Shown here: one piece after another, positions 1 to 64,000 of the stretch
How positions within the stretch are numbered: position 1 is the stretch's first letter
Layout: the number at the start of each line of letters is the position of its first letter
Assembly (NCBI RefSeq): GCF_020164455.1
Contig: NZ_JAIQWW010000002.1
Location: 62,001-126,000, forward strand
Direction: 5' to 3'
Length of the DNA: 64,000 nucleotides
Source: Phyllobacterium chamaecytisi
GTDB lineage: Bacteria; Pseudomonadota; Alphaproteobacteria; Rhizobiales; Rhizobiaceae
Position numbers and translations under genes: made by a program
The notes under the pieces: generated by a model
Told to the model about the DNA's origin: nothing
What the model saw: only the letters and a program-made list of their open reading frames with translations
Database searches by the model: none

Positions 1-157
1 CTCCATCCCCGGCGCGCTGATCGCCTGCCTGTTGCTCGGCGCCATCGATACGACGGGGCGCTACCTCGTGCCCGAATATGGCGAGTTCTTCTTCTATCTC
101 GCGGTGATAGCTATCGTCTGGGTGTTCCCACGCGGTCTGATGGGAAGAGCCAAATGA
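1..157 (+). CDS. livH: Branched-chain amino-acid ABC transporter permease, LivH-type (3' end only)
   Basis: Only the last 51 codons are in the window; the frame is open from the left edge (first full codon at base 2) to TGA at 155-157. The visible C-terminus reads as membrane protein: a hydrophobic run (IALITCLLLG-like), then a short periplasmic or cytoplasmic loop and a second hydrophobic run ending FPRGLMG, a typical ending for LivH-family inner-membrane permeases. The next gene, a LivM-type permease, starts inside the stop codon (ATGA overlap) and is followed by two ATPases, which is the standard Liv operon order. The substrate-binding protein would lie upstream. Family assignment rests mostly on context. 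Confidence 0.8.
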   Translation, partial: SIPGALIACLLLGAIDTTGRYLVPEYGEFFFYLAVIAIVWVFPRGLMGRAK

Positions 158-1152
158 GCGCCGGGGTATCTGTCACGGCGATGCCTGCCCAAAACAGGGG
201 CTGGCAGCGCGATCTCATTGGCATCGCCGTCATCCTGATTGCGGCCATGGCCGGATACTTCCTGTTTCCCGACAATCTGGCGCTGCTGACGCGCATGATC
301 GCGATCATGCTTCTCGTCCTGTCGCTCGATCTGGTGACCGGATATTGCGGCGTTGCGACGCTCGGTCATGCCGCACTTTTCGGCAGCGGCGCCTATGCGG
401 CAGGTATCGCAGCGGCGCATTTCGGGATCACCGAACCGATCACCATGATCGCCATCGGCGCAGTTGGCGGTGCTTTGGCAGGGTTGATTTCGGGCATCGT
501 CATCCTGCGTGGACACGGCCTCGCCCAACTCGTGTTGTCCATCGCCATCATCCACTTGTTTCACGAGGCGGCCAACAAGGCATCGCAATATACGGGGGGT
601 AGCGATGGGCTTTCGGGCATCTCGCCCGATCCCATCCTCGGCGTCTTCGAGTTCGATCTCTGGGGCCGCACGGCCTATGTCTTTGGCATCGTCCTGCTCC
701 TCCTTGTATTCATACTGCTGCGCATTCTGGTTCGGTCACCCTTCGGCATGCTTTGCCGGGGTATCCGGCAGGATCCTATTCGGGTCAGCGCGATGGGCGC
801 CTCGGTCAAGCTCACCCTGATCAAGATGTATGTGATCTCGGGGTTGGTCGCGGGTGTCGGCGGCGCCTTCAATGCGGTATCGACACAGGTCGTCGGCCTC
901 GACAGCCTGAGCTTCACCAATTCCGCCGAAGCGCTCGTCATGCTGGTTCTCGGTGGCGTGGGCTCGCTTTACGGAGCGCTGATCGGCACGATAGCTTTTG
1001 TCTGGATCGAAGATCTGGTCTCTGCCGCCAACCCGTTCCATTGGCTGACGATCGTCGGCGCACTGCTGATTGCCGTGGTGCTGTTTGCGCCCAAGGGCCT
1101 TTATGGCACGGCCGCGACCCTCGTTGAACGATACAGGCGAGGCGGCAAATGA
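154..1152 (+). CDS. livM: Branched-chain amino-acid ABC transporter permease, LivM-type
   Basis: 332-residue inner-membrane permease with about eight to ten hydrophobic segments. It carries the LivM hallmark stretch around residues 55-80 (LDLVTGYCGVATLGHAALFG), where these proteins read GY.G..SLGHAAFFG, and the loop near residues 195-215 (PFGMLCRGIRQDP.R..AMG) that contacts the ATPases. It pairs with the LivH-type permease to form the channel for branched-chain or related amino acids and amides. The start overlaps the livH stop as ATGA and the stop overlaps the livG start. A GGAAGAG ribosome site sits just upstream. The exact substrate cannot be read from the sequence. Confidence 0.93.
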   Translation: MSAGVSVTAMPAQNRGWQRDLIGIAVILIAAMAGYFLFPDNLALLTRMIAIMLLVLSLDLVTGYCGVATLGHAALFGSGAYAAGIAAAHFGITEPITMIAIGAVGGALAGLISGIVILRGHGLAQLVLSIAIIHLFHEAANKASQYTGGSDGLSGISPDPILGVFEFDLWGRTAYVFGIVLLLLVFILLRILVRSPFGMLCRGIRQDPIRVSAMGASVKLTLIKMYVISGLVAGVGGAFNAVSTQVVGLDSLSFTNSAEALVMLVLGGVGSLYGALIGTIAFVWIEDLVSAANPFHWLTIVGALLIAVVLFAPKGLYGTAATLVERYRRGGK

Positions 1153-1910
1153 CTGCACTCTTCGAGGTCGATCATCTCCAGAAGGCCTTCGGCGGGCTGA
1201 ACGTCACGCGCGATGTCTCGCTGGCGCTGGGCAAGGGTGATCGCGTGGCGCTGATCGGCCCGAACGGCGCCGGAAAAACCACCTTCGTCAATCTGGTAAC
1301 CGGCCATTTGCGTCCGGACTCCGGACAGGTGCTGATGGGCGGCGAAGACATTTCGAGATTCAATCCGATGAGGCGTGTGCGAGCCGGGCTGGTTCGCTCA
1401 TTTCAGGTGACACGGCTTTTTGCCGAGATGACCCCGGAAGAGCATGTCGCGCTGGCGATCCTGCAGCGGCAAGGCAAGTCCGGCCGGATGGCTGGTTCCT
1501 TTCAGGCCATGCCGGACGTGATGCGTGAAACATATGAAATTCTCGAGACGCTCAATCTGACAGCACTCGGACGGGTTCCGGTCAGCGAGATCGCCTATGG
1601 GCAACAGCGCCTTTTGGAAATTGCGCTGGCGCTGGCGCTGCGGCCGAAGGTGCTGTTGCTCGATGAACCGGCGGCGGGCGTGCCGCACAGCGATACGTTC
1701 CTGATCGAGAATGCATTGGCGCAACTGCCGGCCGATCTCGCGGTGCTGATGATCGACCATGACATGGATCTGGTTTTTCGGTTTGCCAAGAGGGTGATCG
1801 TGCTGGCGGCGGGTGAAATCATCTTCGACGGACTGCCTGTCGATGCGACGAATGACGTGCGGGTACGCGAGGCCTATCTCGGAGGGTATGCCAATGGCAG
1901 CGCGGCTTGA
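1149..1910 (+). CDS. livG: Branched-chain amino-acid ABC transporter ATP-binding protein, LivG-type
   Basis: 253-residue cytoplasmic ATPase. Walker A GPNGAGKTT lies at about residues 37-45. The signature region reads AYGQQRLLEIALAL, the usual LivG replacement of LSGGQ, and Walker B with the D-loop is VLLLDEPAAGVPHSD. A switch histidine follows (MIDHDMD). The length is normal for LivG. Translation is coupled to livM by an ATGA overlap, and the gene overlaps the start of livF by 17 bases. It powers import together with LivF. Confidence 0.93.
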   Translation: MTALFEVDHLQKAFGGLNVTRDVSLALGKGDRVALIGPNGAGKTTFVNLVTGHLRPDSGQVLMGGEDISRFNPMRRVRAGLVRSFQVTRLFAEMTPEEHVALAILQRQGKSGRMAGSFQAMPDVMRETYEILETLNLTALGRVPVSEIAYGQQRLLEIALALALRPKVLLLDEPAAGVPHSDTFLIENALAQLPADLAVLMIDHDMDLVFRFAKRVIVLAAGEIIFDGLPVDATNDVRVREAYLGGYANGSAA

Positions 1911-2610
1911 AGTCAAAGGTCTGAGCGCGGGCTATGGTCCGACCCGGGTGCTGGAGAATATTTCCTTTGTAGCCGAGGCTGGTGCGCGCATCGCGGTGCT
2001 TGGGCGAAACGGCGTCGGCAAGACGACATTGTTTGCAACGCTTGCGGGGCAGACACGGCGCTATGACGGCACGATCAAACTCGGCGATGCGGACCTTACC
2101 CACATGGAGAGCTCCGCCCGGGCCTGGAGCGGGCTTGGCTTCGTACCGCAATCACGCAGTATCTTTCCATCGCTGACTGTCGAAGAGAACCTCTTCGTCG
2201 GGTTGAAGGGAAGGCCGCGTAGTGCGTTGCAGGAGGCCTACGACATGTTCCCGCGTCTCTACGAGCGGCGGGCGAATTCCGGGGCAAAGCTTTCCGGCGG
2301 TGAACAGCAGATGCTCTCGACCGCCCGTACCATTCTCGGCAAGCCGACTGTGCTGCTGCTCGATGAACCTTTGGAAGGGCTGGCGCCCGTCATATGCGAG
2401 GAACTGATGGCGGCGTTTTCGCAACTCGCGTCGAGCGGCGAGATGACTATCCTGCTCGTCGAGCAGCGTATCCAGAGCGCTCTCGATTTTGCCGAACGGG
2501 TGATCATTCTCGAACGCGGCCGCATCGTATGGGATGGTTCCTCGGAGCAACTGGCGGGTGATCGCGACACGGTCGATCAATTGCTTGGCGTGGCGAGCGT
2601 TCCGCGTTGA
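1894..2610 (+). CDS. livF: Branched-chain amino-acid ABC transporter ATP-binding protein, LivF-type
   Basis: 238-residue second ATPase of the Liv importer. Walker A GRNGVGKTT is near residues 37-45, the signature is LSGGEQQML, and Walker B is VLLLDEPLEGLAPV, the LivF form with GLAP. The ATG at 1894 is preferred over an in-frame ATG at 1888 and longer upstream extensions, because GGAGGG at 1881-1886 sits at proper spacing from 1894 and because LivF proteins begin with a short LEVxGLSAGYG segment. It is the last gene of the operon; no clear hairpin terminator is visible after it. Confidence 0.92.
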   Translation: MAARLEVKGLSAGYGPTRVLENISFVAEAGARIAVLGRNGVGKTTLFATLAGQTRRYDGTIKLGDADLTHMESSARAWSGLGFVPQSRSIFPSLTVEENLFVGLKGRPRSALQEAYDMFPRLYERRANSGAKLSGGEQQMLSTARTILGKPTVLLLDEPLEGLAPVICEELMAAFSQLASSGEMTILLVEQRIQSALDFAERVIILERGRIVWDGSSEQLAGDRDTVDQLLGVASVPR

Positions 2611-2743
2611 TTTCGCCTCCACCGGAGGAATTGTGGAAAGAATGTGGCGGCGCAGGGGGCCTTCTCGACATTAGGTTGCATTCGATTGTGGATTGAAACA
2701 ATCAACATATTGGAATAATTGACAAATTTCCTCCGGTTATTCC

Positions 2744-2758
2744 TTAGAATTCTTCTAA
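2744..2758. promoter_or_regulatory. Irr/ICE-like palindrome upstream of the efe operon
   Basis: TTAGAA-TTC-TTCTAA is a perfect inverted repeat of 6-bp arms with a 3-bp spacer, in an AT-rich stretch about 100 bp before efeU. It matches the shape of the iron control element bound by Irr in rhizobia (TTTAGAA...TTCTAAA). A TTGACA element at 2719-2724 precedes it, so the palindrome would sit at or near the -10 region, where binding would repress. The assignment to Irr is inference from the motif and from the iron-uptake genes downstream. Confidence 0.6.
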
Positions 2759-2856
2759 TATATTGTTATTGCTTCGTTTTTCGCGACAGTCTATGACTCC
2801 CGCGGCGCCAAAGCGCGTCTCGAAGAGACGTCAAGGGTTGGCCGAGGGTCTGATCT

Positions 2857-3690
2857 ATGCTGGTTCCATTCCTGATAATGCTGCGTGAGGGCATCGAGGC
2901 GGCCCTGATCGTGGGCATTGTCGCGAGTTATCTGAAGCAGACCGGTCGAGGCGAATGGATGCCGGCGGTTTGGGTCGGGATTCTGCTTGCCATTGCGCTT
3001 TCGCTCTTCGTGGGCGCCGGGCTGCAGATGGTCAGCGCCGAGTTCCCCCAGAAGGCACAGGAATTCTTCGAGGCCATTGTCGGGCTGATTGCCGTCATCG
3101 TCTTGTCGTCGATGGTATTCTGGATGCGCAAGGCCGCGCGCTCGATCAAATCCGACCTCCACCATTCGATCGACTCGGCGTTTTCGCATTCGACAGGACA
3201 GGCCCCTGCGCTGATTGCCATGGTGTTCTTCGCCGTGGCCCGCGAAGGGCTCGAATCGGTATTCTTCCTGCTCGCCATTTTCCAGCAGAGCACCAACAGC
3301 GATGCGCCGCTTGGCGCGCTTCTCGGCATTCTGGTGTCGATCGTGCTTGGCTACGGCATCTATATGGGCGGTATCCGCCTCAATCTGCGCCGGTTCTTCT
3401 TCTGGACGGGTCTTTTCATACTGGTGGTCGCTGCCGGGATATTGGCGGGCACATTGCGCCATTTCCACGAGGCGGGTGTCTGGAACAGTCTCCAGACGAT
3501 TGTCATCGACCTGAGCGGCATCCTGCCGGTCAGCAGCCCATTGGGTACGTTGCTCTCCGGAATGTTCGGCTATCAGGACATGCCGACGCTGGGCGAAGTC
3601 ATCATTTATGTCGCCTTCCTATCCATCAGCATCTTCATGTTCCTGCGTCCAGCGGGCAGTCGTACAGCTGCCGCCCAACCTTCCCATTGA
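2857..3690 (+). CDS. efeU: Ferrous/ferric iron permease EfeU (FTR1 family)
   Basis: 277-residue inner-membrane iron permease with about seven hydrophobic helices. Two REXXE iron-passage motifs are visible: REGIE at residues 10-14 and REGLE at 129-133, both within membrane segments as expected for FTR1/EfeU. EfeU transports iron across the inner membrane after processing by the periplasmic EfeO and EfeB partners encoded directly downstream. It is the first gene of a four-gene operon. The non-coding 246 bases upstream hold the Irr-like box. Confidence 0.95.
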   Translation: MLVPFLIMLREGIEAALIVGIVASYLKQTGRGEWMPAVWVGILLAIALSLFVGAGLQMVSAEFPQKAQEFFEAIVGLIAVIVLSSMVFWMRKAARSIKSDLHHSIDSAFSHSTGQAPALIAMVFFAVAREGLESVFFLLAIFQQSTNSDAPLGALLGILVSIVLGYGIYMGGIRLNLRRFFFWTGLFILVVAAGILAGTLRHFHEAGVWNSLQTIVIDLSGILPVSSPLGTLLSGMFGYQDMPTLGEVIIYVAFLSISIFMFLRPAGSRTAAAQPSH

Positions 3691-3714
3691 TCGCCACCCC
3701 GAAAGAAATTTTAT

Positions 3715-4902
3715 ATGACGCAAACCGCCGGCTCCAGTTCTCCCCGCCCTTCATCGCAAAAGCTGATGAAGCTGGCGGTTGCCGGGGCCGCCCTTCTCGT
3801 CGTCGCAGGCGGCGTGGCCTTCTACTATGCCTCGAAAGGGTTGAAATCGGCGGCGTCAGGGGCAATTACCGTCACGATCAATGACAGCGCCTGCGATCCC
3901 AACGAGATTACGGTTCCGGCCGGGCGTTCGACATTCACCATCGTCAACAAATCCAACCGCGCGCTTGAGTGGGAAATCCTCGACGGCGTGATGGTTCTGG
4001 AAGAGCGCGAGAATATCGTGCCGGGCTTTACCCAGACGATGCAGGCAAAACTCAAGGCCGGAACCTACGAGATTACCTGCGGTCTGCTCAACAATCCGCG
4101 CGGAACCTTGCACGTCACGCCATCGGCCGAGTCCGAAGCGGAGGCTGCGCGGCCGGCGCTGGTATCGTTTATCGGTCCGCTGGCCGAATTCCAGGTGTTC
4201 ATGGCGATGCAGGCGAATTCGCTGGTGAAGGCCACGAAGGCGCTCGATGACGCGGTCAAGGCCGGCGACCTCGAAAAGGCGCGCGAATCCTATCAGAAGG
4301 CGCGTGCTCCCTATAAGCAGATTGAACCGATGGCCGACCTCTTTGCCGATCTGCACAATGCCATCGATCCGGTGGCGGACTACCTGGAAAAGCGCGAGGA
4401 GGACCCGGGTTTCACCGGCTTCCATCGCGTGGAATTTGGTCTTTACGCCAAGAACAGCCTTGACGGGCTGGCGCCAGTCTCAGCGAAGCTACTGGCTGAT
4501 GTGACGGCGCTGAAGGGCCGGATACGCGGGTTGCGCATTCCGCCCGAGCAGATCGCCAAGGGCGCGGGGCGGCTTGTCGGGCAGATTGCCGATACGAAGA
4601 TCACGGCAGGTGAAGATCACTACGCGCAGACCGATCTTGCCGATTTCGAGGCCAATATTGCCGGGGTTTCGCGGATGATGGCCCTGCTGAAGCCGGTTGC
4701 GGTGCAGGCTGCGCCACAGGTGGTGGCTGATATCGACAGCCGCCTGACAGATACCAACAGCGCGTTGACTGCACTCAAGGGCCCGGACGGCTATCCGGCC
4801 TACGACAAGGTGAACGCGGATAGCCGCAAGGCACTGGCGCAGAAGATGCAAGGGCTGGCCGAGGCGATCGGCAAGCTCAATGCGGCCGTAGGACTGGAGT
4901 AA
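3715..4902 (+). CDS. efeO: Iron uptake protein EfeO, cupredoxin plus peptidase-M75 (imelysin) domains
   Basis: 395-residue periplasmic protein. An N-terminal hydrophobic anchor or signal (residues about 17-38) is followed by a cupredoxin-like domain (about 45-140, with the late Cys in EITCGLL) and an M75 imelysin-like domain (about 150-390) carrying the conserved GFHRVE (HXXE) metal motif. In the Efe system EfeO captures periplasmic iron and hands it to EfeU. The start at 3715 has only a weak A-rich ribosome site (AAAGAAA). It is followed after 5 bases by efeB. Full-length, two-domain form, unlike the shorter paralogue at 6227. Confidence 0.92.
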   Translation: MTQTAGSSSPRPSSQKLMKLAVAGAALLVVAGGVAFYYASKGLKSAASGAITVTINDSACDPNEITVPAGRSTFTIVNKSNRALEWEILDGVMVLEERENIVPGFTQTMQAKLKAGTYEITCGLLNNPRGTLHVTPSAESEAEAARPALVSFIGPLAEFQVFMAMQANSLVKATKALDDAVKAGDLEKARESYQKARAPYKQIEPMADLFADLHNAIDPVADYLEKREEDPGFTGFHRVEFGLYAKNSLDGLAPVSAKLLADVTALKGRIRGLRIPPEQIAKGAGRLVGQIADTKITAGEDHYAQTDLADFEANIAGVSRMMALLKPVAVQAAPQVVADIDSRLTDTNSALTALKGPDGYPAYDKVNADSRKALAQKMQGLAEAIGKLNAAVGLE

Positions 4903-4907
4903 CGGCG

Positions 4908-6215
4908 ATGACAACCAACGACAACAAACTGGTGACAACACGGCGCAACGTGCTTTTCGGTGTCGGTGCCGCGGGCAGTGCATTGGCCACCGGATTGACC
5001 ACGGCACGCGCGGCGGAAAAGCAGGGCGGACAGGTCACCGATGCGCCGGTCAGCGACAAGACGCAGGAGCGCCAGTCATTTTATGGTCTGCACCAGGCGG
5101 GCATTGTCACACCGCGCCCGGCGGCGGGCATGATCGCCTCGTTTCACGTTTTGGCGGAAACGCCGGCAGACGTGGAGCGGCTGTTCCGGACGCTATCGAG
5201 CCGCATCGCTTTCCTCATGCAAGGCGGTACGCCGCCAGAGCTGGACGACAAGCTGCCGCCGGCGGATTCGGGACTGCTGGGGCCGGTGGTTCCGCCGGAC
5301 AATCTGACCATCACGGTTTCGCTCGGTTCATCGTTCTTCGACGACCGCGATTGGCTGGCGCCGCACAAACCGGCGCGTCTTTCGCGCATGAAGGCCTTCC
5401 GCAACGATGCGCTGGATGCCGACCTGTGCCACGGCGACCTGGCGTTGCAGATCAGCTCGAACACGCCGGATACGAACATTCACGCCTTGCGCGACGTCCT
5501 GAAAAACCTGCCGGATCTGATGGTGCTTCGCTGGAAACAGGAAGGCTCGGTGCCTGTCCTGCCGCCGAAACCGGACGGAGCCCACGAAAGCGCGCGCAAT
5601 TTCCTCGGTTTCCGCGACGGTTCGGCCAATCCCGATGCCAATAATGCTGCGCTGATGGACAAGATCGTCTGGGTGCCGGAGACCGGGACCGAGCCTGAAT
5701 GGACGCGCGGCGGCTCCTATCAGGCCGTGCGCATCATCCGCAATTTCGTCGAACGCTGGGACCGCACACCGCTCGGCGAGCAGGAGCGCATCATTGGCCG
5801 CAAGAAGGCGACGGGCGCACCGCATGGCGGCGGAAATACCGAGCATGATGTGCCTGACTATTCCAAGGATCCGGAAGGGACGGTAACGCCGCTCGACGCG
5901 CATATAAGGCTCGCCAATTTCCGCACGAAGGCTTCCGAAGCAAACCTCATTCTTCGCCGCCCGTTCAACTATTCGAACGGAGTGAGCAAATCCGGCCAGC
6001 TCGAACAGGGGCTCTTGTTCATCTGCTATCAGGCGGATCTGGAGAAGGGCTTCATCACGGTGCAGCGCCAGCTCGATGGGGAACCGCTCGAGGAATACAT
6101 CAAGCCGATTGGCGGCGGCTTTTTCTTCACGCCACCCGGCCCGCAGGACGAAAGCGATTTTGTCGGCCGGACATTATTGCAAGCGGCGGGTCACGACGTG
6201 GTCCGCAAATCTTAA
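4908..6215 (+). CDS. efeB: Deferrochelatase/peroxidase EfeB (DyP-type haem peroxidase)
   Basis: 435-residue DyP peroxidase exported by the Tat pathway: a twin-arginine signal TRRNVLFG is followed by a hydrophobic segment and an ARAA cleavage region near residue 36. The DyP GXXDG motif is GFRDGSANP with its catalytic Asp. The proximal haem-ligand histidine is probably the one in DAHIRLAN. EfeB acts in the periplasm on haem or ferrous iron to supply iron to EfeO/EfeU. It lies between the two EfeO-like genes, with an 11-base gap to the next gene. Confidence 0.95.
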
Positions 6216-6226
6216 GGGGACTAAGG

Positions 6227-7054
6227 ATGAAACTCAAACTTGTACTGTCTGTCAGCCTGTTGACACTTTCAGCCGCAGCTTTGCCGCGAATGGCAAATGC
6301 CGAGGTTGCACCGCTCGATCTCGTTCAACCAATTGCCGACTACAAGATCTACGTGTCGGAAAACCTTGAAACACTCGTGACCGACACCAAGGCATTCACG
6401 GATGCGGTCAAGGCAGGCGATGTGGACAAGGCCAAGTCGCTCTTCGGTTCGACGCGCATGAGCTACGAAGCGATCGAGCCGATCGCAGAGTTGTTCAGCG
6501 ATCTCGATGGTTCGATCGATTCGCGCGCCGACGACCACGAAAAGGCGGAGAAGGATCCGGAGTTCACTGGTTTCCATCGTATCGAATACGGCCTCTTCAC
6601 CGAGAACAGCACCAAGGACCTCGGACCATTTGCCGACAAGCTGATGGCCGACGTGACCGAGCTCAACAAGCGGATCACCGATTTGACCCTGCCACCCGAG
6701 AAGGTTGTCGGGGGTGCGGCCGCGCTGATGGAAGAAGTTGCGGCGACCAAGATTTCCGGTGAAGAAGACCGCTACAGCCATACCGATCTTTGGGACTTCA
6801 AGGCGAACTTCGATGGTTCGCGCAAGATTTTCGACCTGGTGCGTCCGCTGGTCGAAAAGGAAGACAGCGCTTTCGTGACCAAGGTATCGGGCAATTTCGA
6901 CAAGGTCGATACGACATTGGCCAAGTACAAGACGGCTGACGGCTATGAGCTCTATGACAAGCTCACCGAAGATGACCGCGCCGTGCTGGCTGCCGCCGTC
7001 AACACGCTTGCCGAAGACCTGTCGACCTTGCGTGGGAAGCTGGGTCTGAACTAA
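6227..7054 (+). CDS. efeM: EfeM/EfeO-like M75 (imelysin) periplasmic protein without cupredoxin domain
   Basis: 275-residue secreted protein with a Sec signal peptide (hydrophobic core residues 5-20, cleavage near NA-E) and a single M75 imelysin-like domain. The [10 protein letters not shown] motif parallels GFHRVEFGL in efeO, and much of the domain is alignable by eye ([28 protein letters not shown]). It lacks the N-terminal cupredoxin domain, so it corresponds to the short EfeM form of EfeO. A good ribosome site (AAGGGGA) precedes the ATG. It is last in the operon, followed by a hairpin terminator. Confidence 0.88.
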
Positions 7055-7101
7055 GCCTTTTGATTTCTTCAGCCTGATGGGCATCTGCGCCATCTTGTAA
7101 A

Positions 7102-7133
7102 CCGGCTCGATCAACTGATCGGGCCGGTTTTTT
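7102..7133 (+). terminator. Rho-independent terminator of the efe operon
   Basis: CCGGCTCGATC (7102-7112) pairs with GATCGGGCCGG (7117-7127) through one G-T pair and a 4-base loop, followed by six T (7128-7133). It lies 48 bases after the efeM stop. Confidence 0.9.
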
Positions 7134-7176
7134 AATTGGGTTGCTGGGTTGCAATTGGGCTCCAAGGGTGCCGCGT

Positions 7177-7329
7177 CTTACCCTCCCCCTTGTGGGGAGG
7201 GAGGCTGCGCAGCAGCAGGGAGGGGGTTTTTTTGACGTTGGATCCATTAAGGCTGACGGCGACCAAATATGTAAAAAGTTCCCCTCCCCGTCGCTTCGCT
7301 CCTGCCCTCCCCACAAGGGGGAGGGTAAG
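7177..7329. repeat. Palindromic intergenic repeat: perfect 25-bp inverted arms
   Basis: The 25 bases at 7177-7201 (CTTACCCTCCCC...) reappear exactly as the reverse complement at 7305-7329. The 103 bases between arms have further G/C-rich pairing potential: GGGAGGGGG near 7221 can pair with CCCCTCCCC near 7281. No gene is encoded. The pattern resembles the short palindromic intergenic elements scattered in genomes of Brucella-like and rhizobial bacteria. The element separates the efe and cyd operons. Confidence 0.85.
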
Positions 7330-7399
7330 AAGCGGCGGCGGTTCGCAGAGCCTCCCCTCCTCCTTTCCTGTGGTATCCAAAACCTGCCCCTTGCCAATT

Positions 7400-7420
7400 T
7401 ACGATTTATTAAATATCGTA
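7400..7420. promoter_or_regulatory. Inverted repeat TACGAT-N9-ATCGTA upstream of regulator
   Basis: TACGAT (7400-7405) and ATCGTA (7415-7420) form an inverted repeat in an AT-rich segment, directly abutting a perfect 20-bp palindrome. It lies about 45 bases before the GbsR/MarR-type gene. It may be an operator half of an autoregulatory promoter, or part of the promoter itself. Confidence 0.5.
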
Positions 7421-7440
7421 ATTTCAGTAATTACTGAAAT
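7421..7440. promoter_or_regulatory. Perfect 20-bp palindrome, likely operator of the cyd regulator
   Basis: ATTTCAGTAA and TTACTGAAAT are exact reverse complements, giving an uninterrupted 20-bp palindrome 23 bases upstream of the regulator ATG. Dimeric winged-helix repressors of the MarR/GbsR group bind sites of this size and usually control their own gene. The cyd genes follow in the same direction, so binding here would control the whole operon. The binding protein is inferred. Confidence 0.6.
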
Positions 7441-7463
7441 GACAGTTGCAACGGGATAAGCCG

Positions 7464-8036
7464 ATGAATCTACCGCCCCTCGTTCAGTCCTTCGTTCTGC
7501 ACTTTGGCGAGATGGGAAGCCGGTGGGGAATCAACCGCACCGTCGGCCAGATCTATGCACTGCTCTATGTCTCGCCTGATCCCCTCAATGCCGAACAGAT
7601 CGTCGACGCGTTGGGAATCTCCCGCTCGAATGTGTCGATGAGCTTGCGTGAATTGCAGGCGTGGAACCTCGTCCTGCTCAAACATCTTCCCGATGACCGC
7701 CGCGATTTCTTCACAACGCCGGACGATGTCTGGCAGATTTTGCGCACACTTGCGGAGGAACGAAAGAAGCGCGAAGTCGATCCAACCTTGTCCGTTTTGC
7801 GCGAAATCCTGATGCAGCAGCCGGCCAGCGATGCAGAACGCCACGCGCAGGCGAGGATGGGTGAGATGCACAGTCTCATCGAGCAACTGACCAATTGGTA
7901 CGACGACGTCAAGAAGCTCGAGACGGACCGCTTGGCGACCCTATTGACGCTGGGTGCGAAAGTCACAAGACTGCTGGAGGCGAAGGACAAGATCGTATCC
8001 CTCGGCAGGTCGAAGCGTTCTCCCGAGAAGGGTTGA
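7464..8036 (+). CDS. GbsR/MarR-family transcriptional regulator of the cyd operon
   Basis: 190-residue DNA-binding protein. A winged-helix segment is clear at about residues 45-75 (LNAEQIVDALGISRSNVSMSLRELQAWNLV), followed by the wing and a helical, charged C-terminal dimerisation region. This arrangement matches the GbsR branch of MarR regulators. The ATG at 7464 is preferred to a TTG at 7446 for homology reasons; upstream bases hold two palindromes. The stop is 4 bases before cydD, so the regulator is co-transcribed with the exporter and oxidase genes. The effector is unknown; a redox or haem-linked signal would fit. Confidence 0.8.
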   Translation: MNLPPLVQSFVLHFGEMGSRWGINRTVGQIYALLYVSPDPLNAEQIVDALGISRSNVSMSLRELQAWNLVLLKHLPDDRRDFFTTPDDVWQILRTLAEERKKREVDPTLSVLREILMQQPASDAERHAQARMGEMHSLIEQLTNWYDDVKKLETDRLATLLTLGAKVTRLLEAKDKIVSLGRSKRSPEKG

Positions 8037-8040
8037 AGTG

Positions 8041-9813
8041 ATGGCACCGGCAGCACATTCGTCCTCGATAACGCTCCGCACGCAGAGTGATTTTGCGGAC
8101 GACAGTGCAGCGCTGCGGACCGCGTCATCAAATTTGGCGGAGAAATCCGCGAGTTCTCCCGGTGCTGCACGCACCGAGAGGGTGGCACCCATTGTTCTGG
8201 TGCTTGCATCTCTGCTGTGGTTACCGCAGGCTTTTCTCCTCGCCACGGGTGTGGGTGGCATCGTTGCCGGCAAAGGAATGGCGAATATCCACTGGCTGGT
8301 TCTTGGCGTCATTGCGATTGGCGTGTTCCGGGCACTGCTCGATGCGGTTGGAAGCCGGCTTGCTTTTCGCGCCGCCCGCGCTGTGTTGTCCACGAAACGC
8401 GAAAAAGCTGTGGCGGCGCTGGCCTGGCGCTCACCGCTCGATATGAATCGACCCGCTTCCGGTTTCGCTGCGAGTGTGCTGGCCGAGCAGGCAGAGGCCA
8501 TCGTGCCCTATCTTTCGCGGTTTCGCCCGGCACGGCTGAGGGCCACAATTGTTCCCGTTGCTATCATGCTCTGTGTTCTGCCGTTGTCCTGGACGGTAGC
8601 TATAGTCCTGTTAGTTTCCGCTCCTCTGATTCCGGTTTTCATGGCGCTGATCGGCTGGCGTGCCAAAGCGGCGAGCGAGAAACAGCTTGTCGAAATGGGC
8701 AGCATGAATGCGTTCCTGCTCGACCGATTGCGTGGACTGGGCACCATTCGCTCACTGGATGCCGTGGATTTGACCGCGCATCGCCTGCGCGACAACGCGC
8801 AATCGCTGCGGGTACGCACGATGGCGGTGCTCAAAATAGCGTTTCTATCATCCGCGGTGCTGGAGCTGTTTGCGGCACTGGGTGTTGCCATGGTCGCCGT
8901 CTATGTTGGTTTCCATCTGCTCGGCCAGTTGAATTTCGGCGCCTGGGGCGGGCGTCTAAGCCTGACAGAAGGCCTGTTTATTCTTTTGCTTGCACCGGCT
9001 TTCTTCGAGCCGCTGCGTGAGTTGTGCTCGGTCTGGCACGACCGGGCTGCGGGTGGGGCTGCAATCGAGGCCCTGGACAGGCTGTCCGATGATGGCGTTG
9101 TCCTGCCGGGTGCCGACGAGGGTGCTAGGCATACAATAGCGATCCATGCGGCAGTTCCGGGCGTTCAGATTGAAGAGATCACATTCCACCACAAGGGCAA
9201 TAGCTTGGCGGTTTTTGACCAGTTCAGCCTCGATGTTTTGCCGGCTGAGCACATTGCAGTGCTGGGTCCAAGCGGCTCGGGAAAATCCACGCTTCTCGCT
9301 TTGATCGCCGGGCTCGCGCCCTACGCAAGCGGGCGGATTGCAATTGGGAACATCCCGCTCACGCCGGCCACGGCGGCAGAGCTTCGGACAGGCATTGCCT
9401 GGGTCGGACAGAAGCCTCATATTTTCGCTGGCACGGTTGCGGAGAATGTAGCGCTGGGCCGCCCGGAAATCGGATCCGACGAGATCGGAGCAGCGCTCGG
9501 CAAGGCGGCCCTGCAGGACGTGGCCAATGCGCACGCAAACGCGCCGATCGGTGAAGGCGGATCGGGCCTTTCCGGCGGGGAAACCTTAAGGCTTGCTTTG
9601 GCGCGTGCGGCCGCCAATCCGGATGCGGGGCTGATCCTCGCAGACGAACCGACCGCTCATCTCGATACGAGTACAGCCAATGAAATCATGGATAGCCTGC
9701 TGAGGATCTCTGCTGGCAAGACGCTCATCGTCGCGACACACGATCCTATCCTCGCGAGCCGCATGGACAGGGTAGTGCTCCTGCCGCCAAAAACACCGCA
9801 GGAGGGCGTGTAA
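8041..9813 (+). CDS. cydD: Thiol reductant ABC exporter subunit CydD
   Basis: 590-residue half-transporter: an N-terminal six-helix transmembrane domain (about residues 55-330) and a C-terminal ATPase with Walker A GPSGSGKST (about 410-418), signature LSGGE and Walker B LILADEPT followed by AHLD. CydDC exports cysteine and glutathione to the periplasm and is needed to assemble haem into the bd oxidase encoded downstream. The ATG at 8041 was chosen because longer in-frame starts lie inside the regulator gene. It overlaps cydC by one base (TAATG). Confidence 0.93.
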   Translation: MAPAAHSSSITLRTQSDFADDSAALRTASSNLAEKSASSPGAARTERVAPIVLVLASLLWLPQAFLLATGVGGIVAGKGMANIHWLVLGVIAIGVFRALLDAVGSRLAFRAARAVLSTKREKAVAALAWRSPLDMNRPASGFAASVLAEQAEAIVPYLSRFRPARLRATIVPVAIMLCVLPLSWTVAIVLLVSAPLIPVFMALIGWRAKAASEKQLVEMGSMNAFLLDRLRGLGTIRSLDAVDLTAHRLRDNAQSLRVRTMAVLKIAFLSSAVLELFAALGVAMVAVYVGFHLLGQLNFGAWGGRLSLTEGLFILLLAPAFFEPLRELCSVWHDRAAGGAAIEALDRLSDDGVVLPGADEGARHTIAIHAAVPGVQIEEITFHHKGNSLAVFDQFSLDVLPAEHIAVLGPSGSGKSTLLALIAGLAPYASGRIAIGNIPLTPATAAELRTGIAWVGQKPHIFAGTVAENVALGRPEIGSDEIGAALGKAALQDVANAHANAPIGEGGSGLSGGETLRLALARAAANPDAGLILADEPTAHLDTSTANEIMDSLLRISAGKTLIVATHDPILASRMDRVVLLPPKTPQEGV

Positions 9814-11501
9814 TGGCCCTGTGGAGCGCATTCCGGCCCATTCTGGCGCTATTCCTTGCTGAGCGGCGCGCCGCGCTTCTGGCGGGCGCTCTGCTGGCGG
9901 CGACAACAGTGCTCGCCGGTATCGCACTGCTAGGGCTTTCCGGCTGGTTCATTACCGCCACGGCAATAGCGGGGCTCTCGTCAGTCGCGGCGTTCGCTTT
10001 CGATGTTTTTGCGCCTGCCGCAGCGATCCGTTTTCTGGCTCTCGCCCGCACTGCCGCTCGCTACGGCGAGCGCTTGACCACGCACGACGCAACACTTGGT
10101 GTGCTGGCGGGATTGCGCGTAGAGATTCTCCGCAATTGGGCTCAACCGCAAGCGGCGCAGAGGCTGTTGAAGCGTCCGGCAAGACTGCTGTTTCGCCTGA
10201 CTGCCGATATCGATGCTCTGGATTCGCTTTATCTGCGTATTCTCGTCCCCGCAGCCGTCGCGCTTTGCACGGCGCTCGCCATTGCTGTCGCTCTCGGGCT
10301 CATGCATCCGCTGTTGGGTCTTGCCGCAGGGTCGTGGCTGCTGCTGACCGGGTTCGGTATCCCGCTCGTGGCCGCCCGCTTCGCCGCAAAACCATCGCGC
10401 CGCCGCGCTCATGCCCTGGAGAGCCTGCGCTCGCGCACAATCGATCTCGTCGCCGGGCAAATCGATCTGGTCATGGCCGGACGGCTGGACGCCCAGCGGA
10501 ATGCAGTATTGGCTTCCGACCGTCGCCTGTCACAAACGGATGATGCGCTCAATCGTATCGAGATGTTCGTCACAGCCGGTTTCGGCATAGCCTCGGCACT
10601 CCTGCTCGGCGGGACACTTTACGCGGTCGCTTTATTGGCCAGCGGCGGGTTGATCGGTGGACCTGTTGCGGCCCTCGGACTGCTGATCGCGCTGGCGGCA
10701 CTGGAACCCTTTGCGGGGCTGCGTCGCGGTGCGGTTGAACTCGGGCGTACTGTTCTTGCTGCGAAACGCATCGGACCGAACATCGCCCACCTCCCCTCCC
10801 CCGAACCACCGGTTTCGCCACGAGGTGAACTGGCAGTTCAGCTCGAGGATGTCTCCGTCTGCTACGATGGCTCTCCCCGACCCACGCTTCGGGATCTGTC
10901 GCTGTCTCTCGTTCGCGGCGAACGCCTCGCGCTTGTGGGTGCGAGCGGTGCCGGCAAGTCCACACTGCTGGCACTGATCGCTGGCGAGATCGCAGCCGAA
11001 ACAGGCAGCATCGAATGCCTTCCGGCTACCCTTCTGACGCAGAAAACAGAGCTCTTCCAAGACAGTCTGCGTGACAATCTCCGGCTTGCCGATCGAGATG
11101 CCGACGATGCGCGTCTTCTCGACGTTCTCGCTGTTGCAGGCCTTGGAGAGTTCGTCGCTGCCCTGCCGGCAGGTCTGGATACCATGCTTGGCGAAGGCGG
11201 GTTTGGGATTTCCGGCGGTCAGGCCCGCCGTCTGGCGCTGGCGCGGCTGCTTTTGCGCGACACGCCACTCTGGCTGCTGGATGAGCCCACCGAGGGTCTC
11301 GATGGAGACACAGCCCGTGACGTGCTGCAGCGCCTTCAAGCGCAAATGCAGGGCCGTTCCGTCGTCATCGCCACGCATATCAGACGGGAAGCGATGATCG
11401 CCGACCGGCTGCTGATTCTCGAACGCGGACGCATTGTCGGCGCGCCGCGGCGGGGAGAACAGGAATTCGACGCTGCCCTCGCCGCGCTGCGGCCGGACTG
11501 A
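9813..11501 (+). CDS. cydC: Thiol reductant ABC exporter subunit CydC
   Basis: 562-residue partner of CydD. Six membrane helices in roughly the first 300 residues precede an ATPase domain with Walker A GASGAGKST (about 376-384), a signature read as ISGGQARRLALAR and Walker B LWLLDEPTEGLD. CydC and CydD form the heterodimeric exporter required for cytochrome bd maturation. The start codon shares one base with the cydD stop, giving translational coupling. An 84-base gap with a strong stem-loop separates it from cydA. Confidence 0.93.
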   Translation: MALWSAFRPILALFLAERRAALLAGALLAATTVLAGIALLGLSGWFITATAIAGLSSVAAFAFDVFAPAAAIRFLALARTAARYGERLTTHDATLGVLAGLRVEILRNWAQPQAAQRLLKRPARLLFRLTADIDALDSLYLRILVPAAVALCTALAIAVALGLMHPLLGLAAGSWLLLTGFGIPLVAARFAAKPSRRRAHALESLRSRTIDLVAGQIDLVMAGRLDAQRNAVLASDRRLSQTDDALNRIEMFVTAGFGIASALLLGGTLYAVALLASGGLIGGPVAALGLLIALAALEPFAGLRRGAVELGRTVLAAKRIGPNIAHLPSPEPPVSPRGELAVQLEDVSVCYDGSPRPTLRDLSLSLVRGERLALVGASGAGKSTLLALIAGEIAAETGSIECLPATLLTQKTELFQDSLRDNLRLADRDADDARLLDVLAVAGLGEFVAALPAGLDTMLGEGGFGISGGQARRLALARLLLRDTPLWLLDEPTEGLDGDTARDVLQRLQAQMQGRSVVIATHIRREAMIADRLLILERGRIVGAPRRGEQEFDAALAALRPD

Positions 11502-11527
11502 GGCAAGTCTGAGGCAGACATTTCATT

Positions 11528-11552
11528 CGGCATTCACTCCAGGTGAATGCCG
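11528..11552 (+). other. Stem-loop between cydC and cydA
   Basis: CGGCATTCAC (11528-11537) and GTGAATGCCG (11543-11552) are perfect 10-bp inverted arms around a 5-base loop. No T-run follows, so it is unlikely to be a classic terminator. It could be an mRNA processing or stabilising hairpin that sets different levels of the exporter (cydDC) and the oxidase (cydABX), or a protein-binding palindrome for an internal promoter. Confidence 0.6.
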
Positions 11553-11585
11553 CTAACAGGGGGCCGGGGTGACCCGGTAACGGTA

Positions 11586-13163
11586 ATGGAACTCGATATC
11601 GTGGCGCTGTCGCGCCTGCAATTTGCGATCACAGCTCTCTATCACTTTCTCTTCGTGCCCTTGACGCTTGGACTGTCGGTTCTCCTTGCGATCATGGAGA
11701 CGGTCTATGTGATGACCGGCCGCGTCATCTGGCGCCAGATGACCAAATTCTGGGGCACGCTGTTCGGCATCAATTTTGCTCTCGGCGTCGCCACCGGCAT
11801 TGTCATGGAGTTCCAGTTCGGCATGAACTGGAGCTATTACAGCCACTATGTCGGCGACATTTTCGGCGCACCGCTGGCGATCGAAGGATTGATGGCGTTC
11901 TTCCTTGAAGCAACCTTCGTCGGGTTGTTCTTCTTCGGTTGGGACAAGCTTTCGAAGGTCGGGCATCTGGCGGCGACCTGGGCGGTGGCTGCGGGATCGA
12001 ATTTCTCGGCGTTGTGGATACTCATCGCCAACGGCTGGATGCAAAACCCTGTGGGTTCCGCCTTCAATCCGCAGACGATGCGCATGGAAGTCGTTGATTT
12101 CTATGAGGTTTTGTTCAATCCAGTCGCCCAGGCGAAGTTCGTGCACACGGTGTCTGCGGGCTACGTCACGGCATCGATTTTCGTCCTCGGTGTTTCGGCC
12201 TGGTATGCCCTCAAAGGCAGGCATATCGAGATCGCCAAGCGCTCGATGACTGTCGCGGCATCGTTCGGCCTCGCCTCCGCACTCTCCGTCGTCGTCCTCG
12301 GCGACGAGAGCGGCTACCTCTCCGGCGAGCACCAGAAGATGAAGCTCGCGGCCATCGAAGCCATGTGGGAGACTGAACCGGCGCCGGCGGCCTTCACGGT
12401 CTTTGGTATTCCCGACACCGAGGCGCGCGAGACGCACTATGCTGTGCGCGTACCGTGGGTGATGGGCCTGATCGGCACACGGTCGCTGACCACCGAAATT
12501 CCAGGCATCAAGGAACTGGTGGACCGCGCCAGAGCCAATATCCGCAGCGGACTGCTTGCCTATGATGCGCTCCAGCGTATTCGCGAAGCGGGCAGCACCA
12601 CCGCAGTCGGTCAGGAGGTGCGCGACGCCTTTGAGACGAACGGCGGTGACCTCGGCTATGCGCTGCTGTTGAAGCGCTATGTGGATGATCCGCGTCAGGC
12701 GACCGATGAACAGATCGAGAAGGCCGCCTGGGATACAGTGCCGAACGTGCCGACCCTGTTCTGGTCGTTCCGCATCATGGTCGGGCTGGGCATGTTCTTT
12801 ATCCTTCTCACGGCGACGTTCTTCATCCTCTCCATACGGCGCAAGATCGATGCCTATCCCTTCCTGTTGCGCATTGCAGTGTTTGCGATCCCCCTCCCCT
12901 GGATTGCAGCGGAACTCGGATGGGTCGTTGCCGAATCCGGCCGTCAGCCATGGACTATCGAAGGCATATTGCCGACGGCAGCAGCGGTTTCCAATCTCGG
13001 AGCGGCTTCCTTGCTCATAACCATCGGGGGGTTCGTCGTGATCTACACGACGCTTTTCATCGTCGAGATGGGGCTGATGCTCAAGGCAATCAGAAAGGGC
13101 CCCGAACCCGACTTCGAGCCAGAAGCAAAGCTGATTTCCCCCAACATCGTGCCAGCGGAGTAA
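11586..13163 (+). CDS. cydA: Cytochrome bd ubiquinol oxidase subunit I
   Basis: 525-residue inner-membrane subunit I carrying haems b558, b595 and d. The N-terminus LSRLQFAITALYHFLFVPLTLG has the conserved His that ligates the high-spin haem, and the signature GRQPW occurs near residue 452. The quinol-binding Q-loop occupies roughly residues 240-390. The ATG at 11586 gives the canonical MELDIVALSRLQF start; an upstream in-frame ATG at 11547 falls inside the stem-loop and would add 13 unconserved residues. The subunit oxidises quinol and reduces oxygen with high affinity. Confidence 0.96.
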   Translation: MELDIVALSRLQFAITALYHFLFVPLTLGLSVLLAIMETVYVMTGRVIWRQMTKFWGTLFGINFALGVATGIVMEFQFGMNWSYYSHYVGDIFGAPLAIEGLMAFFLEATFVGLFFFGWDKLSKVGHLAATWAVAAGSNFSALWILIANGWMQNPVGSAFNPQTMRMEVVDFYEVLFNPVAQAKFVHTVSAGYVTASIFVLGVSAWYALKGRHIEIAKRSMTVAASFGLASALSVVVLGDESGYLSGEHQKMKLAAIEAMWETEPAPAAFTVFGIPDTEARETHYAVRVPWVMGLIGTRSLTTEIPGIKELVDRARANIRSGLLAYDALQRIREAGSTTAVGQEVRDAFETNGGDLGYALLLKRYVDDPRQATDEQIEKAAWDTVPNVPTLFWSFRIMVGLGMFFILLTATFFILSIRRKIDAYPFLLRIAVFAIPLPWIAAELGWVVAESGRQPWTIEGILPTAAAVSNLGAASLLITIGGFVVIYTTLFIVEMGLMLKAIRKGPEPDFEPEAKLISPNIVPAE

Positions 13164-13169
13164 ACGATC

Positions 13170-14324
13170 ATGATCCTGCATCAATTTATCGATTATGAAA
13201 CCTTGCGCGTGATCTGGTGGCTGCTGATCGGCGTCCTCCTGATCGGCTTCGCCATCACCGACGGCTTCGACCTCGGCACCGGTACGCTGCTGCCGTTCGT
13301 TGCAAAAACCGATATGGAACGGCGCATTGTCATCAACACGATAGGACCCGTCTGGGAAGGCAACCAGGTCTGGCTTATCGTTGCTGGCGGAGCGATCTTT
13401 GCCGCCTGGCCGCCGCTTTATGCGGTGTCCTTCTCGGGCTTCTATCTCGCCATGTTCATCATACTGGCATCGCTTATCCTGCGCCCTGTCGGTTTCAAAT
13501 ACCGGTCGAAGCGCGATAGCGACACGTGGCGCGCTGCCTGGGATTGCGCCCTGTTCATTGGCGGCTTTGTGCCGGCGCTGATCTTCGGTGTGGCTATGGG
13601 CAATGTCTTGCAGGGCGTGCCTTTCCGTTTCAACAACGACCTTCGCATCTTCTACGAAGGCTCGTTCTTCGGCCTGCTGAACCCGTTCGCGCTCCTGTGT
13701 GGTCTCATCTCGGTCGCTATGCTGGTCATGCATGGCGGCGCATGGCTGGCGCTGAAGACTTCGGGACCCGTGGCGGACCGTGCCCGCAGGTATGGCGGTA
13801 TTGCCGCGCTGATCACCATCATCCTGTTCGGCCTCGCCGGACTGTGGGTATGGGCTGGGTTCGGCGGTTACCGCATAACCAGCCCTATCGACCCTACAGG
13901 CGCGTCGAACCCGCTTATGAAAACCGTCGTTGAAGAGAGCGGCGCATGGTTTGCCAATTATGGCAGCTATCCGGTGCTTCTCCTGGCTCCGCTATTTGGC
14001 TTCATTGGCGCGGCAGGCGCGTTTATCGGGCTGAGAGCAAGATGGGAGATAGCGACGATCCTTTCGAGCGCCCTGTCGATCTTCGGCATCATCTCGACAG
14101 TGGGCGTTTCGATGTTTCCGTTTATCCTCCCGTCCTCGCTCGATCCGAGGTCCAGCCTGACTGTGTGGGACGCATCGTCGAGCCATTTGACCCTGTTCAT
14201 CATGCTGGTTGTTACGGTGATCTTCATTCCGCTGATCGTCGCCTATACAAGCTGGGTCTACCACGTCCTTTGGGGCAAGGTCGACGAGGACACGATCAAC
14301 GACGAGAGCGGTCACGCTTACTAA
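13170..14324 (+). CDS. cydB: Cytochrome bd ubiquinol oxidase subunit II
   Basis: 384-residue inner-membrane subunit II with about nine hydrophobic helices. The N-terminal region WWLLIGVLLIGFAITDGFDLGTG and the GPVWEGNQVWLI segment are strongly typical of CydB. It pairs with CydA and supports haem assembly. It starts 6 bases after cydA and is followed after 15 bases by the tiny cydX. Confidence 0.96.
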   Translation: MILHQFIDYETLRVIWWLLIGVLLIGFAITDGFDLGTGTLLPFVAKTDMERRIVINTIGPVWEGNQVWLIVAGGAIFAAWPPLYAVSFSGFYLAMFIILASLILRPVGFKYRSKRDSDTWRAAWDCALFIGGFVPALIFGVAMGNVLQGVPFRFNNDLRIFYEGSFFGLLNPFALLCGLISVAMLVMHGGAWLALKTSGPVADRARRYGGIAALITIILFGLAGLWVWAGFGGYRITSPIDPTGASNPLMKTVVEESGAWFANYGSYPVLLLAPLFGFIGAAGAFIGLRARWEIATILSSALSIFGIISTVGVSMFPFILPSSLDPRSSLTVWDASSSHLTLFIMLVVTVIFIPLIVAYTSWVYHVLWGKVDEDTINDESGHAY

Positions 14325-14339
14325 CGAAAGGACAAGAAC

Positions 14340-14465
14340 ATGTGGTATTTCGCCTGGCTTCTCGGACTGCCTTTCGCTGCCGCCTTCGCTGTACTGAATG
14401 CGATGTGGTACGAACTGGTGGAAGACGACAAATCCAGAAAGAAAACGGCAGAGAAGGAGTCTTAA
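14340..14465 (+). CDS. cydX: Cytochrome bd accessory micropeptide CydX
   Basis: 41-residue single-helix membrane peptide starting MWYFAWLLG and continuing through a hydrophobic stretch to NAMWYE, then a charged tail (EDDKSRKKTAEKE). This is the CydX/YbgT signature. CydX binds CydA and stabilises the bd oxidase haems. The ribosome site GAAAGGA lies at proper spacing, and the gene is 15 bases after cydB, so it is the last gene of the operon. Confidence 0.93.
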   Translation: MWYFAWLLGLPFAAAFAVLNAMWYELVEDDKSRKKTAEKES

Positions 14466-14484
14466 GGGTATCCCTCGCCATATG

Positions 14485-14520
14485 ATCCGCTGATATTTAC
14501 TGCGGTAAAATCAGCGGATT
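14485..14520 (+). terminator. Hairpin after cydX, probable terminator containing a parS-like core
   Basis: ATCCGCTGAT (14485-14494) pairs with ATCAGCGGAT (14510-14519). Inside, TTTAC (14496-14500) pairs with GTAAA (14505-14509) around TGCG, leaving one bulged A. Only a short T-rich tail (TTTG) follows, so termination may be partial. The hairpin core coincides with a RepB parS-like 16-mer. Confidence 0.65.
14495..14510. promoter_or_regulatory. parS-like centromere site upstream of repA
   Basis: The 16-mer ATTTACTGCGGTAAAA fits the repABC parS pattern GTTNNCNGCNGNNAAC at 8 of its 10 fixed positions. A near-identical site (15928-15943) lies in the repA-repB gap, which supports the assignment. 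RepB would bind here for replicon partition. Confidence 0.55.
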
Positions 14521-14715
14521 TGTCGAGGAAAAACAAACCTGTGTCACTCTAGGATTCACTTATCGAAATTCGGGATTGTACAGTAAAGTTGTTAGCTTCA
14601 CGCGCGTTAACCTTTTGTTAACCTAAAAAATCTTGCCGGATCAATCGAATCGGAGCTTAATAGCGGTTCTTAAAAGGATTGCTTTGAAAAAGCGCTATTA
14701 GAGGTTTCGATTCCG

Positions 14716-15915
14716 ATGAACATCGCAATGCCTCTGCCAAAGTTCGAGTTCGATGACAAGATCCTCGATCAGGGTGCGGAGATTTCTCGCCGGCTGAATC
14801 AACTTCGGATGGAAAAATTTCCACCGAATGCGAAGAAGACATTGCGGCAGTTCTCCATGGCCGAGGTAGCCCACTATCTTGGCGTGACGCAGAATAATCT
14901 CAAGCGCCTGCATCTCGAAGGAAAGGGTCCGGTTCCTGCCCAGGTATCGTCAGGCCGCCGTTCCTATACGGCCGAACAGATGCTGGAGCTGCGCCATTAT
15001 CTTGACCGCAACGGCCGCACCGAAGTGAAGAAGTATGTTCCGCACCGCAAGCAGGGCGACAAGCTGCAGGTTATCGCTGTCGTCAATTTCAAGGGCGGAT
15101 CGGGCAAGACGACGACTGCGGCACATCTCTCGCAATATCTGGCGCTGACCGGCCACCGCGTCCTTGCCATCGACCTCGATCCACAAGCCTCGCTGTCGGC
15201 GCTGCATGGCTTCCAGCCGGAACTCGACCGGAACCTGTCGCTCTACGAAGCCATCCGTTACGACGACGAGCGCAGGCCCATATCGGAAGTTATTCTCCCG
15301 ACCAATTTTCCTGGCCTCGACATCATTCCTGCCAATCTCGAATTGCAGGAATATGAGTACGACACGCCGCTTGCCATGCAGGACAAGACATCGCGTGACG
15401 GCCGGCAGTTCTTCACTCGTATCGCCAGCGCGCTTGAGGGAGTGGACGGCCGCTATGATGTGGTGGTTATCGATTGCCCGCCGCAGTTGGGCTATCTGAC
15501 ATTGACGGCCATGTCGGCGGCAACATCCGTATTGATCACCGTGCATCCGCAGATGCTCGACCTCATGTCGATGTCGCAATTCCTGCTGATGCTTGGCGGC
15601 ATCCTCAAGACTGTCAAACAAGCCGGAGCACGCGTCGAACTGGATTGGTTCCGCTATCTGATCACACGCTACGAGCCGATGGATATCCCGCAAGCGCAGA
15701 TGGTCGGGTTCATGCAGTCCATGCTGGCGGAGGAGATCCTCACCAATCCGATGCTGAAATCGACGGCGGTATCGGATGCGGGCCTGACCAAGCAGACACT
15801 CTACGAAGTCGAGAAAACGAGTTTCACGCGCACAACCTATGAACGCGCTATTGAATCGCTGGACGCTGTAAATTCAGAAATTACGGCTCTCGTCCACAGA
15901 GCGTGGGGGCGATGA
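14716..15915 (+). CDS. repA: Plasmid partitioning ATPase RepA (ParA family)
   Basis: 399-residue cytoplasmic protein. An N-terminal helix-turn-helix region (about 48-75, RQFSMAEVAHYLGVTQNNLKRL) lets RepA repress the repABC promoter. The ParA-type ATPase follows, with deviant Walker A KGGSGKTTT at 126-134, DLDPQASLS as the A' motif and VVVIDCPPQL as Walker B. RepA partitions the replicon with RepB. The AT-rich 250 bases upstream carry the promoter region and GTTAAC motifs near 14608-14622. It is the first gene of repABC. Confidence 0.96.
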   Translation: MNIAMPLPKFEFDDKILDQGAEISRRLNQLRMEKFPPNAKKTLRQFSMAEVAHYLGVTQNNLKRLHLEGKGPVPAQVSSGRRSYTAEQMLELRHYLDRNGRTEVKKYVPHRKQGDKLQVIAVVNFKGGSGKTTTAAHLSQYLALTGHRVLAIDLDPQASLSALHGFQPELDRNLSLYEAIRYDDERRPISEVILPTNFPGLDIIPANLELQEYEYDTPLAMQDKTSRDGRQFFTRIASALEGVDGRYDVVVIDCPPQLGYLTLTAMSAATSVLITVHPQMLDLMSMSQFLLMLGGILKTVKQAGARVELDWFRYLITRYEPMDIPQAQMVGFMQSMLAEEILTNPMLKSTAVSDAGLTKQTLYEVEKTSFTRTTYERAIESLDAVNSEITALVHRAWGR

Positions 15916-15927
15916 GATGACAGGCAC

Positions 15928-15943
15928 GTTTACGGCGGTAAAA
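15928..15943. promoter_or_regulatory. parS-like centromere site in the repA-repB gap
   Basis: GTTTACGGCGGTAAAA matches GTTNNCNGCNGNNAAC at 9 of 10 fixed positions; only the last base differs. Several repABC replicons have their RepB-binding parS in exactly this gap, 12 bases after the repA stop here. Confidence 0.75.
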
Positions 15944-15997
15944 ACAATGCTTTTTGCTTGTGAAATCAGTTTGTTAATTCGAAACGGGAGCAGATAG

Positions 15998-16960
15998 ATG
16001 GCCCGTAAAGACATTTTTAGCAGCGTGATGAACCCAGCGCCAGCAAGACCTGAGCGCAATGACGCATTGTCCTATGTCGTCAGCGGCGCTTCGCGTTCGA
16101 TCAAGAGTTCCTTCGAAGAACTCGCCAAAGGCAGTGTTGTCGAACTTGACCCGGAACTCATCGACGGCTCTTTCGTATCGGACCGGATCGATGACGACGA
16201 CGAGGCTTTTCAGGAACTGCTTGTCGCCGTAAAGGAGAGGGGCCAGGACTCGCCCATACTGGTGCGTCCGCATCCCGCCGTTTCAGGCCGCTATCAGGTT
16301 GTTTTCGGACATCGCCGCGTCAAGGTGGCCAAGCAGCTCGGAAGACAGGTTCGTGCCGTCGTCAAGCCGATGGCCGACCAGGATCATGTGATCGCTCAGG
16401 GCCAGGAAAACGCTGCCCGATCGAACCTGTCCTTCATCGAACGCACATTGTTTGCCAAGCGTCTCGCTGACCTCAGCTACGATCAGTCAATCATCAAGTC
16501 TGCGCTTGCCCTGGACGCGACGACATTTTCGAAGATGCAGTCGGTCGCGGCTCATGTTCCCGAGGCGATCATACTCGCGATCGGCTCGGCCAAGGCTACC
16601 GGGCGGGACCGTTGGTGGCAGCTGTCAAAGCTGCTGCAGGTGCCGGGCAATGCCGAGAGGGCGGTAGAGTTTACAAGATCGGATGATTTCGCGGCTGAAA
16701 CCGGTGATGCGCGGTTCGCTTTGCTGTCGGATTTCCTGGCAAAAACGAAGCGCCCGGCGAAAGCCGTGGCCCCCGCGGCCAAAGCCTGGGCGGCACAGGA
16801 CAAATCCGTGAAGGTGGAAATCAAGGATAGCGGCAAGGCATTCACGCTGGCTTTGAAGGCCAAGAATGCCTCCCGCTTTGGCGCATACATTGCCGACAAC
16901 CTCGACGAGCTCTATCGGGCTTTCCAGGGGTCGCAAGCTTCAACCAAAACAGGAGATTAA
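15998..16960 (+). CDS. repB: Plasmid partitioning protein RepB (ParB family)
   Basis: 320-residue centromere-binding protein. The ParB/sulfiredoxin-like N-terminal domain is visible around residues 85-150 (QDSPILVRPHP...YQVVFGHRRVKVAKQLG, then the ENAARSNLSFIER region), with the HTH segment after it (DQSIIKSALALDATTFSKM). RepB binds parS, acts with RepA in segregation and increases RepA repression. A GGGAGCAG ribosome site precedes the ATG. It is second in the repABC operon, with the incompatibility RNA region following. Confidence 0.95.
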   Translation: MARKDIFSSVMNPAPARPERNDALSYVVSGASRSIKSSFEELAKGSVVELDPELIDGSFVSDRIDDDDEAFQELLVAVKERGQDSPILVRPHPAVSGRYQVVFGHRRVKVAKQLGRQVRAVVKPMADQDHVIAQGQENAARSNLSFIERTLFAKRLADLSYDQSIIKSALALDATTFSKMQSVAAHVPEAIILAIGSAKATGRDRWWQLSKLLQVPGNAERAVEFTRSDDFAAETGDARFALLSDFLAKTKRPAKAVAPAAKAWAAQDKSVKVEIKDSGKAFTLALKAKNASRFGAYIADNLDELYRAFQGSQASTKTGD

Positions 16961-16970
16961 TCCGCAAAAG

Positions 16971-17025
16971 AAAAAAGCCCACCTCAACATCGCTGTCTCG
17001 GAAGGCTTCTCTCATATCTCTAGCA
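16971..17025 (-). ncRNA. Antisense counter-transcribed RNA (ctRNA / incA-type) between repB and repC
   Basis: On the minus strand a TTGACA box (plus coordinates 17055-17060), a 17-base spacer and GATTCT (17032-17037) form a promoter whose transcript would start near 17025. It ends in a hairpin (AAGCCTTCC pairing with GGTGGGCTT with one mismatch) followed by a T-run, read from the plus-strand A-run 16971-16976. A roughly 55-base antisense RNA in the repB-repC gap is the standard copy-number and incompatibility regulator of repABC replicons, acting on repC translation. Ends are approximate. Confidence 0.82.
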
Positions 17026-17120
17026 GGATCGAGAATCGCATTTCCCCGAATCAGTGTCAAGACTTTTTGACGTCGTTTTGGCGAGCGGATTTCTTTTGCC
17101 TTTAGAAAGGTGAAAAGACA

Positions 17121-18419
17121 ATGCAGACGGGGAATGCATTCACGACGCCCTTCGGGCGGCGGTCGCTGTCGCTTGGCATGCTGGCAATACAGGCACAGGC
17201 GCAGGAGATCGATCCGGAAGCGTCGATCGACAAATGGAAACTGTTTCGTAGCCTGTGTGAGGCGAGGGCACTGATCGGAATCTCCGATCGGGCGCTTGTC
17301 GTTTTGAATGCTCTTTTGACATTCTATCCACAGACCGAGCTTTGTGAGGCCAACGGCCTCGTGGTGTTTCCATCAAATATGCAACTTTCACTGCGCGCGC
17401 ACGGTATGGCGCCGGCGACGCTACGGCGGCATTTGAGTGCGCTGGTGGAAACAGGACTGATTTTCCGCAAGGACAGCCCCAATGGCAAGCGCTACGCCCG
17501 CAAGGCGAGGGCAGGGGAGGGTGGCGAGGCATTCGGCTTCTCATTGGCACCATTGGTCTCGCGTGCGGCTGAATTTGAAGTTTTGGCCGAACAGGTGCGT
17601 TCGGAGCGGTTGCAACTGAAGCTGATGAAGGAGCGCGTCACCCTGCTACGCCGCGATATCGTCAAGCTGATCGAACTCGGCTTTGAGGAACTGCCGCACA
17701 TCGACTGGAGCGCCCAATACTCGCGGTTTCGTACGGTCATTGGCGACATTCCGCGCCAGGCAACGATTGACGATCTGGAGCCAGCTGTCGATGGACTGGA
17801 ATGTCTCCATCTGGAGATATCCAATCTATTGGAAGATAAGCTCAATTCTCAAAAAACAAGCGCCAAAGAGTCTCATTCTGAGCGCCACAAACATAATTCA
17901 AACACCCAATCCACCTCTGACCTTGAACCCGGCTTTAGAAAAACCCAAGGGGCAAAAACTGCGCTGGAACCTGAAACAGAAGTGGCTATTGAGACACGAG
18001 GCAGCGAAGCGATTACAATCCTATTGGAGAGGGGAGGGGGCGATGGTACAGACGCCGGGCTCTCTGATGCCAAACCGGTGCCGCTCGGCCTTGTGCGCCA
18101 AGCTTGTCCGCAAATTGTTGTCTATGCGAGGAACGGTATCGCAAATTGGTCTGATCTGATGGCGGCGGCCGTTGTCGTCCGCTCGATGCTTGGCGTCAGC
18201 CCCTCAGCATACGAGGAAGCCTGCGAGATCCTGGGACAGGAAAATGCGGCCATCGCCATTGCATGCATCCTCGAACGCGCCGAGCAGATCAATTCCGCCG
18301 GCGGCTATTTGAGAGCGCTCACCGACAAGGCGGGGAGGGGCGAGTTCTCGGTCTGGCCGATGGTGTTGGCGCAACTTAGAGCCAACGGCTCGCACGTCCG
18401 ATTGGTCACCGCAAAATGA
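17121..18419 (+). CDS. repC: Replication initiation protein RepC
   Basis: 432-residue initiator specific to repABC replicons. The N-terminal half has the conserved winged-helix stretch (LSRLC-type region, then LVVFPSNMQLSLRAHGMAPATLRRHLSALVETGLIFRKDSPNGKRYARK, about residues 80-130) and the C-terminal half has the compact helical domain ending GRGEFSVWPMVLAQLRANG. RepC initiates at an origin lying inside its own gene. Its translation is limited by the antisense RNA upstream. The ribosome site GAAAGGTGAAAAG precedes the ATG. Confidence 0.95.
   Translation: MQTGNAFTTPFGRRSLSLGMLAIQAQAQEIDPEASIDKWKLFRSLCEARALIGISDRALVVLNALLTFYPQTELCEANGLVVFPSNMQLSLRAHGMAPATLRRHLSALVETGLIFRKDSPNGKRYARKARAGEGGEAFGFSLAPLVSRAAEFEVLAEQVRSERLQLKLMKERVTLLRRDIVKLIELGFEELPHIDWSAQYSRFRTVIGDIPRQATIDDLEPAVDGLECLHLEISNLLEDKLNSQKTSAKESHSERHKHNSNTQSTSDLEPGFRKTQGAKTALEPETEVAIETRGSEAITILLERGGGDGTDAGLSDAKPVPLGLVRQACPQIVVYARNGIANWSDLMAAAVVVRSMLGVSPSAYEEACEILGQENAAIAIACILERAEQINSAGGYLRALTDKAGRGEFSVWPMVLAQLRANGSHVRLVTAK
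17830..17960. other. Probable origin of replication inside repC (AT-rich segment)
   Basis: This stretch of repC is clearly more A/T-rich than its surroundings (runs such as CTCAAAAAACAAG and CATAATTCAAACACCC) and encodes a low-complexity linker in RepC. Replication of repABC replicons is known to start within the AT-rich middle of repC. The boundaries are estimates made by eye. Confidence 0.5.
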
Positions 18420-18837
18420 ACCAATATTTGGCATCTGGAAGTAGCAACGATAACTTAAAATATCAGCGCTTTGTCGGGCAGTGTATCTCGCAATGAAGGT
18501 TAGGCGTCCAAGATGGATGAGACGAGAAACCCAACGGCGAGCGCCATAGCTAAAAAGATTTAGGTGATTAGGAAGTCCAGTGAACGGAACCTAATTGATA
18601 GTTAGATGCGGTATGAAGAAAAATATTAACCTAAACAGGATCTTAATGAGAACTCGCTTGCTCTAGGAAAGTGCAGGCGGCGTGCCGATCAAAGTCGGAG
18701 ATAGATTAGCCGCTTTGGCAGCACCAAGGATGTTCCGTTCTATTTTTTCCTGGATCATCCGTAGCACAGAAATCTTTGTTGGCGGCCGCTCGATGAGAGC
18801 AGGCCGCTTTAAGGAAGACCTTGAAGCGCCGACGGTT
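18420..18837. other. Gene-free stretch downstream of repC
   Basis: 418 bases, more A/T-rich than average, with no reading frame that looks protein-like and no strong hairpin. Short open frames here (for example on the minus strand 18663-18848) have no ribosome site and unlikely composition. No additional parS-like 16-mer was seen. Confidence 0.5.
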
Positions 18838-19278
18838 TTAACCGACAAACATCTCGCGCAACCGAGCCAACATACCCCGCCTTGTCCCTTTAGGCACGAG
18901 CCGACGGATGTAATAGGCAGCCGTCGCGGCGTTTACTGTCGCGCCGAAATGGCAATAGCAAATGACATTGTGCAACTGGCGGTCAGTCAGCTGGAAGAAC
19001 CGTTTGGCTTCCCCATAACTGTCGTTTTCCAACCCGGCAGCGCGCAGGACAGGATCGTCGAACGCCACCGAGATCGGTGAGCCCTCTCCACGCATGGCAG
19101 CGCGCTGACTGGCAGGCTGATACTCTGTCTGATGCAACGTCGAAAGGCGCCGCTCAGGATTCTGTTCGAGCAGCGCCGCCCAACGCTCAAGACGTTGGCT
19201 TTTGGATAATGTTTGGCGGGGGTAGTCCTGATCGACCTCGGCGACGATCTGCAGTTGTTCAAGGGCATGATGCTTCAT
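18838..19278 (-). CDS. Conserved-looking hypothetical protein, helical
   Basis: 146-residue cytoplasmic protein of unknown function. A strong ribosome site (AGGAGG, 7 bases before ATG) supports the start. The sequence is mainly helical and charged (SKSQRLERWAALLEQNPERRL at 25-45), with a later segment holding Cys and His (VICYCHFGATVNAATAAYYIRRLV). No signal peptide or membrane helix is seen. It stands alone, converging on repC. It is more likely a real gene than a shadow because the opposite frames lack ribosome sites and normal composition. Confidence 0.72.
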   Translation of the reverse strand: MKHHALEQLQIVAEVDQDYPRQTLSKSQRLERWAALLEQNPERRLSTLHQTEYQPASQRAAMRGEGSPISVAFDDPVLRAAGLENDSYGEAKRFFQLTDRQLHNVICYCHFGATVNAATAAYYIRRLVPKGTRRGMLARLREMFVG

Positions 19279-19548
19279 TTTGGCCTCCTATTCTGACAAT
19301 AGTTGGTCCGCCCATTGCAATAAAACCCCGGAGACAAAAGTGACTCCAAAGGATCACGAAGTCCAATCACGTTGCGGCCTGGACTATTGCGTTCACAAAA
19401 ACGTGCTCCCGCCCAAGCAAAAAATTCCGGCCTGGCGATCTCGCGGGGTCAGCCTTCAAATGCCTGAAGTGGAACAATTGATTGCATAGGAACGTTGTTC
19501 TGCCAGACCAAACGCGTGCGCGGTCGCTAGCAACTTAGGAGGCCAACC

Positions 19549-19635
19549 ATGGATCTCACCACACTTCTTATCATAGTGCTTATACTGATTCTGCTGGGCG
19601 GAGGCGGCTGGTACGGCCGCGGACGCTGGTACTAG
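19549..19635 (+). CDS. 28-residue single-span membrane micropeptide
   Basis: AGGAGG at 19537-19542 is ideally spaced before an ATG that opens a 28-codon frame: an almost purely aliphatic helix (LTTLLIIVLILILLG) followed by GGGWYGRGRWY and a stop. The N-terminal half resembles the small hydrophobic proteins of the DUF3309 type but is shorter. The downstream hairpin at 19702-19727 would terminate its message. The function is unknown; a membrane-bound stress or accessory peptide is plausible. Confidence 0.65.
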   Translation: MDLTTLLIIVLILILLGGGGWYGRGRWY

Positions 19636-19701
19636 ATTGCAGCTGCGCATAAAAAATGAACCGGCTTTAAAAATCATCAATTTCAAGCAGGTCTTAGTAT
19701 G

Positions 19702-19735
19702 GAGGGGAGGTCAATTGATCTCCCCTCTTCATTTT
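19702..19735 (+). terminator. Hairpin terminator after the micropeptide gene
   Basis: GAGGGGAG (19702-19709) pairs with CTCCCCTC (19720-19727), and the stem can extend through the nearly self-complementary GTCAATTGAT between them. A T-rich tail (TTCATTTTG) follows. Confidence 0.75.
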
Positions 19736-19779
19736 GTTCAATCCTTACAATCCTCTGCTTTGGCCATGGCGGTTTGATC

Positions 19780-19933
19780 GCCTTTTTGTTGGGCCGGATG
19801 CGGAACCAATTCGGATTTCATTTGTTTTTTGGACGCTGATTTTCCAGGTCAGCTGGGCCCTTGTTGCAGCTGCGCCGCCAATATTCAGGGCTCACCAACT
19901 TGGCGGCGAGCCTTCAAACTCGCCGCCTTTTTT
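19780..19933 (+). ncRNA. Candidate small RNA ending in an orphan terminator (I)
   Basis: A perfect terminator, GGCGGCGAG (19902-19910) with CTCGCCGCC (19919-19927) and six T (19928-19933), occurs with no protein-like gene in front of it. The preceding 150 bases include other pairing segments (CAGCTGGGCCC...). A non-coding RNA transcribed rightward would explain it. The 5' end is a guess and the family is not recognised. Confidence 0.4.
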
Positions 19934-19944
19934 GGCTTGTCGTC

Positions 19945-20040
19945 AATTGCCCATTTGCTGGGTTGGTCCTGCGGCAACGGTCAGCAGCAATCGAATGACA
20001 ATATACCGAAGCCCGCTACGCAAGGTAGCGGGCTTTCTCT
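19945..20040 (+). ncRNA. Candidate small RNA ending in an orphan terminator (II)
   Basis: AAGCCCGCTAC (20009-20019) pairs perfectly with GTAGCGGGCTT (20025-20035), followed by TCTCTCCC. It comes only about 75 bases after another orphan terminator, suggesting two tandem small transcripts. The hairpin may alternatively serve the minus-strand DUF1236 gene, whose stop lies 34 bases to the right: on that strand the stem is followed by TTCGG, not a T-run. The 5' end is unknown. Confidence 0.35.
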
Positions 20041-20068
20041 CCCATTCGTCAGACCGGCAAAGTTTTAA

Positions 20069-20358
20069 TTAATTGGACAGATAGATAACTTTTCGATCTT
20101 TCGTCGAAACGATGACCGGCTGCTTCTTTACATAGACGTAACTGTAGTCCGGGCTCTCCGGTATAGGTACCAGCTCGACATCCTCGGGGATTGCGGTTCC
20201 GACGGCTACATCCTCATCGATCATGATGTCCTCAGACGGGTTGGCGATCACATAGTCCCGCGCCGGCTGGGGCACTTCCACGATGACGGTATCTTGTGCG
20301 AGCACCTGACCGGCTCCGCAAACATCAATGCAGCGGTTAGAAGAAGTATGCGTTTCAT
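20069..20358 (-). pseudogene. DUF1236-type periplasmic protein with a one-base frameshift in the signal peptide
   Basis: The mature part (frame from about 20319 down to 20069) ends DYSYVYVKKQPVIVSTKDRKVIYL, the characteristic DUF1236 repeat ending of small rhizobial secreted proteins. Its frame has no ATG, only an unsupported GTG at 20305. An ATG at 20358 with ribosome site GGGAGAG opens a perfect signal-peptide start, MKRILLLTAALMF, but in a frame shifted by one base; adding one base near 20319 would join it to GAGQVLAQD with an ideal cleavage site. The gene therefore looks recently broken, or the base is a sequencing error. Confidence 0.7.
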
Positions 20359-20489
20359 GGGTTTACTCTCCCTTGATTTACCCTTCCCTTCAGCATGCCT
20401 AATCGACGGTGGGCGATTTGGTTCCGAACGCGAGACCAGATACCTGTCGCGGAACTCTCGTTGCTCAGATGGGGAATATCGGGCGATCG

Positions 20490-21551
20490 TCAGGTAACGA
20501 CGTGCAATCCAGGCTTGCCCGTCTCAACTGAACCAATGATCCGGGCTGCAGGATAACCCGCAGCCGTGATCTCCTGGAGCAGGTCCAATGCACGTCCTGC
20601 GCTGCAGGAAACGAGTAGCCCGCCAGAGGTCTGGGGATCGGACAGCAGGTGCCGCCGCCATAGGGGGAAATCGCCGGGCAATTCGACGTCTGCACCGTAG
20701 CTTGCCCAATTGCGATGCGAGGCACCGGTGACGAAACCTTCCTTTGCGAGTTCGGCGCCGTGGATAAAAACGGCAATATCGTCCGCGCGCAGCGAGATGT
20801 GCACATTCGACCCTCTTGCCATCTCAAGGGCATGGCCAAGAATGCCGAAGCCGGTGACATCGGTCATGGCATGCACATCCGCATCCTTGGCGAGTTCGCT
20901 GCCAATGCGGTTGAGGAGCGTCGTCGATGCGATGAGTTCGGCATAGGCATCCGCCGGCAACATGCCTTTCTTGAACGCCGCCGAGTAGATACCGACACCA
21001 AGCGCCTTGGTCAGGATCAGCGTGTCACCGGGCTTGGCGCCGCTGTTGCGCCGCAGACTGGCAACGGGGCAAGTGCCGATGACCGCCAGGCCGTAGATCG
21101 GCTCGGGAGAATCGATCGAATGGCCGCCGGCGACAGGGATACCGGCCTCGGAGCAGATGGCGCTTCCGCCCTTCAGGATCTCGCGCACCATCTCGGCCGG
21201 CAGCTTGTCGATCGGCATGCCGAGAATGGCGAGTGCCATGATCGGTTTTCCGCCCATTGCATAGACATCCGAGATCGCATTGGTTGCTGCTATCCGGCCG
21301 AAGTCGAAAGGATCATCCACCATCGGCATGAAGAAGTCGGTCGTCGCGATCACGCAGGTTTCGTCATCGAGCTGCCAGACTGCGGCATCGTCACCGGTTT
21401 CGGTTCCGACAAGCAGCCGCTCAAACGGTCCGGCGACGGGTTGATCCGCAAGCAATTGCTGCAAGACAGACGGTGCCAGCTTGCATCCGCATCCGCCACC
21501 ATGGGACAGAGAGGTCAGGCGGATCGGCGACGACGAGGTTCGGTCATCCAT
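20490..21551 (-). CDS. selD: Selenide, water dikinase SelD
   Basis: 353-residue ATP-dependent enzyme that makes selenophosphate from selenide, the selenium donor for selenocysteine. The catalytic region reads [12 protein letters not shown] (residues about 15-26), so this is the Cys form rather than a selenoprotein. The ATP-binding and Mg-binding Asp segments ([23 protein letters not shown], about 55-80) are intact. It lies downstream of, and in line with, a transglutaminase-like gene (38-base gap) and is transcribed away from the formate dehydrogenase and selAB genes that need its product. Confidence 0.96.
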
Positions 21552-21589
21552 GATGCGGCTCCATACGATTTTGCGAAATCGAGATCAGG

Positions 21590-22690
21590 TCAGATCGTGA
21601 TCTCTCGTGACCGGATCGTATATCTGAACGCGTCGGGTTCAAGGCAATCAAGCCTGACCGACGCTACTTCCGCCTGCGGGTACATCAGGAAATTGAGTGC
21701 CGCTTCGCTCGAACCGGGCAATATCACGTCGCGGGCGTCATTATAGGCGATCCAATTGCCTTCCCAGGCGCCAAACAGCGTCTCGCGCGCCGCAACCACC
21801 TTGGGATTGTCAGCCGGAAGACCGCCATCCGCCTCCTCAAGCATGACTTTTCGAACATCCGCCGGGTCGACGGGCACCCAGCCAAAGTCAGAAAGATAGA
21901 CTTCCGCCCGGCAATGCTGTGCTTTGGTGACGATCTCGTTCTTGGCGCCGAGGCTCTTGTAGCCGAAGTTGGATGGCGCAACCCGCAGACCGTAAATATC
22001 GCGCGCAGGCAGACCAGCGGCTCGGGCAAGGCCGACATAGAGAGCGTTCAGATCGGCACATTTGCCGCCAAGGTCGCCGCTCCTCAACATGGCCACGACA
22101 TCACCGGAACCGCAGCCACGCGTGGCGGCATTCCGGTACGTGTTCTCAACCACCCAATCGTAGATCAGCTTCGCCTTTTCGATCTCGTTTGCGGTATTGC
22201 CGACGATCCTGTCGGATGTTTCCTTGACGATGCCATCGATGGGGACAAGTCGGCTGCCGGCCAGATATCGTGCGCGCTCGTCAGTGTTGAGCGGCGTGGG
22301 GTTTACTGGCTTTGAAAGATCGATGGCGCGATCGCGCGTGGCGACACGGCCGATGATCTCGACGGCAGGTGCTACGCTGCCGGCTCTCCATTCAACAAGC
22401 AGCATGTCAGTGTCATTAGCCGGGCTGTGCACGATCCTGGCGCCGGGCGCATTGGTCGTCCAGGTGCTTGTCTCGGGCCGGCTCCAGTCGCTGGCGCTGA
22501 AACCAGGCAATGGAATCCATGCGCGCCCGGTGCCCTCGGTGCCTGACGGCTCAATACGGGTTGTGATTTCGAAGGTCCGCCAGGCGGCAGGCTTTGGCGC
22601 AAAAGAAGAGCCCGCAAACACCCGTCCTGGTATTGCGGTCGCTACAGACGTTGCGGCGGCGAGTTTCAGGAATTCGCGTCGATCGATCAT
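21590..22690 (-). CDS. Tat-exported transglutaminase-like domain protein
   Basis: 366-residue periplasmic protein. A Tat signal (DRREFLKLAAATSVATAI, cleavage near VFAG) leads to a C-terminal transglutaminase-like core at about residues 190-300: Cys in GGKCADLNALYVGLARAAGLPAR, His in QHCRAEVYL and Asp in GWVPVDPADV, the Cys-His-Asp triad in order. The ATG at 22690 has GGGAGGG upstream; an earlier in-frame start adds five unlikely residues. The target is unknown. Position next to selD suggests a link to the selenium/formate region, but that is context only. Confidence 0.85.
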   Translation of the reverse strand: MIDRREFLKLAAATSVATAIPGRVFAGSSFAPKPAAWRTFEITTRIEPSGTEGTGRAWIPLPGFSASDWSRPETSTWTTNAPGARIVHSPANDTDMLLVEWRAGSVAPAVEIIGRVATRDRAIDLSKPVNPTPLNTDERARYLAGSRLVPIDGIVKETSDRIVGNTANEIEKAKLIYDWVVENTYRNAATRGCGSGDVVAMLRSGDLGGKCADLNALYVGLARAAGLPARDIYGLRVAPSNFGYKSLGAKNEIVTKAQHCRAEVYLSDFGWVPVDPADVRKVMLEEADGGLPADNPKVVAARETLFGAWEGNWIAYNDARDVILPGSSEAALNFLMYPQAEVASVRLDCLEPDAFRYTIRSREITI

Positions 22691-23168
22691 TTCATGCCCT
22701 CCCAATTTGATGACATCAACGGCATTGGCAGACAGCTAAAGTGTACGTGGTGAAAGCTTTTCGAGTTTTGCGGAAGACAGGAGGGCACGCACCAGAAAAA
22801 GCCCGCCGGTTCCCGGGAGCATTCTGCGTCGAAAGCATCATGACGACTGCCCCGAAACTCGGGAGCGACGAGTAAGCTCACCTTTTTATTCTTGTCCATT
22901 TGAGGTTGAACGTCAATTCGTCATTGCTGACTTTCGCGTGTACCCCGAATTGAGCAGTAAAGGCGACGAGTAGTATAATACCGGTGGCATTCGCCGGGAT
23001 GGTCGCACTGCTCATTTTAATTTGATCATTACATTCATATTTTATCGCTTCTTATTGATTTGACAATAGAATGGGGTCAGGTAGGATTTTACTTGAAATG
23101 CCAATGGTTTGTGTCTGATCTCCGGCGTGCTTTATCGGCAGAGCCGGTTTAAAGGGAGATAACATGCT
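22691..23168. other. Intergenic region between the divergent transglutaminase-selD and fdn-sel operons
   Basis: 478 bases, A/T-rich toward the right end. It must hold both divergent promoters. A TTGACA/TAGGAT pair (23060-23087, 16-base spacer) fits the rightward operon. A 70-codon minus frame at 22687-22899 lacks a ribosome site and is not believed to be a gene. No clear FNR-like or ModE-like palindrome was found. Confidence 0.5.
23060..23087 (+). promoter_or_regulatory. Candidate sigma-70-type promoter of the fdnGHI-fdhE-selAB operon
   Basis: TTGACA at 23060-23065 and TAGGAT at 23082-23087 with a 16-base spacer, about 80 bases before fdnG. The -35 is perfect, the -10 is moderate. Confidence 0.45.
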
Positions 23169-26100
23169 ATGAACATGGAACTCTCGCGGCGCCAGTTTCT
23201 TGCGGCGACCGGCGCGGGTGTTGCGGGTACGGCGCTTGGCGCCTTTGGCTTCGGCGAGATCGAAGCCGCCCATGCCGAAGCGATCCGCGCTTTCAAACTC
23301 GTAAACACCACCGAAACCCGAAACACCTGCCCCTATTGCTCGGTTGCATGCGGTATCATCATGTACTCGAAGGGCGACCTGAAAAAGGGCGAAAAGGCCG
23401 AGATCGTCCATATCGAGGGCGACACCGACCATCCGACAAATCGCGGAACGCTATGCCCGAAGGGCGCCGCCCTGCTCGACTTCGTCAAGGCCGAGACACG
23501 CCTGAAATATCCGATGGTCCGCAAACCCGGCTCGGACAAGTTCGAGCGTATCTCCTGGAATGACGCGCTTGATCGCATCGCCCGGCTGATGAAGGACGAC
23601 CGCGACGGCAATTTCGTCCAGAAGAACAATGACGGCGTGACCGTCAATCGATGGACGACAACCGGCTTCCTTGCCGCCTCCGCAACAACGAACGAAACAG
23701 CGTTTGCCACCTATAAGGTGGTGCGCAGCGCTGGAATGCTGGTATTCGATAACCAGGCACGTGTCTGACACGGCCCAACGGTGTCCAGTTTGGGCCCAAC
23801 ATTTGGCCGTGGTGCAATGACCAATTCCTGGACTGATATCAGGAATACGGATCTTGTTGTCATCATGGGCGGCAATGCCGCGGAAGCCCACCCTTGCGGT
23901 TTCAAATGGGTCACGGAGGCAAAGGCCAACCGTGGTGCCAAGCTTATCGTCGTCGATCCCCGCTTCACACGCTCTGCGTCGGTGGCTGATTTCTATGCAC
24001 CGATCCGTCAGGGATCGGACATAGCCTTCCTGCTTGGTGTGATGAATTACTGCATCAAGAACGACAAGGTGCAGTGGGATTATGTGAAGGCATTCACCAA
24101 TGCCGCCTTCATCGTCAAGGACGGCTTCGAATACAAGGACGGCCTGTTTACCGGTTACGATGAGACAAAGCGCGACTATGACAAGTCGACCTGGAATTAT
24201 GTGATCGGCGACGATGGTTACGCTGTGGTCGATGACACGCTGACCAATCCACGGTGCGTGTGGAACCTGTTGAAAGCGCATATCTCCATCTATACGCCCG
24301 AAATGGTCGAGCGCATCTGTGGCACACCCAAGGAGAAGTTCCTCAAGGTTGCCGAGATGATCTCGGAATGCTCGACGCCGACCAAGACGATGACGTCCAT
24401 GTATGCGCTTGGCTGGACGCAGCATTCAAAGGGTTCGCAGAACATCCGCTCGATGGCGATGTTACAGCTCGTCCTCGGCAATATCGGCGTGCGCGGCGGT
24501 GGCATGAACGCACTGCGCGGGCACTCCAATATCCAGGGGCTGACCGATGTAGGCCTGATGTCGAACCTGCTTCCGGGCTATATGACGCTGCCAAACGAAA
24601 AAGAGGTGGATTTCGACAGCTACATGTCGACGCGCGGCTTCAAGCCACTCCGGCCCAACCAGACGAGCTACTGGCAGAATTACAAGAAATTCTTCGTCAG
24701 TTTCCTCAAGACGATGTGGGGCGCGGCGGCGACTCCGGAAAACCATTTCGCCTATGACTGGCTGCCCAAGCTCGATGTGCCGGGCTACGATGTGCTGCGC
24801 GCCTTTGAACTCATGAACCAGGGCAAGATGACAGGATACATCTGCCAGGGGTTCAACCCTCTGCTTGCAGCGCCAAACAGAACGAAGCTGACCGCATCAC
24901 TGTCGAAGCTCAAGTTCCTCGTGACGATGGATCCCCTGGACACGGAAACATCGCGGTTCTGGGAAAATCACGGCGAGTTCAACGACGTTGATCCTTCGCA
25001 AATCCAGACGGAGGTCTATCAATTGCCTTCGACCTGCTTTGCTGAAGACGAGGGCTCGCTCACCAATTCCGGGCGTTGGCTGCAGTGGCACTGGCCGGGC
25101 GGCACGGCTCCCGGTGAAGCCAAGACGGATAACTGGATCATGGCGCAGATCTATACGCGTCTGCGAGACCTTTACCGTAAGGAGGGTGGAGCGTTCCCCG
25201 ATCCGATCGTCAATCTCGACTGGTCCTATGCCGATCCGGGCGAGCCGACTGCCGAAGAACTTGCCAAGGAACTGAACGGCAAGGCGCTGACCCCGTTGAT
25301 GGATCCAACCGATCCGACCAAGGTGGTGGTCGAAGCCGGAAAGCTGGTGCCAAGCTTCGCCGCGTTGCGCGATGACGGCTCCACGACGAGCGGATGCTGG
25401 ATTTATTCCGGCTGCTTCAACGAGAACGGCAACAACATGGCCCGGCGCGATACATCGGACCCCGATGAGACCGGCGCTTACTCGAAATGGGCATTCTCGT
25501 GGCCCGTCAACCGCCGTATCCTCTACAATCGGGCTTCGGCGGACCTGAATGGCAAGGCCTGGGACCCCAGCCGCAAGCTGATCGAGTGGGACGGTCAGAA
25601 ATGGTCGGGCTACGACGTGCCGGATATTGCACCGACAGCCAAGCCGCAGGACGTCGGTCCATTCATCATGAACGCGGAGGGCGTATCGCGCCTCTTCGTC
25701 GTGGGCATGATGCGCGATGGTCCGTTCCCGTCTCACTACGAACCGTTCGAGTCGCCCGTCACAAACCTCATCGCCCCAAAAATCCGCGGCAATCCGGTGG
25801 CGCGGGTGTTCAAGGGTGATTTCGCGCAGTTTGCCGAACCGGCTTCGCAGGAATTTCCTTATGCGGCAACGTCCTACCGTCTTACCGAACATTTCCACTA
25901 TTGGACCAAGCATGTCTGGGTGAATGCCGTCCTGCAGCCGGAATTCTTCGTCGAGATATCGGAAGAACTCGCGAAGGAGAAAGGCATTGTCAAAGGCGGC
26001 TGGGTACGTGTGTGGTCGAAGCGCGGATCGATCAAGGCCAAGGCGGTGGTCACGAAGCGGATCAAACCTTTGATCTGCGACGGCAAGCCGGTTCATGTGG

Positions 26101-26255
26101 TGGGTATTCCGCTGCACTGGGGTTTCACGGGGGCAGCGAAGAAGGGCTTCGGTCCCAACTCGCTCACACCTTTCGTCGGTGACGCCAATATCGAGACGCC
26201 TGAATACAAGGCGTTCCTGGTCAATATCGAGCCCATCGCCGGGCCGGTGGCATAG
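23169..26255 (+). CDS. fdnG: Formate dehydrogenase-N alpha subunit FdnG, selenoprotein (in-frame UGA = Sec200)
   Basis: 1028-residue molybdenum/tungsten bis-MGD enzyme; the catalytic subunit oxidises formate in the periplasm. A Tat signal (SRRQFLAATGAG) precedes the [4Fe-4S] motif CPYCSVACG...CPKG (about 55-100). At 23766-23768 an in-frame TGA interrupts NQARV-HGPTV, exactly where FdnG/FdoG proteins have selenocysteine; the frame continues for another 828 codons with clear homology (GRGAMTN.W.D), and a SECIS hairpin follows the TGA. Automatic callers would split this gene at 23768. The operon is fdnG-fdnH-fdnI-fdhE-selA-selB-selC. Confidence 0.97.
23769..23811 (+). promoter_or_regulatory. Bacterial SECIS element of fdnG
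   Basis: Directly after the UGA codon, CACGGCC (23769-23775) pairs with GGCCGTG (23805-23811). The apical part has GG (23780-23781), a single unpaired T/U (23782), then GTCC pairing with GGGC (one T-G pair) around the loop AGTTT, then CC (23796-23797). The bulged U and small G/U-containing apical loop are the SelB-recognition features of bacterial SECIS hairpins, with the expected distance from UGA. Confidence 0.88.
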
Positions 26256-26264
26256 GAGGTTACC

Positions 26265-27209
26265 ATGTTCCCGCCTGTCCCAAACCCGACGACCCAGCCT
26301 ACACCCCCGAAATTCGGCGATCAGGATTTGATCCGCCGGTCGGCGTCAAACGTGACGCCGCCCGCGCAACGGCAGACGGAGGTGGCAAAGCTCATCGATG
26401 TCTCCAAGTGCATCGGCTGCAAAGCCTGCCAGTCGGCCTGTATCGAGTGGAACGACACGCACCCGGAAATCGGAATCAACACCGGCGTCTACGATAACCC
26501 GCATGATCTGACGCCGGACATGTTTACGCTGATGCGGTTCACCGAGTGGGAAAACCCGGAAACGAACAATCTCGAGTGGCTCATCCGCAAGGATGGTTGC
26601 ATGCATTGCGAGGATCCGGGCTGCCTCAAGGCTTGCCCGGCGCCGGGTGCGATCGTGCAATATTCGAATGGCATTGTCGATTTCATCCACGAGAACTGTA
26701 TTGGCTGCGGCTATTGCATCAAGGGATGCCCGTTCAATATTCCGCGCATCTCACAGGTCACTCATACCGCCTACAAATGCACGCTCTGCTCCGACCGCAT
26801 CGCCGTCGGGCAGGGACCGGCCTGTGCCAAGGCATGTCCGACGCAAGCGATTGTGTTTGGTACCAAGGATGAGATGAAGGAGCACGCGGCAGGACGCATC
26901 ACCGACTTGAAATCGCGCGGTTTCGCCAATGCGGGACTCTACGATCCGCAGGGCGTTGGTGGCACGCATGTCATGTATGTGTTGCATCATGCGGACAAGC
27001 CGGAGATTTATGCCGGCCTGCCGAACAATCCGCGTATCAGCCCGATCGTCGAGGCCTGGAAGGGTGTCACGAAATATGCCGGGCTCGCGGTGATTGGGTT
27101 TGCTGCGGCAGCCGGGTTCATGCACTATCTGGTTGCCGGTCCGAACCGGGTTTCCGAAGAGGATGAAGAGGCGGCTGAAAAGCTGACCGGAGAGGAACCT
27201 CGCCCATGA
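26265..27209 (+). CDS. fdnH: Formate dehydrogenase-N beta (iron-sulfur) subunit
   Basis: 314-residue electron-transfer subunit with four ferredoxin-type cysteine clusters: [11 protein letters not shown] near residue 50, [13 protein letters not shown] near 112, [11 protein letters not shown] near 145 and [20 protein letters not shown] near 175. A C-terminal membrane anchor ([20 protein letters not shown]) fixes it to the outer face of the inner membrane. It passes electrons from FdnG to the cytochrome b subunit. AGGAGG overlapping the fdnG stop serves as its ribosome site; the fdnI start overlaps its stop. Confidence 0.96.
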
Positions 27210-27901
27210 GCACGGATTATGACGTGGAGAAGGGCGATAGCGTTCATCCGGGCAAGCCCGTTACCGTCGACCGCTACACGGCGGGTGCGCGCGTCAATCA
27301 TTGGATCACGGCAATCAGTCTTGTGCTCCTGGCGTTGTCCGGACTTGCCTTGTTCCATCCCCGCCTCTTTTTCCTGACGGGGCTCTTTGGCGGCGGCCCG
27401 TTGACGCGGATCATTCATCCGTGGATCGGCGTTCTTCTGTTTTTCAGCTTTTTCGGACTGTTTCTCCGCTTCTGGAAAGCCAATCTCTGGAAGCGTGAGG
27501 ATGGCACCTGGCTCGCGCGCATTCGGGATGTGCTGACGGGACATGAAGAACGGCTGCCGGAGGTCGGTAAATACAATGCCGGACAGAAATTTGTCTTCTG
27601 GTCGATGTCGGCTCTGATCATCGTTCTGATTACAACGGGTTTGATAATCTGGGATCAGTATTTCTCCGTGTTCACCACAATCGAGCAGAAACGATGGGCC
27701 GTGCTCGTCCACGCGATTGCGGCTGTTTGTGCGATCAGTGTCTGGATTATCCATGTCTATGCAGCGATCTGGGTGCGCGGTACAATAAGGGCTATGACCC
27801 GTGGTTCTGTAACTGGCGGCTGGGCGTGGAGGCATCACCGCAAATGGTTACGTGAGCTGGTCGGCAAAGCGTCAAAAGGCAAATCGACGCCCGCCGAATA
27901 A
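27206..27901 (+). CDS. fdnI: Formate dehydrogenase-N gamma subunit, cytochrome b556
   Basis: 231-residue integral membrane di-haem cytochrome b with four hydrophobic helices. Candidate haem-ligand histidines lie in [10 protein letters not shown] (helix 1), RIIHPWIGV (helix 2) and [24 protein letters not shown] (helix 4), as in FdnI/FdoI. It delivers formate-derived electrons to the quinone pool. It starts by ATGA overlap with fdnH and is followed by fdhE after 52 bases. Confidence 0.95.
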
Positions 27902-27953
27902 CAGGGCGTTCAACATCGGTCCACGTGGCCCGGCGGGTTCGTGAGGGAGTTTT

Positions 27954-28871
27954 ATGAGTCGCAAAAGCGCGGTCGTACCGGATCCAACAGCGATTGGGAA
28001 TATTGCGTCACCGCCCTTTGCGCGTCTGCCCGATCCCGCTTCGCTTTTTTCCGCCAGATCGAGGCGTCTGCGCCAGTTGGCTGAAACAAGCGATCTGGCA
28101 CCCTATCTGAATTTTCTTGCCGAACTTGGCCAAGCCCAAAACGATATCCAGTCGGATCTGCCTCTGCCGGAGAGCCCCGATGCGGAAACGATTGCGCGTG
28201 CACGCGAGTTCGAAATGCCGCCGCTCGACCGAAGCCTGATCGGGGGCGACCCGGCGATTGGCACTTTATTCGATCGCCTGTTCGCCGCGGCTGCGACAAT
28301 CGAGAAGCCGGTTGCCGCGGGCAAGGCGCTGGCTCGCGTGACAGCAGCCGATCCTGCCGAACGTCGTGCCATGGCGCAGACCGTATTCTCCAACACATTG
28401 CCCGGCGATGCGATTGCCGAGCATGTTTTTGTATGGGCGGGGCTACAGGTATATTTCGCCCGCCTTGCATCCGTTCTTGATGTGGCCGCGCTGGCGCCGG
28501 TCGCCGATGGCGTTTGTCCCGTCTGTGGTGGCGCACCGATGTCGTCAATGGTCGTCGGCTGGCCCGGTTCGCACGGCGCACGGTTTTGCTCATGTTCACT
28601 GTGCGGCACGCTCTGGCACTATGTCCGGGTCAAATGCGTGCTTTGCGGTTCCACCAAGGGCATCGGTTATCAGGAGATTGACGGACAAGGCGGGATCGTC
28701 AAGGCCGAGACCTGCGATGAATGCCATGGCTGGTCGAAGATACTGTATCAGGACAAGGAGCCCGCGGCGGATCCCCTTGCCGATGACGTGGCGAGCCTCG
28801 ACCTCGATCTCCTCATGCGGGATGGGCCTTACCACCGCGGCGGGTTTTCTCCGCTGTTAGCCGGCTTTTAG
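27954..28871 (+). CDS. fdhE: Formate dehydrogenase accessory protein FdhE
   Basis: 305-residue cytoplasmic maturation factor for respiratory formate dehydrogenases. The C-terminal half holds rubredoxin-like CXXC pairs: CPVCGG near residue 185, CSLCGT and CVLCGS near 215-230 and CDECHG near 250. FdhE is needed for activation of the exported catalytic subunit. The ribosome site is GGGAG. It follows the structural genes, with selA 8 bases later. Confidence 0.94.
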
Positions 28872-28879
28872 GGGGTGAA

Positions 28880-30331
28880 ATGGACAGCAATGCCAGCTTG
28901 CGCCGCCTTCCTTCGGTAGATCAGCTTCTGAAGTCGCCAGCCGCCGCTGGCATCATCGAGCGTTTTGGACGTCCGGCCCTCACTGAAGCCTTGCGGAGTG
29001 CATTGGCGCAGACACGTGATGACGTGCGCAATGGCAATAATGCTCCCTCCGGGGAAACCATCATGACGGTCGCGCTGGCCAGCCTCGAGGCGGCTGACAA
29101 GTCATCGCTCCGGCCACTGTTCAATTTGACGGGTACGGTACTGCACACGAATCTCGGTCGTGCGTTGCTTGCGCAAGCGGCAATCGAGGCTGCAACGGCG
29201 GCCATGCGCGAGGCCGTTGCCCTCGAGTTCGATCTCGAGAGTGGCAAGCGCGGCGAACGCGATGATCATCTGCGTTCCCTGATCTGCGAACTCACCGGGG
29301 CGGAAGAGGCAACGATCGTCAACAACAATGCGGCGGCTGTGCTTCTGGTCCTGAACAGTCTGGCGGCGGGCAGGGAAGCCATCGTCTCGCGCGGTGAGCT
29401 GATCGAAATCGGCGGGGCGTTCCGCATGCCGGATATCATGGCACGCGCCGGTACGCGTCTTATCGAGGTCGGTACCACGAACCGCACCCATGCCCGGGAT
29501 TATCGCGATGCAATCGGTCCCGATACGGGTCTGATACTGAAAGTCCATACCTCAAACTATCGCGTCGAAGGCTTCACCAAGGAGGTGGGTGCGCGCGAAC
29601 TGGCTGACATCGCCCGCAGCAAAGACATTCCGCTGGTCAATGACCTCGGTTCCGGTACCCTGACGGATCTCACGCGTTTCGGGCTTGCGCACGAGCCGAC
29701 CGTGCGTGAAGCGATCGCTGAAGGTGCGGACATTGTGACCTTTTCCGGTGACAAGCTGCTGGGCGGCCCGCAGGCCGGGTTCATCGTCGGACGCAAGTCC
29801 CTCATCGAGACGATCAACAAGAACCCGATGAAACGGGCGCTGCGTGTCGACAAAATCCGCCTCGCGGCGCTCTTTGCCACATTGCAGCTCTATCGCGATC
29901 CGGATCGCCTGAGCGAGCGCTTGCCCACCATGCGGCTGCTTACCCGTTCGCGGGGCGCCATCGACGCGCAAGCGAAGCGATTGGCGCCCATAGTGCAGCG
30001 TGCGCTGAAAGGCGCTTTCACCGTTGCCGTTATTACGTGCGAAAGCCAGATCGGCTCCGGCGCCTTGCCGCTTTCCACCGTGCCGAGCGCTGGCTTGGCG
30101 CTGACGCCGGTCAAGAGCAGTGGAAGCATGCTCGCTGAACTCGCAGCTGCACTCAGGCGACTTCCGATGCCAGTCATCGGCCGTATCGAGCGCGGAGCGC
30201 TGGTGCTGGACCTGCGCTGTCTTGAGGACGAGGCCGGTTTTGCGGCCAATTTTTCCGGCATCGCAAATTTTGATACGGGCAAGAGGAGTGCAGCGGCGGG
30301 GCCGGAAATCGACGAGGTGGGCAAGCCATGA
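28880..30331 (+). CDS. selA: L-seryl-tRNA(Sec) selenium transferase SelA
   Basis: 483-residue PLP enzyme of the fold-type I group that converts seryl-tRNA(Sec) to selenocysteyl-tRNA(Sec) with selenophosphate from SelD. The N-terminal tRNA-binding segment begins [11 protein letters not shown], the substrate-loop region [14 protein letters not shown] is conserved, and the PLP lysine is K292 in [13 protein letters not shown]. The stop overlaps the selB start by four bases (ATGA). Length and motifs are normal for bacterial SelA. Confidence 0.96.
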
Positions 30332-32412
30332 TCGTCGGAACCGCCGGGCATATCGATCACGGCAAGACATCGCTGGTCAAGGCGTTGACCAACGTCGACA
30401 CCGATCGGCTGAAAGAGGAAAAGGCCCGCGGTATTTCGATCGATCTCGGCTTTGCCTATATGCTTGTAGAAGGGGCAGAGATACTTGGCTTTGTCGATGT
30501 GCCGGGGCACGAGAAGTTCATCCACACCATGCTTGCCGGGGCCAGCGGCATCGATTTTGCCCTGCTGGTCGTTGCCGCCGATGACGGAGTAATGCCGCAA
30601 ACACATGAACACCTCGCCATCATCGACCTCCTCGGTATCGAACGCGGTGTCGTTGCTCTTACGAAGGCCGATCTGGTGCAGGAAGAACGGCTCGTCGAGG
30701 TGGAAACCGCGATACGAAATGAACTTGCGGCCACGGCGCTTAGCGATGCTCCGATCATTGCCGTTTCAACGATTTCGGGTCAAGGCATCCCGGCGTTGCG
30801 CGATGAAATCGTTGATGCCGCCCGGAAGTTCGCCCGCCGCCGGGCAACTGGCCGCTTCCGGCTGGCAGTCGACCGTTCATTCACAATCCAGGGGGCGGGC
30901 ACCGTTGTAACCGGAACTGTCCTTTCGGGAACGATCGCCGTCGATGATCATGTGACGGTAAGCCCCTCTGGCCTTTCCGCCCGCATCCGTTCAATCCATG
31001 CACAGAACCGGCCGAGTGAGGTTGGCCGAGCCGGTGATCGATGTGCTCTCAATCTCGTCGGCGCAGACATCACGAAGGCAGCGATCAATCGTGGCGACGT
31101 GGTGCTTGATGCCAGCCTGCATGCGCCGACGAGCCGGATTGACGCGACATTGCGTGTGCTTGGCTCCGAACGCAAGCCGATCGGTCACTGGTTCCCGGTA
31201 CGGCTGCATCATGCGTCGACCGAGGTCGGCGCTCGCATCGCTTTGCTGGCTGATGAGCCAGTAGCCCCCGGGGCACGCACCCGTGTACAACTTGTGCTCG
31301 ACCGGCCGATCGCTACAGCGGTTGGCGATCGTTACGTCATCCGCGATACGTCTGCGCGGCGCACGATTGGTGGCGGCCGCTTCCTGGATTTGCGTGGTCC
31401 GGCCCGCAAACGCCGTACTCCAGAGCGAAGGGCACAGCTCGATGCACACGAATTGACCGAGCCGGATCGAGTGCTGGAGGCATTGCTTGCAGTGCCGCCA
31501 TTTTATCTGGACGTTACGACGTTTGCCCGTGACTGGGCCTTGGCGACGGCAGATGTCAGTGCGTTGGCAGGGCTGACAGGCGCGGTGCAGTTGCCTGTTG
31601 ATGCTTCGGTTGTCGCCATATCGTTTGGGCAGTGGAAGAAATTCCAGCAAGATCTTCTGGACCGGCTCGAAACTTTCCATGCTGACAATCCGGATTTGTT
31701 GGGGATCGGCATTGAACGGCTCCGGACGCAGCTTGAGTTGCGCCTGCCCGTGCCTGCGTTCCGTGCAGCCTTGCATAGTCTTGCCCGCGGCGGGGAGATA
31801 GCGCTTGATGGAGCTTGGGTGCGGCTTTCCGGGCACGAAGTGACGATGGCCCCGGCTGACGAGCGACTGTGGAATGCGATCGAACCGCTACTCGGCGGAG
31901 CCGAACGTTTCCGCCCGCCGCGCGTCCGCGATATTGCCGCGCTGTTTGGCGTGCCGGAGCCGCAGGTGCGCCGGCTGCTGAAGCTGGGCAGCCGCATTGG
32001 CAAAGTACATGAGGTGGCGCACGACCATTTCTTCCTGCGAGGCACGGTTGCAGAAATGGTTGCCATTATTGTTGAGATCAGCACAGCCTCCGATGAGGGC
32101 TGGTTTGCCGCCGCGCAATTTCGCGACCGGGTCGAAAACGGCCGCAAGGTCGCAATCCAGATCCTTGATTTCTTCGATCATCACAGCATCACATTGCGCC
32201 GTGGCGACCTGCGCCGGGTTAACCGGAACCGTCTGGATCTCTTCGCGGATATGGCAGATGGCGCGACCGGCGAAAATACTGTTTCTGGAGGAGAATCGTC
32301 CCCGGTGGGGCGTCCGGACTTCAAATCCGGGAGGGGCCGAGAGACGGTCTTTGGTGGGTTCGACTCCCACTCTCTTCCGCCATCGCCCGGCCACTCGGGA
32401 AGCTCCCGATGA
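30328..32412 (+). CDS. selB: Selenocysteine-specific elongation factor SelB (frame runs through the tRNA-Sec gene)
   Basis: 694-residue GTPase that brings Sec-tRNA to the ribosome and binds the SECIS hairpin. G1 is GHIDHGKTS (residues 6-14), G3 DVPGHEKF and G4 TKAD; EF-Tu-like domains II/III follow, then about four winged-helix repeats in the C-terminal 250 residues. The conserved protein ends near residue 650 (RLDLFADM). From 654 on the frame is the sense strand of the tRNA-Sec gene and remains open to TGA at 32410, adding about 40 non-conserved residues. The next gene starts at this TGA (ATGA), so the long frame may be genuine. Confidence 0.93.
32287..32382 (+). tRNA. selC: tRNA-Sec (anticodon TCA)
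   Basis: A 96-base tRNA with all Sec-type features: an 8-bp acceptor stem (GGAGGAGA with TCTCTTCC, one G-T pair), discriminator G and encoded CCA at 32380-32382, anticodon stem CCGGA/TCCGG with loop CTTCAAA and TCA at 32321-32323, a long variable arm (about 32331-32355) and GGTTCGACTCC in the T arm. It decodes the UGA of fdnG 8.5 kb upstream. It lies wholly within the selB reading frame, on the same strand. Confidence 0.96.
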
Positions 32413-32897
32413 CGACGGTAACCACCTATCTCGAGCGGTTGCAGCAAGCAGCCGACAGGGCGCAATCGGCCGAGACCGCCTGTCGGCGGGAGGCGGCAAC
32501 CCGCATAGCGGTACTCGAGCGCGAACGTGCTTTCGCCTTTCGCCGGATGAATCTGATGCGGTCGGTCGCCGACGCGGCAAAGCCACAAATGGAGGACGAT
32601 AGCGATCCGGCCGAGCGGAGCGGTGAGGAAATCGCCGTCGCGCGTGCCCTTGCGCTGTTGCGGGTCAGGCTTGGCTGGTCGTCGGATAGTGAAACCCGGG
32701 ATGCAACCCTTGCGCATTTCGCATCTGTGGTCATTGCACTTTACCGGGCTTCAGGCGGCGCGGAGATGCCTGACGAAACGTCAGGTATCGATGATGCGCT
32801 TGGACGCTTCGAGGCCTGGTATGAGGAGGCTCACGGCGCTTCGTTCTGGATGCTTTTTGATAATCCGATGCAAGATACGCCGCGCGTCGACTTCTGA
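32409..32897 (+). CDS. Uncharacterised small helical protein at the end of the sel operon
   Basis: 162-residue cytoplasmic protein, no signal or membrane helix. The first half is highly charged and predicted coiled (YLERLQQAADRAQSAETACR, then RIAVLERERAFAFRRMN); the second half is acidic with a C-terminal amphipathic region (ALGRFEAWYEEAHGASFWMLF). Its ATG overlaps the selB stop (ATGA) and follows selC by 27 bases, so it is likely co-expressed with the selenocysteine genes. No family is recognised; a role in Sec insertion or formate dehydrogenase maturation is only a guess from position. Confidence 0.78.
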   Translation: MTTVTTYLERLQQAADRAQSAETACRREAATRIAVLERERAFAFRRMNLMRSVADAAKPQMEDDSDPAERSGEEIAVARALALLRVRLGWSSDSETRDATLAHFASVVIALYRASGGAEMPDETSGIDDALGRFEAWYEEAHGASFWMLFDNPMQDTPRVDF

Positions 32898-32939
32898 GAC
32901 CCCGCTCGTAAACTCTACTGCGACGGACATCTGACGCGA

Positions 32940-33002
32940 TTTTCTGCGCTTCCGGTGCTCACGTACTTTATGTACGCTGCGCGCCGGTTCTCGAAAACCA
33001 CG
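32940..33002. repeat. Palindromic intergenic repeat, copy 1
   Basis: A 63-base unit beginning TTTTCTGCGCTTCCGGTGCT and ending CTCGAAAACCAC. Its centre is a small inverted repeat (CGTAC...GTACG at about 32962-32975) and its ends pair (GGTTTTC-type with GAAAACC). A second copy with the same ends and centre lies at 35277-35340. Flanking GACAT/ATGTC bases extend the palindrome here. It resembles short REP-like elements of rhizobial genomes and may also act as a terminator. Confidence 0.8.
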
Positions 33003-33178
33003 CCATATGTCTCGCCGCAGCGACTTTCCAAACGGGCTCTGAGACAACCAGTCAGAACTGCGTCTGTCATCAAATGACTTGATTGGACAGCGCTTCTTCC
33101 AGGTGCGAAGATCGCCCGTCACATTCATTTTAGGAACCACTGCGCAAGACTTCGTGTTGATCAAGAGGAAGTTCCATC

Positions 33179-34573
33179 ATGGCAACCTGGCAACCCGATC
33201 CCTCATTCTATCCCTCGCCGAGAATGGCCGCCAAGGCGCCGGCAGAAAAGCTGGCCTATGTGGCTGCCTTCGATCCGGATCGCAAGAAACCCGATGCAAT
33301 CGCCGTCGTCGATGTTGATCCGAAATCGCCTTCCTATTCCCGTATCGTCGGCCAGGTCGACATGCCGAATGCGGGAGACGAACTGCACCATTTTGGCTGG
33401 AATGCGTGCTCGTCCTGCCTTTGCCCCAATGCGCCGCACCCTCACATGGAAAGGCGTTATCTCGTCGTGCCGGGCCTGCGATCGTCGAGGCTGCACATCA
33501 TCGATACGAAGCCAGATCCCCGAAATCCGATGATCGTCAAGGTTATCGAGCCCGAAGAAATTGCCGAAAAGGCAGGGTACTCCCGGTTGCATACCATTCA
33601 CTGCGGACCCGAGGGGATTTATGTCAATGCGCTTGGAAACGCCGAGGGCAAGGCGCCCGGTGGCATATTCCTGCTCGATCCCGAAAGTTTCAATGTGCTT
33701 GGCCAATGGGAGATGGATCGCGGGCCGCAAAAGCTCGCCTATGATTTCTGGTGGCACCTCGGCCACGACACGATGATCACAAGTGAATGGGGAACGCCCG
33801 ATACATTCGAGGACGGGCTCGTCCCGGAGATTCTGCTCGGCAGCAAATATGGACGCAGACTGCACTTCTGGGACCTCCACAAGCGTAAGCATCTGCAGGA
33901 GATCGATTTCGGCGACGAGCACCAGCTGGTGTTTGAACTCCGCCCGGCGCATGATCCCACCAAGGCCTATGGTTTCGTTGGCTGCGTCATCAGTCTGAAG
34001 GACCTCTCGGCGTCGATCTGGACGTGGTACCGCGATGGCAACAAGTGGGCCGTCAAAAAGATCATCGAAATTCCTGCCGAGCCTGCCGATGCCTCACTGC
34101 TGCCGCCTGTGCTGCAAGGCTTCCAGGCGGTTGCCCCACTCGTCACCGATATCGATCTGTCGATGGATGACCGGTTCCTTTATGTTTCATGCTGGGGTAC
34201 GGGCGATATGATTCAATATGACGTATCGGATCCTTTCCATCCGAAAGAAACCGGCCGGGTCAGGATCGGCGGTATCGTTTCCCGGGCTACCCACCCGAAA
34301 GCCAACAATCGCGCGCTCAATGGCGGGCCACAAATGGTTGAAATCAGCCGGGACGGAAAGCGCGTCTATTTCACCAACTCGCTCTATGGCGCCATCGATC
34401 CGCAGTTCTATCCGGACGGCATCGATGGCTGGATGGTGAAGCTTGACGTCGGGGAGAACGGCGGGATCACATTCGACGAGAATTTCTTCGTTGACTGGCC
34501 GAAAGGTCATCGCCCGCATCAGGTGCGGCTGGAAGGAGGCGACTGCTCATCGGACTCGTATTGCTATCCTTGA
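33179..34573 (+). CDS. Selenium-binding protein 1 / methanethiol oxidase family (SELENBP1, SBP56)
   Basis: 464-residue beta-propeller-type protein. Conserved features include HHFGWNACSSC (about residues 70-80) with the Cys used for metal/selenium binding, many propeller His (PHPHMERRYLVVPGL, RPHQVRLEGGDC) and the C-terminal CSSDSYCYP. Bacterial members (MtoX) oxidise methanethiol to formaldehyde, hydrogen sulfide and peroxide using copper. No signal peptide is evident, unlike many MtoX proteins. It is followed after 35 bases by a membrane protein gene, and the pair sits between two palindromic repeats. Selenium use itself is not implied. Confidence 0.92.
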   Translation: MATWQPDPSFYPSPRMAAKAPAEKLAYVAAFDPDRKKPDAIAVVDVDPKSPSYSRIVGQVDMPNAGDELHHFGWNACSSCLCPNAPHPHMERRYLVVPGLRSSRLHIIDTKPDPRNPMIVKVIEPEEIAEKAGYSRLHTIHCGPEGIYVNALGNAEGKAPGGIFLLDPESFNVLGQWEMDRGPQKLAYDFWWHLGHDTMITSEWGTPDTFEDGLVPEILLGSKYGRRLHFWDLHKRKHLQEIDFGDEHQLVFELRPAHDPTKAYGFVGCVISLKDLSASIWTWYRDGNKWAVKKIIEIPAEPADASLLPPVLQGFQAVAPLVTDIDLSMDDRFLYVSCWGTGDMIQYDVSDPFHPKETGRVRIGGIVSRATHPKANNRALNGGPQMVEISRDGKRVYFTNSLYGAIDPQFYPDGIDGWMVKLDVGENGGITFDENFFVDWPKGHRPHQVRLEGGDCSSDSYCYP

Positions 34574-34608
34574 TGAGGCCAGCATCCGCAAAGCGAATGG
34601 CCGCGTAA

Positions 34609-35235
34609 ATGACATCCGTGTCACCTTGGCTGGTGCTTGCTGGCCTTGGCGTTTTTCACGGTCTCAATCCCGCAATGGGCTGGCTCTTTGCCGTGGCGCT
34701 CGGTCTGCACAGAAGGAGCCGCAAAACAGTTTTCCTGTCGGTATTTCCTATCGCCATAGGGCACGCGATTTCAATCGCTGTCGTTGCATTTTTGGCCGTG
34801 TTGCTCGGCCTCATCATCGATCAACGCGTTCTCGAAATCATCGCGGGCGGGGTGTTGCTCGCATGGGCTGTCTACTACGCCACATATGGCCATCGCCACC
34901 GTGTCAGGGTCGGCATGACCACCGGAATGACAGGGCTTGGGTTGTGGTCATTCCTGATGGCAACCGCGCATGGGGCAGGCCTCATGCTGGTGCCGGTTGT
35001 CATCCCGCTTTGCCTCTCGGCCAGCCCCGCCAAAGAGCTGACAGCGGCGGGTTCATTGCCGATAGCCCTGGCAGCTATCGGCACGCACATGGCAGCGATG
35101 CTGGTGGTGATCCTGCTGGTCGCAATCGCTGTTTACGATTGGTTTGGCCTCGCATTCTTGCGCCGCGGATGGATCAACTTTGATGCCATCTGGATCGCGG
35201 CGCTTGCGATCACGGGTGTTGTCCTGATTGTTTGA
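34609..35235 (+). CDS. Multi-span membrane protein, partner of the SELENBP1-family gene
   Basis: 208-residue integral membrane protein with about six hydrophobic helices. The first helix carries FHGLNPAMGWLFAVALG and the second IGHAISIAVV, and a later helix has ATAHGAGLML; intramembrane His residues of this kind occur in metal or small-molecule transporters of the LysE/NicO-like group. The function is unknown. Close spacing to the methanethiol oxidase-type gene suggests one transcript and a shared role, perhaps copper or sulfur-compound transport. Confidence 0.75.
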   Translation: MTSVSPWLVLAGLGVFHGLNPAMGWLFAVALGLHRRSRKTVFLSVFPIAIGHAISIAVVAFLAVLLGLIIDQRVLEIIAGGVLLAWAVYYATYGHRHRVRVGMTTGMTGLGLWSFLMATAHGAGLMLVPVVIPLCLSASPAKELTAAGSLPIALAAIGTHMAAMLVVILLVAIAVYDWFGLAFLRRGWINFDAIWIAALAITGVVLIV

Positions 35236-35276
35236 GGGCTATTGGTTTTCACACTCTGACGGTCTGAAAACGGTGT

Positions 35277-35340
35277 TTTTCTGCGCTTCCGGTGCTCACG
35301 TACCTTAAAGTACGTTCCGCTCCGGTGCTCGAAAACCACC
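35277..35340. repeat. Palindromic intergenic repeat, copy 2
   Basis: A 64-base unit that matches the first 27 bases of copy 1 (32940-32966) exactly and shares its CCGGT.CTCGAAAACCAC ending. Only the central loop (ACCTTAAAGT) and a few arm bases differ. It lies between convergent genes (membrane protein on plus, DUF899 on minus), a typical place for such elements. Confidence 0.8.
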
Positions 35341-35412
35341 ATTTTCGTCGCGTCACAGCGCGAATCTCAACAGCCCCCATAGGAAGCGTTGTTTATCCAG
35401 AACCAGCTCTGT

Positions 35413-36111
35413 TCAATACTCGAGCTTCGGATACCAATCCTTGCCACGACCTTCGGGCGTTGCATCGAAAATGGTCCACAGTGGCATAGGGTCCGGTGCG
35501 CCGCGCGGGTCCTGCCCGGGATCGGCGGTCGCTACGCCCATTTCCTCGCTCCAGAAGTGGCGAATTGTGCCGTCGCGACGGGTGAAGACGTTGAATGCGG
35601 CTCTATCTTCGTCCTCGGAGCTTACATAGTCGCGAGTATAATCGCCGCTCATGTCGGAATAGAGTTTGAGGCCGTGCCAGCCACGTTCCTTTTTGAAAGC
35701 GGCAAGCCGCTCGATCGGCGAGCGCGCGATCACCGCCAAGGCTATGCGCTGTTCGACATCACGAGCCTCGCCGTCCCAGGCGCTGAGCTGCGAGGTGCAC
35801 ATCGGGCACGGGCGCTTGCGCTGCGGCCCGAACATGTAACTATAAGCCACGAGTGTCTGCTTGCCATTGAACAGATCGGCGAAACTCACAGGGCCGTGCT
35901 CGCTTTCAAATCGATAGTTCCTGGCGACTTCGCCGCCAGGTGGCAACGCCCGGCGTTGCTCGGCAACACGCTCGATATGGCGCCTCAATTCGATCTCTTC
36001 GGCCAACAGCGCATTGCGCGCCTGCCGGTATTCATTGTTTTCGTTCGGAAAGTGCGCCTCGCTCAGCTTCACGAGCTCCGCTGCGGGTGTCAGTGGATGG
36101 GTGGTGTTCAT
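35413..36111 (-). CDS. DUF899 family thioredoxin-like protein
   Basis: 232-residue cytoplasmic protein of the DUF899 group. The family-typical parts are visible: N-terminal helical region (NALLAEEIELRRHIERVAEQRRALPPGG), then YRFESEHGPVSFADLFNGKQTLVAYSYMFGP and CPMCTSQLSAWDG near residues 105-117, where the CXXC gives the thioredoxin-like site, and a DPRGAPDPMPLW ending. The biochemical role is not established. A perfect 16-bp palindrome lies about 85 bases upstream and may regulate it. Confidence 0.88.
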   Translation of the reverse strand: MNTTHPLTPAAELVKLSEAHFPNENNEYRQARNALLAEEIELRRHIERVAEQRRALPPGGEVARNYRFESEHGPVSFADLFNGKQTLVAYSYMFGPQRKRPCPMCTSQLSAWDGEARDVEQRIALAVIARSPIERLAAFKKERGWHGLKLYSDMSGDYTRDYVSSEDEDRAAFNVFTRRDGTIRHFWSEEMGVATADPGQDPRGAPDPMPLWTIFDATPEGRGKDWYPKLEY

Positions 36112-36196
36112 GATCGATCCTTTGGGTGGTTGTGTATTCGATCCGGCGGCCCAGTCGCAGGGATGAGCCTGCCATAGCGAAGTCTATGGCATTATA

Positions 36197-36212
36197 ACGT
36201 TGATATCAACGT
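36197..36212. promoter_or_regulatory. Perfect 16-bp palindrome upstream of the DUF899 gene
   Basis: ACGTTGATATCAACGT is fully self-complementary and flanked by AT-rich bases (TTATA before, ATCATATTG after), 86 bases before the minus-strand DUF899 start. It looks like an operator for a dimeric repressor such as an ArsR- or TetR-type protein; no such regulator gene is adjacent. Confidence 0.5.
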
Positions 36213-36520
36213 ATCATATTGTTAGATGTTCCGCCTCGACTGCCAATTCGGCTCCCGCGTGCTCTCGCTAAGGGCAAATTCGATTTTGCGATGCTCAAAT
36301 TAAAATCACTTTGATGCTTTTTAATGCGCTTCGTTCCACCCTGCGCCGAAATCAGAGGCGCTTTTTCCGAACTCGCTGTCGTTTCACTGGCTAACGTCGC
36401 GATCAGTCGCAAGAAGGGAGGATATCTGCGTCTGCCCCGCCTGTCATGAATCGTTCTTATTTCGACCATTGGCCCTCTGGGCGCTGCAACTTTTGAAGAA
36501 ATTCGAGACGGCCAGACCAA

Positions 36521-36538
36521 TTGGCATGGAACATGCTT
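36521..36538 (+). promoter_or_regulatory. Candidate sigma-54 (-24/-12) promoter of glnII
   Basis: TTGGCATGGAACATGCTT has GG and GC separated by exactly 10 bases, as sigma-54 promoters require, and fits TTGGCAC-N5-TTGCT with two changes. It is 84 bases before the glnII ATG. GlnII genes in rhizobia are NtrC/sigma-54 controlled, which supports it. A convincing NtrC site was not identified in the 400 bases upstream. Confidence 0.6.
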
Positions 36539-36621
36539 CTTGTTCTCATGGTGCAAGCTGGCGTTACTCGATCATCGGAATATCCTGGATCGCTACGCCT
36601 TCAGACAAGGAAGGTAAAAAA

Positions 36622-37662
36622 ATGACAAAATACAAGCTCGAGTATATTTGGCTGGATGGATACACCCCGGTGCCGAATCTTCGCGGCAAGACGCAGGTCA
36701 AGGAGTTCGACAGTTTTCCTGCACTTGAGGATTTGCCGATGTGGGGATTCGACGGCAGCTCCACGATGCAAGCGGAAGGCAGAAGCTCGGATTGCGTGTT
36801 GAAGCCAGTGGCCATCTATCCTGATAGCGAGCGCAAGAACGGTGCTCTTGTCATGTGCGAAGTCATGATGCCGGATGGCGTTACGCCGCACCCTTCGAAC
36901 AAGCGCGCATCGATCCTCGATGACGAGAATGCTTGGTTCGGATTTGAACAGGAATATTTCTTCTATAAGAATGGCCGTCCACTCGGCTTCCCGGAAGCCG
37001 GATATCCAGCACCACAGGGGCCATATTACACGGGCGTTGGCTATAGCAGCGTCGGCGATATCGCCCGCAAGATCGTCGAAGAACATCTCGATGTTTGCCT
37101 GGCAGCGGGCCTCAACCACGAAGGCATCAACGCCGAAGTGGCCAAAGGCCAGTGGGAGTTCCAGATATTCGGAAAGGGTTCCAGAAAGGCTGCCGACGAG
37201 ATCTGGCTGGCGCGCTATCTATTGCAGCGTTTGACCGAAAAGTATGGCATTGACGTTGAATACCATTGCAAGCCGCTCGGCGATACCGATTGGAATGGTT
37301 CGGGCATGCACGCCAATTTCTCCACGCAATATATGCGGGAAATCGGCGGCAAAGAGTATTTCGAGCAGTTGATGAGTGCCTTCCAAAGTGCGACGGCCGA
37401 TCATATCGCCGTCTATGGCCCCGACAATCATCTGCGCCTGACTGGCAAGCACGAAACGCAGTCCATTCATACGTTCAGCTACGGCGTGGCTGATCGCGGC
37501 GCATCCATCCGGGTACCGCATAGCTTTGTAAACAATGGTTACCGTGGATATCTCGAGGACCGCCGCCCGAACTCACAGGGCGACCCCTATCAGATAGCGT
37601 CTCAAATCCTCAAGACCATCGCATCCGTTCCTCTCGAAAGCGACATCTCGGTCGCTGCCTAA
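36622..37662 (+). CDS. glnII: Glutamine synthetase type II
   Basis: 346-residue eukaryote-like glutamine synthetase; makes glutamine from glutamate and ammonia with ATP. Family landmarks are WGFDGSSTMQAEGRSSDCVLKPVAIYPD near the N-terminus, WFGFEQEYF (metal Glu), INAEVAKGQWEFQIF and the DTDWNGSGMHANFSTQYMR segment, with the late ESIHTF-type GKHETQSIHTFSYGVADRGASIRVP. The ATG at 36622 follows AAGGAAGG; longer in-frame extensions to 36469 overlap the promoter and are not conserved. GSII is typical of rhizobia and relatives and complements GSI under low nitrogen. Confidence 0.96.
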   Translation: MTKYKLEYIWLDGYTPVPNLRGKTQVKEFDSFPALEDLPMWGFDGSSTMQAEGRSSDCVLKPVAIYPDSERKNGALVMCEVMMPDGVTPHPSNKRASILDDENAWFGFEQEYFFYKNGRPLGFPEAGYPAPQGPYYTGVGYSSVGDIARKIVEEHLDVCLAAGLNHEGINAEVAKGQWEFQIFGKGSRKAADEIWLARYLLQRLTEKYGIDVEYHCKPLGDTDWNGSGMHANFSTQYMREIGGKEYFEQLMSAFQSATADHIAVYGPDNHLRLTGKHETQSIHTFSYGVADRGASIRVPHSFVNNGYRGYLEDRRPNSQGDPYQIASQILKTIASVPLESDISVAA

Positions 37663-37674
37663 AGGACGCAAAGG

Positions 37675-37701
37675 GCGGCAAAGATCACTGATCTTTGCCG
37701 C
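37675..37701. terminator. Bidirectional hairpin between glnII and the DUF2147 gene
   Basis: GCGGCAAAGATC (37675-37686) and GATCTTTGCCGC (37690-37701) form a perfect 12-bp stem with a 3-base loop. It lies between convergent genes. There is no long T-run on either side, so it may end transcription only partly or mainly protect 3' ends. Confidence 0.6.
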
Positions 37702-37709
37702 ACTGTCAC

Positions 37710-38117
37710 CTATTCGCGCTGCCAGGTCTGGGTTTTGCATAGAAGGCCGCCTAGGACGCAACCGGAGAGTTGAACGCTCGCTTCGGAAAATTTTGCCTTG
37801 CCCGCATAGGTCTTGCCGCTCTCGGTATCGTAAAGAGAGCCCGTATATGCTCCAGACCCGGTTGACTTAAGGGTGACAGCCTGAAGACCCACCACCGGAC
37901 GGTCATGTTTGGAAGCATCGGGATTGTTGACGTCGTTGACCGGATTTTTCATCCATATGATCGTGCCGCAAACGCCGGCATCACACTCGCTTAACCGGAC
38001 TTTCGTGCCGCCAGACTCGTTGACATAGGTTCCAACAATTGGTTCCTGCGCCATTACGGCAGTCGTCATGCTGCCTGCTAGAACGAGAGAGAGAATAGCT
38101 TTCTGAATACCGAACAA
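37710..38117 (-). CDS. DUF2147 periplasmic protein
   Basis: 135-residue secreted protein: signal peptide MFGIQKAILSLVLAGSMTTAVMA with cleavage before QEP, then a single DUF2147 domain (GTYVNESGGTKVRLSECDAGVCGTIIW...YTGSLYDTESGKTYAGKAKF). Four Cys residues in the mature part could form disulfides. The function of the family is unknown. It stands alone, convergent with glnII. Confidence 0.85.
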   Translation of the reverse strand: MFGIQKAILSLVLAGSMTTAVMAQEPIVGTYVNESGGTKVRLSECDAGVCGTIIWMKNPVNDVNNPDASKHDRPVVGLQAVTLKSTGSGAYTGSLYDTESGKTYAGKAKFSEASVQLSGCVLGGLLCKTQTWQRE

Positions 38118-38283
38118 ATCGTGGCTCCGTGTTAAATTATGGTGGAAAATCGATGCGCTCTTTGCGCGGATGGCTATAGTTTGTGGCAGTTGTTACAGCA
38201 GAAATTGGACAGGAATAGGGACAAAGCAAGTTTCGTGACTAATGATCAAGGGTGAATCTGGAGCGCCGGTATGGCAAGCGCCA

Positions 38284-38925
38284 TCACAGCGTCAGGCGGC
38301 CCGTCCACTCCGTGACCGCCGTGGCCAGAGTCTTCAAATGATCGGCGGGCGTGAAGCCGGATACGCTCTTGCGAGGCTTGAGATCGTGGTCGCCGTCCTC
38401 CAGCCAGAGAAGTTCGATCTTGTGTGAGAGAGAATAATCCTGAACCTCCTCTCGCGTGCCGAACTCGTCGCGTGTGCCCTGGCAGATCAACGCAGGCGTC
38501 ATCAACCCGGCGAGATGCTTCGTTCGAAGTTGGTCCGGCTTGCCCGGCGGATGAAACGGATAGCCGAGGCAAACGAGACCCGCGACTTTCCCGGTAGAAT
38601 GGAGATCGTCAGCGATCATGCTGGCGACCCGTCCACCCATCGACTTGCCACCAATGATCAGCGGACCTGTCGCGCCGAGTTCAGAGACAGCCGCGATGTA
38701 TTCCGGGTTGAGTTTTTCAGCGCGAGGCGGAGGCTTTCGCACGCCTGATGTACGACGAGACGCCATATAGCCGAACTCGAAACGCGCAACGCGAAAGCCC
38801 GCCGCGGCAAGAGCCTTGGCTGTGGCTTCCATCGAGGCTGAATCCATCGGTGCTCCTGCACCGTGCGCAAGAAGGATGGTGACCGGCGCATCCTCCGGTC
38901 CGTCGAACAGAAATTTATCGTGCAT
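38284..38925 (-). CDS. Alpha/beta hydrolase of the KANL3/Tex30 type
   Basis: 213-residue cytoplasmic hydrolase. After the first strand comes LLAHGAGAPMDSASM (oxyanion region), the nucleophile elbow is GGKSMGGRVAS with Ser near residue 95, the acidic residue lies in CQGTRDEFG and the His in EDGDHDLKPRKS. That motif set matches the small dienelactone-hydrolase-like KANL3/Tex30 family. The substrate is unknown. The gene is isolated with a weak ribosome site. Confidence 0.85.
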   Translation of the reverse strand: MHDKFLFDGPEDAPVTILLAHGAGAPMDSASMEATAKALAAAGFRVARFEFGYMASRRTSGVRKPPPRAEKLNPEYIAAVSELGATGPLIIGGKSMGGRVASMIADDLHSTGKVAGLVCLGYPFHPPGKPDQLRTKHLAGLMTPALICQGTRDEFGTREEVQDYSLSHKIELLWLEDGDHDLKPRKSVSGFTPADHLKTLATAVTEWTGRLTL

Positions 38926-39002
38926 TTCAGCCTGCCGTTTTTGACCCGCGACTATTGTGACACGGTACGCTGCAGTGGTGGAATGGAGAATCTTTCGCTC
39001 GG

Positions 39003-39503
39003 CTAATTGCGCACGAGATTTATTTCACTGGTGACAACGGACGTACGGGATCGAGGATCCATGTCGGTTGTTGTCAGCACCATGCCGTTATTGCCGACTT
39101 TCCGCATGGTTATCTGTGCTTTGCGGTCGCCATTGACATTTTTGGCCCAGAGAATGCCGAGGTTAATGGCGTTTCCGCGCCGCGTTCCAGAAAGGCGAGC
39201 TATGCCGGTAGCTGATCCAGTATAGGAGCCGGTGTATCTGCCGCCACTCGATGTCAAGTTGACCGCAACAGCGCGGGACATGACCATCAAGCCGGTGCAA
39301 CTACCCTCCAGAGCCAGTGATGAAGGTGTGGTCGACGAGTCGAAGGTACATGAAACCGTCATGGACGGGACGTTCGTGCGTATGCGCACCGCGCCATTGC
39401 CCGCCCACTTGCCTTCGAGGGATTGGAGAAACGCCGCTTCGTCGGCACGTGCAGCTTCCGCCAATGTAAAAGCCAAAATCAGTCCCGCTAGAATCTGTAT
39501 CAT
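39003..39503 (-). CDS. Secreted protein of unknown function
   Basis: 166-residue protein with a signal peptide (MIQILAGLILAFTLAEAARA, cleavage before DEA) and a mature beta-rich part containing AAFLQSLEGKWAGNGAVRIRTN and a central GGRYTGSYTGSATGIARLSGTRRG repeat-like stretch. Two Cys residues may pair. The start at 39503 was chosen because it gives a good signal peptide; the open frame extends 35 codons further upstream without conserved features. No family is recognised with certainty. Confidence 0.72.
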   Translation of the reverse strand: MIQILAGLILAFTLAEAARADEAAFLQSLEGKWAGNGAVRIRTNVPSMTVSCTFDSSTTPSSLALEGSCTGLMVMSRAVAVNLTSSGGRYTGSYTGSATGIARLSGTRRGNAINLGILWAKNVNGDRKAQITMRKVGNNGMVLTTTDMDPRSRTSVVTSEINLVRN

Positions 39504-39700
39504 GGCGGCATCTTTCAAAGCTTGAGCAAAGCCAAGGTTCAACGCGCATCTCAAGGGGTGGTTCCGCTTAGGAAAACGGCCCACATCCGGATACTGTACA
39601 ACTGGCAACGCATTGGCGCAGTAAAAATACGAGCATCCACTTTCAATTTCGATTGCGGAAGGGCAATCTCGGCGGGGTGGTCGCCAGGTGGGGGAAGTGA

Positions 39701-40345
39701 ATGAGTAAACTGCATGAGGAAGTCGCGCGCCGCCCTATTTCCAGCCGATCGTCTCCCTGGGCCATCAGGCTCAGCAAGTACCTGGCGCAAGCGGGCGTCA
39801 CTGCCAACAGTATTTCACTGCTGTCGATTGTGTTTGCTGTCGTCGGGGGCGCGCTCATCGCGTTTACGGTTCATCCGATCGCTTGGCTTTGCGCGGCTGC
39901 CTGCGTGCAAATGAGACTGATCTGCAACCTTCTCGACGGAATGGTCGCGATCGAAGGCGGCAAGAAAACACCGAGCGGGCCTCTCTACAACGAATTTCCC
40001 GACCGGATCTGCGATACGCTGTTTCTTGTTCCGGTTGGATATGCCGTGGGCTACCCTTGGCTTGGCTGGCTATGCGCGCTGCTCGCCGCCCTGACCGCCT
40101 ATATCAGGGTTTTCGGTGGATCGCTGGGATTGGCTCAGGATTTCAGCGGCATCATGGCGAAACAGCGTCGCATGGCAGTGCTCACCGCGGGTCTCCTTGT
40201 CCAGTGCGTCGAAACGTGGCTCTTCGGGAGCCACTGGTCACTGCTTGTGGCATTGGCCATCATAACGATCGGCAGCCTCGTGACCTGCGTCACACGAACA
40301 GTCAGCATTTCCCGCGGATTAGCAGGCCGTTCTGACCCCGAGTGA
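39701..40345 (+). CDS. CDP-alcohol phosphatidyltransferase family membrane protein (YnjF-like)
   Basis: 214-residue inner-membrane enzyme with about six helices. The CDP-alcohol phosphotransferase motif reads NLLDGMVAIEGGKK...GPLYNEFPDRICD (about residues 75-108): the DG, G and the last two Asp are kept, AR is replaced by AI and one Asp by Asn. The LYNE.PDR form is that of the YnjF-like subfamily. It probably joins a CDP-activated lipid and an alcohol in phospholipid synthesis, but the product is unknown. GGGGGAAG serves as its ribosome site. Confidence 0.8.
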   Translation: MSKLHEEVARRPISSRSSPWAIRLSKYLAQAGVTANSISLLSIVFAVVGGALIAFTVHPIAWLCAAACVQMRLICNLLDGMVAIEGGKKTPSGPLYNEFPDRICDTLFLVPVGYAVGYPWLGWLCALLAALTAYIRVFGGSLGLAQDFSGIMAKQRRMAVLTAGLLVQCVETWLFGSHWSLLVALAIITIGSLVTCVTRTVSISRGLAGRSDPE

Positions 40346-40364
40346 CTTGGTGTCATGGTGAAAG

Positions 40365-40398
40365 TACTGCGGACCCGCGTCTCTGCGAGTCCGCAGTA
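40365..40398. terminator. Hairpin between convergent genes
   Basis: TACTGCGGAC (40365-40374) pairs with GTCCGCAGTA (40389-40398) around a 14-base loop. It sits between the stops of the plus-strand CDP-alcohol gene and the minus-strand hydrolase gene and can serve either. No strong T-run follows. Confidence 0.55.
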
Positions 40399-40402
40399 GC
40401 TC

Positions 40403-41455
40403 CTAAAAGGTATCGACGTCGAGGACGGCTTGAGCGAAGTCGCGCGGTGCTTCCTGTGGCAGATTGTGGCCAATACCGCCGCTGCTTGTCCGGTGCTCGT
40501 ATTTCCCTGAAAACTTGTTGCGATAAGACGCGGGATCCGGGTGCGGCGCGCCATTGGCATCACCTTCAAGCGTTATCGTCGGAACCGCAATCACCGGAAA
40601 TGTTGCCAGCCGTTTTTCCAGATCGTCATATTGTGGCTCGCCTTCCACGAGGCTCAAGCGCCAGCGATAGTTATGAACGACGATCGCGACATGATCCGGG
40701 TTGTTGAACGCTTCGGCCGACCGGTCAAAGGTTGCGTCGTCGAAGTTCCATTTCGGCGATGCGAGTTGCCAGATGAGCTTGGAGAAATCGTGCCGGTTGC
40801 TATCGTAGCCTTGGCGTCCGCGTTCGGTTGCAAAGTAGTACTGATACCACCAGGCGAGCTCGGCCTTCGGTGGCAATGGTTTCTTGTTCGCCTCCTGGCT
40901 GCCGATCAGATAGCCGCTTACCGAGACCAGAGCTTTGCAGCGCTCTGGCCATAGGGCCGCAATAACGTTGGCCGTGCGCGCACCCCAGTCAAAGCCGGCA
41001 ATGATTGCCTTTTGTATCTTCAGCGCATCCATGAAAGCGATGATGTCGACAGCGACAACGGCCTGCTGGCCATTTCGCACGGTATCGCCCGAAAGGAACT
41101 GCGTGGTGCCGTAGCCGCGCAGATAAGGCATGATCACGCGGTAGCCTGCGCCGGCAAGCAGGGGAGCGACGTCGGCGAAGCTATAGATATCATACGGCCA
41201 TCCGTGCAGAAGAATAACCGGGTAGCCATCGGCAGGGCCAGCTTCGGCATATCCGACATTGAGGGCGCCGGCGTCGATCTGCTTGATTGGACCCAGGGAG
41301 ATATTCGTCCCCGGCTTGATGGTGGGCAGCGCCGCCGATTTCGTCGTGCCCGTCTGCGCGTTCGCCCTGGCGGACTGGAGGAGTGTTGCGGCGGCAAAAG
41401 TCGCGGCCGCTATGCCGAGAAGCCCTCGGCGGCGATGGTTGATTTCTTGCGACAT
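40403..41455 (-). CDS. Tat-exported epoxide-hydrolase-like alpha/beta hydrolase
   Basis: 350-residue periplasmic hydrolase. A twin-arginine-like start (NHRRRGLLGIAAATFAAATLL, cleavage near ANA-Q) precedes the catalytic domain. HGWPYDIYSF is the HGXP oxyanion motif and the nucleophile elbow GFDWGARTAN carries Asp, the mark of epoxide hydrolases and dehalogenases rather than Ser esterases. The catalytic His is in SSGGIGHNLPQEAP. The start at 41455 or 41470 cannot be separated by ribosome sites. The substrate is unknown. Confidence 0.85.
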   Translation of the reverse strand: MSQEINHRRRGLLGIAAATFAAATLLQSARANAQTGTTKSAALPTIKPGTNISLGPIKQIDAGALNVGYAEAGPADGYPVILLHGWPYDIYSFADVAPLLAGAGYRVIMPYLRGYGTTQFLSGDTVRNGQQAVVAVDIIAFMDALKIQKAIIAGFDWGARTANVIAALWPERCKALVSVSGYLIGSQEANKKPLPPKAELAWWYQYYFATERGRQGYDSNRHDFSKLIWQLASPKWNFDDATFDRSAEAFNNPDHVAIVVHNYRWRLSLVEGEPQYDDLEKRLATFPVIAVPTITLEGDANGAPHPDPASYRNKFSGKYEHRTSSGGIGHNLPQEAPRDFAQAVLDVDTF

Positions 41456-41510
41456 TTTTATCGTATCCATTGCTGAAGTTGATTCAGACTGATGCTAGCA
41501 GGCCTGTGCT

Positions 41511-41930
41511 CTAGACGACGTTGAGCACTACATCGACGTTGCCACGTGTGGCTTTGGAGTACGGGCATGTCTGATGTGCACCGTCGACTATCGCTTGCGC
41601 AACGTCGCGCTCCAGGCCCGGCAGGCTGACGTTGAGGCGCGCCTGAAGGAAATAGGCGCCATCGACGTTGCACAAATCCACTTCGGCATCGACGGCCGTG
41701 TCTGCCGGCAGGGGCACCTTCATCTTGCGTGCTGCAAGGCCCATGGCGCCGATGAAGCATGCCGACCAGCCGGCAGCAAACATCTGTTCCGGATTGGTGC
41801 CACTGCCTGCGGTACCGGGCGTGGAGAATTTGACGTCGAGATGGCCATCATCACTTTTGCCCGAGCCACCATCCCGACCGCCGGTGGTGTGGGTTTTGGC
41901 TGTGTAGAGCACTTTTTCGACTTGGGTCAT
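41511..41930 (-). CDS. ohr: Organic hydroperoxide resistance protein Ohr (OsmC family)
   Basis: 139-residue thiol peroxidase that reduces organic and fatty-acid hydroperoxides. Both active-site cysteines are present: Cys58 in GWSACFIGA and Cys122 in HQTCPYSKAT, with the typical NPEQMFAAG lead-in. Normal length. A perfect palindrome 35 bases upstream of the start is a likely operator. No ohrR gene is adjacent in this window. Confidence 0.94.
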   Translation of the reverse strand: MTQVEKVLYTAKTHTTGGRDGGSGKSDDGHLDVKFSTPGTAGSGTNPEQMFAAGWSACFIGAMGLAARKMKVPLPADTAVDAEVDLCNVDGAYFLQARLNVSLPGLERDVAQAIVDGAHQTCPYSKATRGNVDVVLNVV

Positions 41931-41964
41931 TGTATTGGTCCTTTGAACGGTTGATTTGCTTCAA

Positions 41965-41988
41965 GCAATGACTGCAGCCAGTCATTGC
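41965..41988. promoter_or_regulatory. Palindrome upstream of ohr, likely operator
   Basis: GCAATGACTG (41965-41974) and CAGTCATTGC (41979-41988) are perfect 10-bp arms around CAGC, 35 bases before the ohr start codon on the minus strand. Ohr genes are usually repressed by the MarR-type sensor OhrR, but this site does not obviously match the usual OhrR box, so the binding protein is uncertain. Confidence 0.5.
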
Positions 41989-42099
41989 CCGGATAAGGCG
42001 CTAGAGACGTATCCCGCATGTGTCAGGGTTGGCGGGAATTGAAACGAATTGTGTAAGGAAGCGACGCTGGTACATTGAGATACAATGTGCGGTTTGCCT

Positions 42100-43440
42100 C
42101 TAGTGCGGCTTGAATGTCTGAGGCAATGTTATCTCGGCGGAAAGACCTCCACCGGGTCTGTTTGCCAGGTGAAGCGTCCCGTCAATGGCGAGCGTCAGTT
42201 CCTGCGTGATTGCCAATCCCAGCCCTGTGCCGCCGGTTCCTCTATTCCGGGACTGTTCCAGCCTGAAAAATGGCTGGAGGACTGCCTTGAGCTGGTCTTC
42301 CGGAATACCCGGGCCACGATCGAGCACTTTTACGATGACTGTCCCCTGAGGGTCTTTCTCAAGAGAAACTTCGGCGATTCCGCCGAATTTCAGGGCATTG
42401 TCGATCAGGTTGGTGAAGATGCGGCGCAGGGCGTGCGGCCGGGTGACGATCGCAGTTTCGATCTTTCCGCTCAGTGTCACAGCCTTGCCGGTATCCTGAT
42501 AGTCATAGACGAGGCTTTCCATGAAAGAGTCCATGTCCAGACGGGAGGCTTTTTCTGTACTTCCATGCGCGCTGCGCGCATAGGCAACGCCTTCGTGGAC
42601 CAAGCGCTCGATCTCCGCGAGATCCTGAACGAGCTTGTCCTTTTCAATGGACTCTTCGGCAAACTCCGCACGAAGTTTCATGCGTGTTATCGGCGTTTGA
42701 AGATCGTGCGAGATTGCTGCAAGGATTTGTACGCGCTCTTCAAGATAATGCGCGATACGATCTCGCATGGCGTTGAATGCTGTCGCGGCATAGGCGACCT
42801 CGCTCGGTCCCGTCTCGCTCAACCGCGGCGTTTTCTTGTTCGGATCGAGCGCGTCAGCTGCATTTGCAAGATTTACGAGAGGGCGGATCGCCAGCCGAAC
42901 GGCAAGCCATGCGCAAAGAATGAGGAGAAGCAGCTGCGCGAAGAGAACATATGGCAGCCACTGCGCCAGCGGCATGATGGGTGCCGGGTTCACATCGATT
43001 GTCAGCGGATTTCCATCGCTCAAGGTCAGATGAGCTTGCAGGCGTTTGCCATCGCCCGGGATGGACTGAAATCTTATCGGGAAACGCGGATCGACGGCTT
43101 GCCTGATCTTCGCCGCGATACCGGCGCCCTGGTCGGTCAGGGTGTCGATGCCGGGAAGTCCGGCGCCCAACTCAAATCGATAGGTTCCCCGGTCGAGGCG
43201 CTGAAGCCAATCGGCTCGCTCGGACGCCGGCAAGCGATCGAAAATCGCGACCGACGTCGCGACATCGTTCTCGAGTGTGTTGAGCATCACAGCCTTGGCG
43301 GCCATATAACGTTCGATAAACTGGACACTGAAGGTGAGCCCTTGCGCGAGCAGCAAACCAGCAAGCAAGATAAGGAAAAGCCTCGATCCCAGAGTGCGTG
43401 GCCATAACCGCAACGGCCGAAGTGCGGCACCGATGCTCAT
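42100..43440 (-). CDS. Sensor histidine kinase of an OmpR-type two-component system
   Basis: 446-residue inner-membrane kinase. Two membrane helices (about 20-40 and 155-185) bracket a periplasmic sensor of about 115 residues. A HAMP linker follows, then the H-box AAISHDLQTPITRMKLRAE (His near 240), N-box NLIDNALKFGG, G1 DRGPGIPEDQL and G2 GTGGTGLGLAI. It phosphorylates the response regulator encoded just upstream, with which it overlaps by four bases (ATGA). The signal is unknown; neighbours suggest oxidative or thiol stress. Confidence 0.92.
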   Translation of the reverse strand: MSIGAALRPLRLWPRTLGSRLFLILLAGLLLAQGLTFSVQFIERYMAAKAVMLNTLENDVATSVAIFDRLPASERADWLQRLDRGTYRFELGAGLPGIDTLTDQGAGIAAKIRQAVDPRFPIRFQSIPGDGKRLQAHLTLSDGNPLTIDVNPAPIMPLAQWLPYVLFAQLLLLILCAWLAVRLAIRPLVNLANAADALDPNKKTPRLSETGPSEVAYAATAFNAMRDRIAHYLEERVQILAAISHDLQTPITRMKLRAEFAEESIEKDKLVQDLAEIERLVHEGVAYARSAHGSTEKASRLDMDSFMESLVYDYQDTGKAVTLSGKIETAIVTRPHALRRIFTNLIDNALKFGGIAEVSLEKDPQGTVIVKVLDRGPGIPEDQLKAVLQPFFRLEQSRNRGTGGTGLGLAITQELTLAIDGTLHLANRPGGGLSAEITLPQTFKPH

Positions 43441-44177
43441 TGGCGAAGCTCGGAAATCTCGACAGGCATTGCCAGGACGTAGCCCTCGCTGCGAACGGTT
43501 TTGATGTAGGCGGGTTCGCGCGCATCATCACCAAGGCGCTGGCGAAGCCGGCTTACCAGAAGGTCGATAGACCTGTCGAACAATTCAGCCTCGCGGCCCT
43601 GCGTGAGGTTCAGCAGTTGATCCCGATTAAGCACGCGCTGCGGATGATCGACGAACACGCGAAGCAGGCGGTATTCGGCACCGCTAAGTGCTATAGCCGT
43701 TCCCTCGCGGTCGAGCAGATGCCGGCCGGTAGTGTCGAGTTGCCAATCACCAAAGGTCAGAAGCTGGCCGACCTCGGTTATCTGGAGATTGGGCGGAAGC
43801 ATGCGCGTGCGGCGCAGAACCGCCTTGATGCGCGCCAGCAATTCCCGCGCGGCAAAGGGTTTTGCGAGATAGTCATCTGCGCCCATTTCCAGGCCAACGA
43901 TGCGGTCGGTTTCGTCTGTCCGGGCCGTCAGCATCAGAATTGGTGTTGCCTTGTGCTTGCCGGCGCGAAGTTCGCGGCACAGGACCAGACCATCATCGCC
44001 GGGCATCATGATATCGAGGACGATGAGATCGACGGAGTCTGTCTCAAGAAATGACCGCATATGCCGTCCGTCTGCCGCCACCGTGACGCGTAGGCCATTT
44101 TTCTTGAGGTAACCCGAAACAAGTTCCCTTATTTCGCGATCGTCATCGACGATCAGAATGTGGTCGATGTGATCCAT
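43437..44177 (-). CDS. OmpR-family response regulator
   Basis: 246-residue regulator: a receiver domain (residues 1-120) with acidic pocket DDD, phospho-acceptor Asp in LIVLDIMMPG near residue 54 and Lys in DDYLAKPF, then an OmpR-type winged-helix DNA-binding domain (about 145-240, LSGAEYRLLRVFVDHPQRVLNRDQLL). The ATG at 44177 gives a canonical receiver start; the open frame upstream adds 73 unlikely residues. A 12-bp inverted repeat lies 85 bases upstream, between this gene and the divergent CcdA-thioredoxin gene. Confidence 0.93.
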   Translation of the reverse strand: MDHIDHILIVDDDREIRELVSGYLKKNGLRVTVAADGRHMRSFLETDSVDLIVLDIMMPGDDGLVLCRELRAGKHKATPILMLTARTDETDRIVGLEMGADDYLAKPFAARELLARIKAVLRRTRMLPPNLQITEVGQLLTFGDWQLDTTGRHLLDREGTAIALSGAEYRLLRVFVDHPQRVLNRDQLLNLTQGREAELFDRSIDLLVSRLRQRLGDDAREPAYIKTVRSEGYVLAMPVEISELRQ

Positions 44178-44261
44178 CGCAGAGTGCCTTCCATCTATTG
44201 GTCGCACTACATTAGCAGGCATTTTTCGCGGGCGGGCGAGGGCCTTTCGGAAAAATTGTAA

Positions 44262-44296
44262 GCCAATGTATCCGCGTTGCGCCTGGATACATTGGC
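44262..44296. promoter_or_regulatory. Inverted repeat in the divergent promoter region
   Basis: GCCAATGTATCC (44262-44273) and GGATACATTGGC (44285-44296) are perfect 12-bp arms with an 11-base spacer, giving 23-base centre-to-centre spacing, about two helical turns. It lies between the response regulator and the CcdA-thioredoxin gene. A dimeric OmpR-type regulator could bind here and control both sides. Confidence 0.6.
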
Positions 44297-44415
44297 CCAC
44301 AATTTTGGCTGGTTGAGACACATGCGCGATACGTCGCAGGCGCCTTGTGCCCGACAACGGCTGAACCTCGGCCGCTGCGCTCCAACGCTCCTTCAACTAC
44401 CCAAAGGATATGATG

Positions 44416-45720
44416 ATGACCCTTCCGGTTATTGCTTACCTTGCAGGTGTGCTGACGATCCTCAGTCCATGCATCCTGCCTGTCCTGCCATTCGCTTTCG
44501 CGCGTGCCGAACAGCCATTCGTCAAAAGCACGCTGCCGATGCTCGCAGGCATGGCGATCACTTTCGCTCTCGTCGCAACACTGGCGGCAGTCGGCGGCAG
44601 TTGGGCGGTTCACGCCAATGAATATGGCCGCTACGCTGCAATCGGGCTGCTTGCGATCTTCGGCTTGACGCTTGTCTCGCCGCAGCTTGCAACAATCCTG
44701 ACACGGCCCGTTGTTGCGTTTGCCAACAGGCTGTTGAACGCGACGGGTGGACCACGCTCGGTGCCGACGGCCGGTGGTTCGCTGGTTCTCGGTGTTGCAA
44801 CGGGTCTGCTATGGGCGCCCTGTGCAGGCCCAATCCTCGGGCTGGTTCTGACGGGTGCCGCCCTTGAGGGTGCCAACGTTCAGACAACCTTGCTTCTGCT
44901 TGCCTATTCGGCGGGTGCAGCAACTTCGCTGGGCTTGGCACTGCTCATCGGTGGCCGCGTGTTCACGGCGATGAAGCAATCGCTTGGAGCGGGTGAGTGG
45001 GTGCGCCGCGGCTTGGGCATTGCGGTACTTGCAGGTGTCGTCGCCATTGGCCTTGGTGCCGATACAGGTTTGCTTGCGCGGCTTTCAACAGTCGGAACGA
45101 GCAAGATAGAACAGGCACTTCTAGACGGATTACATACTGAGAAGCCGGCATCAACTTCTGCAGCGAGCACAACCGAGGGTGCTCAGCTTGCACTCAACGC
45201 CAGCGAAGTATTCCGCAGCGATCTGCCGGTTGAGGGCCAGTTTCCTTCACTCGATGGAGCTGTCGAGTGGCTGAATTCGCCGCCGCTCACGACAGAGCAG
45301 CTTCGCGGCAAGGTGGTGCTGGTCGATTTCTGGACGTTCGCTTGTATCAACTGCATTCACACCGTTCCCTATGTTCGGGCTTGGGCTGAGAAGTACAAGT
45401 ATCAGGGCTTGGTGGTGATTGGCGTGCACGCGCCGGAATTCGCCTTCGAACGCAAGATCGAAAACGTCAAAAAGGCCATAGACGAATTCAAGATCGGCTA
45501 TCCGGTTGCGATCGACAACAATTTTGCCATCTGGAAAGCGTTCGACAACAGCTATTGGCCAGCCCACTACTTCATCGATGCCAAGGGCCAGATCAGGTAC
45601 CACCATTTCGGTGAAGGCGACTACGAGGAGTCCGAGAAGGTCATTCAGGATCTTCTGGCCGAGGCGAAAGGCCAACAGGCGGCCCGGACTGCTCCAGCTC
45701 CGATTGCAAAGCAGGGCTGA
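44416..45720 (+). CDS. dipZ: CcdA-type thiol transporter fused to a thioredoxin-like domain (DipZ family)
   Basis: 434-residue inner-membrane protein. The N-terminal part (about 1-230) is a CcdA/DsbD-beta electron-transfer domain with conserved Cys in LSPCILPVLPF and LWAPCAGPILG. After a linker, a periplasmic thioredoxin-like domain (about 270-415) carries CXXC as FACINCIHTVPYV near residue 309. It should pass reducing power across the membrane to periplasmic substrates. Three tandem ATG codons (44410, 44413, 44416) exist; the AAAGG site favours the last. It leads a group with a small secreted protein and msrA. Confidence 0.9.
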   Translation: MTLPVIAYLAGVLTILSPCILPVLPFAFARAEQPFVKSTLPMLAGMAITFALVATLAAVGGSWAVHANEYGRYAAIGLLAIFGLTLVSPQLATILTRPVVAFANRLLNATGGPRSVPTAGGSLVLGVATGLLWAPCAGPILGLVLTGAALEGANVQTTLLLLAYSAGAATSLGLALLIGGRVFTAMKQSLGAGEWVRRGLGIAVLAGVVAIGLGADTGLLARLSTVGTSKIEQALLDGLHTEKPASTSAASTTEGAQLALNASEVFRSDLPVEGQFPSLDGAVEWLNSPPLTTEQLRGKVVLVDFWTFACINCIHTVPYVRAWAEKYKYQGLVVIGVHAPEFAFERKIENVKKAIDEFKIGYPVAIDNNFAIWKAFDNSYWPAHYFIDAKGQIRYHHFGEGDYEESEKVIQDLLAEAKGQQAARTAPAPIAKQG

Positions 45721-45780
45721 CCGTAGATGGAAATGCCTCGGGCGCCAGGCCCGAGGCCAAAACCTTTAAGGAGACATATC

Positions 45781-45966
45781 ATGCGATTTGCCATTTTATC
45801 CCTGATCGGCATGGCAGTGCTGATTTCGCCATGCGTTTACGATACCGATCCCCGGGAACCGTCACCTCTGGCCGCGTTGATTGCGCAGGGCGGTCCCCAA
45901 CGCGCGGGAGCCGGGATTGAATTCTCGAGCCGCAATCCCGACATCTCTACCGAAACAATGCAGTGA
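45781..45966 (+). CDS. Small secreted or lipid-anchored-like protein of unknown function
   Basis: 61-residue frame with a strong ribosome site (AAGGAGA, 7 bases before ATG). Residues 1-18 form a signal-like hydrophobic segment (MRFAILSLIGMAVLISPC); the remainder is polar (DPREPSPLAALIAQGGPQRAGAG). The Cys at the end of the hydrophobic run is not in a clear lipobox. It sits between dipZ and msrA in the same direction, so a role in periplasmic redox repair is conceivable. No family is recognised. Confidence 0.6.
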   Translation: MRFAILSLIGMAVLISPCVYDTDPREPSPLAALIAQGGPQRAGAGIEFSSRNPDISTETMQ

Positions 45967-46028
45967 CAGAGTGTGCCCCAAAGGCATAAAGTGCTGCAAA
46001 TTCCATCACAATGAATGGAGGACATCCA

Positions 46029-46538
46029 ATGACAAAAGAACGGGCAGTGCTGGCCGGCGGTTGTTTCTGGGGGATGCAAGACCTCTTCCGGCGCTACGAC
46101 GGCGTGATATCGACGCGAGTCGGCTACTCCGGCGGCGACGTGCCGAATGCGACCTACCGCAACCATGGAACCCATGCGGAGGCGATCGAGATCGTCTTCG
46201 ATCCCGACCGGATCAGCTACCGGCAAATTCTCGAGTTCTTCTTTCAGATCCACGATCCAAGCACGCGTAACCGCCAAGGCAACGACGTTGGACTGAGCTA
46301 TCGTTCGGCGATCTTCTATACGTCCGAAGAGCAGGAGCGGATTGCAAAAGACACCATTGAGGATGTCGACGCTTCCGGCTTGTGGCCTGCCAAGGTGGTG
46401 ACTGAAGTTGCGCCTGCCGGAGATTTCTGGGAAGCCGAGCCCGAGCATCAGGATTATCTCGAGCGCATTCCGAACGGCTATACGTGCCACTTCATCCGGC
46501 CTGGCTGGAAACTCCCGGTTCGAGAGAAGATAGCCTGA
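46029..46538 (+). CDS. msrA: Peptide methionine sulfoxide reductase MsrA
   Basis: 169-residue cytoplasmic enzyme that reduces methionine-S-sulfoxide. The catalytic motif GGCFWGMQD places Cys at residue 12; [20 protein letters not shown] and the [22 protein letters not shown] segment are conserved. The ATG at 46029 is preferred to 46011 because GGAGG lies in between at the right distance. Closely follows dipZ and the small secreted gene, and is ended by a strong terminator. It probably uses thioredoxin for regeneration. Confidence 0.95.
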
Positions 46539-46555
46539 ACCATTGCGACCAACAA

Positions 46556-46590
46556 ACAAAGGCCGATGTTCGCATCGGCCTTTGTTTTTG
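46556..46590 (+). terminator. Rho-independent terminator after msrA
   Basis: CAAAGGCCGATG (46557-46568) and CATCGGCCTTTG (46573-46584) form a perfect 12-bp stem with a TTCG tetraloop, followed by TTTTTG. Confidence 0.93.
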
Positions 46591-46626
46591 CCCATGCATC
46601 GACGCTTCGACGACGAAATTAAATAT

Positions 46627-46641
46627 TGACGAAATTAGTCA
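46627..46641. promoter_or_regulatory. RirA-type IRO box (TGA-N9-TCA) upstream of the siderophore esterase gene
   Basis: TGACGAAATTAGTCA matches TGA-N9-TCA and is closely similar to TGACAAATGTAGTCA upstream of the TonB receptor gene (57861-57875). Both are in AT-rich promoter regions of siderophore genes. RirA represses iron uptake genes through such boxes in rhizobia when iron is plentiful. Confidence 0.65.
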
Positions 46642-46711
46642 TGTTTTATAACTGACACGGCACGAGACTGTATGCGCCAGACCTGCACCGAAATCCCATA
46701 GCGATGGATAT

Positions 46712-47599
46712 ATGCAAACATTTCCGAATTCATCGCCCGCCCTGGTGGGACACACAACATTTCACGATGTGATTTCCGATCGAAACGGCGCGGTCTACCG
46801 GATATTTATCTATTGCCCGCCCGGCGATGCACCTGAGCAGGGCTGGCCGGTCCTCTACATGACCGATGGCAATGCGGTGATCGGCACGGCAGTCGACGTC
46901 ATGCGGGCGCAGGCGAGCTATCCTAGCGGTACCAATGTCGGATACGGAGTCGTCGTGACCATCGGCTACCCCCTCGACGCTGCATATGATCCCCTGCGCC
47001 GCTCCTGGGATCTTAGCCCGCCGCCCGGTCAGACTTATCCGCCATTTTTCGAAAACTGCCCGGTAGTGAAAACCGGCGGTGCGGAAGAGTTCCTGGAGTT
47101 TATCGAGGAACAGATAAAGCCGCTCGTCGAGGCAACGCATCCGATTGACCGGAGCCGTCAAGCGCTCTTCGGCCACTCCTTCGGCGGTCTTTTCGTGCTC
47201 TACAGCCTTTTCACTTCGCCTTCGGCCTTTACGACCTGGATCGCCGCCAGTCCATCGATCTATTGGGAAGACCGTGTCATCGATCAATTCTATCCGTCAT
47301 TTGCAGCCGCTCCGAAGACGAGCGAGAACGCAAGGCTGTTCCTTTCCTGTGGCGAATATGAAACCGACAAACTGGCGCCGTTTCAGCTTGGTGCGACCGA
47401 CGAGGCGGAGAGGCTCAAGCAGAAGAAAGTCACGCTGAACGATGTGAACGCCATGGAACTGGTGGAGCGGCTGAACGGCCTGCCGGGTCGGCCAATACAG
47501 GCGCAGTTTGAAATCCATCCCGGTGAGAATCACATGTCATTGCTGCCAGTTGCCGTCAATCGTGCGATCCAGAATGCATTCGCCGTCAGAACACTGTGA
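46712..47599 (+). CDS. Siderophore esterase / alpha-beta hydrolase (Fes/IroE/BesA type)
   Basis: 295-residue hydrolase of the esterase-D/IroE group. The nucleophile elbow is FGHSFGGLFV (Ser about residue 152), a serine-rich region AASPSIYWED follows, and the His is in PGENHMSL near the C-terminus. No signal peptide is present, so it likely acts in the cytoplasm, opening an imported ester-linked iron-siderophore to release iron. The stop overlaps the next gene (TGATG), and an IRO box stands upstream. An ester-containing siderophore fits the downstream NRPS with a thioesterase. Confidence 0.85.
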   Translation: MQTFPNSSPALVGHTTFHDVISDRNGAVYRIFIYCPPGDAPEQGWPVLYMTDGNAVIGTAVDVMRAQASYPSGTNVGYGVVVTIGYPLDAAYDPLRRSWDLSPPPGQTYPPFFENCPVVKTGGAEEFLEFIEEQIKPLVEATHPIDRSRQALFGHSFGGLFVLYSLFTSPSAFTTWIAASPSIYWEDRVIDQFYPSFAAAPKTSENARLFLSCGEYETDKLAPFQLGATDEAERLKQKKVTLNDVNAMELVERLNGLPGRPIQAQFEIHPGENHMSLLPVAVNRAIQNAFAVRTL

Positions 47600-48366
47600 T
47601 GATGACGCTGCCGTGCGATCCGCTGTCGGACTTGCCGGTTGTTCCAGCCTCGCGCGTCGACCAAGGGGGATCCGGCGTTGATATCTGGTGGTGGGCCCAT
47701 GGGCCTGACACGGACTGGAATACCATAAGCCTCGCATTGGTCCCCGACGAACGGGCACGAGCTGCGAGCATCCATTTTGAAAAAGATGCCCGAGCCTTCA
47801 TGGCGGGGCGCTACTTGCAGCGATCGGTCCTCTCGTTTTATACGGCCGTGCCAATGGCCGATCTGAACATCGTCGCCGGACTGCACGGCAAACCAGCTCT
47901 CGCCGGGCAGTCCGACGGAATTGCCTTCAACCTGTCCAACACGGAAGGGTTCGCGGCCTTCGCGATCAGCCGGGACGCCGTGGCACTGGGTATCGACGTC
48001 GAAGCCCTCACGACGGTGATTGAACCCGAGACAGCTTCATTGTTCTGCTCGGCGGCAGAGTCCGAGATGCTCTCGGTGCTGCGCGGCCCGGCGCGTCAAT
48101 CGCGGCTTCTGAGCTACTGGACCTTGAAAGAGAGTTACCTCAAGGCGACGGGCACCGGCCTGACTGCCGCGCCGGAACAATTGAACATCCGGCTGGATCG
48201 CGGGACGAACGCTATCCGCATGGATAAGGTGCCGAGCGGCGATGACGCCTTGTGGCATCACCGCCTTTTTCTCGCACCTTCCGGTCATTTGATTGCTGTT
48301 TCAGCACAGTCGGGGGGAGAGGAATTGCTCTTTCATCAACGCGAACTGGTCCATCCAGTTCGATAG
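47599..48366 (+). CDS. 4'-phosphopantetheinyl transferase (Sfp type)
   Basis: 255-residue enzyme that activates the carrier domain of the NRPS by adding phosphopantetheine. Sfp-family motifs are present: a fairly well kept nucleotide-binding segment around FMAGRYLQRSVLS, GIDVEAL with the Mg-binding acidic pair near residue 136, and WTLKESYLKATGTGL near residue 178. It corresponds in role to vbsP of the vicibactin locus. It overlaps the esterase stop and converges on the hydroxylase gene with no gap. Confidence 0.9.
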   Translation: MMTLPCDPLSDLPVVPASRVDQGGSGVDIWWWAHGPDTDWNTISLALVPDERARAASIHFEKDARAFMAGRYLQRSVLSFYTAVPMADLNIVAGLHGKPALAGQSDGIAFNLSNTEGFAAFAISRDAVALGIDVEALTTVIEPETASLFCSAAESEMLSVLRGPARQSRLLSYWTLKESYLKATGTGLTAAPEQLNIRLDRGTNAIRMDKVPSGDDALWHHRLFLAPSGHLIAVSAQSGGEELLFHQRELVHPVR

Positions 48367-49713
48367 TCAATAGTCGACGGCGATGTTCTGCCCCAGAGTG
48401 TCGTGTCCGCTCGAAAGCCAGTTCACCTGCGAGTCGTGCGGCTCCAGATCGAAGTGCGGCCGGCCCACCAGCGAGTTGATGATGTGCGCGCTGCGCCATG
48501 CCATGAGGCTCAGCTGCGAGTCAGCAATCCCGTGACTGTACCGCCCGGCGTTCTGCGCAAAGATCCGGTTCTGTTTTGGGCCGCTCCAGTTGAGGCAGTA
48601 TCTGTCGTCCAAAATGGGCCGATTATGACGATCGAACTGAATGCGGTCCTGTAAACCGGCAAATGCGTCGGGAAGCTTGAACTGATACCCCGTTGCCAGG
48701 ACAATTGCATCGGCATGGGCGACCTCAACCCCTCCATCGAAACGATTGCGTACGATCAGGCGATAGCCATCCTTGTCGCCTTCGACCTGGATGACGTCGC
48801 GGTTGGGCGAAAGTTTTGCCTCGATGTTCCGGTTTTCCAGATAGCGCAGGCTGTAGAGTCGTCGGTAAATGGCGTTGATCGTCGAAATGGACAGCCCGTC
48901 ACTCGTCAGGATCGAAGCTTTCAGTGCGTCCAGCTTCTGGTCGCTGTTGAGATTGAGATAGGCGTAGACATATTCCGGCGAGAAGACCTGATTGGAAAAC
49001 GCCGTATCGTTGATCGGCTCGAAATTATGCCGGCGGCTGAACCAGTTGAGTTCTTTCAGAGTTGACTTTGAGTTCAGCAGCGCTTCCACGACTTCACCGC
49101 CACTCTGTCCACCGCCGATGACCGCGATGCGCGATGCATTGAGGCCAGGCAGGCGGTGTTTTGCCTCCGAATTGTGGAAGCATCTTTCTCCGAGGAACGG
49201 CGTCGCCCAGGAGGGTACGGATGGTGTAGTACCCGTACCAAGCACGAGATTTCTGGCGGTTACCGCACCGCTATCGAACCGGACGAAGAATTTGTCCTTG
49301 TCGAATTTAACTTCGCGCACGGTAGAGTTGAACGTGAGGCTCTTTAGCTGGCTAGCGACCCACTCCAGATAGCGGGCAAACTCGCGACGCGGCACTGCAT
49401 CGTAATGGGCGTTGAGAAAGGCATAGAGCCGCTTATGCGCAACGAGGTAGGAAATGAACGACCATGGGCTGGTCGGCATGACCGGCGTGACGAGGTCCTT
49501 CAGATAGGAGGATTGCAGTTCGACATCCGGCAGCATCATGCCCGGATGCCAATCGAAACTTGCGCGGCTCTCGTAGAAATGCGCCCTGACGTTCCCGACG
49601 CCATCGAGGAGCGATGCCAGGCTGAGATTCGAAGGTCCGATACCGATACCGGCAAGATCCAGGGTATCGCTTGCGGGACTGGTCAGATCATTGTTTGCAA
49701 ACATCGCAGTCAT
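48367..49713 (-). CDS. Ornithine/lysine N-hydroxylase (SidA/IucD family flavin monooxygenase)
   Basis: 448-residue FAD- and NADPH-dependent N-monooxygenase. The FAD motif is GIGIGPSNLSLA near residue 24, the NADPH motif VIGGGQSGGEVVEALL near 200, and the late ATGY motif ATGYQFKLPD near 350. It makes the N-hydroxyamino acid that becomes the hydroxamate. The ATG at 49713 has AAGGA upstream; a TTG at 49743 overlaps the NRPS stop but is less likely. By layout it matches vbsO (ornithine N5-hydroxylase); lysine as substrate cannot be excluded. Confidence 0.92.
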   Translation of the reverse strand: MTAMFANNDLTSPASDTLDLAGIGIGPSNLSLASLLDGVGNVRAHFYESRASFDWHPGMMLPDVELQSSYLKDLVTPVMPTSPWSFISYLVAHKRLYAFLNAHYDAVPRREFARYLEWVASQLKSLTFNSTVREVKFDKDKFFVRFDSGAVTARNLVLGTGTTPSVPSWATPFLGERCFHNSEAKHRLPGLNASRIAVIGGGQSGGEVVEALLNSKSTLKELNWFSRRHNFEPINDTAFSNQVFSPEYVYAYLNLNSDQKLDALKASILTSDGLSISTINAIYRRLYSLRYLENRNIEAKLSPNRDVIQVEGDKDGYRLIVRNRFDGGVEVAHADAIVLATGYQFKLPDAFAGLQDRIQFDRHNRPILDDRYCLNWSGPKQNRIFAQNAGRYSHGIADSQLSLMAWRSAHIINSLVGRPHFDLEPHDSQVNWLSSGHDTLGQNIAVDY

Positions 49714-49739
49714 CAGAATTCCTTTCGGTGACGCATTGG

Positions 49740-52700
49740 TCAAAGAGCTTCATTCAGCCGGTGTGCCAGCCGGCTGTGAAACGCCTGCGAGCCGATCACG
49801 TGCAGATGGTTGGTGCCGGAGATGATTTCCGCAGGGTTGGCTCGAGGGGAATAGCGGCGCCAGTCGATGAGGTTGAGGCCCCGGTTCAGACTGTCGTCGG
49901 CCGCCCAGGAGTGGATGGGTACATTATGAGGCTGCAGTTGATGACGCCGGAAGATCAGGGCATTGTCGATAAGGATCCAGAATGTGTGTTCGCGACTGCT
50001 GATATCGGGGCCATCGGTTGGGAGTTCATCCTTCTCGTCGCCGACGAAACGCAGGAACTGGTCGTAGGTATCTGCGTCCATGACACCAAGCAGCCGGTCC
50101 CATTCCGCGCGCATCGCGGTCTGCGATAGCCACTCCTGCACCGTCTGATGCAACTGGGCGCGCTCACCCGGCTTGAATCGCGGCGTGGAACCAATGGCGA
50201 ATTCGGTTCCGAGGTCGCAGACGTCGACCATGGTGATCAGCCGCAGGTCGATCTCATCGCCGAGCCTGCGCGCCGCCTCATAGGCCAGCAATCCGCCCCA
50301 TGACCAGCCGAGGAAATAGCATGGCTGGCCTTTGCTGTGACTTCTAATGTAGTCGACATAACTCTCGATGATCTCATCGACCGAAGCGCCGATCTGCTTC
50401 TGCTCGGAGAGCGAATAGCAGATGAAGCCGGTCGCCGGCTGGTCCGCTCCAAGATAGTCGACCAGCTTGACGTATTCGCGCGTGCTGACCAGCAGACCGG
50501 GGAAGCAATAGAGCATGGGCTTTGTGCCCGAAGCGCGCAGCACAATCACCTCGCTTCCAGCTTGATCGTTGCCCGCTTCAATAACTTTGGCGAAGGAGCG
50601 GATTGTCGGATTGTTGAAGAGGTCGGCAATTGTCGTGCGGTTCTGCGGCTTGCGCTGACGCAACGCGGAAAGAATCCGGATAGCGCCCAGCGAATTGCCG
50701 CCGATGGCAAAGAAGTTGTCCTCGACGCTGATTGGGCTGACATTCAGGATCTGTTGCCAGATATCGAGAACTTCTGCTTCCACCGCGTTTTGAGGCTCGA
50801 TGATCGTTCGCTTGAGGGGCGTTGGCGCAGGAAGTGCGAAGCGATCGAGCTTGCTGTTCGGATTGATCGGCATGCTCGTGAGCGGAACGATCGCAGAGGG
50901 AACCATATAGGCGGGCAAGGCACGCTCGAGCGCCGAATGAATATCGGCGATCTCCAGCTCCCGTCCCTGTTTTGGCACGACATAGGCGACGAGCATCTTC
51001 TGTTTGGTGGCTTCGTCGTCACGCAGGACGACGAGGGCTTCGCCAACGCCATCCTGTTGCAGCAGTGCAGCTTCGATCTCGCCGAGTTCGATGCGATAGC
51101 CCCGCAGTTTCACCTGATGGTCGACGCGGCCGACAAATTCCACCGTGCCATCCTCGCGCCAGCGAGTGAGGTCGCCGGAACGATAGAGGCGCCCGCCTTC
51201 CTTTGAAAACGGGTCGGGAATGAAACGGTCGGCGGTAATGTCAGGCTTGCCGATATAACCACGGGCCATGCCTTCGCCGGCGATATAAAGTTCACCGGTC
51301 ACTCCGATAGGGCAGGGGTTCAAATCAGGATCAAGCACATAGACGCGGCGATTGCCAACCGCGCGACCGATTGGCGCGTAAGTCCCTTCGAATTTCTGAC
51401 CAGCCCGCACTTTCCAGACCATCGGCGTCATGATGGTTTCGGTGGGCCCATAGCCGTTGATCAGCCATTCCGACTTCAATGCTTTCGACAAAAGATCGAA
51501 AGTCTGCTGGGCGAGCCCCTCGCCGCCGAATGAATAGAGCCGCATCGGGGGCGCGCTGTCGGTGAGGTCAGCCCATTCGGCCAGCTGCTGGAGATAGGTC
51601 GTCGGAATGCTGGCATTGTTGGCACCGTGCTTGCGCATCGCCGTCAACGTTTCTTCCGGTGTCCAGAGTGGCTGATCCGGAAGGATAATACTACCGCCTT
51701 CCATCAGCGGATTCATCCATCGTTCGTGCCCGCCATCGGAACTGAAGGGCAGAAACGGCAATTCGCGCGATAGCTCGCTCATGCCATAGACACGGGACGT
51801 ATTCTGCATGTGGTGGGTCAGGGGACCGTGTTCGACAGCCACTCCCTTTGGAAGTCCGGTCGAACCGGACGTATACATGATATAGGCGAGCTGGTTCTTG
51901 TGAACATGCACATCAGGGGCTGTGTCGGGTTCCTGGCTCAGGTCAAGCTTGTCCAGCTCCAGAATAGTGGCATCAAGTCCGTCGGGAATGCGATCGAGCA
52001 GCCAGCTATTGGTCAGGATTACCTTTACCCCGCCATCGTGCAGGATGTGGTGATTGCGCGTTGTGGGATGATCGGGCTCGACCGGAATATAGGCACCACC
52101 TGCTTTCAGCGTTGCAAGGATGCCGACAATGGCCTCCGGCGAGCGCTTCACCGCGATGGCAACGCTTATGTCGGCCCCAACGCCGAGCTTGACCAAACGG
52201 TGTGCAAGTCGATTGGCGCTCTGGTCTAACCTGGCGTGACTCCAGACTTCGTCGGCATAGATGATGGCTGTCTTGTCCGGCGTGCGCGCCGCATGGGCGG
52301 CAATGTGTTCATGCACGGGACGGTCGTCATTGACGCCCTCATCGTCGTAGGGAGCGGACAGGATGTCGAGTTCGTCCTCGGCAATGAACTGGATATCCTT
52401 GATGCGGATGTCCGTCCCACCGATGGCTTGGGCCAAGATACGGCCGAAATGGATGGAGGCTCGCTCGATCAGGCCCGGTTCGTAGATATCCTCCGCATAG
52501 TCGAACAACCCATCCAGCCCACTTGATTCATTAGGTGAAACAAGCAGCGCAAGCTCGATATCGGAACGAGGGGCGAGGGTGGGCGATGTCCCCGGCGCGA
52601 GATCGGAGCGGATGCGGGGTTCGCGGAACTCGAACAGCGATTTGACTATCGCATCCTGCTCCCGTTCCTCATGTGTCTGGATTTCCTGCACCAATCGCTC

Positions 52701-53735
52701 AAACGGAACCAGATTGCGCGTGCCCGTCACAATTGCGGAATCCACCGCATGACAAACATCGAGTATGCGTGCTCTGGAGGTAAGCTCGAGCTTGAGTGGC
52801 AAAATCTGCTCAACGCGGCAGACGATTGGCCCGCGTGCATCTGCGTCACGATTTGATAAAAGGACGCCGTGCTGCAAGCTGTAGTTGCCGCTGTAGCGGG
52901 CGAGGAGAATTGCAAATGCTGCGGACAGCACGAGATCCGGTCGCAACGCGTGTTGCTTCGCGTAAAGCTTGACGCTGGTCCACAGCGTTGCATCGAGTTG
53001 GAACGGGAGGTGGCGGCGCTTGGCACCCGCATAGCCGCTCGCGTTGAAACGTGTCGGCAAAGTTGTCGCGGTGTATTCCTCGCCGATCAGATTGCGCCAA
53101 TGCGCGAGCGCAGTGGTGAAATCGTTCGTCTCAAGCCACTCTTCTTCGCGGGCACCGCGCAACAGGTTGTCGTCAATGACCGGCGCCAGTGCCTCGTTAT
53201 TGATGAGCGCAATCAGATCCCGTTGCAGGATCGAGAGAGCGGCATCGTCGCAGACAATCGGATGCAGGACGATGGTCGATTTGAGCGTGCCTTGCGCCGT
53301 CACGATCAGCTGGCAGCGGGATGACACGCCGCTGAGCAAATCGAAGGGACGGGAGATAAACTCGGCCTCGTGTTCTGCTGCTTCAACTGCTGTCAGAGGA
53401 TTGCTGTCGCTTCCAAGCGTCTCTACAGGCGGAGTTTCGCCCACGTCTGAAAATTGTTCGATACGCCCACCGGCGAAACGGTGAAAGCGTGTGCGCAGAG
53501 CGCTATGACGTTTTGCCAGTTGCACCAGCGCCTGCTGCAGCTGATCCAGTGTAACGCTGGTATGCCAGCCTAAGCTGAGAACCTGCAAAGGGAAAACAGT
53601 GCTGTTGCCGATCTGCTCGAGCGACCAGATGCGCTTTTGCGCAAGGCTTAGAGGAAAGCCGTCGGAGGCACGACGAGAAACCTCATCCACCGGGACGGTA
53701 TCGTTCGTCTGATTTGGTGCGAATAGCTTGTTCAT
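49740..53735 (-). CDS. One-module NRPS, C(degenerate)-A-PCP-TE, siderophore synthetase
   Basis: 1331-residue non-ribosomal peptide synthetase. Condensation domain at about 25-450; the catalytic HHXXXDG reads HPIVCDD, so the second His is missing. Adenylation domain about 470-970 with MYTSGSTGLPKGV near 623, NGYGPTETIM and YRSGDLTRW. Carrier domain with phosphopantetheine Ser in GGNSLGAI near 1014. Thioesterase domain about 1070-1330 with GWSWGG near 1145. One module with a terminal thioesterase suggests iterative loading and release or cyclisation of an N-hydroxy-N-acyl diamino acid, as for vicibactin (VbsS). Confidence 0.93.
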   Translation of the reverse strand: MNKLFAPNQTNDTVPVDEVSRRASDGFPLSLAQKRIWSLEQIGNSTVFPLQVLSLGWHTSVTLDQLQQALVQLAKRHSALRTRFHRFAGGRIEQFSDVGETPPVETLGSDSNPLTAVEAAEHEAEFISRPFDLLSGVSSRCQLIVTAQGTLKSTIVLHPIVCDDAALSILQRDLIALINNEALAPVIDDNLLRGAREEEWLETNDFTTALAHWRNLIGEEYTATTLPTRFNASGYAGAKRRHLPFQLDATLWTSVKLYAKQHALRPDLVLSAAFAILLARYSGNYSLQHGVLLSNRDADARGPIVCRVEQILPLKLELTSRARILDVCHAVDSAIVTGTRNLVPFERLVQEIQTHEEREQDAIVKSLFEFREPRIRSDLAPGTSPTLAPRSDIELALLVSPNESSGLDGLFDYAEDIYEPGLIERASIHFGRILAQAIGGTDIRIKDIQFIAEDELDILSAPYDDEGVNDDRPVHEHIAAHAARTPDKTAIIYADEVWSHARLDQSANRLAHRLVKLGVGADISVAIAVKRSPEAIVGILATLKAGGAYIPVEPDHPTTRNHHILHDGGVKVILTNSWLLDRIPDGLDATILELDKLDLSQEPDTAPDVHVHKNQLAYIMYTSGSTGLPKGVAVEHGPLTHHMQNTSRVYGMSELSRELPFLPFSSDGGHERWMNPLMEGGSIILPDQPLWTPEETLTAMRKHGANNASIPTTYLQQLAEWADLTDSAPPMRLYSFGGEGLAQQTFDLLSKALKSEWLINGYGPTETIMTPMVWKVRAGQKFEGTYAPIGRAVGNRRVYVLDPDLNPCPIGVTGELYIAGEGMARGYIGKPDITADRFIPDPFSKEGGRLYRSGDLTRWREDGTVEFVGRVDHQVKLRGYRIELGEIEAALLQQDGVGEALVVLRDDEATKQKMLVAYVVPKQGRELEIADIHSALERALPAYMVPSAIVPLTSMPINPNSKLDRFALPAPTPLKRTIIEPQNAVEAEVLDIWQQILNVSPISVEDNFFAIGGNSLGAIRILSALRQRKPQNRTTIADLFNNPTIRSFAKVIEAGNDQAGSEVIVLRASGTKPMLYCFPGLLVSTREYVKLVDYLGADQPATGFICYSLSEQKQIGASVDEIIESYVDYIRSHSKGQPCYFLGWSWGGLLAYEAARRLGDEIDLRLITMVDVCDLGTEFAIGSTPRFKPGERAQLHQTVQEWLSQTAMRAEWDRLLGVMDADTYDQFLRFVGDEKDELPTDGPDISSREHTFWILIDNALIFRRHQLQPHNVPIHSWAADDSLNRGLNLIDWRRYSPRANPAEIISGTNHLHVIGSQAFHSRLAHRLNEAL

Positions 53736-53774
53736 ATTTTCACCGGTCCGTTGTCTGAATTGAGAGCGCAGGGC

Positions 53775-53990
53775 TCAGGCCATGGCCCGCCGCAAGCCGA
53801 GCGGCCTTGGATCGATCCAGATTTCCTTGATCCTTTGCAGGCACTCGTCACGCGTGCCGCTGATCGGTTCCTTGCTCCAGCCGACAGGCAGCGCCTTGTC
53901 GTCGGCCCAAACGGAATAGCGATCTTCCCGGTCGCGAACGACACTCCAGGTCTCGGGCCAAGTCTCTGGCAATAGCTCTCCTGCAGACAT
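53775..53990 (-). CDS. MbtH-like protein
   Basis: 71-residue NRPS helper that binds and activates adenylation domains. The conserved MbtH pattern is recognisable: YSVW, the LPVGWSKEPISGTRDECLQRIKEIWIDPRP core with its three Trp. The N-terminus (SAGELLPETWPETWSVV) differs from the usual NPFDD start. The ATG at 53990 has AGGAGT upstream. It is the first gene of the minus-strand operon mbtH-NRPS-hydroxylase, the same order as vbsG-vbsS-vbsO. Confidence 0.88.
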   Translation of the reverse strand: MSAGELLPETWPETWSVVRDREDRYSVWADDKALPVGWSKEPISGTRDECLQRIKEIWIDPRPLGLRRAMA

Positions 53991-54026
53991 CGTGCAGACT
54001 CCTAAACAGACAAACATGATCAAGAG

Positions 54027-54050
54027 ACGGACGAGGTCGCCTGTAATTTA
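54027..54050 (-). promoter_or_regulatory. PvdS/RpoI-type ECF promoter for the mbtH-NRPS-hydroxylase operon
   Basis: Read on the minus strand: TAAAT (plus 54046-54050), exactly 16 bases, then CGT (plus 54027-54029), 36 bases upstream of the MbtH start. TAAAT-N16-CGT is the consensus of iron-starvation ECF sigma factors such as PvdS. A second copy points the other way 60 bases off. Confidence 0.72.
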
Positions 54051-54085
54051 AGCGAGAATGGAGAAAATTTTTTCAAAGATTGGCC

Positions 54086-54109
54086 TAAATCGACGCCGGC
54101 TTATTGCGT
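54086..54109 (+). promoter_or_regulatory. PvdS/RpoI-type ECF promoter for the acyltransferase-MATE-PLP operon
   Basis: GCCTAAATCG contains TAAAT at 54086-54090; exactly 16 bases later comes CGT (54107-54109). The flanking C before TAAAT and C after it also fit the PvdS box. It is 53 bases before the acyltransferase ATG. Confidence 0.75.
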
Positions 54110-54162
54110 CTCTGTAGGAAAGCCGCGCGTAACAGCTGCGGCGTGATGCTGCGGAGTGCGCC

Positions 54163-55185
54163 ATGACCCTCATATCCAACCTTGCCAAAGAAACACGCGT
54201 TGAGCGGTTTCCTGTCTCATTGCGCTTCCTGAAAACGGCGGCGCAGCCAACGCCGGAGACATTGCGGGTTTCGACCGCCAGCGGCGCTTATACGATCTCG
54301 GTACAGACGACGCCGGACGGGTTGAAACTTGGTTTGCCGGATCTCAAACAGGCTGAGGCAATCCCGGTTCTGTCGTCCGCCATCGAATTCATGACCGCGC
54401 AGTCACGCGATATCGGGACTATCGAGATCGGCAATATGCCGGCATCTGACTTCCCGCTCGGCACATTTGACGGCGATCGCCTGTTGATCGACCCGCGGGC
54501 GTTCTGGCAATGGCCGGCGCCATGGATTGCAAAGCCGGCTTATCCAAATCCCCAAGTGCATGTCTTGAGCAATGGACAATATCATCCGAAACGGCCGCGA
54601 AAGCCGACAGGCGTTGTCTATGACCGTTATATTCCCTGGCTCGACCAGAGCCTGTCTTTTCGGGTTGCAGACCCCAAAGCCGATCTCGAGCATTTCCATC
54701 GCTGGATGAATGACGAACAGGTCAATGTGATCTGGGAGGATGGCGGTGACAGGCAGAAGCACGCGGCTATCCTTGAAGAGCGCCGGAGCGATCCGCACAT
54801 GCTGGCGCTGATCGGCTGTTTCGACGGTGTGCCATTTGGATATTTCGAGGTTTACTGGGCCAAGGAGAACCGCCTCGGGCCCTATTATGATGCACAGGAC
54901 TATGATCGCGGCTGGCATGTCGCTATTGGCGAGCCAGCGTATCGCGGCAAGCAGTGGATCACCGCCTGGCTCCCGTCATTGATGCATTTCATCTTTCTCG
55001 ATGATCCGCGTACACAGCGCATTGTCGGCGAGCCGCGCGCCAGCCACGAGCAGCAGATCCGCAATCTTGACCGCTCGGGCTTTGCAAAGGTCAAGCACTT
55101 TGACTTCCCGCACAAGCGGGCATTGCTGGTAATGTTGACGCGGGAGCGTTTCTTTGACGATCGTTTCTGGGTTCCGGCACCATGA
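54163..55185 (+). CDS. Siderophore N-acyltransferase (IucB/VbsA-type GNAT)
   Basis: 340-residue enzyme; the C-terminal half (about 150-335) is the acetyltransferase domain used in hydroxamate synthesis, with FRVADPKADLEHFHRWMNDEQVNVIWED and the AIGEPAYRGKQWITAWLPSLMHFIF acyl-CoA-binding part, ending RIVGEPRASHEQQIRNLDRSGF. It should acylate the N-hydroxyamino group made by the hydroxylase, with 3-hydroxybutyryl-CoA if the product is vicibactin-like. First gene of the plus-strand operon; its stop overlaps the MATE start (ATGA). Confidence 0.88.
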   Translation: MTLISNLAKETRVERFPVSLRFLKTAAQPTPETLRVSTASGAYTISVQTTPDGLKLGLPDLKQAEAIPVLSSAIEFMTAQSRDIGTIEIGNMPASDFPLGTFDGDRLLIDPRAFWQWPAPWIAKPAYPNPQVHVLSNGQYHPKRPRKPTGVVYDRYIPWLDQSLSFRVADPKADLEHFHRWMNDEQVNVIWEDGGDRQKHAAILEERRSDPHMLALIGCFDGVPFGYFEVYWAKENRLGPYYDAQDYDRGWHVAIGEPAYRGKQWITAWLPSLMHFIFLDDPRTQRIVGEPRASHEQQIRNLDRSGFAKVKHFDFPHKRALLVMLTRERFFDDRFWVPAP

Positions 55186-56594
55186 CGGCCAAGCCGAAGC
55201 GAGCCTATTTTGCACCCGATGATCTGAATGATCCGGCACTGACCCGTCTGATCTTCCGGCTTGGCATGCCTGCGGTTGCAGGCCTGTCGATCAATGCCGT
55301 CCATCACACGATCAATATGGTCTTCGTCGGCATGATCGGTAGCCATGAGATCGCGGCGATCACCGTTGTCCTGCCAATCCTGATGATGGTCGGAGCAATC
55401 GGCGAGGGGCTTGGCGTTGGCGTCGCCACCGCCGTCGGCCGTGCGCTGGGTGCCGGCGATCCGCAGCGGGCCAGCATCACGTCGTCAACGCTCGTCATGC
55501 TGGCGATACCGCTCGGGCTCGTGCTGACGGTTGCAATTCTCCTCTTCAAGCGTGAGTTGCTCATCCTCTTTGGCGCCAGCGAGGCCATCCTGCCATTGGC
55601 CGAACACTATCTAGCTATCGTCGCCTTTTCGGTAACGCTGACCATGCTGCAGATACTTGCGGATTTCATCGCCATCTCAGAGGGCAACACGCGCTTCAGC
55701 ATGTGGACGCTGATGGGCTGTTTCGCCCTCAACATCGTCCTCGATCCAATCATGATCTTCTGGTTCGATTTTGGGCTCGCGGGTGCGGCAGTTGCAACCA
55801 TTATATCGCAGATTGCAGCGCTCGGTGCCTATTTCCTCTACTTCCGCAGGCGAATCGGGACCTTGCACGTAGCGGCACGGTTCATGGCACTGCGCATCGA
55901 TGTTCTCAAGCCGGTCCTTCTCATAGGATTGCCGGTAACGCTCACAAGTATGTTGAGCAGTATCAGCTTCGCGGTGCTCTTCACTTTCGCCGGATTCTAT
56001 CGTGGGGACGACGGCATTGCCGGGGTCGGCATTGCAATGCGCGTCCTGACCCTCGGCATGCTGCCGATTGTTGGCCTCTCGCTCGGCGGGCAGGCGGTGT
56101 TGAGTTTCGCCTGGGGTGCCAACAATTCACAGCGCCTGCTCGCGGCATCCAGAACGCTGCTCGTTCTCACGTCCGCGTTTGCCGTCATATACGGTCTTGT
56201 TGCCATTTTGCTGCGCTATCCTGTCGCCGCGATTTTCACGAATGACGTCGAAATCGCGGATATTGCCGCGCAGACGCTTGTCCTCACGCACATTCCGTTC
56301 GTTTTCTTCGGTGCTAGGCAGATCCTGCTGGTACTGCTGCAGGCGCAGGGCCGGGCGCGTCTGGCGGGATTTATCAGCGTTGCGCAGAACGGCTATTTCC
56401 TGCTGCCGCTGCTCTTTATCCTGCCACACTGGTTTGAATTCGACGGAGTTCTGGCCAGTCTCTTTGTTGCGCCAGCGCTAACTGCACTCATGTCATTGGG
56501 CATCCTTGTCATGACCCTGCGCCAGCTCCGTGACCATTCGTCATCCAATCCGATCACCAGTTTCAACAGCATCGCGTCTGAGAGGGCCTCATGA
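55182..56594 (+). CDS. MATE-family efflux transporter, probable siderophore exporter
   Basis: 470-residue inner-membrane protein with about 12 helices in two related halves, as in MATE/NorM transporters (LIFRLGMPAVAGLSINAVHHTINMVFVG at the start, GIGEGLGVGVATAVGRALGAGD near residue 75). It lies between the acyltransferase and the PLP enzyme and overlaps both by four bases, so it is an integral part of the biosynthetic operon, in the place of vbsD. Export of the finished siderophore is the likely role. Confidence 0.88.
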   Translation: MTAKPKRAYFAPDDLNDPALTRLIFRLGMPAVAGLSINAVHHTINMVFVGMIGSHEIAAITVVLPILMMVGAIGEGLGVGVATAVGRALGAGDPQRASITSSTLVMLAIPLGLVLTVAILLFKRELLILFGASEAILPLAEHYLAIVAFSVTLTMLQILADFIAISEGNTRFSMWTLMGCFALNIVLDPIMIFWFDFGLAGAAVATIISQIAALGAYFLYFRRRIGTLHVAARFMALRIDVLKPVLLIGLPVTLTSMLSSISFAVLFTFAGFYRGDDGIAGVGIAMRVLTLGMLPIVGLSLGGQAVLSFAWGANNSQRLLAASRTLLVLTSAFAVIYGLVAILLRYPVAAIFTNDVEIADIAAQTLVLTHIPFVFFGARQILLVLLQAQGRARLAGFISVAQNGYFLLPLLFILPHWFEFDGVLASLFVAPALTALMSLGILVMTLRQLRDHSSSNPITSFNSIASERAS

Positions 56595-57775
56595 ACAAAG
56601 CCATGCCACCGCAAGAATTCAATGCCGAAATGCCGGACGATCTGTTTTCGCCAGTCGATAATGCTGCGTTCAATGCAGTTTCGCCGCCGATATTCCAGAC
56701 CTCCCTGTTCACCTATGACACCTATGAGGCCATGGAAGATGTCTTTGCCGGGCGGTCCCGCAACTATATCTATTCGCGTGGCGATAATCCTACCGTGCGG
56801 GAGTTCGAACTGCTTACGGCCCGGCTGGAAGGTGCCGAGGATGGACGTGGTTTCTCGAGTGGAACGGCAGCAATCACGGCCACGATCTTGAGCCTTGTCG
56901 AAGCTGGCGATCGGGTTGTCGCTGTCCAACACCTCTACAATGATATCTACCGGCTGTTCGTCAAACTGCTTGCTCGATTCGGCGTCACGGTAGACTTTGT
57001 CGATCCGTCCAATCATGACGAGGTCCGTGCTGCCTTGCCCGGCGCCAAGCTGCTCTACCTGGAAAACCCGACATCGATGGTTTTCGAGTTGCAGGACATC
57101 GAAGCCTTGACGACAATGGCCAAGGAATATGGCGTTACGACTGTCATCGACAATTCCTGGGCGACCCCGCTGTTCCAAAAGCCGATCCAGCATGGCGTCG
57201 ATATCGTCATTCATGCTGCGTCGAAATATCTTGGTGGCCACAGTGATACGGTTGCCGGCGTGGTTGTAGGTCCGCGTGATATGATCGCCAAGATCAACAG
57301 CTCGACCTACCCGTACATCGGCGCAAAGCTCTCGCCCTTCGAAGCCTGGCTGCTCCTGCGCGGTATGCGGACACTGAAGGTGCGGCTGAAGGAACATATG
57401 CATAACGGGCTCGTGCTGGCCAAGCATCTTCAGCAACATCCGGACATTGCGCTCGTCCGTCATCCGGCGTTTTCCGACCATCCGGGCAAGAAGACGCTGA
57501 CTGGATTTTCCGGTCTGTTCGCCTTCGATCTAAGCCCCGATATTGATGTGGCGCGTTTCGTCAACGCTTTGCGCCATATCCGGCTTGGTGTGAGCTGGGG
57601 CGGACCGGAAACGCTTGTGGTTCCTGCCAAGGCTGCGTTGCAAATTCCCGATCGCATGACCTCGTTCGTTCGTTTCGGCGTCAATCCGCAAACCATACGT
57701 TTTGCGGTCGGTCTCGAGGAGCCGGAAGTGATCTGGAGCGATATCCAGCAAGCGCTGCATGGCGCGCGTCTGTAG
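56591..57775 (+). CDS. PLP-dependent enzyme of the Cys/Met metabolism (gamma-lyase/synthase) family, possible epimerase
   Basis: 394-residue fold-type I PLP enzyme. Typical segments: SPPIFQTSLFTYDT near residue 31, YSRGDNPTVREFELLTARLEGAE, the gly-rich GRGFSSGTAAITA and the PLP lysine in HAASKYLGGHSDTVAG. Sequence alone suggests a methionine gamma-lyase or cystathionine synthase. In this operon, though, it occupies the place of vbsL, proposed to invert the ornithine stereocentre for vicibactin. It overlaps the MATE gene by four bases and ends the operon. Confidence 0.85.
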   Translation: MNKAMPPQEFNAEMPDDLFSPVDNAAFNAVSPPIFQTSLFTYDTYEAMEDVFAGRSRNYIYSRGDNPTVREFELLTARLEGAEDGRGFSSGTAAITATILSLVEAGDRVVAVQHLYNDIYRLFVKLLARFGVTVDFVDPSNHDEVRAALPGAKLLYLENPTSMVFELQDIEALTTMAKEYGVTTVIDNSWATPLFQKPIQHGVDIVIHAASKYLGGHSDTVAGVVVGPRDMIAKINSSTYPYIGAKLSPFEAWLLLRGMRTLKVRLKEHMHNGLVLAKHLQQHPDIALVRHPAFSDHPGKKTLTGFSGLFAFDLSPDIDVARFVNALRHIRLGVSWGGPETLVVPAKAALQIPDRMTSFVRFGVNPQTIRFAVGLEEPEVIWSDIQQALHGARL

Positions 57776-57860
57776 CATTGGGGCCACAGCCTCTTGCTGA
57801 TTGGGCAGGGCGCGTCAAAAAAATCGGCATTTTACCGATCGCGCCTTGACTCGCATAAGA

Positions 57861-57875
57861 TGACAAATGTAGTCA
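57861..57875. promoter_or_regulatory. RirA-type IRO box 1 upstream of the TonB receptor gene
   Basis: TGACAAATGTAGTCA fits TGA-N9-TCA and shares most bases with the box before the esterase gene (46627-46641). Flanking bases extend it to the inverted repeat GATGAC...GTCATC. Confidence 0.65.
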
Positions 57876-57885
57876 TCTTTAAACA

Positions 57886-57900
57886 TGAGTACAAAACTCA
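57886..57900. promoter_or_regulatory. IRO-like box 2 upstream of the TonB receptor gene
   Basis: TGAGTACAAAACTCA also fits TGA-N9-TCA and is the centre of a longer perfect inverted repeat, ACATGAGT (57883-57890) and ACTCATGT (57896-57903). It lies 25 bases from box 1, centre to centre. Confidence 0.5.
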
Positions 57901-57943
57901 TGTAAATTATCAAGCAGAGTCAAGCTTTTACAAGGGGTGTGTC

Positions 57944-60115
57944 ATGCGGGGATGCAGGGCAGTGATTTGGACCGAAGCCACTTCATCAAGGCGGCAGCGT
58001 CGTGCCCGATTGCTGGTGACGACGTCAATTGCCGGGTTGATGATGGCAAATATCGCGGTTGCCCAGGAAGCGCCCTCAATCCAGCTGAACACTATCGTCA
58101 TTGATGGCGATACCAGCCCTGTTGGACCTGACAAAGGTTACATCGCCAAGAATACGCTGACCGGCGCCAAGACCGACACGCCGATCCGTGAAATACCGCA
58201 ATCCATTTCTGTTGTTACCCGAGAGCAGATGGACGACCGGTTCTCGGAGCAAATCGAGGATACGATAGCCTACACTTCCGGTGTGACCGCCTCACCCTGG
58301 GGTGTTGATGATCGCTTCGATCAATTCCTGATCCGTGGCTTTGACATTGGCCCATACGCCGTTTATCGCGACGGCCTGCCACAAAAGGCGATCGACTTTT
58401 CTGGCTTCAAAGCCGAGCCGTACGGCTTGGAGCGCGTGGAAGTGCTCAAGGGACCGGCTTCCGTCCTCTATGGCTCGAATGAGGTTGGCGGCATTGTCAA
58501 CCTCGTGACCAAGCGGCCGACGCAGGACCCGCTTTACAGCGCATATGCCAGCTACGGATCCTTCAATACCTATGAGACGGGGATTGATTTGGGCGGTCCG
58601 CTCGACAAGGAAGGCGTGTGGACCTATCGCCTGACGGGTCTTTTCCGCGATGGGCAGACGCAAACGGATTTTTCAAAGAACAACCGGGTGTTCATCGCAC
58701 CCGCAATCACCTGGTCACCCAGCGCCGATACCTCGTTGACAATCCTCGCCAACTACCAGTGGGATAAACTGACGCCGAATACGTTCCTGCCAATCGCAAG
58801 TCCGGACTTCCCGAATATTCCGAAATTCTCTCGTAGCTTCACCACATCTGATCCGAATTTCGACCGGTTCGATGCAGACCACGGCTCCATCGGCTATGAG
58901 TTCGAGCACAGCTTCAACGATGAGTGGAAGGTCTGGCAGAATGTCCGCTACTCGCGGCAAAATACAGATTACAGGCACCTCTATTATTCGAGCATGGTCG
59001 ACGATGCCACGATGGGCCGCACGGCCTTCACGGTTGACGAAACGGCAACGCTGTTCAGCATCGATAATGGTGTTCAGTATGATTATGAAGGAAAACGCAT
59101 CAAGAACACCTTGCTGATGGGCCTGTCATACGACCGCCAGACAGTTGATGGTCAGAACGGCTTCGATACCGGGCCGAGCCTCGATATCAATGACCCCGTC
59201 TATGGCATCGATGTTCCTTCTCCTCCAATTTATGTCGATCGCCGCCAGACCGTCGATCAGATCGGACTTTACGCTCAAACCCAAACCAAATTCGACGATC
59301 GCTGGTTGCTTACTCTGGGGGGGCGCCAGTCCTGGGTGGAAGACAAGACCTTTGACCGCTTGAGCAATTCAACCAGCGAGCAATCTGACAGTGCCTTCTC
59401 TGGAAAGGTAGGTCTCGGATACTTGTTCGATAATGGCCTGACGCCTTACATCAGCTATTCCGAATCCTTCACACCAACCATCGGTCAAGGCTTCTCCGGT
59501 CAGTCATTCTCGCCTTCCGAGGGTCAGCAGTACGAAGCAGGCGTGAAGTATGAGCCGGACTATTTCCCGGGAACGGTCACCGGCTCGGTTTTCGAGATCA
59601 CCAAGTCCAACGTGCTGACGCCAGACCCTGATAATCTAGGATTCGACGTTCAGACGGGCGAGGTGCGCCATCGCGGCTTCGAGCTCGAGACCGTCGTGAA
59701 CCTCTTCCACGGTGTCAGCCTCACTGGCAGCTATACTTATCTTGATGCGGAAATCACATCGAGCAACGTCGACGGTGAACTTGGTAATCGGCCGGCGCTC
59801 GTGCCGGAACATCAGGCGTCACTCTGGGCGAAGTACACCTTCGAGAGCGGGGCATTCGAAGGCCTGAATATCGGTTCCGGCGTTCGCTATGTCGGTAGCT
59901 CCTTCGGTGACAACGCCAATCAGATCGAGGTCGGATCCTATACTCTGGTCGATGCAGCTATCAGCTATGAGAAGAACGGCTGGAAGGGGTCGCTGAAGGC
60001 GAACAATGTGTTCGACAAAGAATATTACTCGACCTGCGCCGGTGACAGTAGCAATACCAGTTGCATCTACGGCGAGGGACGCGCTGTCAAAGCCACCCTT
60101 TCGGCCAAGTTCTAG
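57944..60115 (+). CDS. TonB-dependent siderophore receptor (FhuA/FoxA-like)
   Basis: 723-residue outer-membrane receptor. Signal peptide with hydrophobic core LLVTTSIAGLMMANIAVA before QEAP; TonB-box-like LNTIVID; plug domain about 60-190 (PQSISVVTREQMDDR, ERVEVLKGPASVLYGSNEVGGIVNLVTKRP); then a 22-strand barrel ending in F (ATLSAKF). Two Cys near the C-terminus (STCAGDSSNTSCIYG) may form a loop disulfide. The ATG at 57944 follows AAGGGG; the open frame upstream contains the IRO boxes. It imports the ferric siderophore made by this island, or a related hydroxamate. Confidence 0.92.
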   Translation: MRGCRAVIWTEATSSRRQRRARLLVTTSIAGLMMANIAVAQEAPSIQLNTIVIDGDTSPVGPDKGYIAKNTLTGAKTDTPIREIPQSISVVTREQMDDRFSEQIEDTIAYTSGVTASPWGVDDRFDQFLIRGFDIGPYAVYRDGLPQKAIDFSGFKAEPYGLERVEVLKGPASVLYGSNEVGGIVNLVTKRPTQDPLYSAYASYGSFNTYETGIDLGGPLDKEGVWTYRLTGLFRDGQTQTDFSKNNRVFIAPAITWSPSADTSLTILANYQWDKLTPNTFLPIASPDFPNIPKFSRSFTTSDPNFDRFDADHGSIGYEFEHSFNDEWKVWQNVRYSRQNTDYRHLYYSSMVDDATMGRTAFTVDETATLFSIDNGVQYDYEGKRIKNTLLMGLSYDRQTVDGQNGFDTGPSLDINDPVYGIDVPSPPIYVDRRQTVDQIGLYAQTQTKFDDRWLLTLGGRQSWVEDKTFDRLSNSTSEQSDSAFSGKVGLGYLFDNGLTPYISYSESFTPTIGQGFSGQSFSPSEGQQYEAGVKYEPDYFPGTVTGSVFEITKSNVLTPDPDNLGFDVQTGEVRHRGFELETVVNLFHGVSLTGSYTYLDAEITSSNVDGELGNRPALVPEHQASLWAKYTFESGAFEGLNIGSGVRYVGSSFGDNANQIEVGSYTLVDAAISYEKNGWKGSLKANNVFDKEYYSTCAGDSSNTSCIYGEGRAVKATLSAKF

Positions 60116-60125
60116 CGAGTATGTG

Positions 60126-60905
60126 ATGAACGGATCCGCCTTTTCGCTGAATGGTATCGGTTACGACGTTGATGGACGGACACTGCTCCATCCATTGACG
60201 CTGGACATTCCACAGGGCGAGGTGGTCGGTATCCTTGGCCACAACGGGTCCGGAAAATCCACGCTGCTGAAGATATTGGCGCGTTTTCAGTCGCCAACGC
60301 ACGGCCGCGTCGAATGTCTGGGGCAGGCGCTGGGATCGTTCCGGTCCAAGGAATATGCCAGGAAGGTTGCCTATCTGCCGCAACAGACTCCCGACACTGA
60401 CGGCATGACCGTAAGGGAAGTCGTTGCTCTTGGCCGCTATCCCTGGCACGGGGCGCTTGGACGTTTTTCCAGCAACGACAGGGCCAAGGTTGGCGAAGCA
60501 CTGGAGCTGACATCCATGACGGCGATGGCCGATCGTATTGTCGATACTCTGTCCGGCGGTGAACGCCAACGTGCCTTCCTGGCGATGCTGGTCGCCCAGG
60601 ACACCGAGTGCCTGCTTCTTGACGAGCCGATCTCGGCTCTCGACATCAATCATCAGATCGAGGTGATGCGCCTGATTCAGAAGCTGGCGCACGATCACGG
60701 TCGCTCCGTGCTTATCGTTCTGCATGACATCAACATGGCAGCGCGCTATTGCGACCGGTTGATTGCACTTTCCGGCGGCAAGCTCGTGGCTCACGACGAG
60801 ACCGAAACGCTGATTACTGCGGACAGGCTCGATGCGATCTATGGCGTGCGCATGGGGATATTCCGGCATCCGGAAACGCAAGCGCCCATCAGTTACGTTC
60901 TCTAA
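60126..60905 (+). CDS. fhuC: Ferric hydroxamate ABC transporter ATPase (FhuC-like)
   Basis: 259-residue ATPase of the iron-siderophore importer group. Walker A GHNGSGKST near residues 37-45, the FhuC-typical VAYLPQQTPDTDGMTVREVVALGRYPWHG, signature LSGGERQRAFLAM and Walker B LLLDEPISALD. The ATG at 60126 is preferred since the open frame otherwise starts within the receptor gene. It begins 10 bases after the receptor stop, so the receptor and importer genes form one operon. Confidence 0.92.
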   Translation: MNGSAFSLNGIGYDVDGRTLLHPLTLDIPQGEVVGILGHNGSGKSTLLKILARFQSPTHGRVECLGQALGSFRSKEYARKVAYLPQQTPDTDGMTVREVVALGRYPWHGALGRFSSNDRAKVGEALELTSMTAMADRIVDTLSGGERQRAFLAMLVAQDTECLLLDEPISALDINHQIEVMRLIQKLAHDHGRSVLIVLHDINMAARYCDRLIALSGGKLVAHDETETLITADRLDAIYGVRMGIFRHPETQAPISYVL

Positions 60906-60909
60906 GCCA

Positions 60910-61773
60910 ATGTCCTCAATACGCAGACGCGACTTTCTGTTTGGTGTGGTGGCAACGCTTGGTTGTTTGCCGGCAAAGGCGCAGGGCGCAAGTTCTACTC
61001 CGAGAGTTGTTTCGTTGGACTATGGTCTGGCGCAGACATTGATTGAGCTTGGCGTGCCACCAATCGGGCTGATTGACACGACGGGATGGGCGAACTGGAC
61101 AGTGGAACCGCCTTTGCCGCCAAACGTGGCCAATCTCGGCTCCTCCCATGAGATCAACATGGAGCTGTTGCAGCTGTTGAGACCCGATCTGATTGTGTCG
61201 ACGCCGTATCTTGAATGGGTCAGGCCCCAGCTGGAGCAAATCGCGCCGGTCAAATCGTTCCCGATACACGCACTCGGGTCATCACCGTTTCCCCATATCA
61301 TCGACGCGACGCGGGAACTCGGCCGTGTGCTCGGGCGCGCGACAGAGGCGGAATCGCTCATCGACCGCTCGGAGATGGAATTGCGTGCAGCACGGGCGGC
61401 GACCAGCCATCTCGGAAAGGTCGCAGTGATTACCTTCATCGACGAACGCAACATCCGGATATACGGACCGGGCGGCATTTTTCAGGATGTGTTCGATCGT
61501 CTTGGACTAGAAAATGCCTGGACGCGGCCAACCAACGAATGGGGATTCGGCGATATCGGTATGGCCGATCTGTTTGATATTGGCGACGCGCGGCTCTTCT
61601 ACATGGACCCGGTCCCACCGGATGTGCTTGCAAACTTGCCGGGTAGTCCCCTTTGGCAAAGCATGCCGTTCGCGCAGTCAGGAAATGCCCAGCGCATGGC
61701 GAGCGTGCTGATGTTTGGCACACTGCCTGCGGCAACCCGTTTTGCCCGATTGCTCGTCGAAGGCAGCGCATGA
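60910..61773 (+). CDS. fhuD: Ferric hydroxamate periplasmic binding protein (FhuD-like)
   Basis: 287-residue cluster-A binding protein with a Tat signal (SIRRRDFLFGVVATLG, cleavage near AQGA). The mature part has the BtuF/FhuD form: RVVSLDYGLAQTLIELGVPPIGLID, NLGSSHEINMELLQLLRPDLIVSTPY, and the long helix between lobes near LIDRSEMELRAARAA. It carries the ferric siderophore from the outer-membrane receptor to FhuB. It starts 4 bases after fhuC; its stop overlaps the fhuB start (ATGA). Confidence 0.91.
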   Translation: MSSIRRRDFLFGVVATLGCLPAKAQGASSTPRVVSLDYGLAQTLIELGVPPIGLIDTTGWANWTVEPPLPPNVANLGSSHEINMELLQLLRPDLIVSTPYLEWVRPQLEQIAPVKSFPIHALGSSPFPHIIDATRELGRVLGRATEAESLIDRSEMELRAARAATSHLGKVAVITFIDERNIRIYGPGGIFQDVFDRLGLENAWTRPTNEWGFGDIGMADLFDIGDARLFYMDPVPPDVLANLPGSPLWQSMPFAQSGNAQRMASVLMFGTLPAATRFARLLVEGSA

Positions 61774-63797
61774 GACATATAGCTGCCCGTCCATGGCTCA
61801 CCACCGGCTTGTTGTGGTGCATCGCCGTCGCCATCGCTGCATTCAACCTCGGTCCGTTGATCGGCAGCACCGGAGTACGTGCTGTGTTTTCGCTGCCGTC
61901 AGCCGGTGACAGCCAGGCAGTCCTTCTGCACTATAGTGTATTGCCACGGCTGATGATGTCTTGCGTCTGCGGCTTCGCACTAGGATTATCCGGCGTGCTT
62001 TTCCAGCATGTGCTGCGCAATCCGCTCGCTTCACCTTCGACCTTGGGCGTAGAGGCAGGGGCCCAACTCGCGCTCGGCGCCGCGATGCTTTGGTTTCCGG
62101 CACTTCTCGGCTGGAGCCGCGACACTGCAACGGCTTTCGGTGGCTTCGCCGCGATGGCCGTCGTCTTTGCCGTCGCATGGCGATTCAAGTTCCAACCGAT
62201 TGCCGTCATCCTGACAGGCCTGGTTACTGGCCTCTACTGTACGGCAATCGTTACGCTGCTGACGTTGATGAACGACCACTATCTGTCAGGTCTGTTCGTC
62301 TGGGGTGGCGGATCGTTGAACCAGAACGACTGGCGCTCGGTTGCTGGACTTTTCCCGAAAGTAATTGGCTGTACCGTACTAGCGCTGCTGCTGGTCCGGC
62401 AGCTGAGTGTCCTGACGCTTGGTGAGGCAGCGCAAGGGCTTGGAGTCAAACTGCAATTTGTCCGGGCCGCTGCGCTGTTTGTCGCCGTGGCCCTGACGAC
62501 GTTCACGGTCAGCGCTGTAGGTGTGATCGGCTTTCTCGGCCTCGCTGCACCCGCGATCGCGAGGGCTATTGGCGCCCGGCGGATCAATACCCGGCTCATT
62601 GTTGCTCCGCTCATCGGCGCTGCATTGCTGATCATCGTTGATCAGATCATGCAAATCTATACCGCAAAAACAGGAAGCTATATTCCGACCGGTGCGGCGA
62701 CTGCGCTGATCGGGGTGCCAGTGCTTCTGTTCGTCATGTTGAAGCGTGGCGGTTCGCTGCAAACGGCGGTTCAAAGCGGATCGTCCCCCGCCGCAAGCAG
62801 CCGGCCCCTGATCCTGATAGCGACGCTTGCCGGTCTCGTCCTGGCCGTAGCAATGGTCGCGATATTTGTCGGCAAGGGCGTCGACGGATCGTGGATAAGC
62901 AGCACCGGCGCGACACTGAAATCCCTGCTGCCATGGCGGCTTCCCCGGCTCCTAGCCGCAACTTCCGCGGGTATCATGCTGGCGCTTGCGGGCAGCCTGC
63001 TGCAGCGTCTGACCGGCAACGCCATGGCAAGTCCTGAGGTTCTGGGTGTCAGTGCCGGAACAGCGTTCGGATTGCTTTGCATCTTGTTCGTTGTACCGGA
63101 ACCGACCATTAGCCATCGACTTATCGGCGGTTTTTTGGGCGCCGGGACAGTTCTCGCTATCCTCTTCGCGATGAGCCGCGCGGCGCACTCCGGTAACCAG
63201 TTTCTGATGTTCGGTGTATCGCTGGGAGCATTTCTGACGGCGTTGATCTCCGTCGTCCTCGCCTCAGGTGACCCGCGAGCCCTGTCACTGATCAGCTGGA
63301 TGGCGGGCTCGACCTATGGGGTCAGTAGTGCCATGTCCTTGATAATAGCGGCATTGGCCATAGTCGGTGCCATCACGGCTATGCTCCTCGTTCGCCCGCT
63401 ACAGCAATTCGCTTTGGGTGATCTATCGGCGCATTCACACGGCGTTGATGTGAAGAAGCTGCAGATCCTGATCCTCGCAGTAGCCGCGCTGCTGACAGCC
63501 ATGGCCACGCTGATCGTGGGTCCGTTGAGCTTCGTCGGCCTGATGGCTCCGCATCTCGCGCAGCGGCTTGGGCTGACGCGGGGCCTGCCGCACCTGATGG
63601 GTTCGGCACTGTACGGAGCGCTGCTCATGGCAACAGCCGACTTCATCGGCCGCACCGCCTATTTCCCGTGGCAATTGCCGACAGGGCTTGTCGCTACACT
63701 GCTGGGCGGACCGGTGTTCGCATTGCTACTTATCCGCGGCCGCCGCTTGTCTAAGCTGCACGAAGGGTTTGCTGGCAGGCCCGGTGCCCATCTCTGA
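61770..63797 (+). CDS. fhuB: Ferric hydroxamate ABC transporter permease, fused double-domain FhuB
   Basis: 675-residue inner-membrane permease made of two homologous FecCD/BtuC-type halves, each with about ten helices; this fusion is specific to FhuB. The repeat is clear: VLPRLMMSCVCGFALGLSGVLFQHVLRNPLASPSTLGVEAGAQ in the first half matches RLPRLLAATSAGIMLALAGSLLQRLTGNAMASPEVLGVSAGT in the second, and the ATPase-contact GFLGLAAPAIAR matches SFVGLMAPHLAQR. Its last 47 bases overlap the end of the opposite-strand sigma factor gene. Confidence 0.94.
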   Translation: MRHIAARPWLTTGLLWCIAVAIAAFNLGPLIGSTGVRAVFSLPSAGDSQAVLLHYSVLPRLMMSCVCGFALGLSGVLFQHVLRNPLASPSTLGVEAGAQLALGAAMLWFPALLGWSRDTATAFGGFAAMAVVFAVAWRFKFQPIAVILTGLVTGLYCTAIVTLLTLMNDHYLSGLFVWGGGSLNQNDWRSVAGLFPKVIGCTVLALLLVRQLSVLTLGEAAQGLGVKLQFVRAAALFVAVALTTFTVSAVGVIGFLGLAAPAIARAIGARRINTRLIVAPLIGAALLIIVDQIMQIYTAKTGSYIPTGAATALIGVPVLLFVMLKRGGSLQTAVQSGSSPAASSRPLILIATLAGLVLAVAMVAIFVGKGVDGSWISSTGATLKSLLPWRLPRLLAATSAGIMLALAGSLLQRLTGNAMASPEVLGVSAGTAFGLLCILFVVPEPTISHRLIGGFLGAGTVLAILFAMSRAAHSGNQFLMFGVSLGAFLTALISVVLASGDPRALSLISWMAGSTYGVSSAMSLIIAALAIVGAITAMLLVRPLQQFALGDLSAHSHGVDVKKLQILILAVAALLTAMATLIVGPLSFVGLMAPHLAQRLGLTRGLPHLMGSALYGALLMATADFIGRTAYFPWQLPTGLVATLLGGPVFALLLIRGRRLSKLHEGFAGRPGAHL

Positions 63798-64000
63798 TCA
63801 TGAAATTGACGAGGGTTCTGGATACCCCCAGTTCTTCGGCAATATCCTTTTGTGGGATACCATCGATGCGATGGCGGACAAATGCGTCCTGAGTGCGCTT
63901 CGGCAGATTGTTCAATGAGTTCAGTACTTCCCACAAGGTTTCTGTGCTCACCAGACAGTCGAGCGCGCTGACGCTCGGGGCGGGGATGGATTCCATACCG
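63751..64000 (-). CDS. ECF RNA polymerase sigma factor (FecI/RpoI/PvdS-like), C-terminal part
   Basis: The frame runs off the right edge and ends at TAG (63751-63753). The visible 82 residues are sigma region 4: LWEVLNSLNNLPKRTQDAFVRHRIDGIPQKDIAEELGVSRTLVNFMIRDGHRAC, with the helix-turn-helix DIAEELGVSRTLVNFM and the LP-RT-FVRHRIDG pattern of FecI-type iron sigma factors. An internal Met at 63996 is not the start. By context it is the counterpart of RpoI, which drives the vicibactin genes in Rhizobium, and the two TAAAT-N16-CGT promoters are its likely targets. It ends convergently inside fhuB. Confidence 0.88.
   Translation of the reverse strand, partial: GMESIPAPSVSALDCLVSTETLWEVLNSLNNLPKRTQDAFVRHRIDGIPQKDIAEELGVSRTLVNFMIRDGHRACQQTLRAA

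Follow-up and report, generated by a model that had tools for sequence, protein, structure and literature searches.

The gene for tRNA-Sec (selC) of Phyllobacterium chamaecytisi lies wholly inside the selB reading frame, and translation through the tRNA has probably been selected, because nested loci share a single phase, have spacers free of in-frame stops and reach a stop codon soon after the tRNA. The locus was analyzed in one 64,000-nt stretch of DNA (the window; contig NZ_JAIQWW010000002.1, positions 62,001–126,000, forward strand). Both the arrangement and the hypothesis on its mechanism were already published in 2021 for nested selC–selB pairs in Alphaproteobacteria (Mukai 2021, Int J Mol Sci 22:4605, PMC8124441). 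New here, and not found in print by our searches, are a quantitative case that selection acts on the frame and the observation that two downstream gene families, ORF-A and ORF-B, are restricted to tRNA-Sec genomes in our samples.

Organization of the selB–selC locus

The features of the window discussed below are as follows.

20490–21551, other strand: selD-like gene with AIRS domains
23169–26255, plus strand: fdnG, formate dehydrogenase-N alpha subunit, with an in-frame TGA at 23766–23768
23763–23821, plus strand: bacterial SECIS element (RF01989) at the fdnG TGA; 84.2 bits, gathering score 63
28880–30331, plus strand: selA, with a stop overlapping the start of selB (ATGA)
30328–32412, plus strand: selB, 694 aa, ATG start, no interruption; SelB proper at about residues 1–639 (30328–32244)
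32245–32286, plus strand: spacer of 14 codons joining SelB proper to selC (0–102 nt in relatives)
32287–32382, plus strand: selC, tRNA-Sec (UCA), 96 nt, CCA encoded; the SelB frame reads GGESSPVG...SLPP
32383–32412, plus strand: post-tRNA tail of 9 codons (SPGHSGSSR), then the stop TGA at 32410–32412
32409–32897, plus strand: ORF-A, 162 aa, predicted helical, with a conserved PETPLVDF-like tail

SelB gave an equivalog match to TIGR00475 (403 bits; cut-off 242) covering residues 1–631; it contains the domains PF00009, PF25461, PF09106 and PF09107, which are EF-Tu-like domains and winged helices. According to the SelB profile built here, SelB proper ends at residue 639, in 'LDLF'. Alignment with the 614-residue SelB chain of PDB 5lzb, which we take to be the E. 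coli protein, reaches residue 627 of the window SelB. Counted from about residue 639, the extension is 55 residues in length (14 from the spacer, 32 coded by the tRNA and 9 from the tail).

The tRNA gene corresponds to selB codons 654–685. Its length of 96 nt is a multiple of three, the selB frame runs through it from GGA to CCA, and all three of its frames are stop-free. ARAGORN called tRNA-SeC(tca) at 32287–32382 as the sole tRNA in the window, and Rfam RF01852 matched 32287–32378 (75.6 bits; gathering score 47). A single tRNA-Sec gene was found in the 6.36-Mb assembly; the second RF01852 match over the cut-off in the genome (51.6 bits) is tRNA-Ser(tga) and was rejected. Downstream, the selB stop overlaps the ATG of ORF-A at 32409, forming ATGA at 32409–32412. 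The locus is thus nested in the sense used below, with a complete tRNA-Sec in an uninterrupted selB frame on the same strand. This is the geometry that the sequence-only reading had described (selC wholly inside selB, the next gene starting in the stop), and the ORF call, ARAGORN and Rfam agree on it. That reading also had the tail of SelB, if translated, specified by the tRNA, in agreement with the tRNA codons in the uninterrupted frame; its figure of about 40 residues matches the tRNA part plus the tail, but falls short of the whole extension. Over 2082 bases compared, the window selB is 91.4% identical to that of the P. zundukense plasmid NZ_CP104969.1.

The selenocysteine neighborhood

The genes of the cluster are in the order fdn-fdhE-selA-selB-selC-ORF-A. 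Because the selA stop overlaps the selB start, selA, selB, selC and ORF-A look like one transcript. The fdnG gene appears as two ORFs in one frame, parted by a single TGA. P. zundukense has an annotated fdnG at the corresponding position, and selD is annotated there at the same relative place as the selD-like gene of the window. The fdnG product is a selenoprotein that needs the window tRNA-Sec. As judged from these predicted elements, the neighborhood (SECIS, fdnG, fdhE, selA and the selD-like gene) fits a working selenocysteine trait. repABC replication genes are located at 14716–18419, with an S-element RNA (RF00490, 17055–17123) ahead of repC; the fdn-sel cluster therefore sits on a plasmid-type replicon (the 397,739-bp contig), near its replication genes. 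The next sizeable same-strand gene after ORF-A, at 33179–34573, encodes an SBP56-family selenium-binding protein (671 bits).

Collection of loci

Surveys for tRNA-Sec identified it in 10 of 39 relatives, 19 of 199 genomes of the family, 31 of 397 of the order and 56 of 385 of the class, the window's genome being included in each. We added three plasmid loci and 120 stretches from among the matches listed by a pattern scan of named genomes, which has at least 120 matches; since nested-type tRNAs served as the model for the pattern and the stretches come from the matches listed, the scan yields no prevalence. Seven loci of the window's own genome that carry other tRNAs (L002–L008) were excluded. 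In total, 235 loci were collected, and ARAGORN found a tRNA-Sec in 233; the other two, L119 and L206, were dropped for want of one. Removal of 11 exact duplicates left 222 non-identical loci, which still include near-duplicates and close relatives.

Among the 222 loci, 92 are nested, 3 overlap partially and 72 have a selB stop before selC; the remainder comprises 44 loci with no SelB nearby, 10 that are cut (five of them among L120–L239) and were left unclassified, and one with SelB on the other strand. Among the genome-survey loci (n = 112), 23 are nested and 2 partial; in 41 selB ends ahead of selC, 45 have no usable SelB upstream and one (L119) was not confirmed as tRNA-Sec by ARAGORN. SelB lies upstream at 167 loci, and the tree was built from 153 of them, after omission of 14 rows with a truncated SelB. 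Since the loci are related, the 92 nested loci do not amount to 92 independent cases.

The selB frame is kept in one phase through the tRNA

At every one of the 92 nested loci, the selB frame runs into the tRNA in one shared phase, while the spacers take 22 different lengths between 0 and 102 nt, each a multiple of three. The tRNA itself does not force this shared phase, because 78 of the 92 tRNAs are stop-free in every frame. At the 58 non-nested loci with selB less than 150 nt upstream, the three phases are represented 19, 20 and 19 times. On the 153-locus tree, a minimum of 39 changes of spacer length is required among the nested rows, all of them multiples of three, with zero changes of phase; the non-nested rows with a spacer below 150 nt need 44 length changes, of which 24 alter the phase. 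With 20/44 as the chance for each change, the probability of 39 phase-keeping changes running is ∼4e-14, a rough estimate that rests on parsimony counts and on a quick tree with long-branch warnings, in which 38 of 150 inner branches have less than 80% support.

The positions of the stop codons follow the same frame. None of the 91 spacers of at least 9 nt contains an in-frame stop; in the other two frames, 16 and 31 spacers contain one. After shuffling, a mean of 27.9 spacers carried an in-frame stop, and the minimum over 2000 shuffles was 15. From the end of the tRNA to the first stop, the median distance is 6 codons and the maximum 28 (n = 92), compared to medians of 15–32 in six control sets. 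Of the 95 frames that run into the tRNA, only 3 reach a stop there; the comparison of tRNA-internal stops (2/94 versus 17/72) is partly circular, as it follows in part from the definition of nested loci, and is given no weight here. Taken together, the single phase, the stop-free spacers and the early stop after the tRNA support actual translation of the frame, which the sequence-only reading had left as a condition, and suggest that the tRNA sequence is indeed traversed by ribosomes.

A neutral accident is one rival explanation of the arrangement: selC came to lie downstream of selB with no stop in between, and the state was inherited from one ancestor. Tight linkage of selB and selC is indeed common, most of the tRNAs are open in all frames, and nesting clusters on the tree. 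However, spacer length has changed again and again along the tree and phase never did, about 28 spacers would be expected to contain a stop where none does, and stops come early after the tRNA. By this comparison of sequences, a neutral accident appears strongly disfavoured already, and we regard it as very improbable.

As evidence that would count against it, the sequence-only reading had named related genomes with a stop before selC and no conservation of the open frame. The first of these is seen and the second is not: a stop before selC is frequent, but the open frame is conserved wherever the pair is nested. Because selB stops before selC in 72 of the 222 loci, nesting is neither universal nor essential. 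By parsimony on the quick tree, for which long-branch warnings were given, nesting requires at least 15 changes, at least 7 of which are forced by well-supported branches; these repeated changes, together with the 72 loci, indicate that nesting is dispensable.

Two loci stand apart. L143, one of the partial overlaps, is the sole out-of-phase entry among the 95: its selB frame runs into tRNA-Sec in phase 1 and meets a stop there. L167, from a record titled Terriglobia (under Acidobacteriota), has a nested selB–selC pair with a 95-nt tRNA and ORF-A; it is either a misbinned contig or a case of horizontal transfer.

Constraint on the residues flanking the tRNA

We compared 17 disjoint pairs of related nested loci. 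The pN/pS ratio is 0.20 for the last 100 codons of SelB, 0.63 (95% interval 0.48–0.84) for the spacer and 0.83 (0.39–1.43) for the post-tRNA part, the last being indistinguishable from neutral. Within the tRNA the ratio is 1.49 on 20 changes, so synonymous change is not preferred there. These ratios suggest that the residues flanking the tRNA are weakly constrained and that mainly the frame, not the peptide, is kept; since the spacer ratio is below 1, there is room for weak selection on spacer residues.

The ratios bear directly on a reading in which the tRNA-coded peptide is functional in SelB (in RNA binding, for example) and the protein is what selection acts on. A single phase, and hence one kind of peptide, in every nested locus agrees with it, as does the spacer ratio. 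The spacer is nevertheless variable in sequence as well as in length, the post-tRNA part evolves as if neutral, the bias toward synonymous change is absent inside the tRNA, and SelB lacks the tRNA-coded part altogether in the loci that stop before selC. We therefore consider a functional peptide improbable.

ORF-A and ORF-B downstream of selB

Two families of next ORFs, ORF-A and ORF-B, were found after nested selB. ORF-B encodes a 126-aa protein of predicted alpha/beta fold, unrelated to ORF-A. For both families, Pfam and NCBIfam yielded no match over the cut-off, and structure searches gave no clear match. ORF-A is present at 43 nested loci (window included) and starts exactly in the selB stop in 33 of them; ORF-B starts exactly in the selB stop at 11 further nested loci. 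A cruder sorting classed 47 of the 92 nested loci as coupled, including L130, L137 and L164, whose ORF-A starts slightly later. Seven of the 45 loci not classed as coupled carry ORF-A a little downstream; another, L155, is probably coupled, with the locus cut by the contig end. Coupling to the next gene accounts for about half of the nested cases.

These overlaps raise the alternative that the frame is kept only for translational coupling, ribosomes crossing the tRNA in order to re-initiate on ORF-A or ORF-B. The exact stop–start overlaps of both families argue for it. So do five genomes of the order in which tRNA-Sec is located elsewhere: fdhE, selA and selB are followed directly by ORF-A and ORF-B, and in two of them (L243 and L246), read base by base, the selB stop overlaps the ORF-A start though selC does not lie between. 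Against it, all 45 uncoupled nested loci are likewise in phase 0 and terminate no more than 13 codons past the tRNA, counting the stop. We judge coupling as the only reason for the open frame to be unlikely, less so than a functional peptide. In L243, ORF-A was found by the profile and not by a single-sequence search; in both L243 and L246 the gene after ORF-B looks to encode a MoeA-type protein.

Profiles of the two families were made from alignments of selC-adjacent loci, and with the best few candidates of each genome search scored, 13 of the 397 genomes of the order sample and 6 of the 199 of the family sample were seen to carry ORF-A; 8 of the 199 family genomes carried ORF-B. All of these genomes are on the tRNA-Sec lists, which apparently come from the same samples. 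The probability of such co-occurrence by chance is 3e-16 (ORF-A, order), 3e-7 (ORF-A, family) and 1e-9 (ORF-B, family), on the assumption that genomes are independent, which relatives are not. For ORF-A the link is one-way, because ORF-A is absent from 18 of the 31 order genomes and 13 of the 19 family genomes with tRNA-Sec. The five genomes that keep ORF-A and ORF-B directly after selB, with the MoeA-type neighbor in two of them, point to a role of ORF-A and ORF-B in the selenocysteine or formate dehydrogenase pathway. We hold a further proposal only tentatively: ORF-A and ORF-B may be families dedicated to selenocysteine, and in nested operons maturation of tRNA-Sec may switch off SelB and its helper together. 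If this is true, their targets would be SelB, tRNA-Sec or the maturation of the selenocysteine formate dehydrogenase, and their synthesis in nested operons would need ribosomes that read SelB through an uncut tRNA.

A purine-rich GGAA/GGAG lies a few nucleotides upstream of the ORF-A start and, by eye, recurs among the loci; if it is a ribosome site, the post-tRNA piece would not be leaderless, contrary to the supposition made in the 2021 paper about its own ORFs. A hairpin at about 32395–32408 (CGGGA-AGC-TCCCG), before the ORF-A start, was considered as a coupling device and rejected, being unconserved even within the genus. In L248 (G104:C30:356444-356842), a match to ORF-A begins ∼105 nt after selC and contains one in-frame TGA; it is either a decaying copy or a misread.

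Proposed fates of the selB–selC transcript

The reading we favor, with some reservation, is that of a nested pair of the kind described by Mukai: the frame is maintained, and one transcript would have two exclusive fates, SelB or tRNA. Ribosomes would normally translate SelB through the tRNA sequence, yielding SelB with a mostly unconstrained 55-residue tail, and ordinary tRNA-processing enzymes would cut the tRNA from the same transcript. Each transcript would thus give either full-length SelB, with re-initiation on ORF-A, or the tRNA. Because the cut 5′ selB piece lacks a stop codon, it would engage ribosome rescue rather than produce SelB, and cutting would cap SelB relative to tRNA-Sec. 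The sequence-only reading had likewise supposed that RNase P would cut the selB message, with a possible feedback between tRNA-Sec maturation and SelB synthesis; we consider this a fair hypothesis, though one in print since 2021. The proposal is one of mutual exclusion on one transcript and makes no claim of selenium or charged-tRNA sensing. If the mechanism is right, a tRNA and its binding factor are two exclusive products of one transcript, and since they exclude each other, the tRNA/SelB ratio would be set with no regulator.

The phase lock, as far as sequence can tell, exceeds the needs of a 'non-stop message' model, in which any phase would be tolerated, as would a tRNA-internal stop; full read-through itself seems to be favored. 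A weak scan of the plus strand between 30000 and 33300 found no sigma-70-like promoter; the tRNA could be made independently from another promoter type inside selB.

Comparison with published systems

The 2021 paper (PMC8124441) put forward, as a hypothesis with no experiment, that processing of the tRNA cleaves the selB message and thereby limits SelB. It called the trait highly conserved and noted that the tRNA is usually a multiple of three in length (96 or 93 nt), and that the selB stop often overlaps the start of the next ORF; these downstream ORFs were described as limited to Alphaproteobacteria, and its text gives ORF1 and ORF2 no function. Like those nested pairs, the window has a whole 96-nt tRNA-Sec in the selB frame on the same strand, a frame running from Gly at GGA to Pro at CCA, the overlap of the selB stop with the next ORF, linked selenocysteine formate dehydrogenase genes and the same proposed mechanism. 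There is no essential difference between them, although Phyllobacterium is absent from the text of that paper. Different from our analysis, the paper contains neither a null model of phase nor a substitution-rate test; the comparative result makes its hypothesis more testable.

Two reviews (PMC13188914 and PMC9312934) repeat the 2021 hypothesis, and PMC12685816 cites Mukai in passing, for SelB abundance in Aeromonas. Beyond the papers named here, we found no experimental follow-up and no other nested bacterial tRNAs in the open-access literature and listings.

The partial or reversed overlaps reported for Dyella/Luteibacter, Shewanella and Nitrospirae (PMC8124441) resemble the window in that the selB frame enters tRNA-Sec, whereas the window tRNA is wholly nested and in direct orientation. 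The frames of Dyella/Luteibacter stop at tRNA positions 46–48, as do two of the three partial cases in our collection. Like the window selC, the mitochondrial tRNA-Lys inside cox1 of Armadillidium vulgare (cited in PMC8124441) is a tRNA in a coding frame, whose message is either translated or processed; that mitochondrial genome is compact, whereas the bacterial genome here is 6.4 Mb in size.

One nested locus bears on gene annotation. In L240 (P. zundukense NZ_CP104969.1), the gene table has no selB protein between selA (RS01695) and ORF-A (RS01680), and two locus-tag steps are skipped; pseudogenes and RNA genes are omitted from the table. The overlap with the tRNA may have led automatic annotation to drop or disable selB, and annotators are cautioned that this one RefSeq table of a Phyllobacterium plasmid lists no SelB protein at a nested locus.
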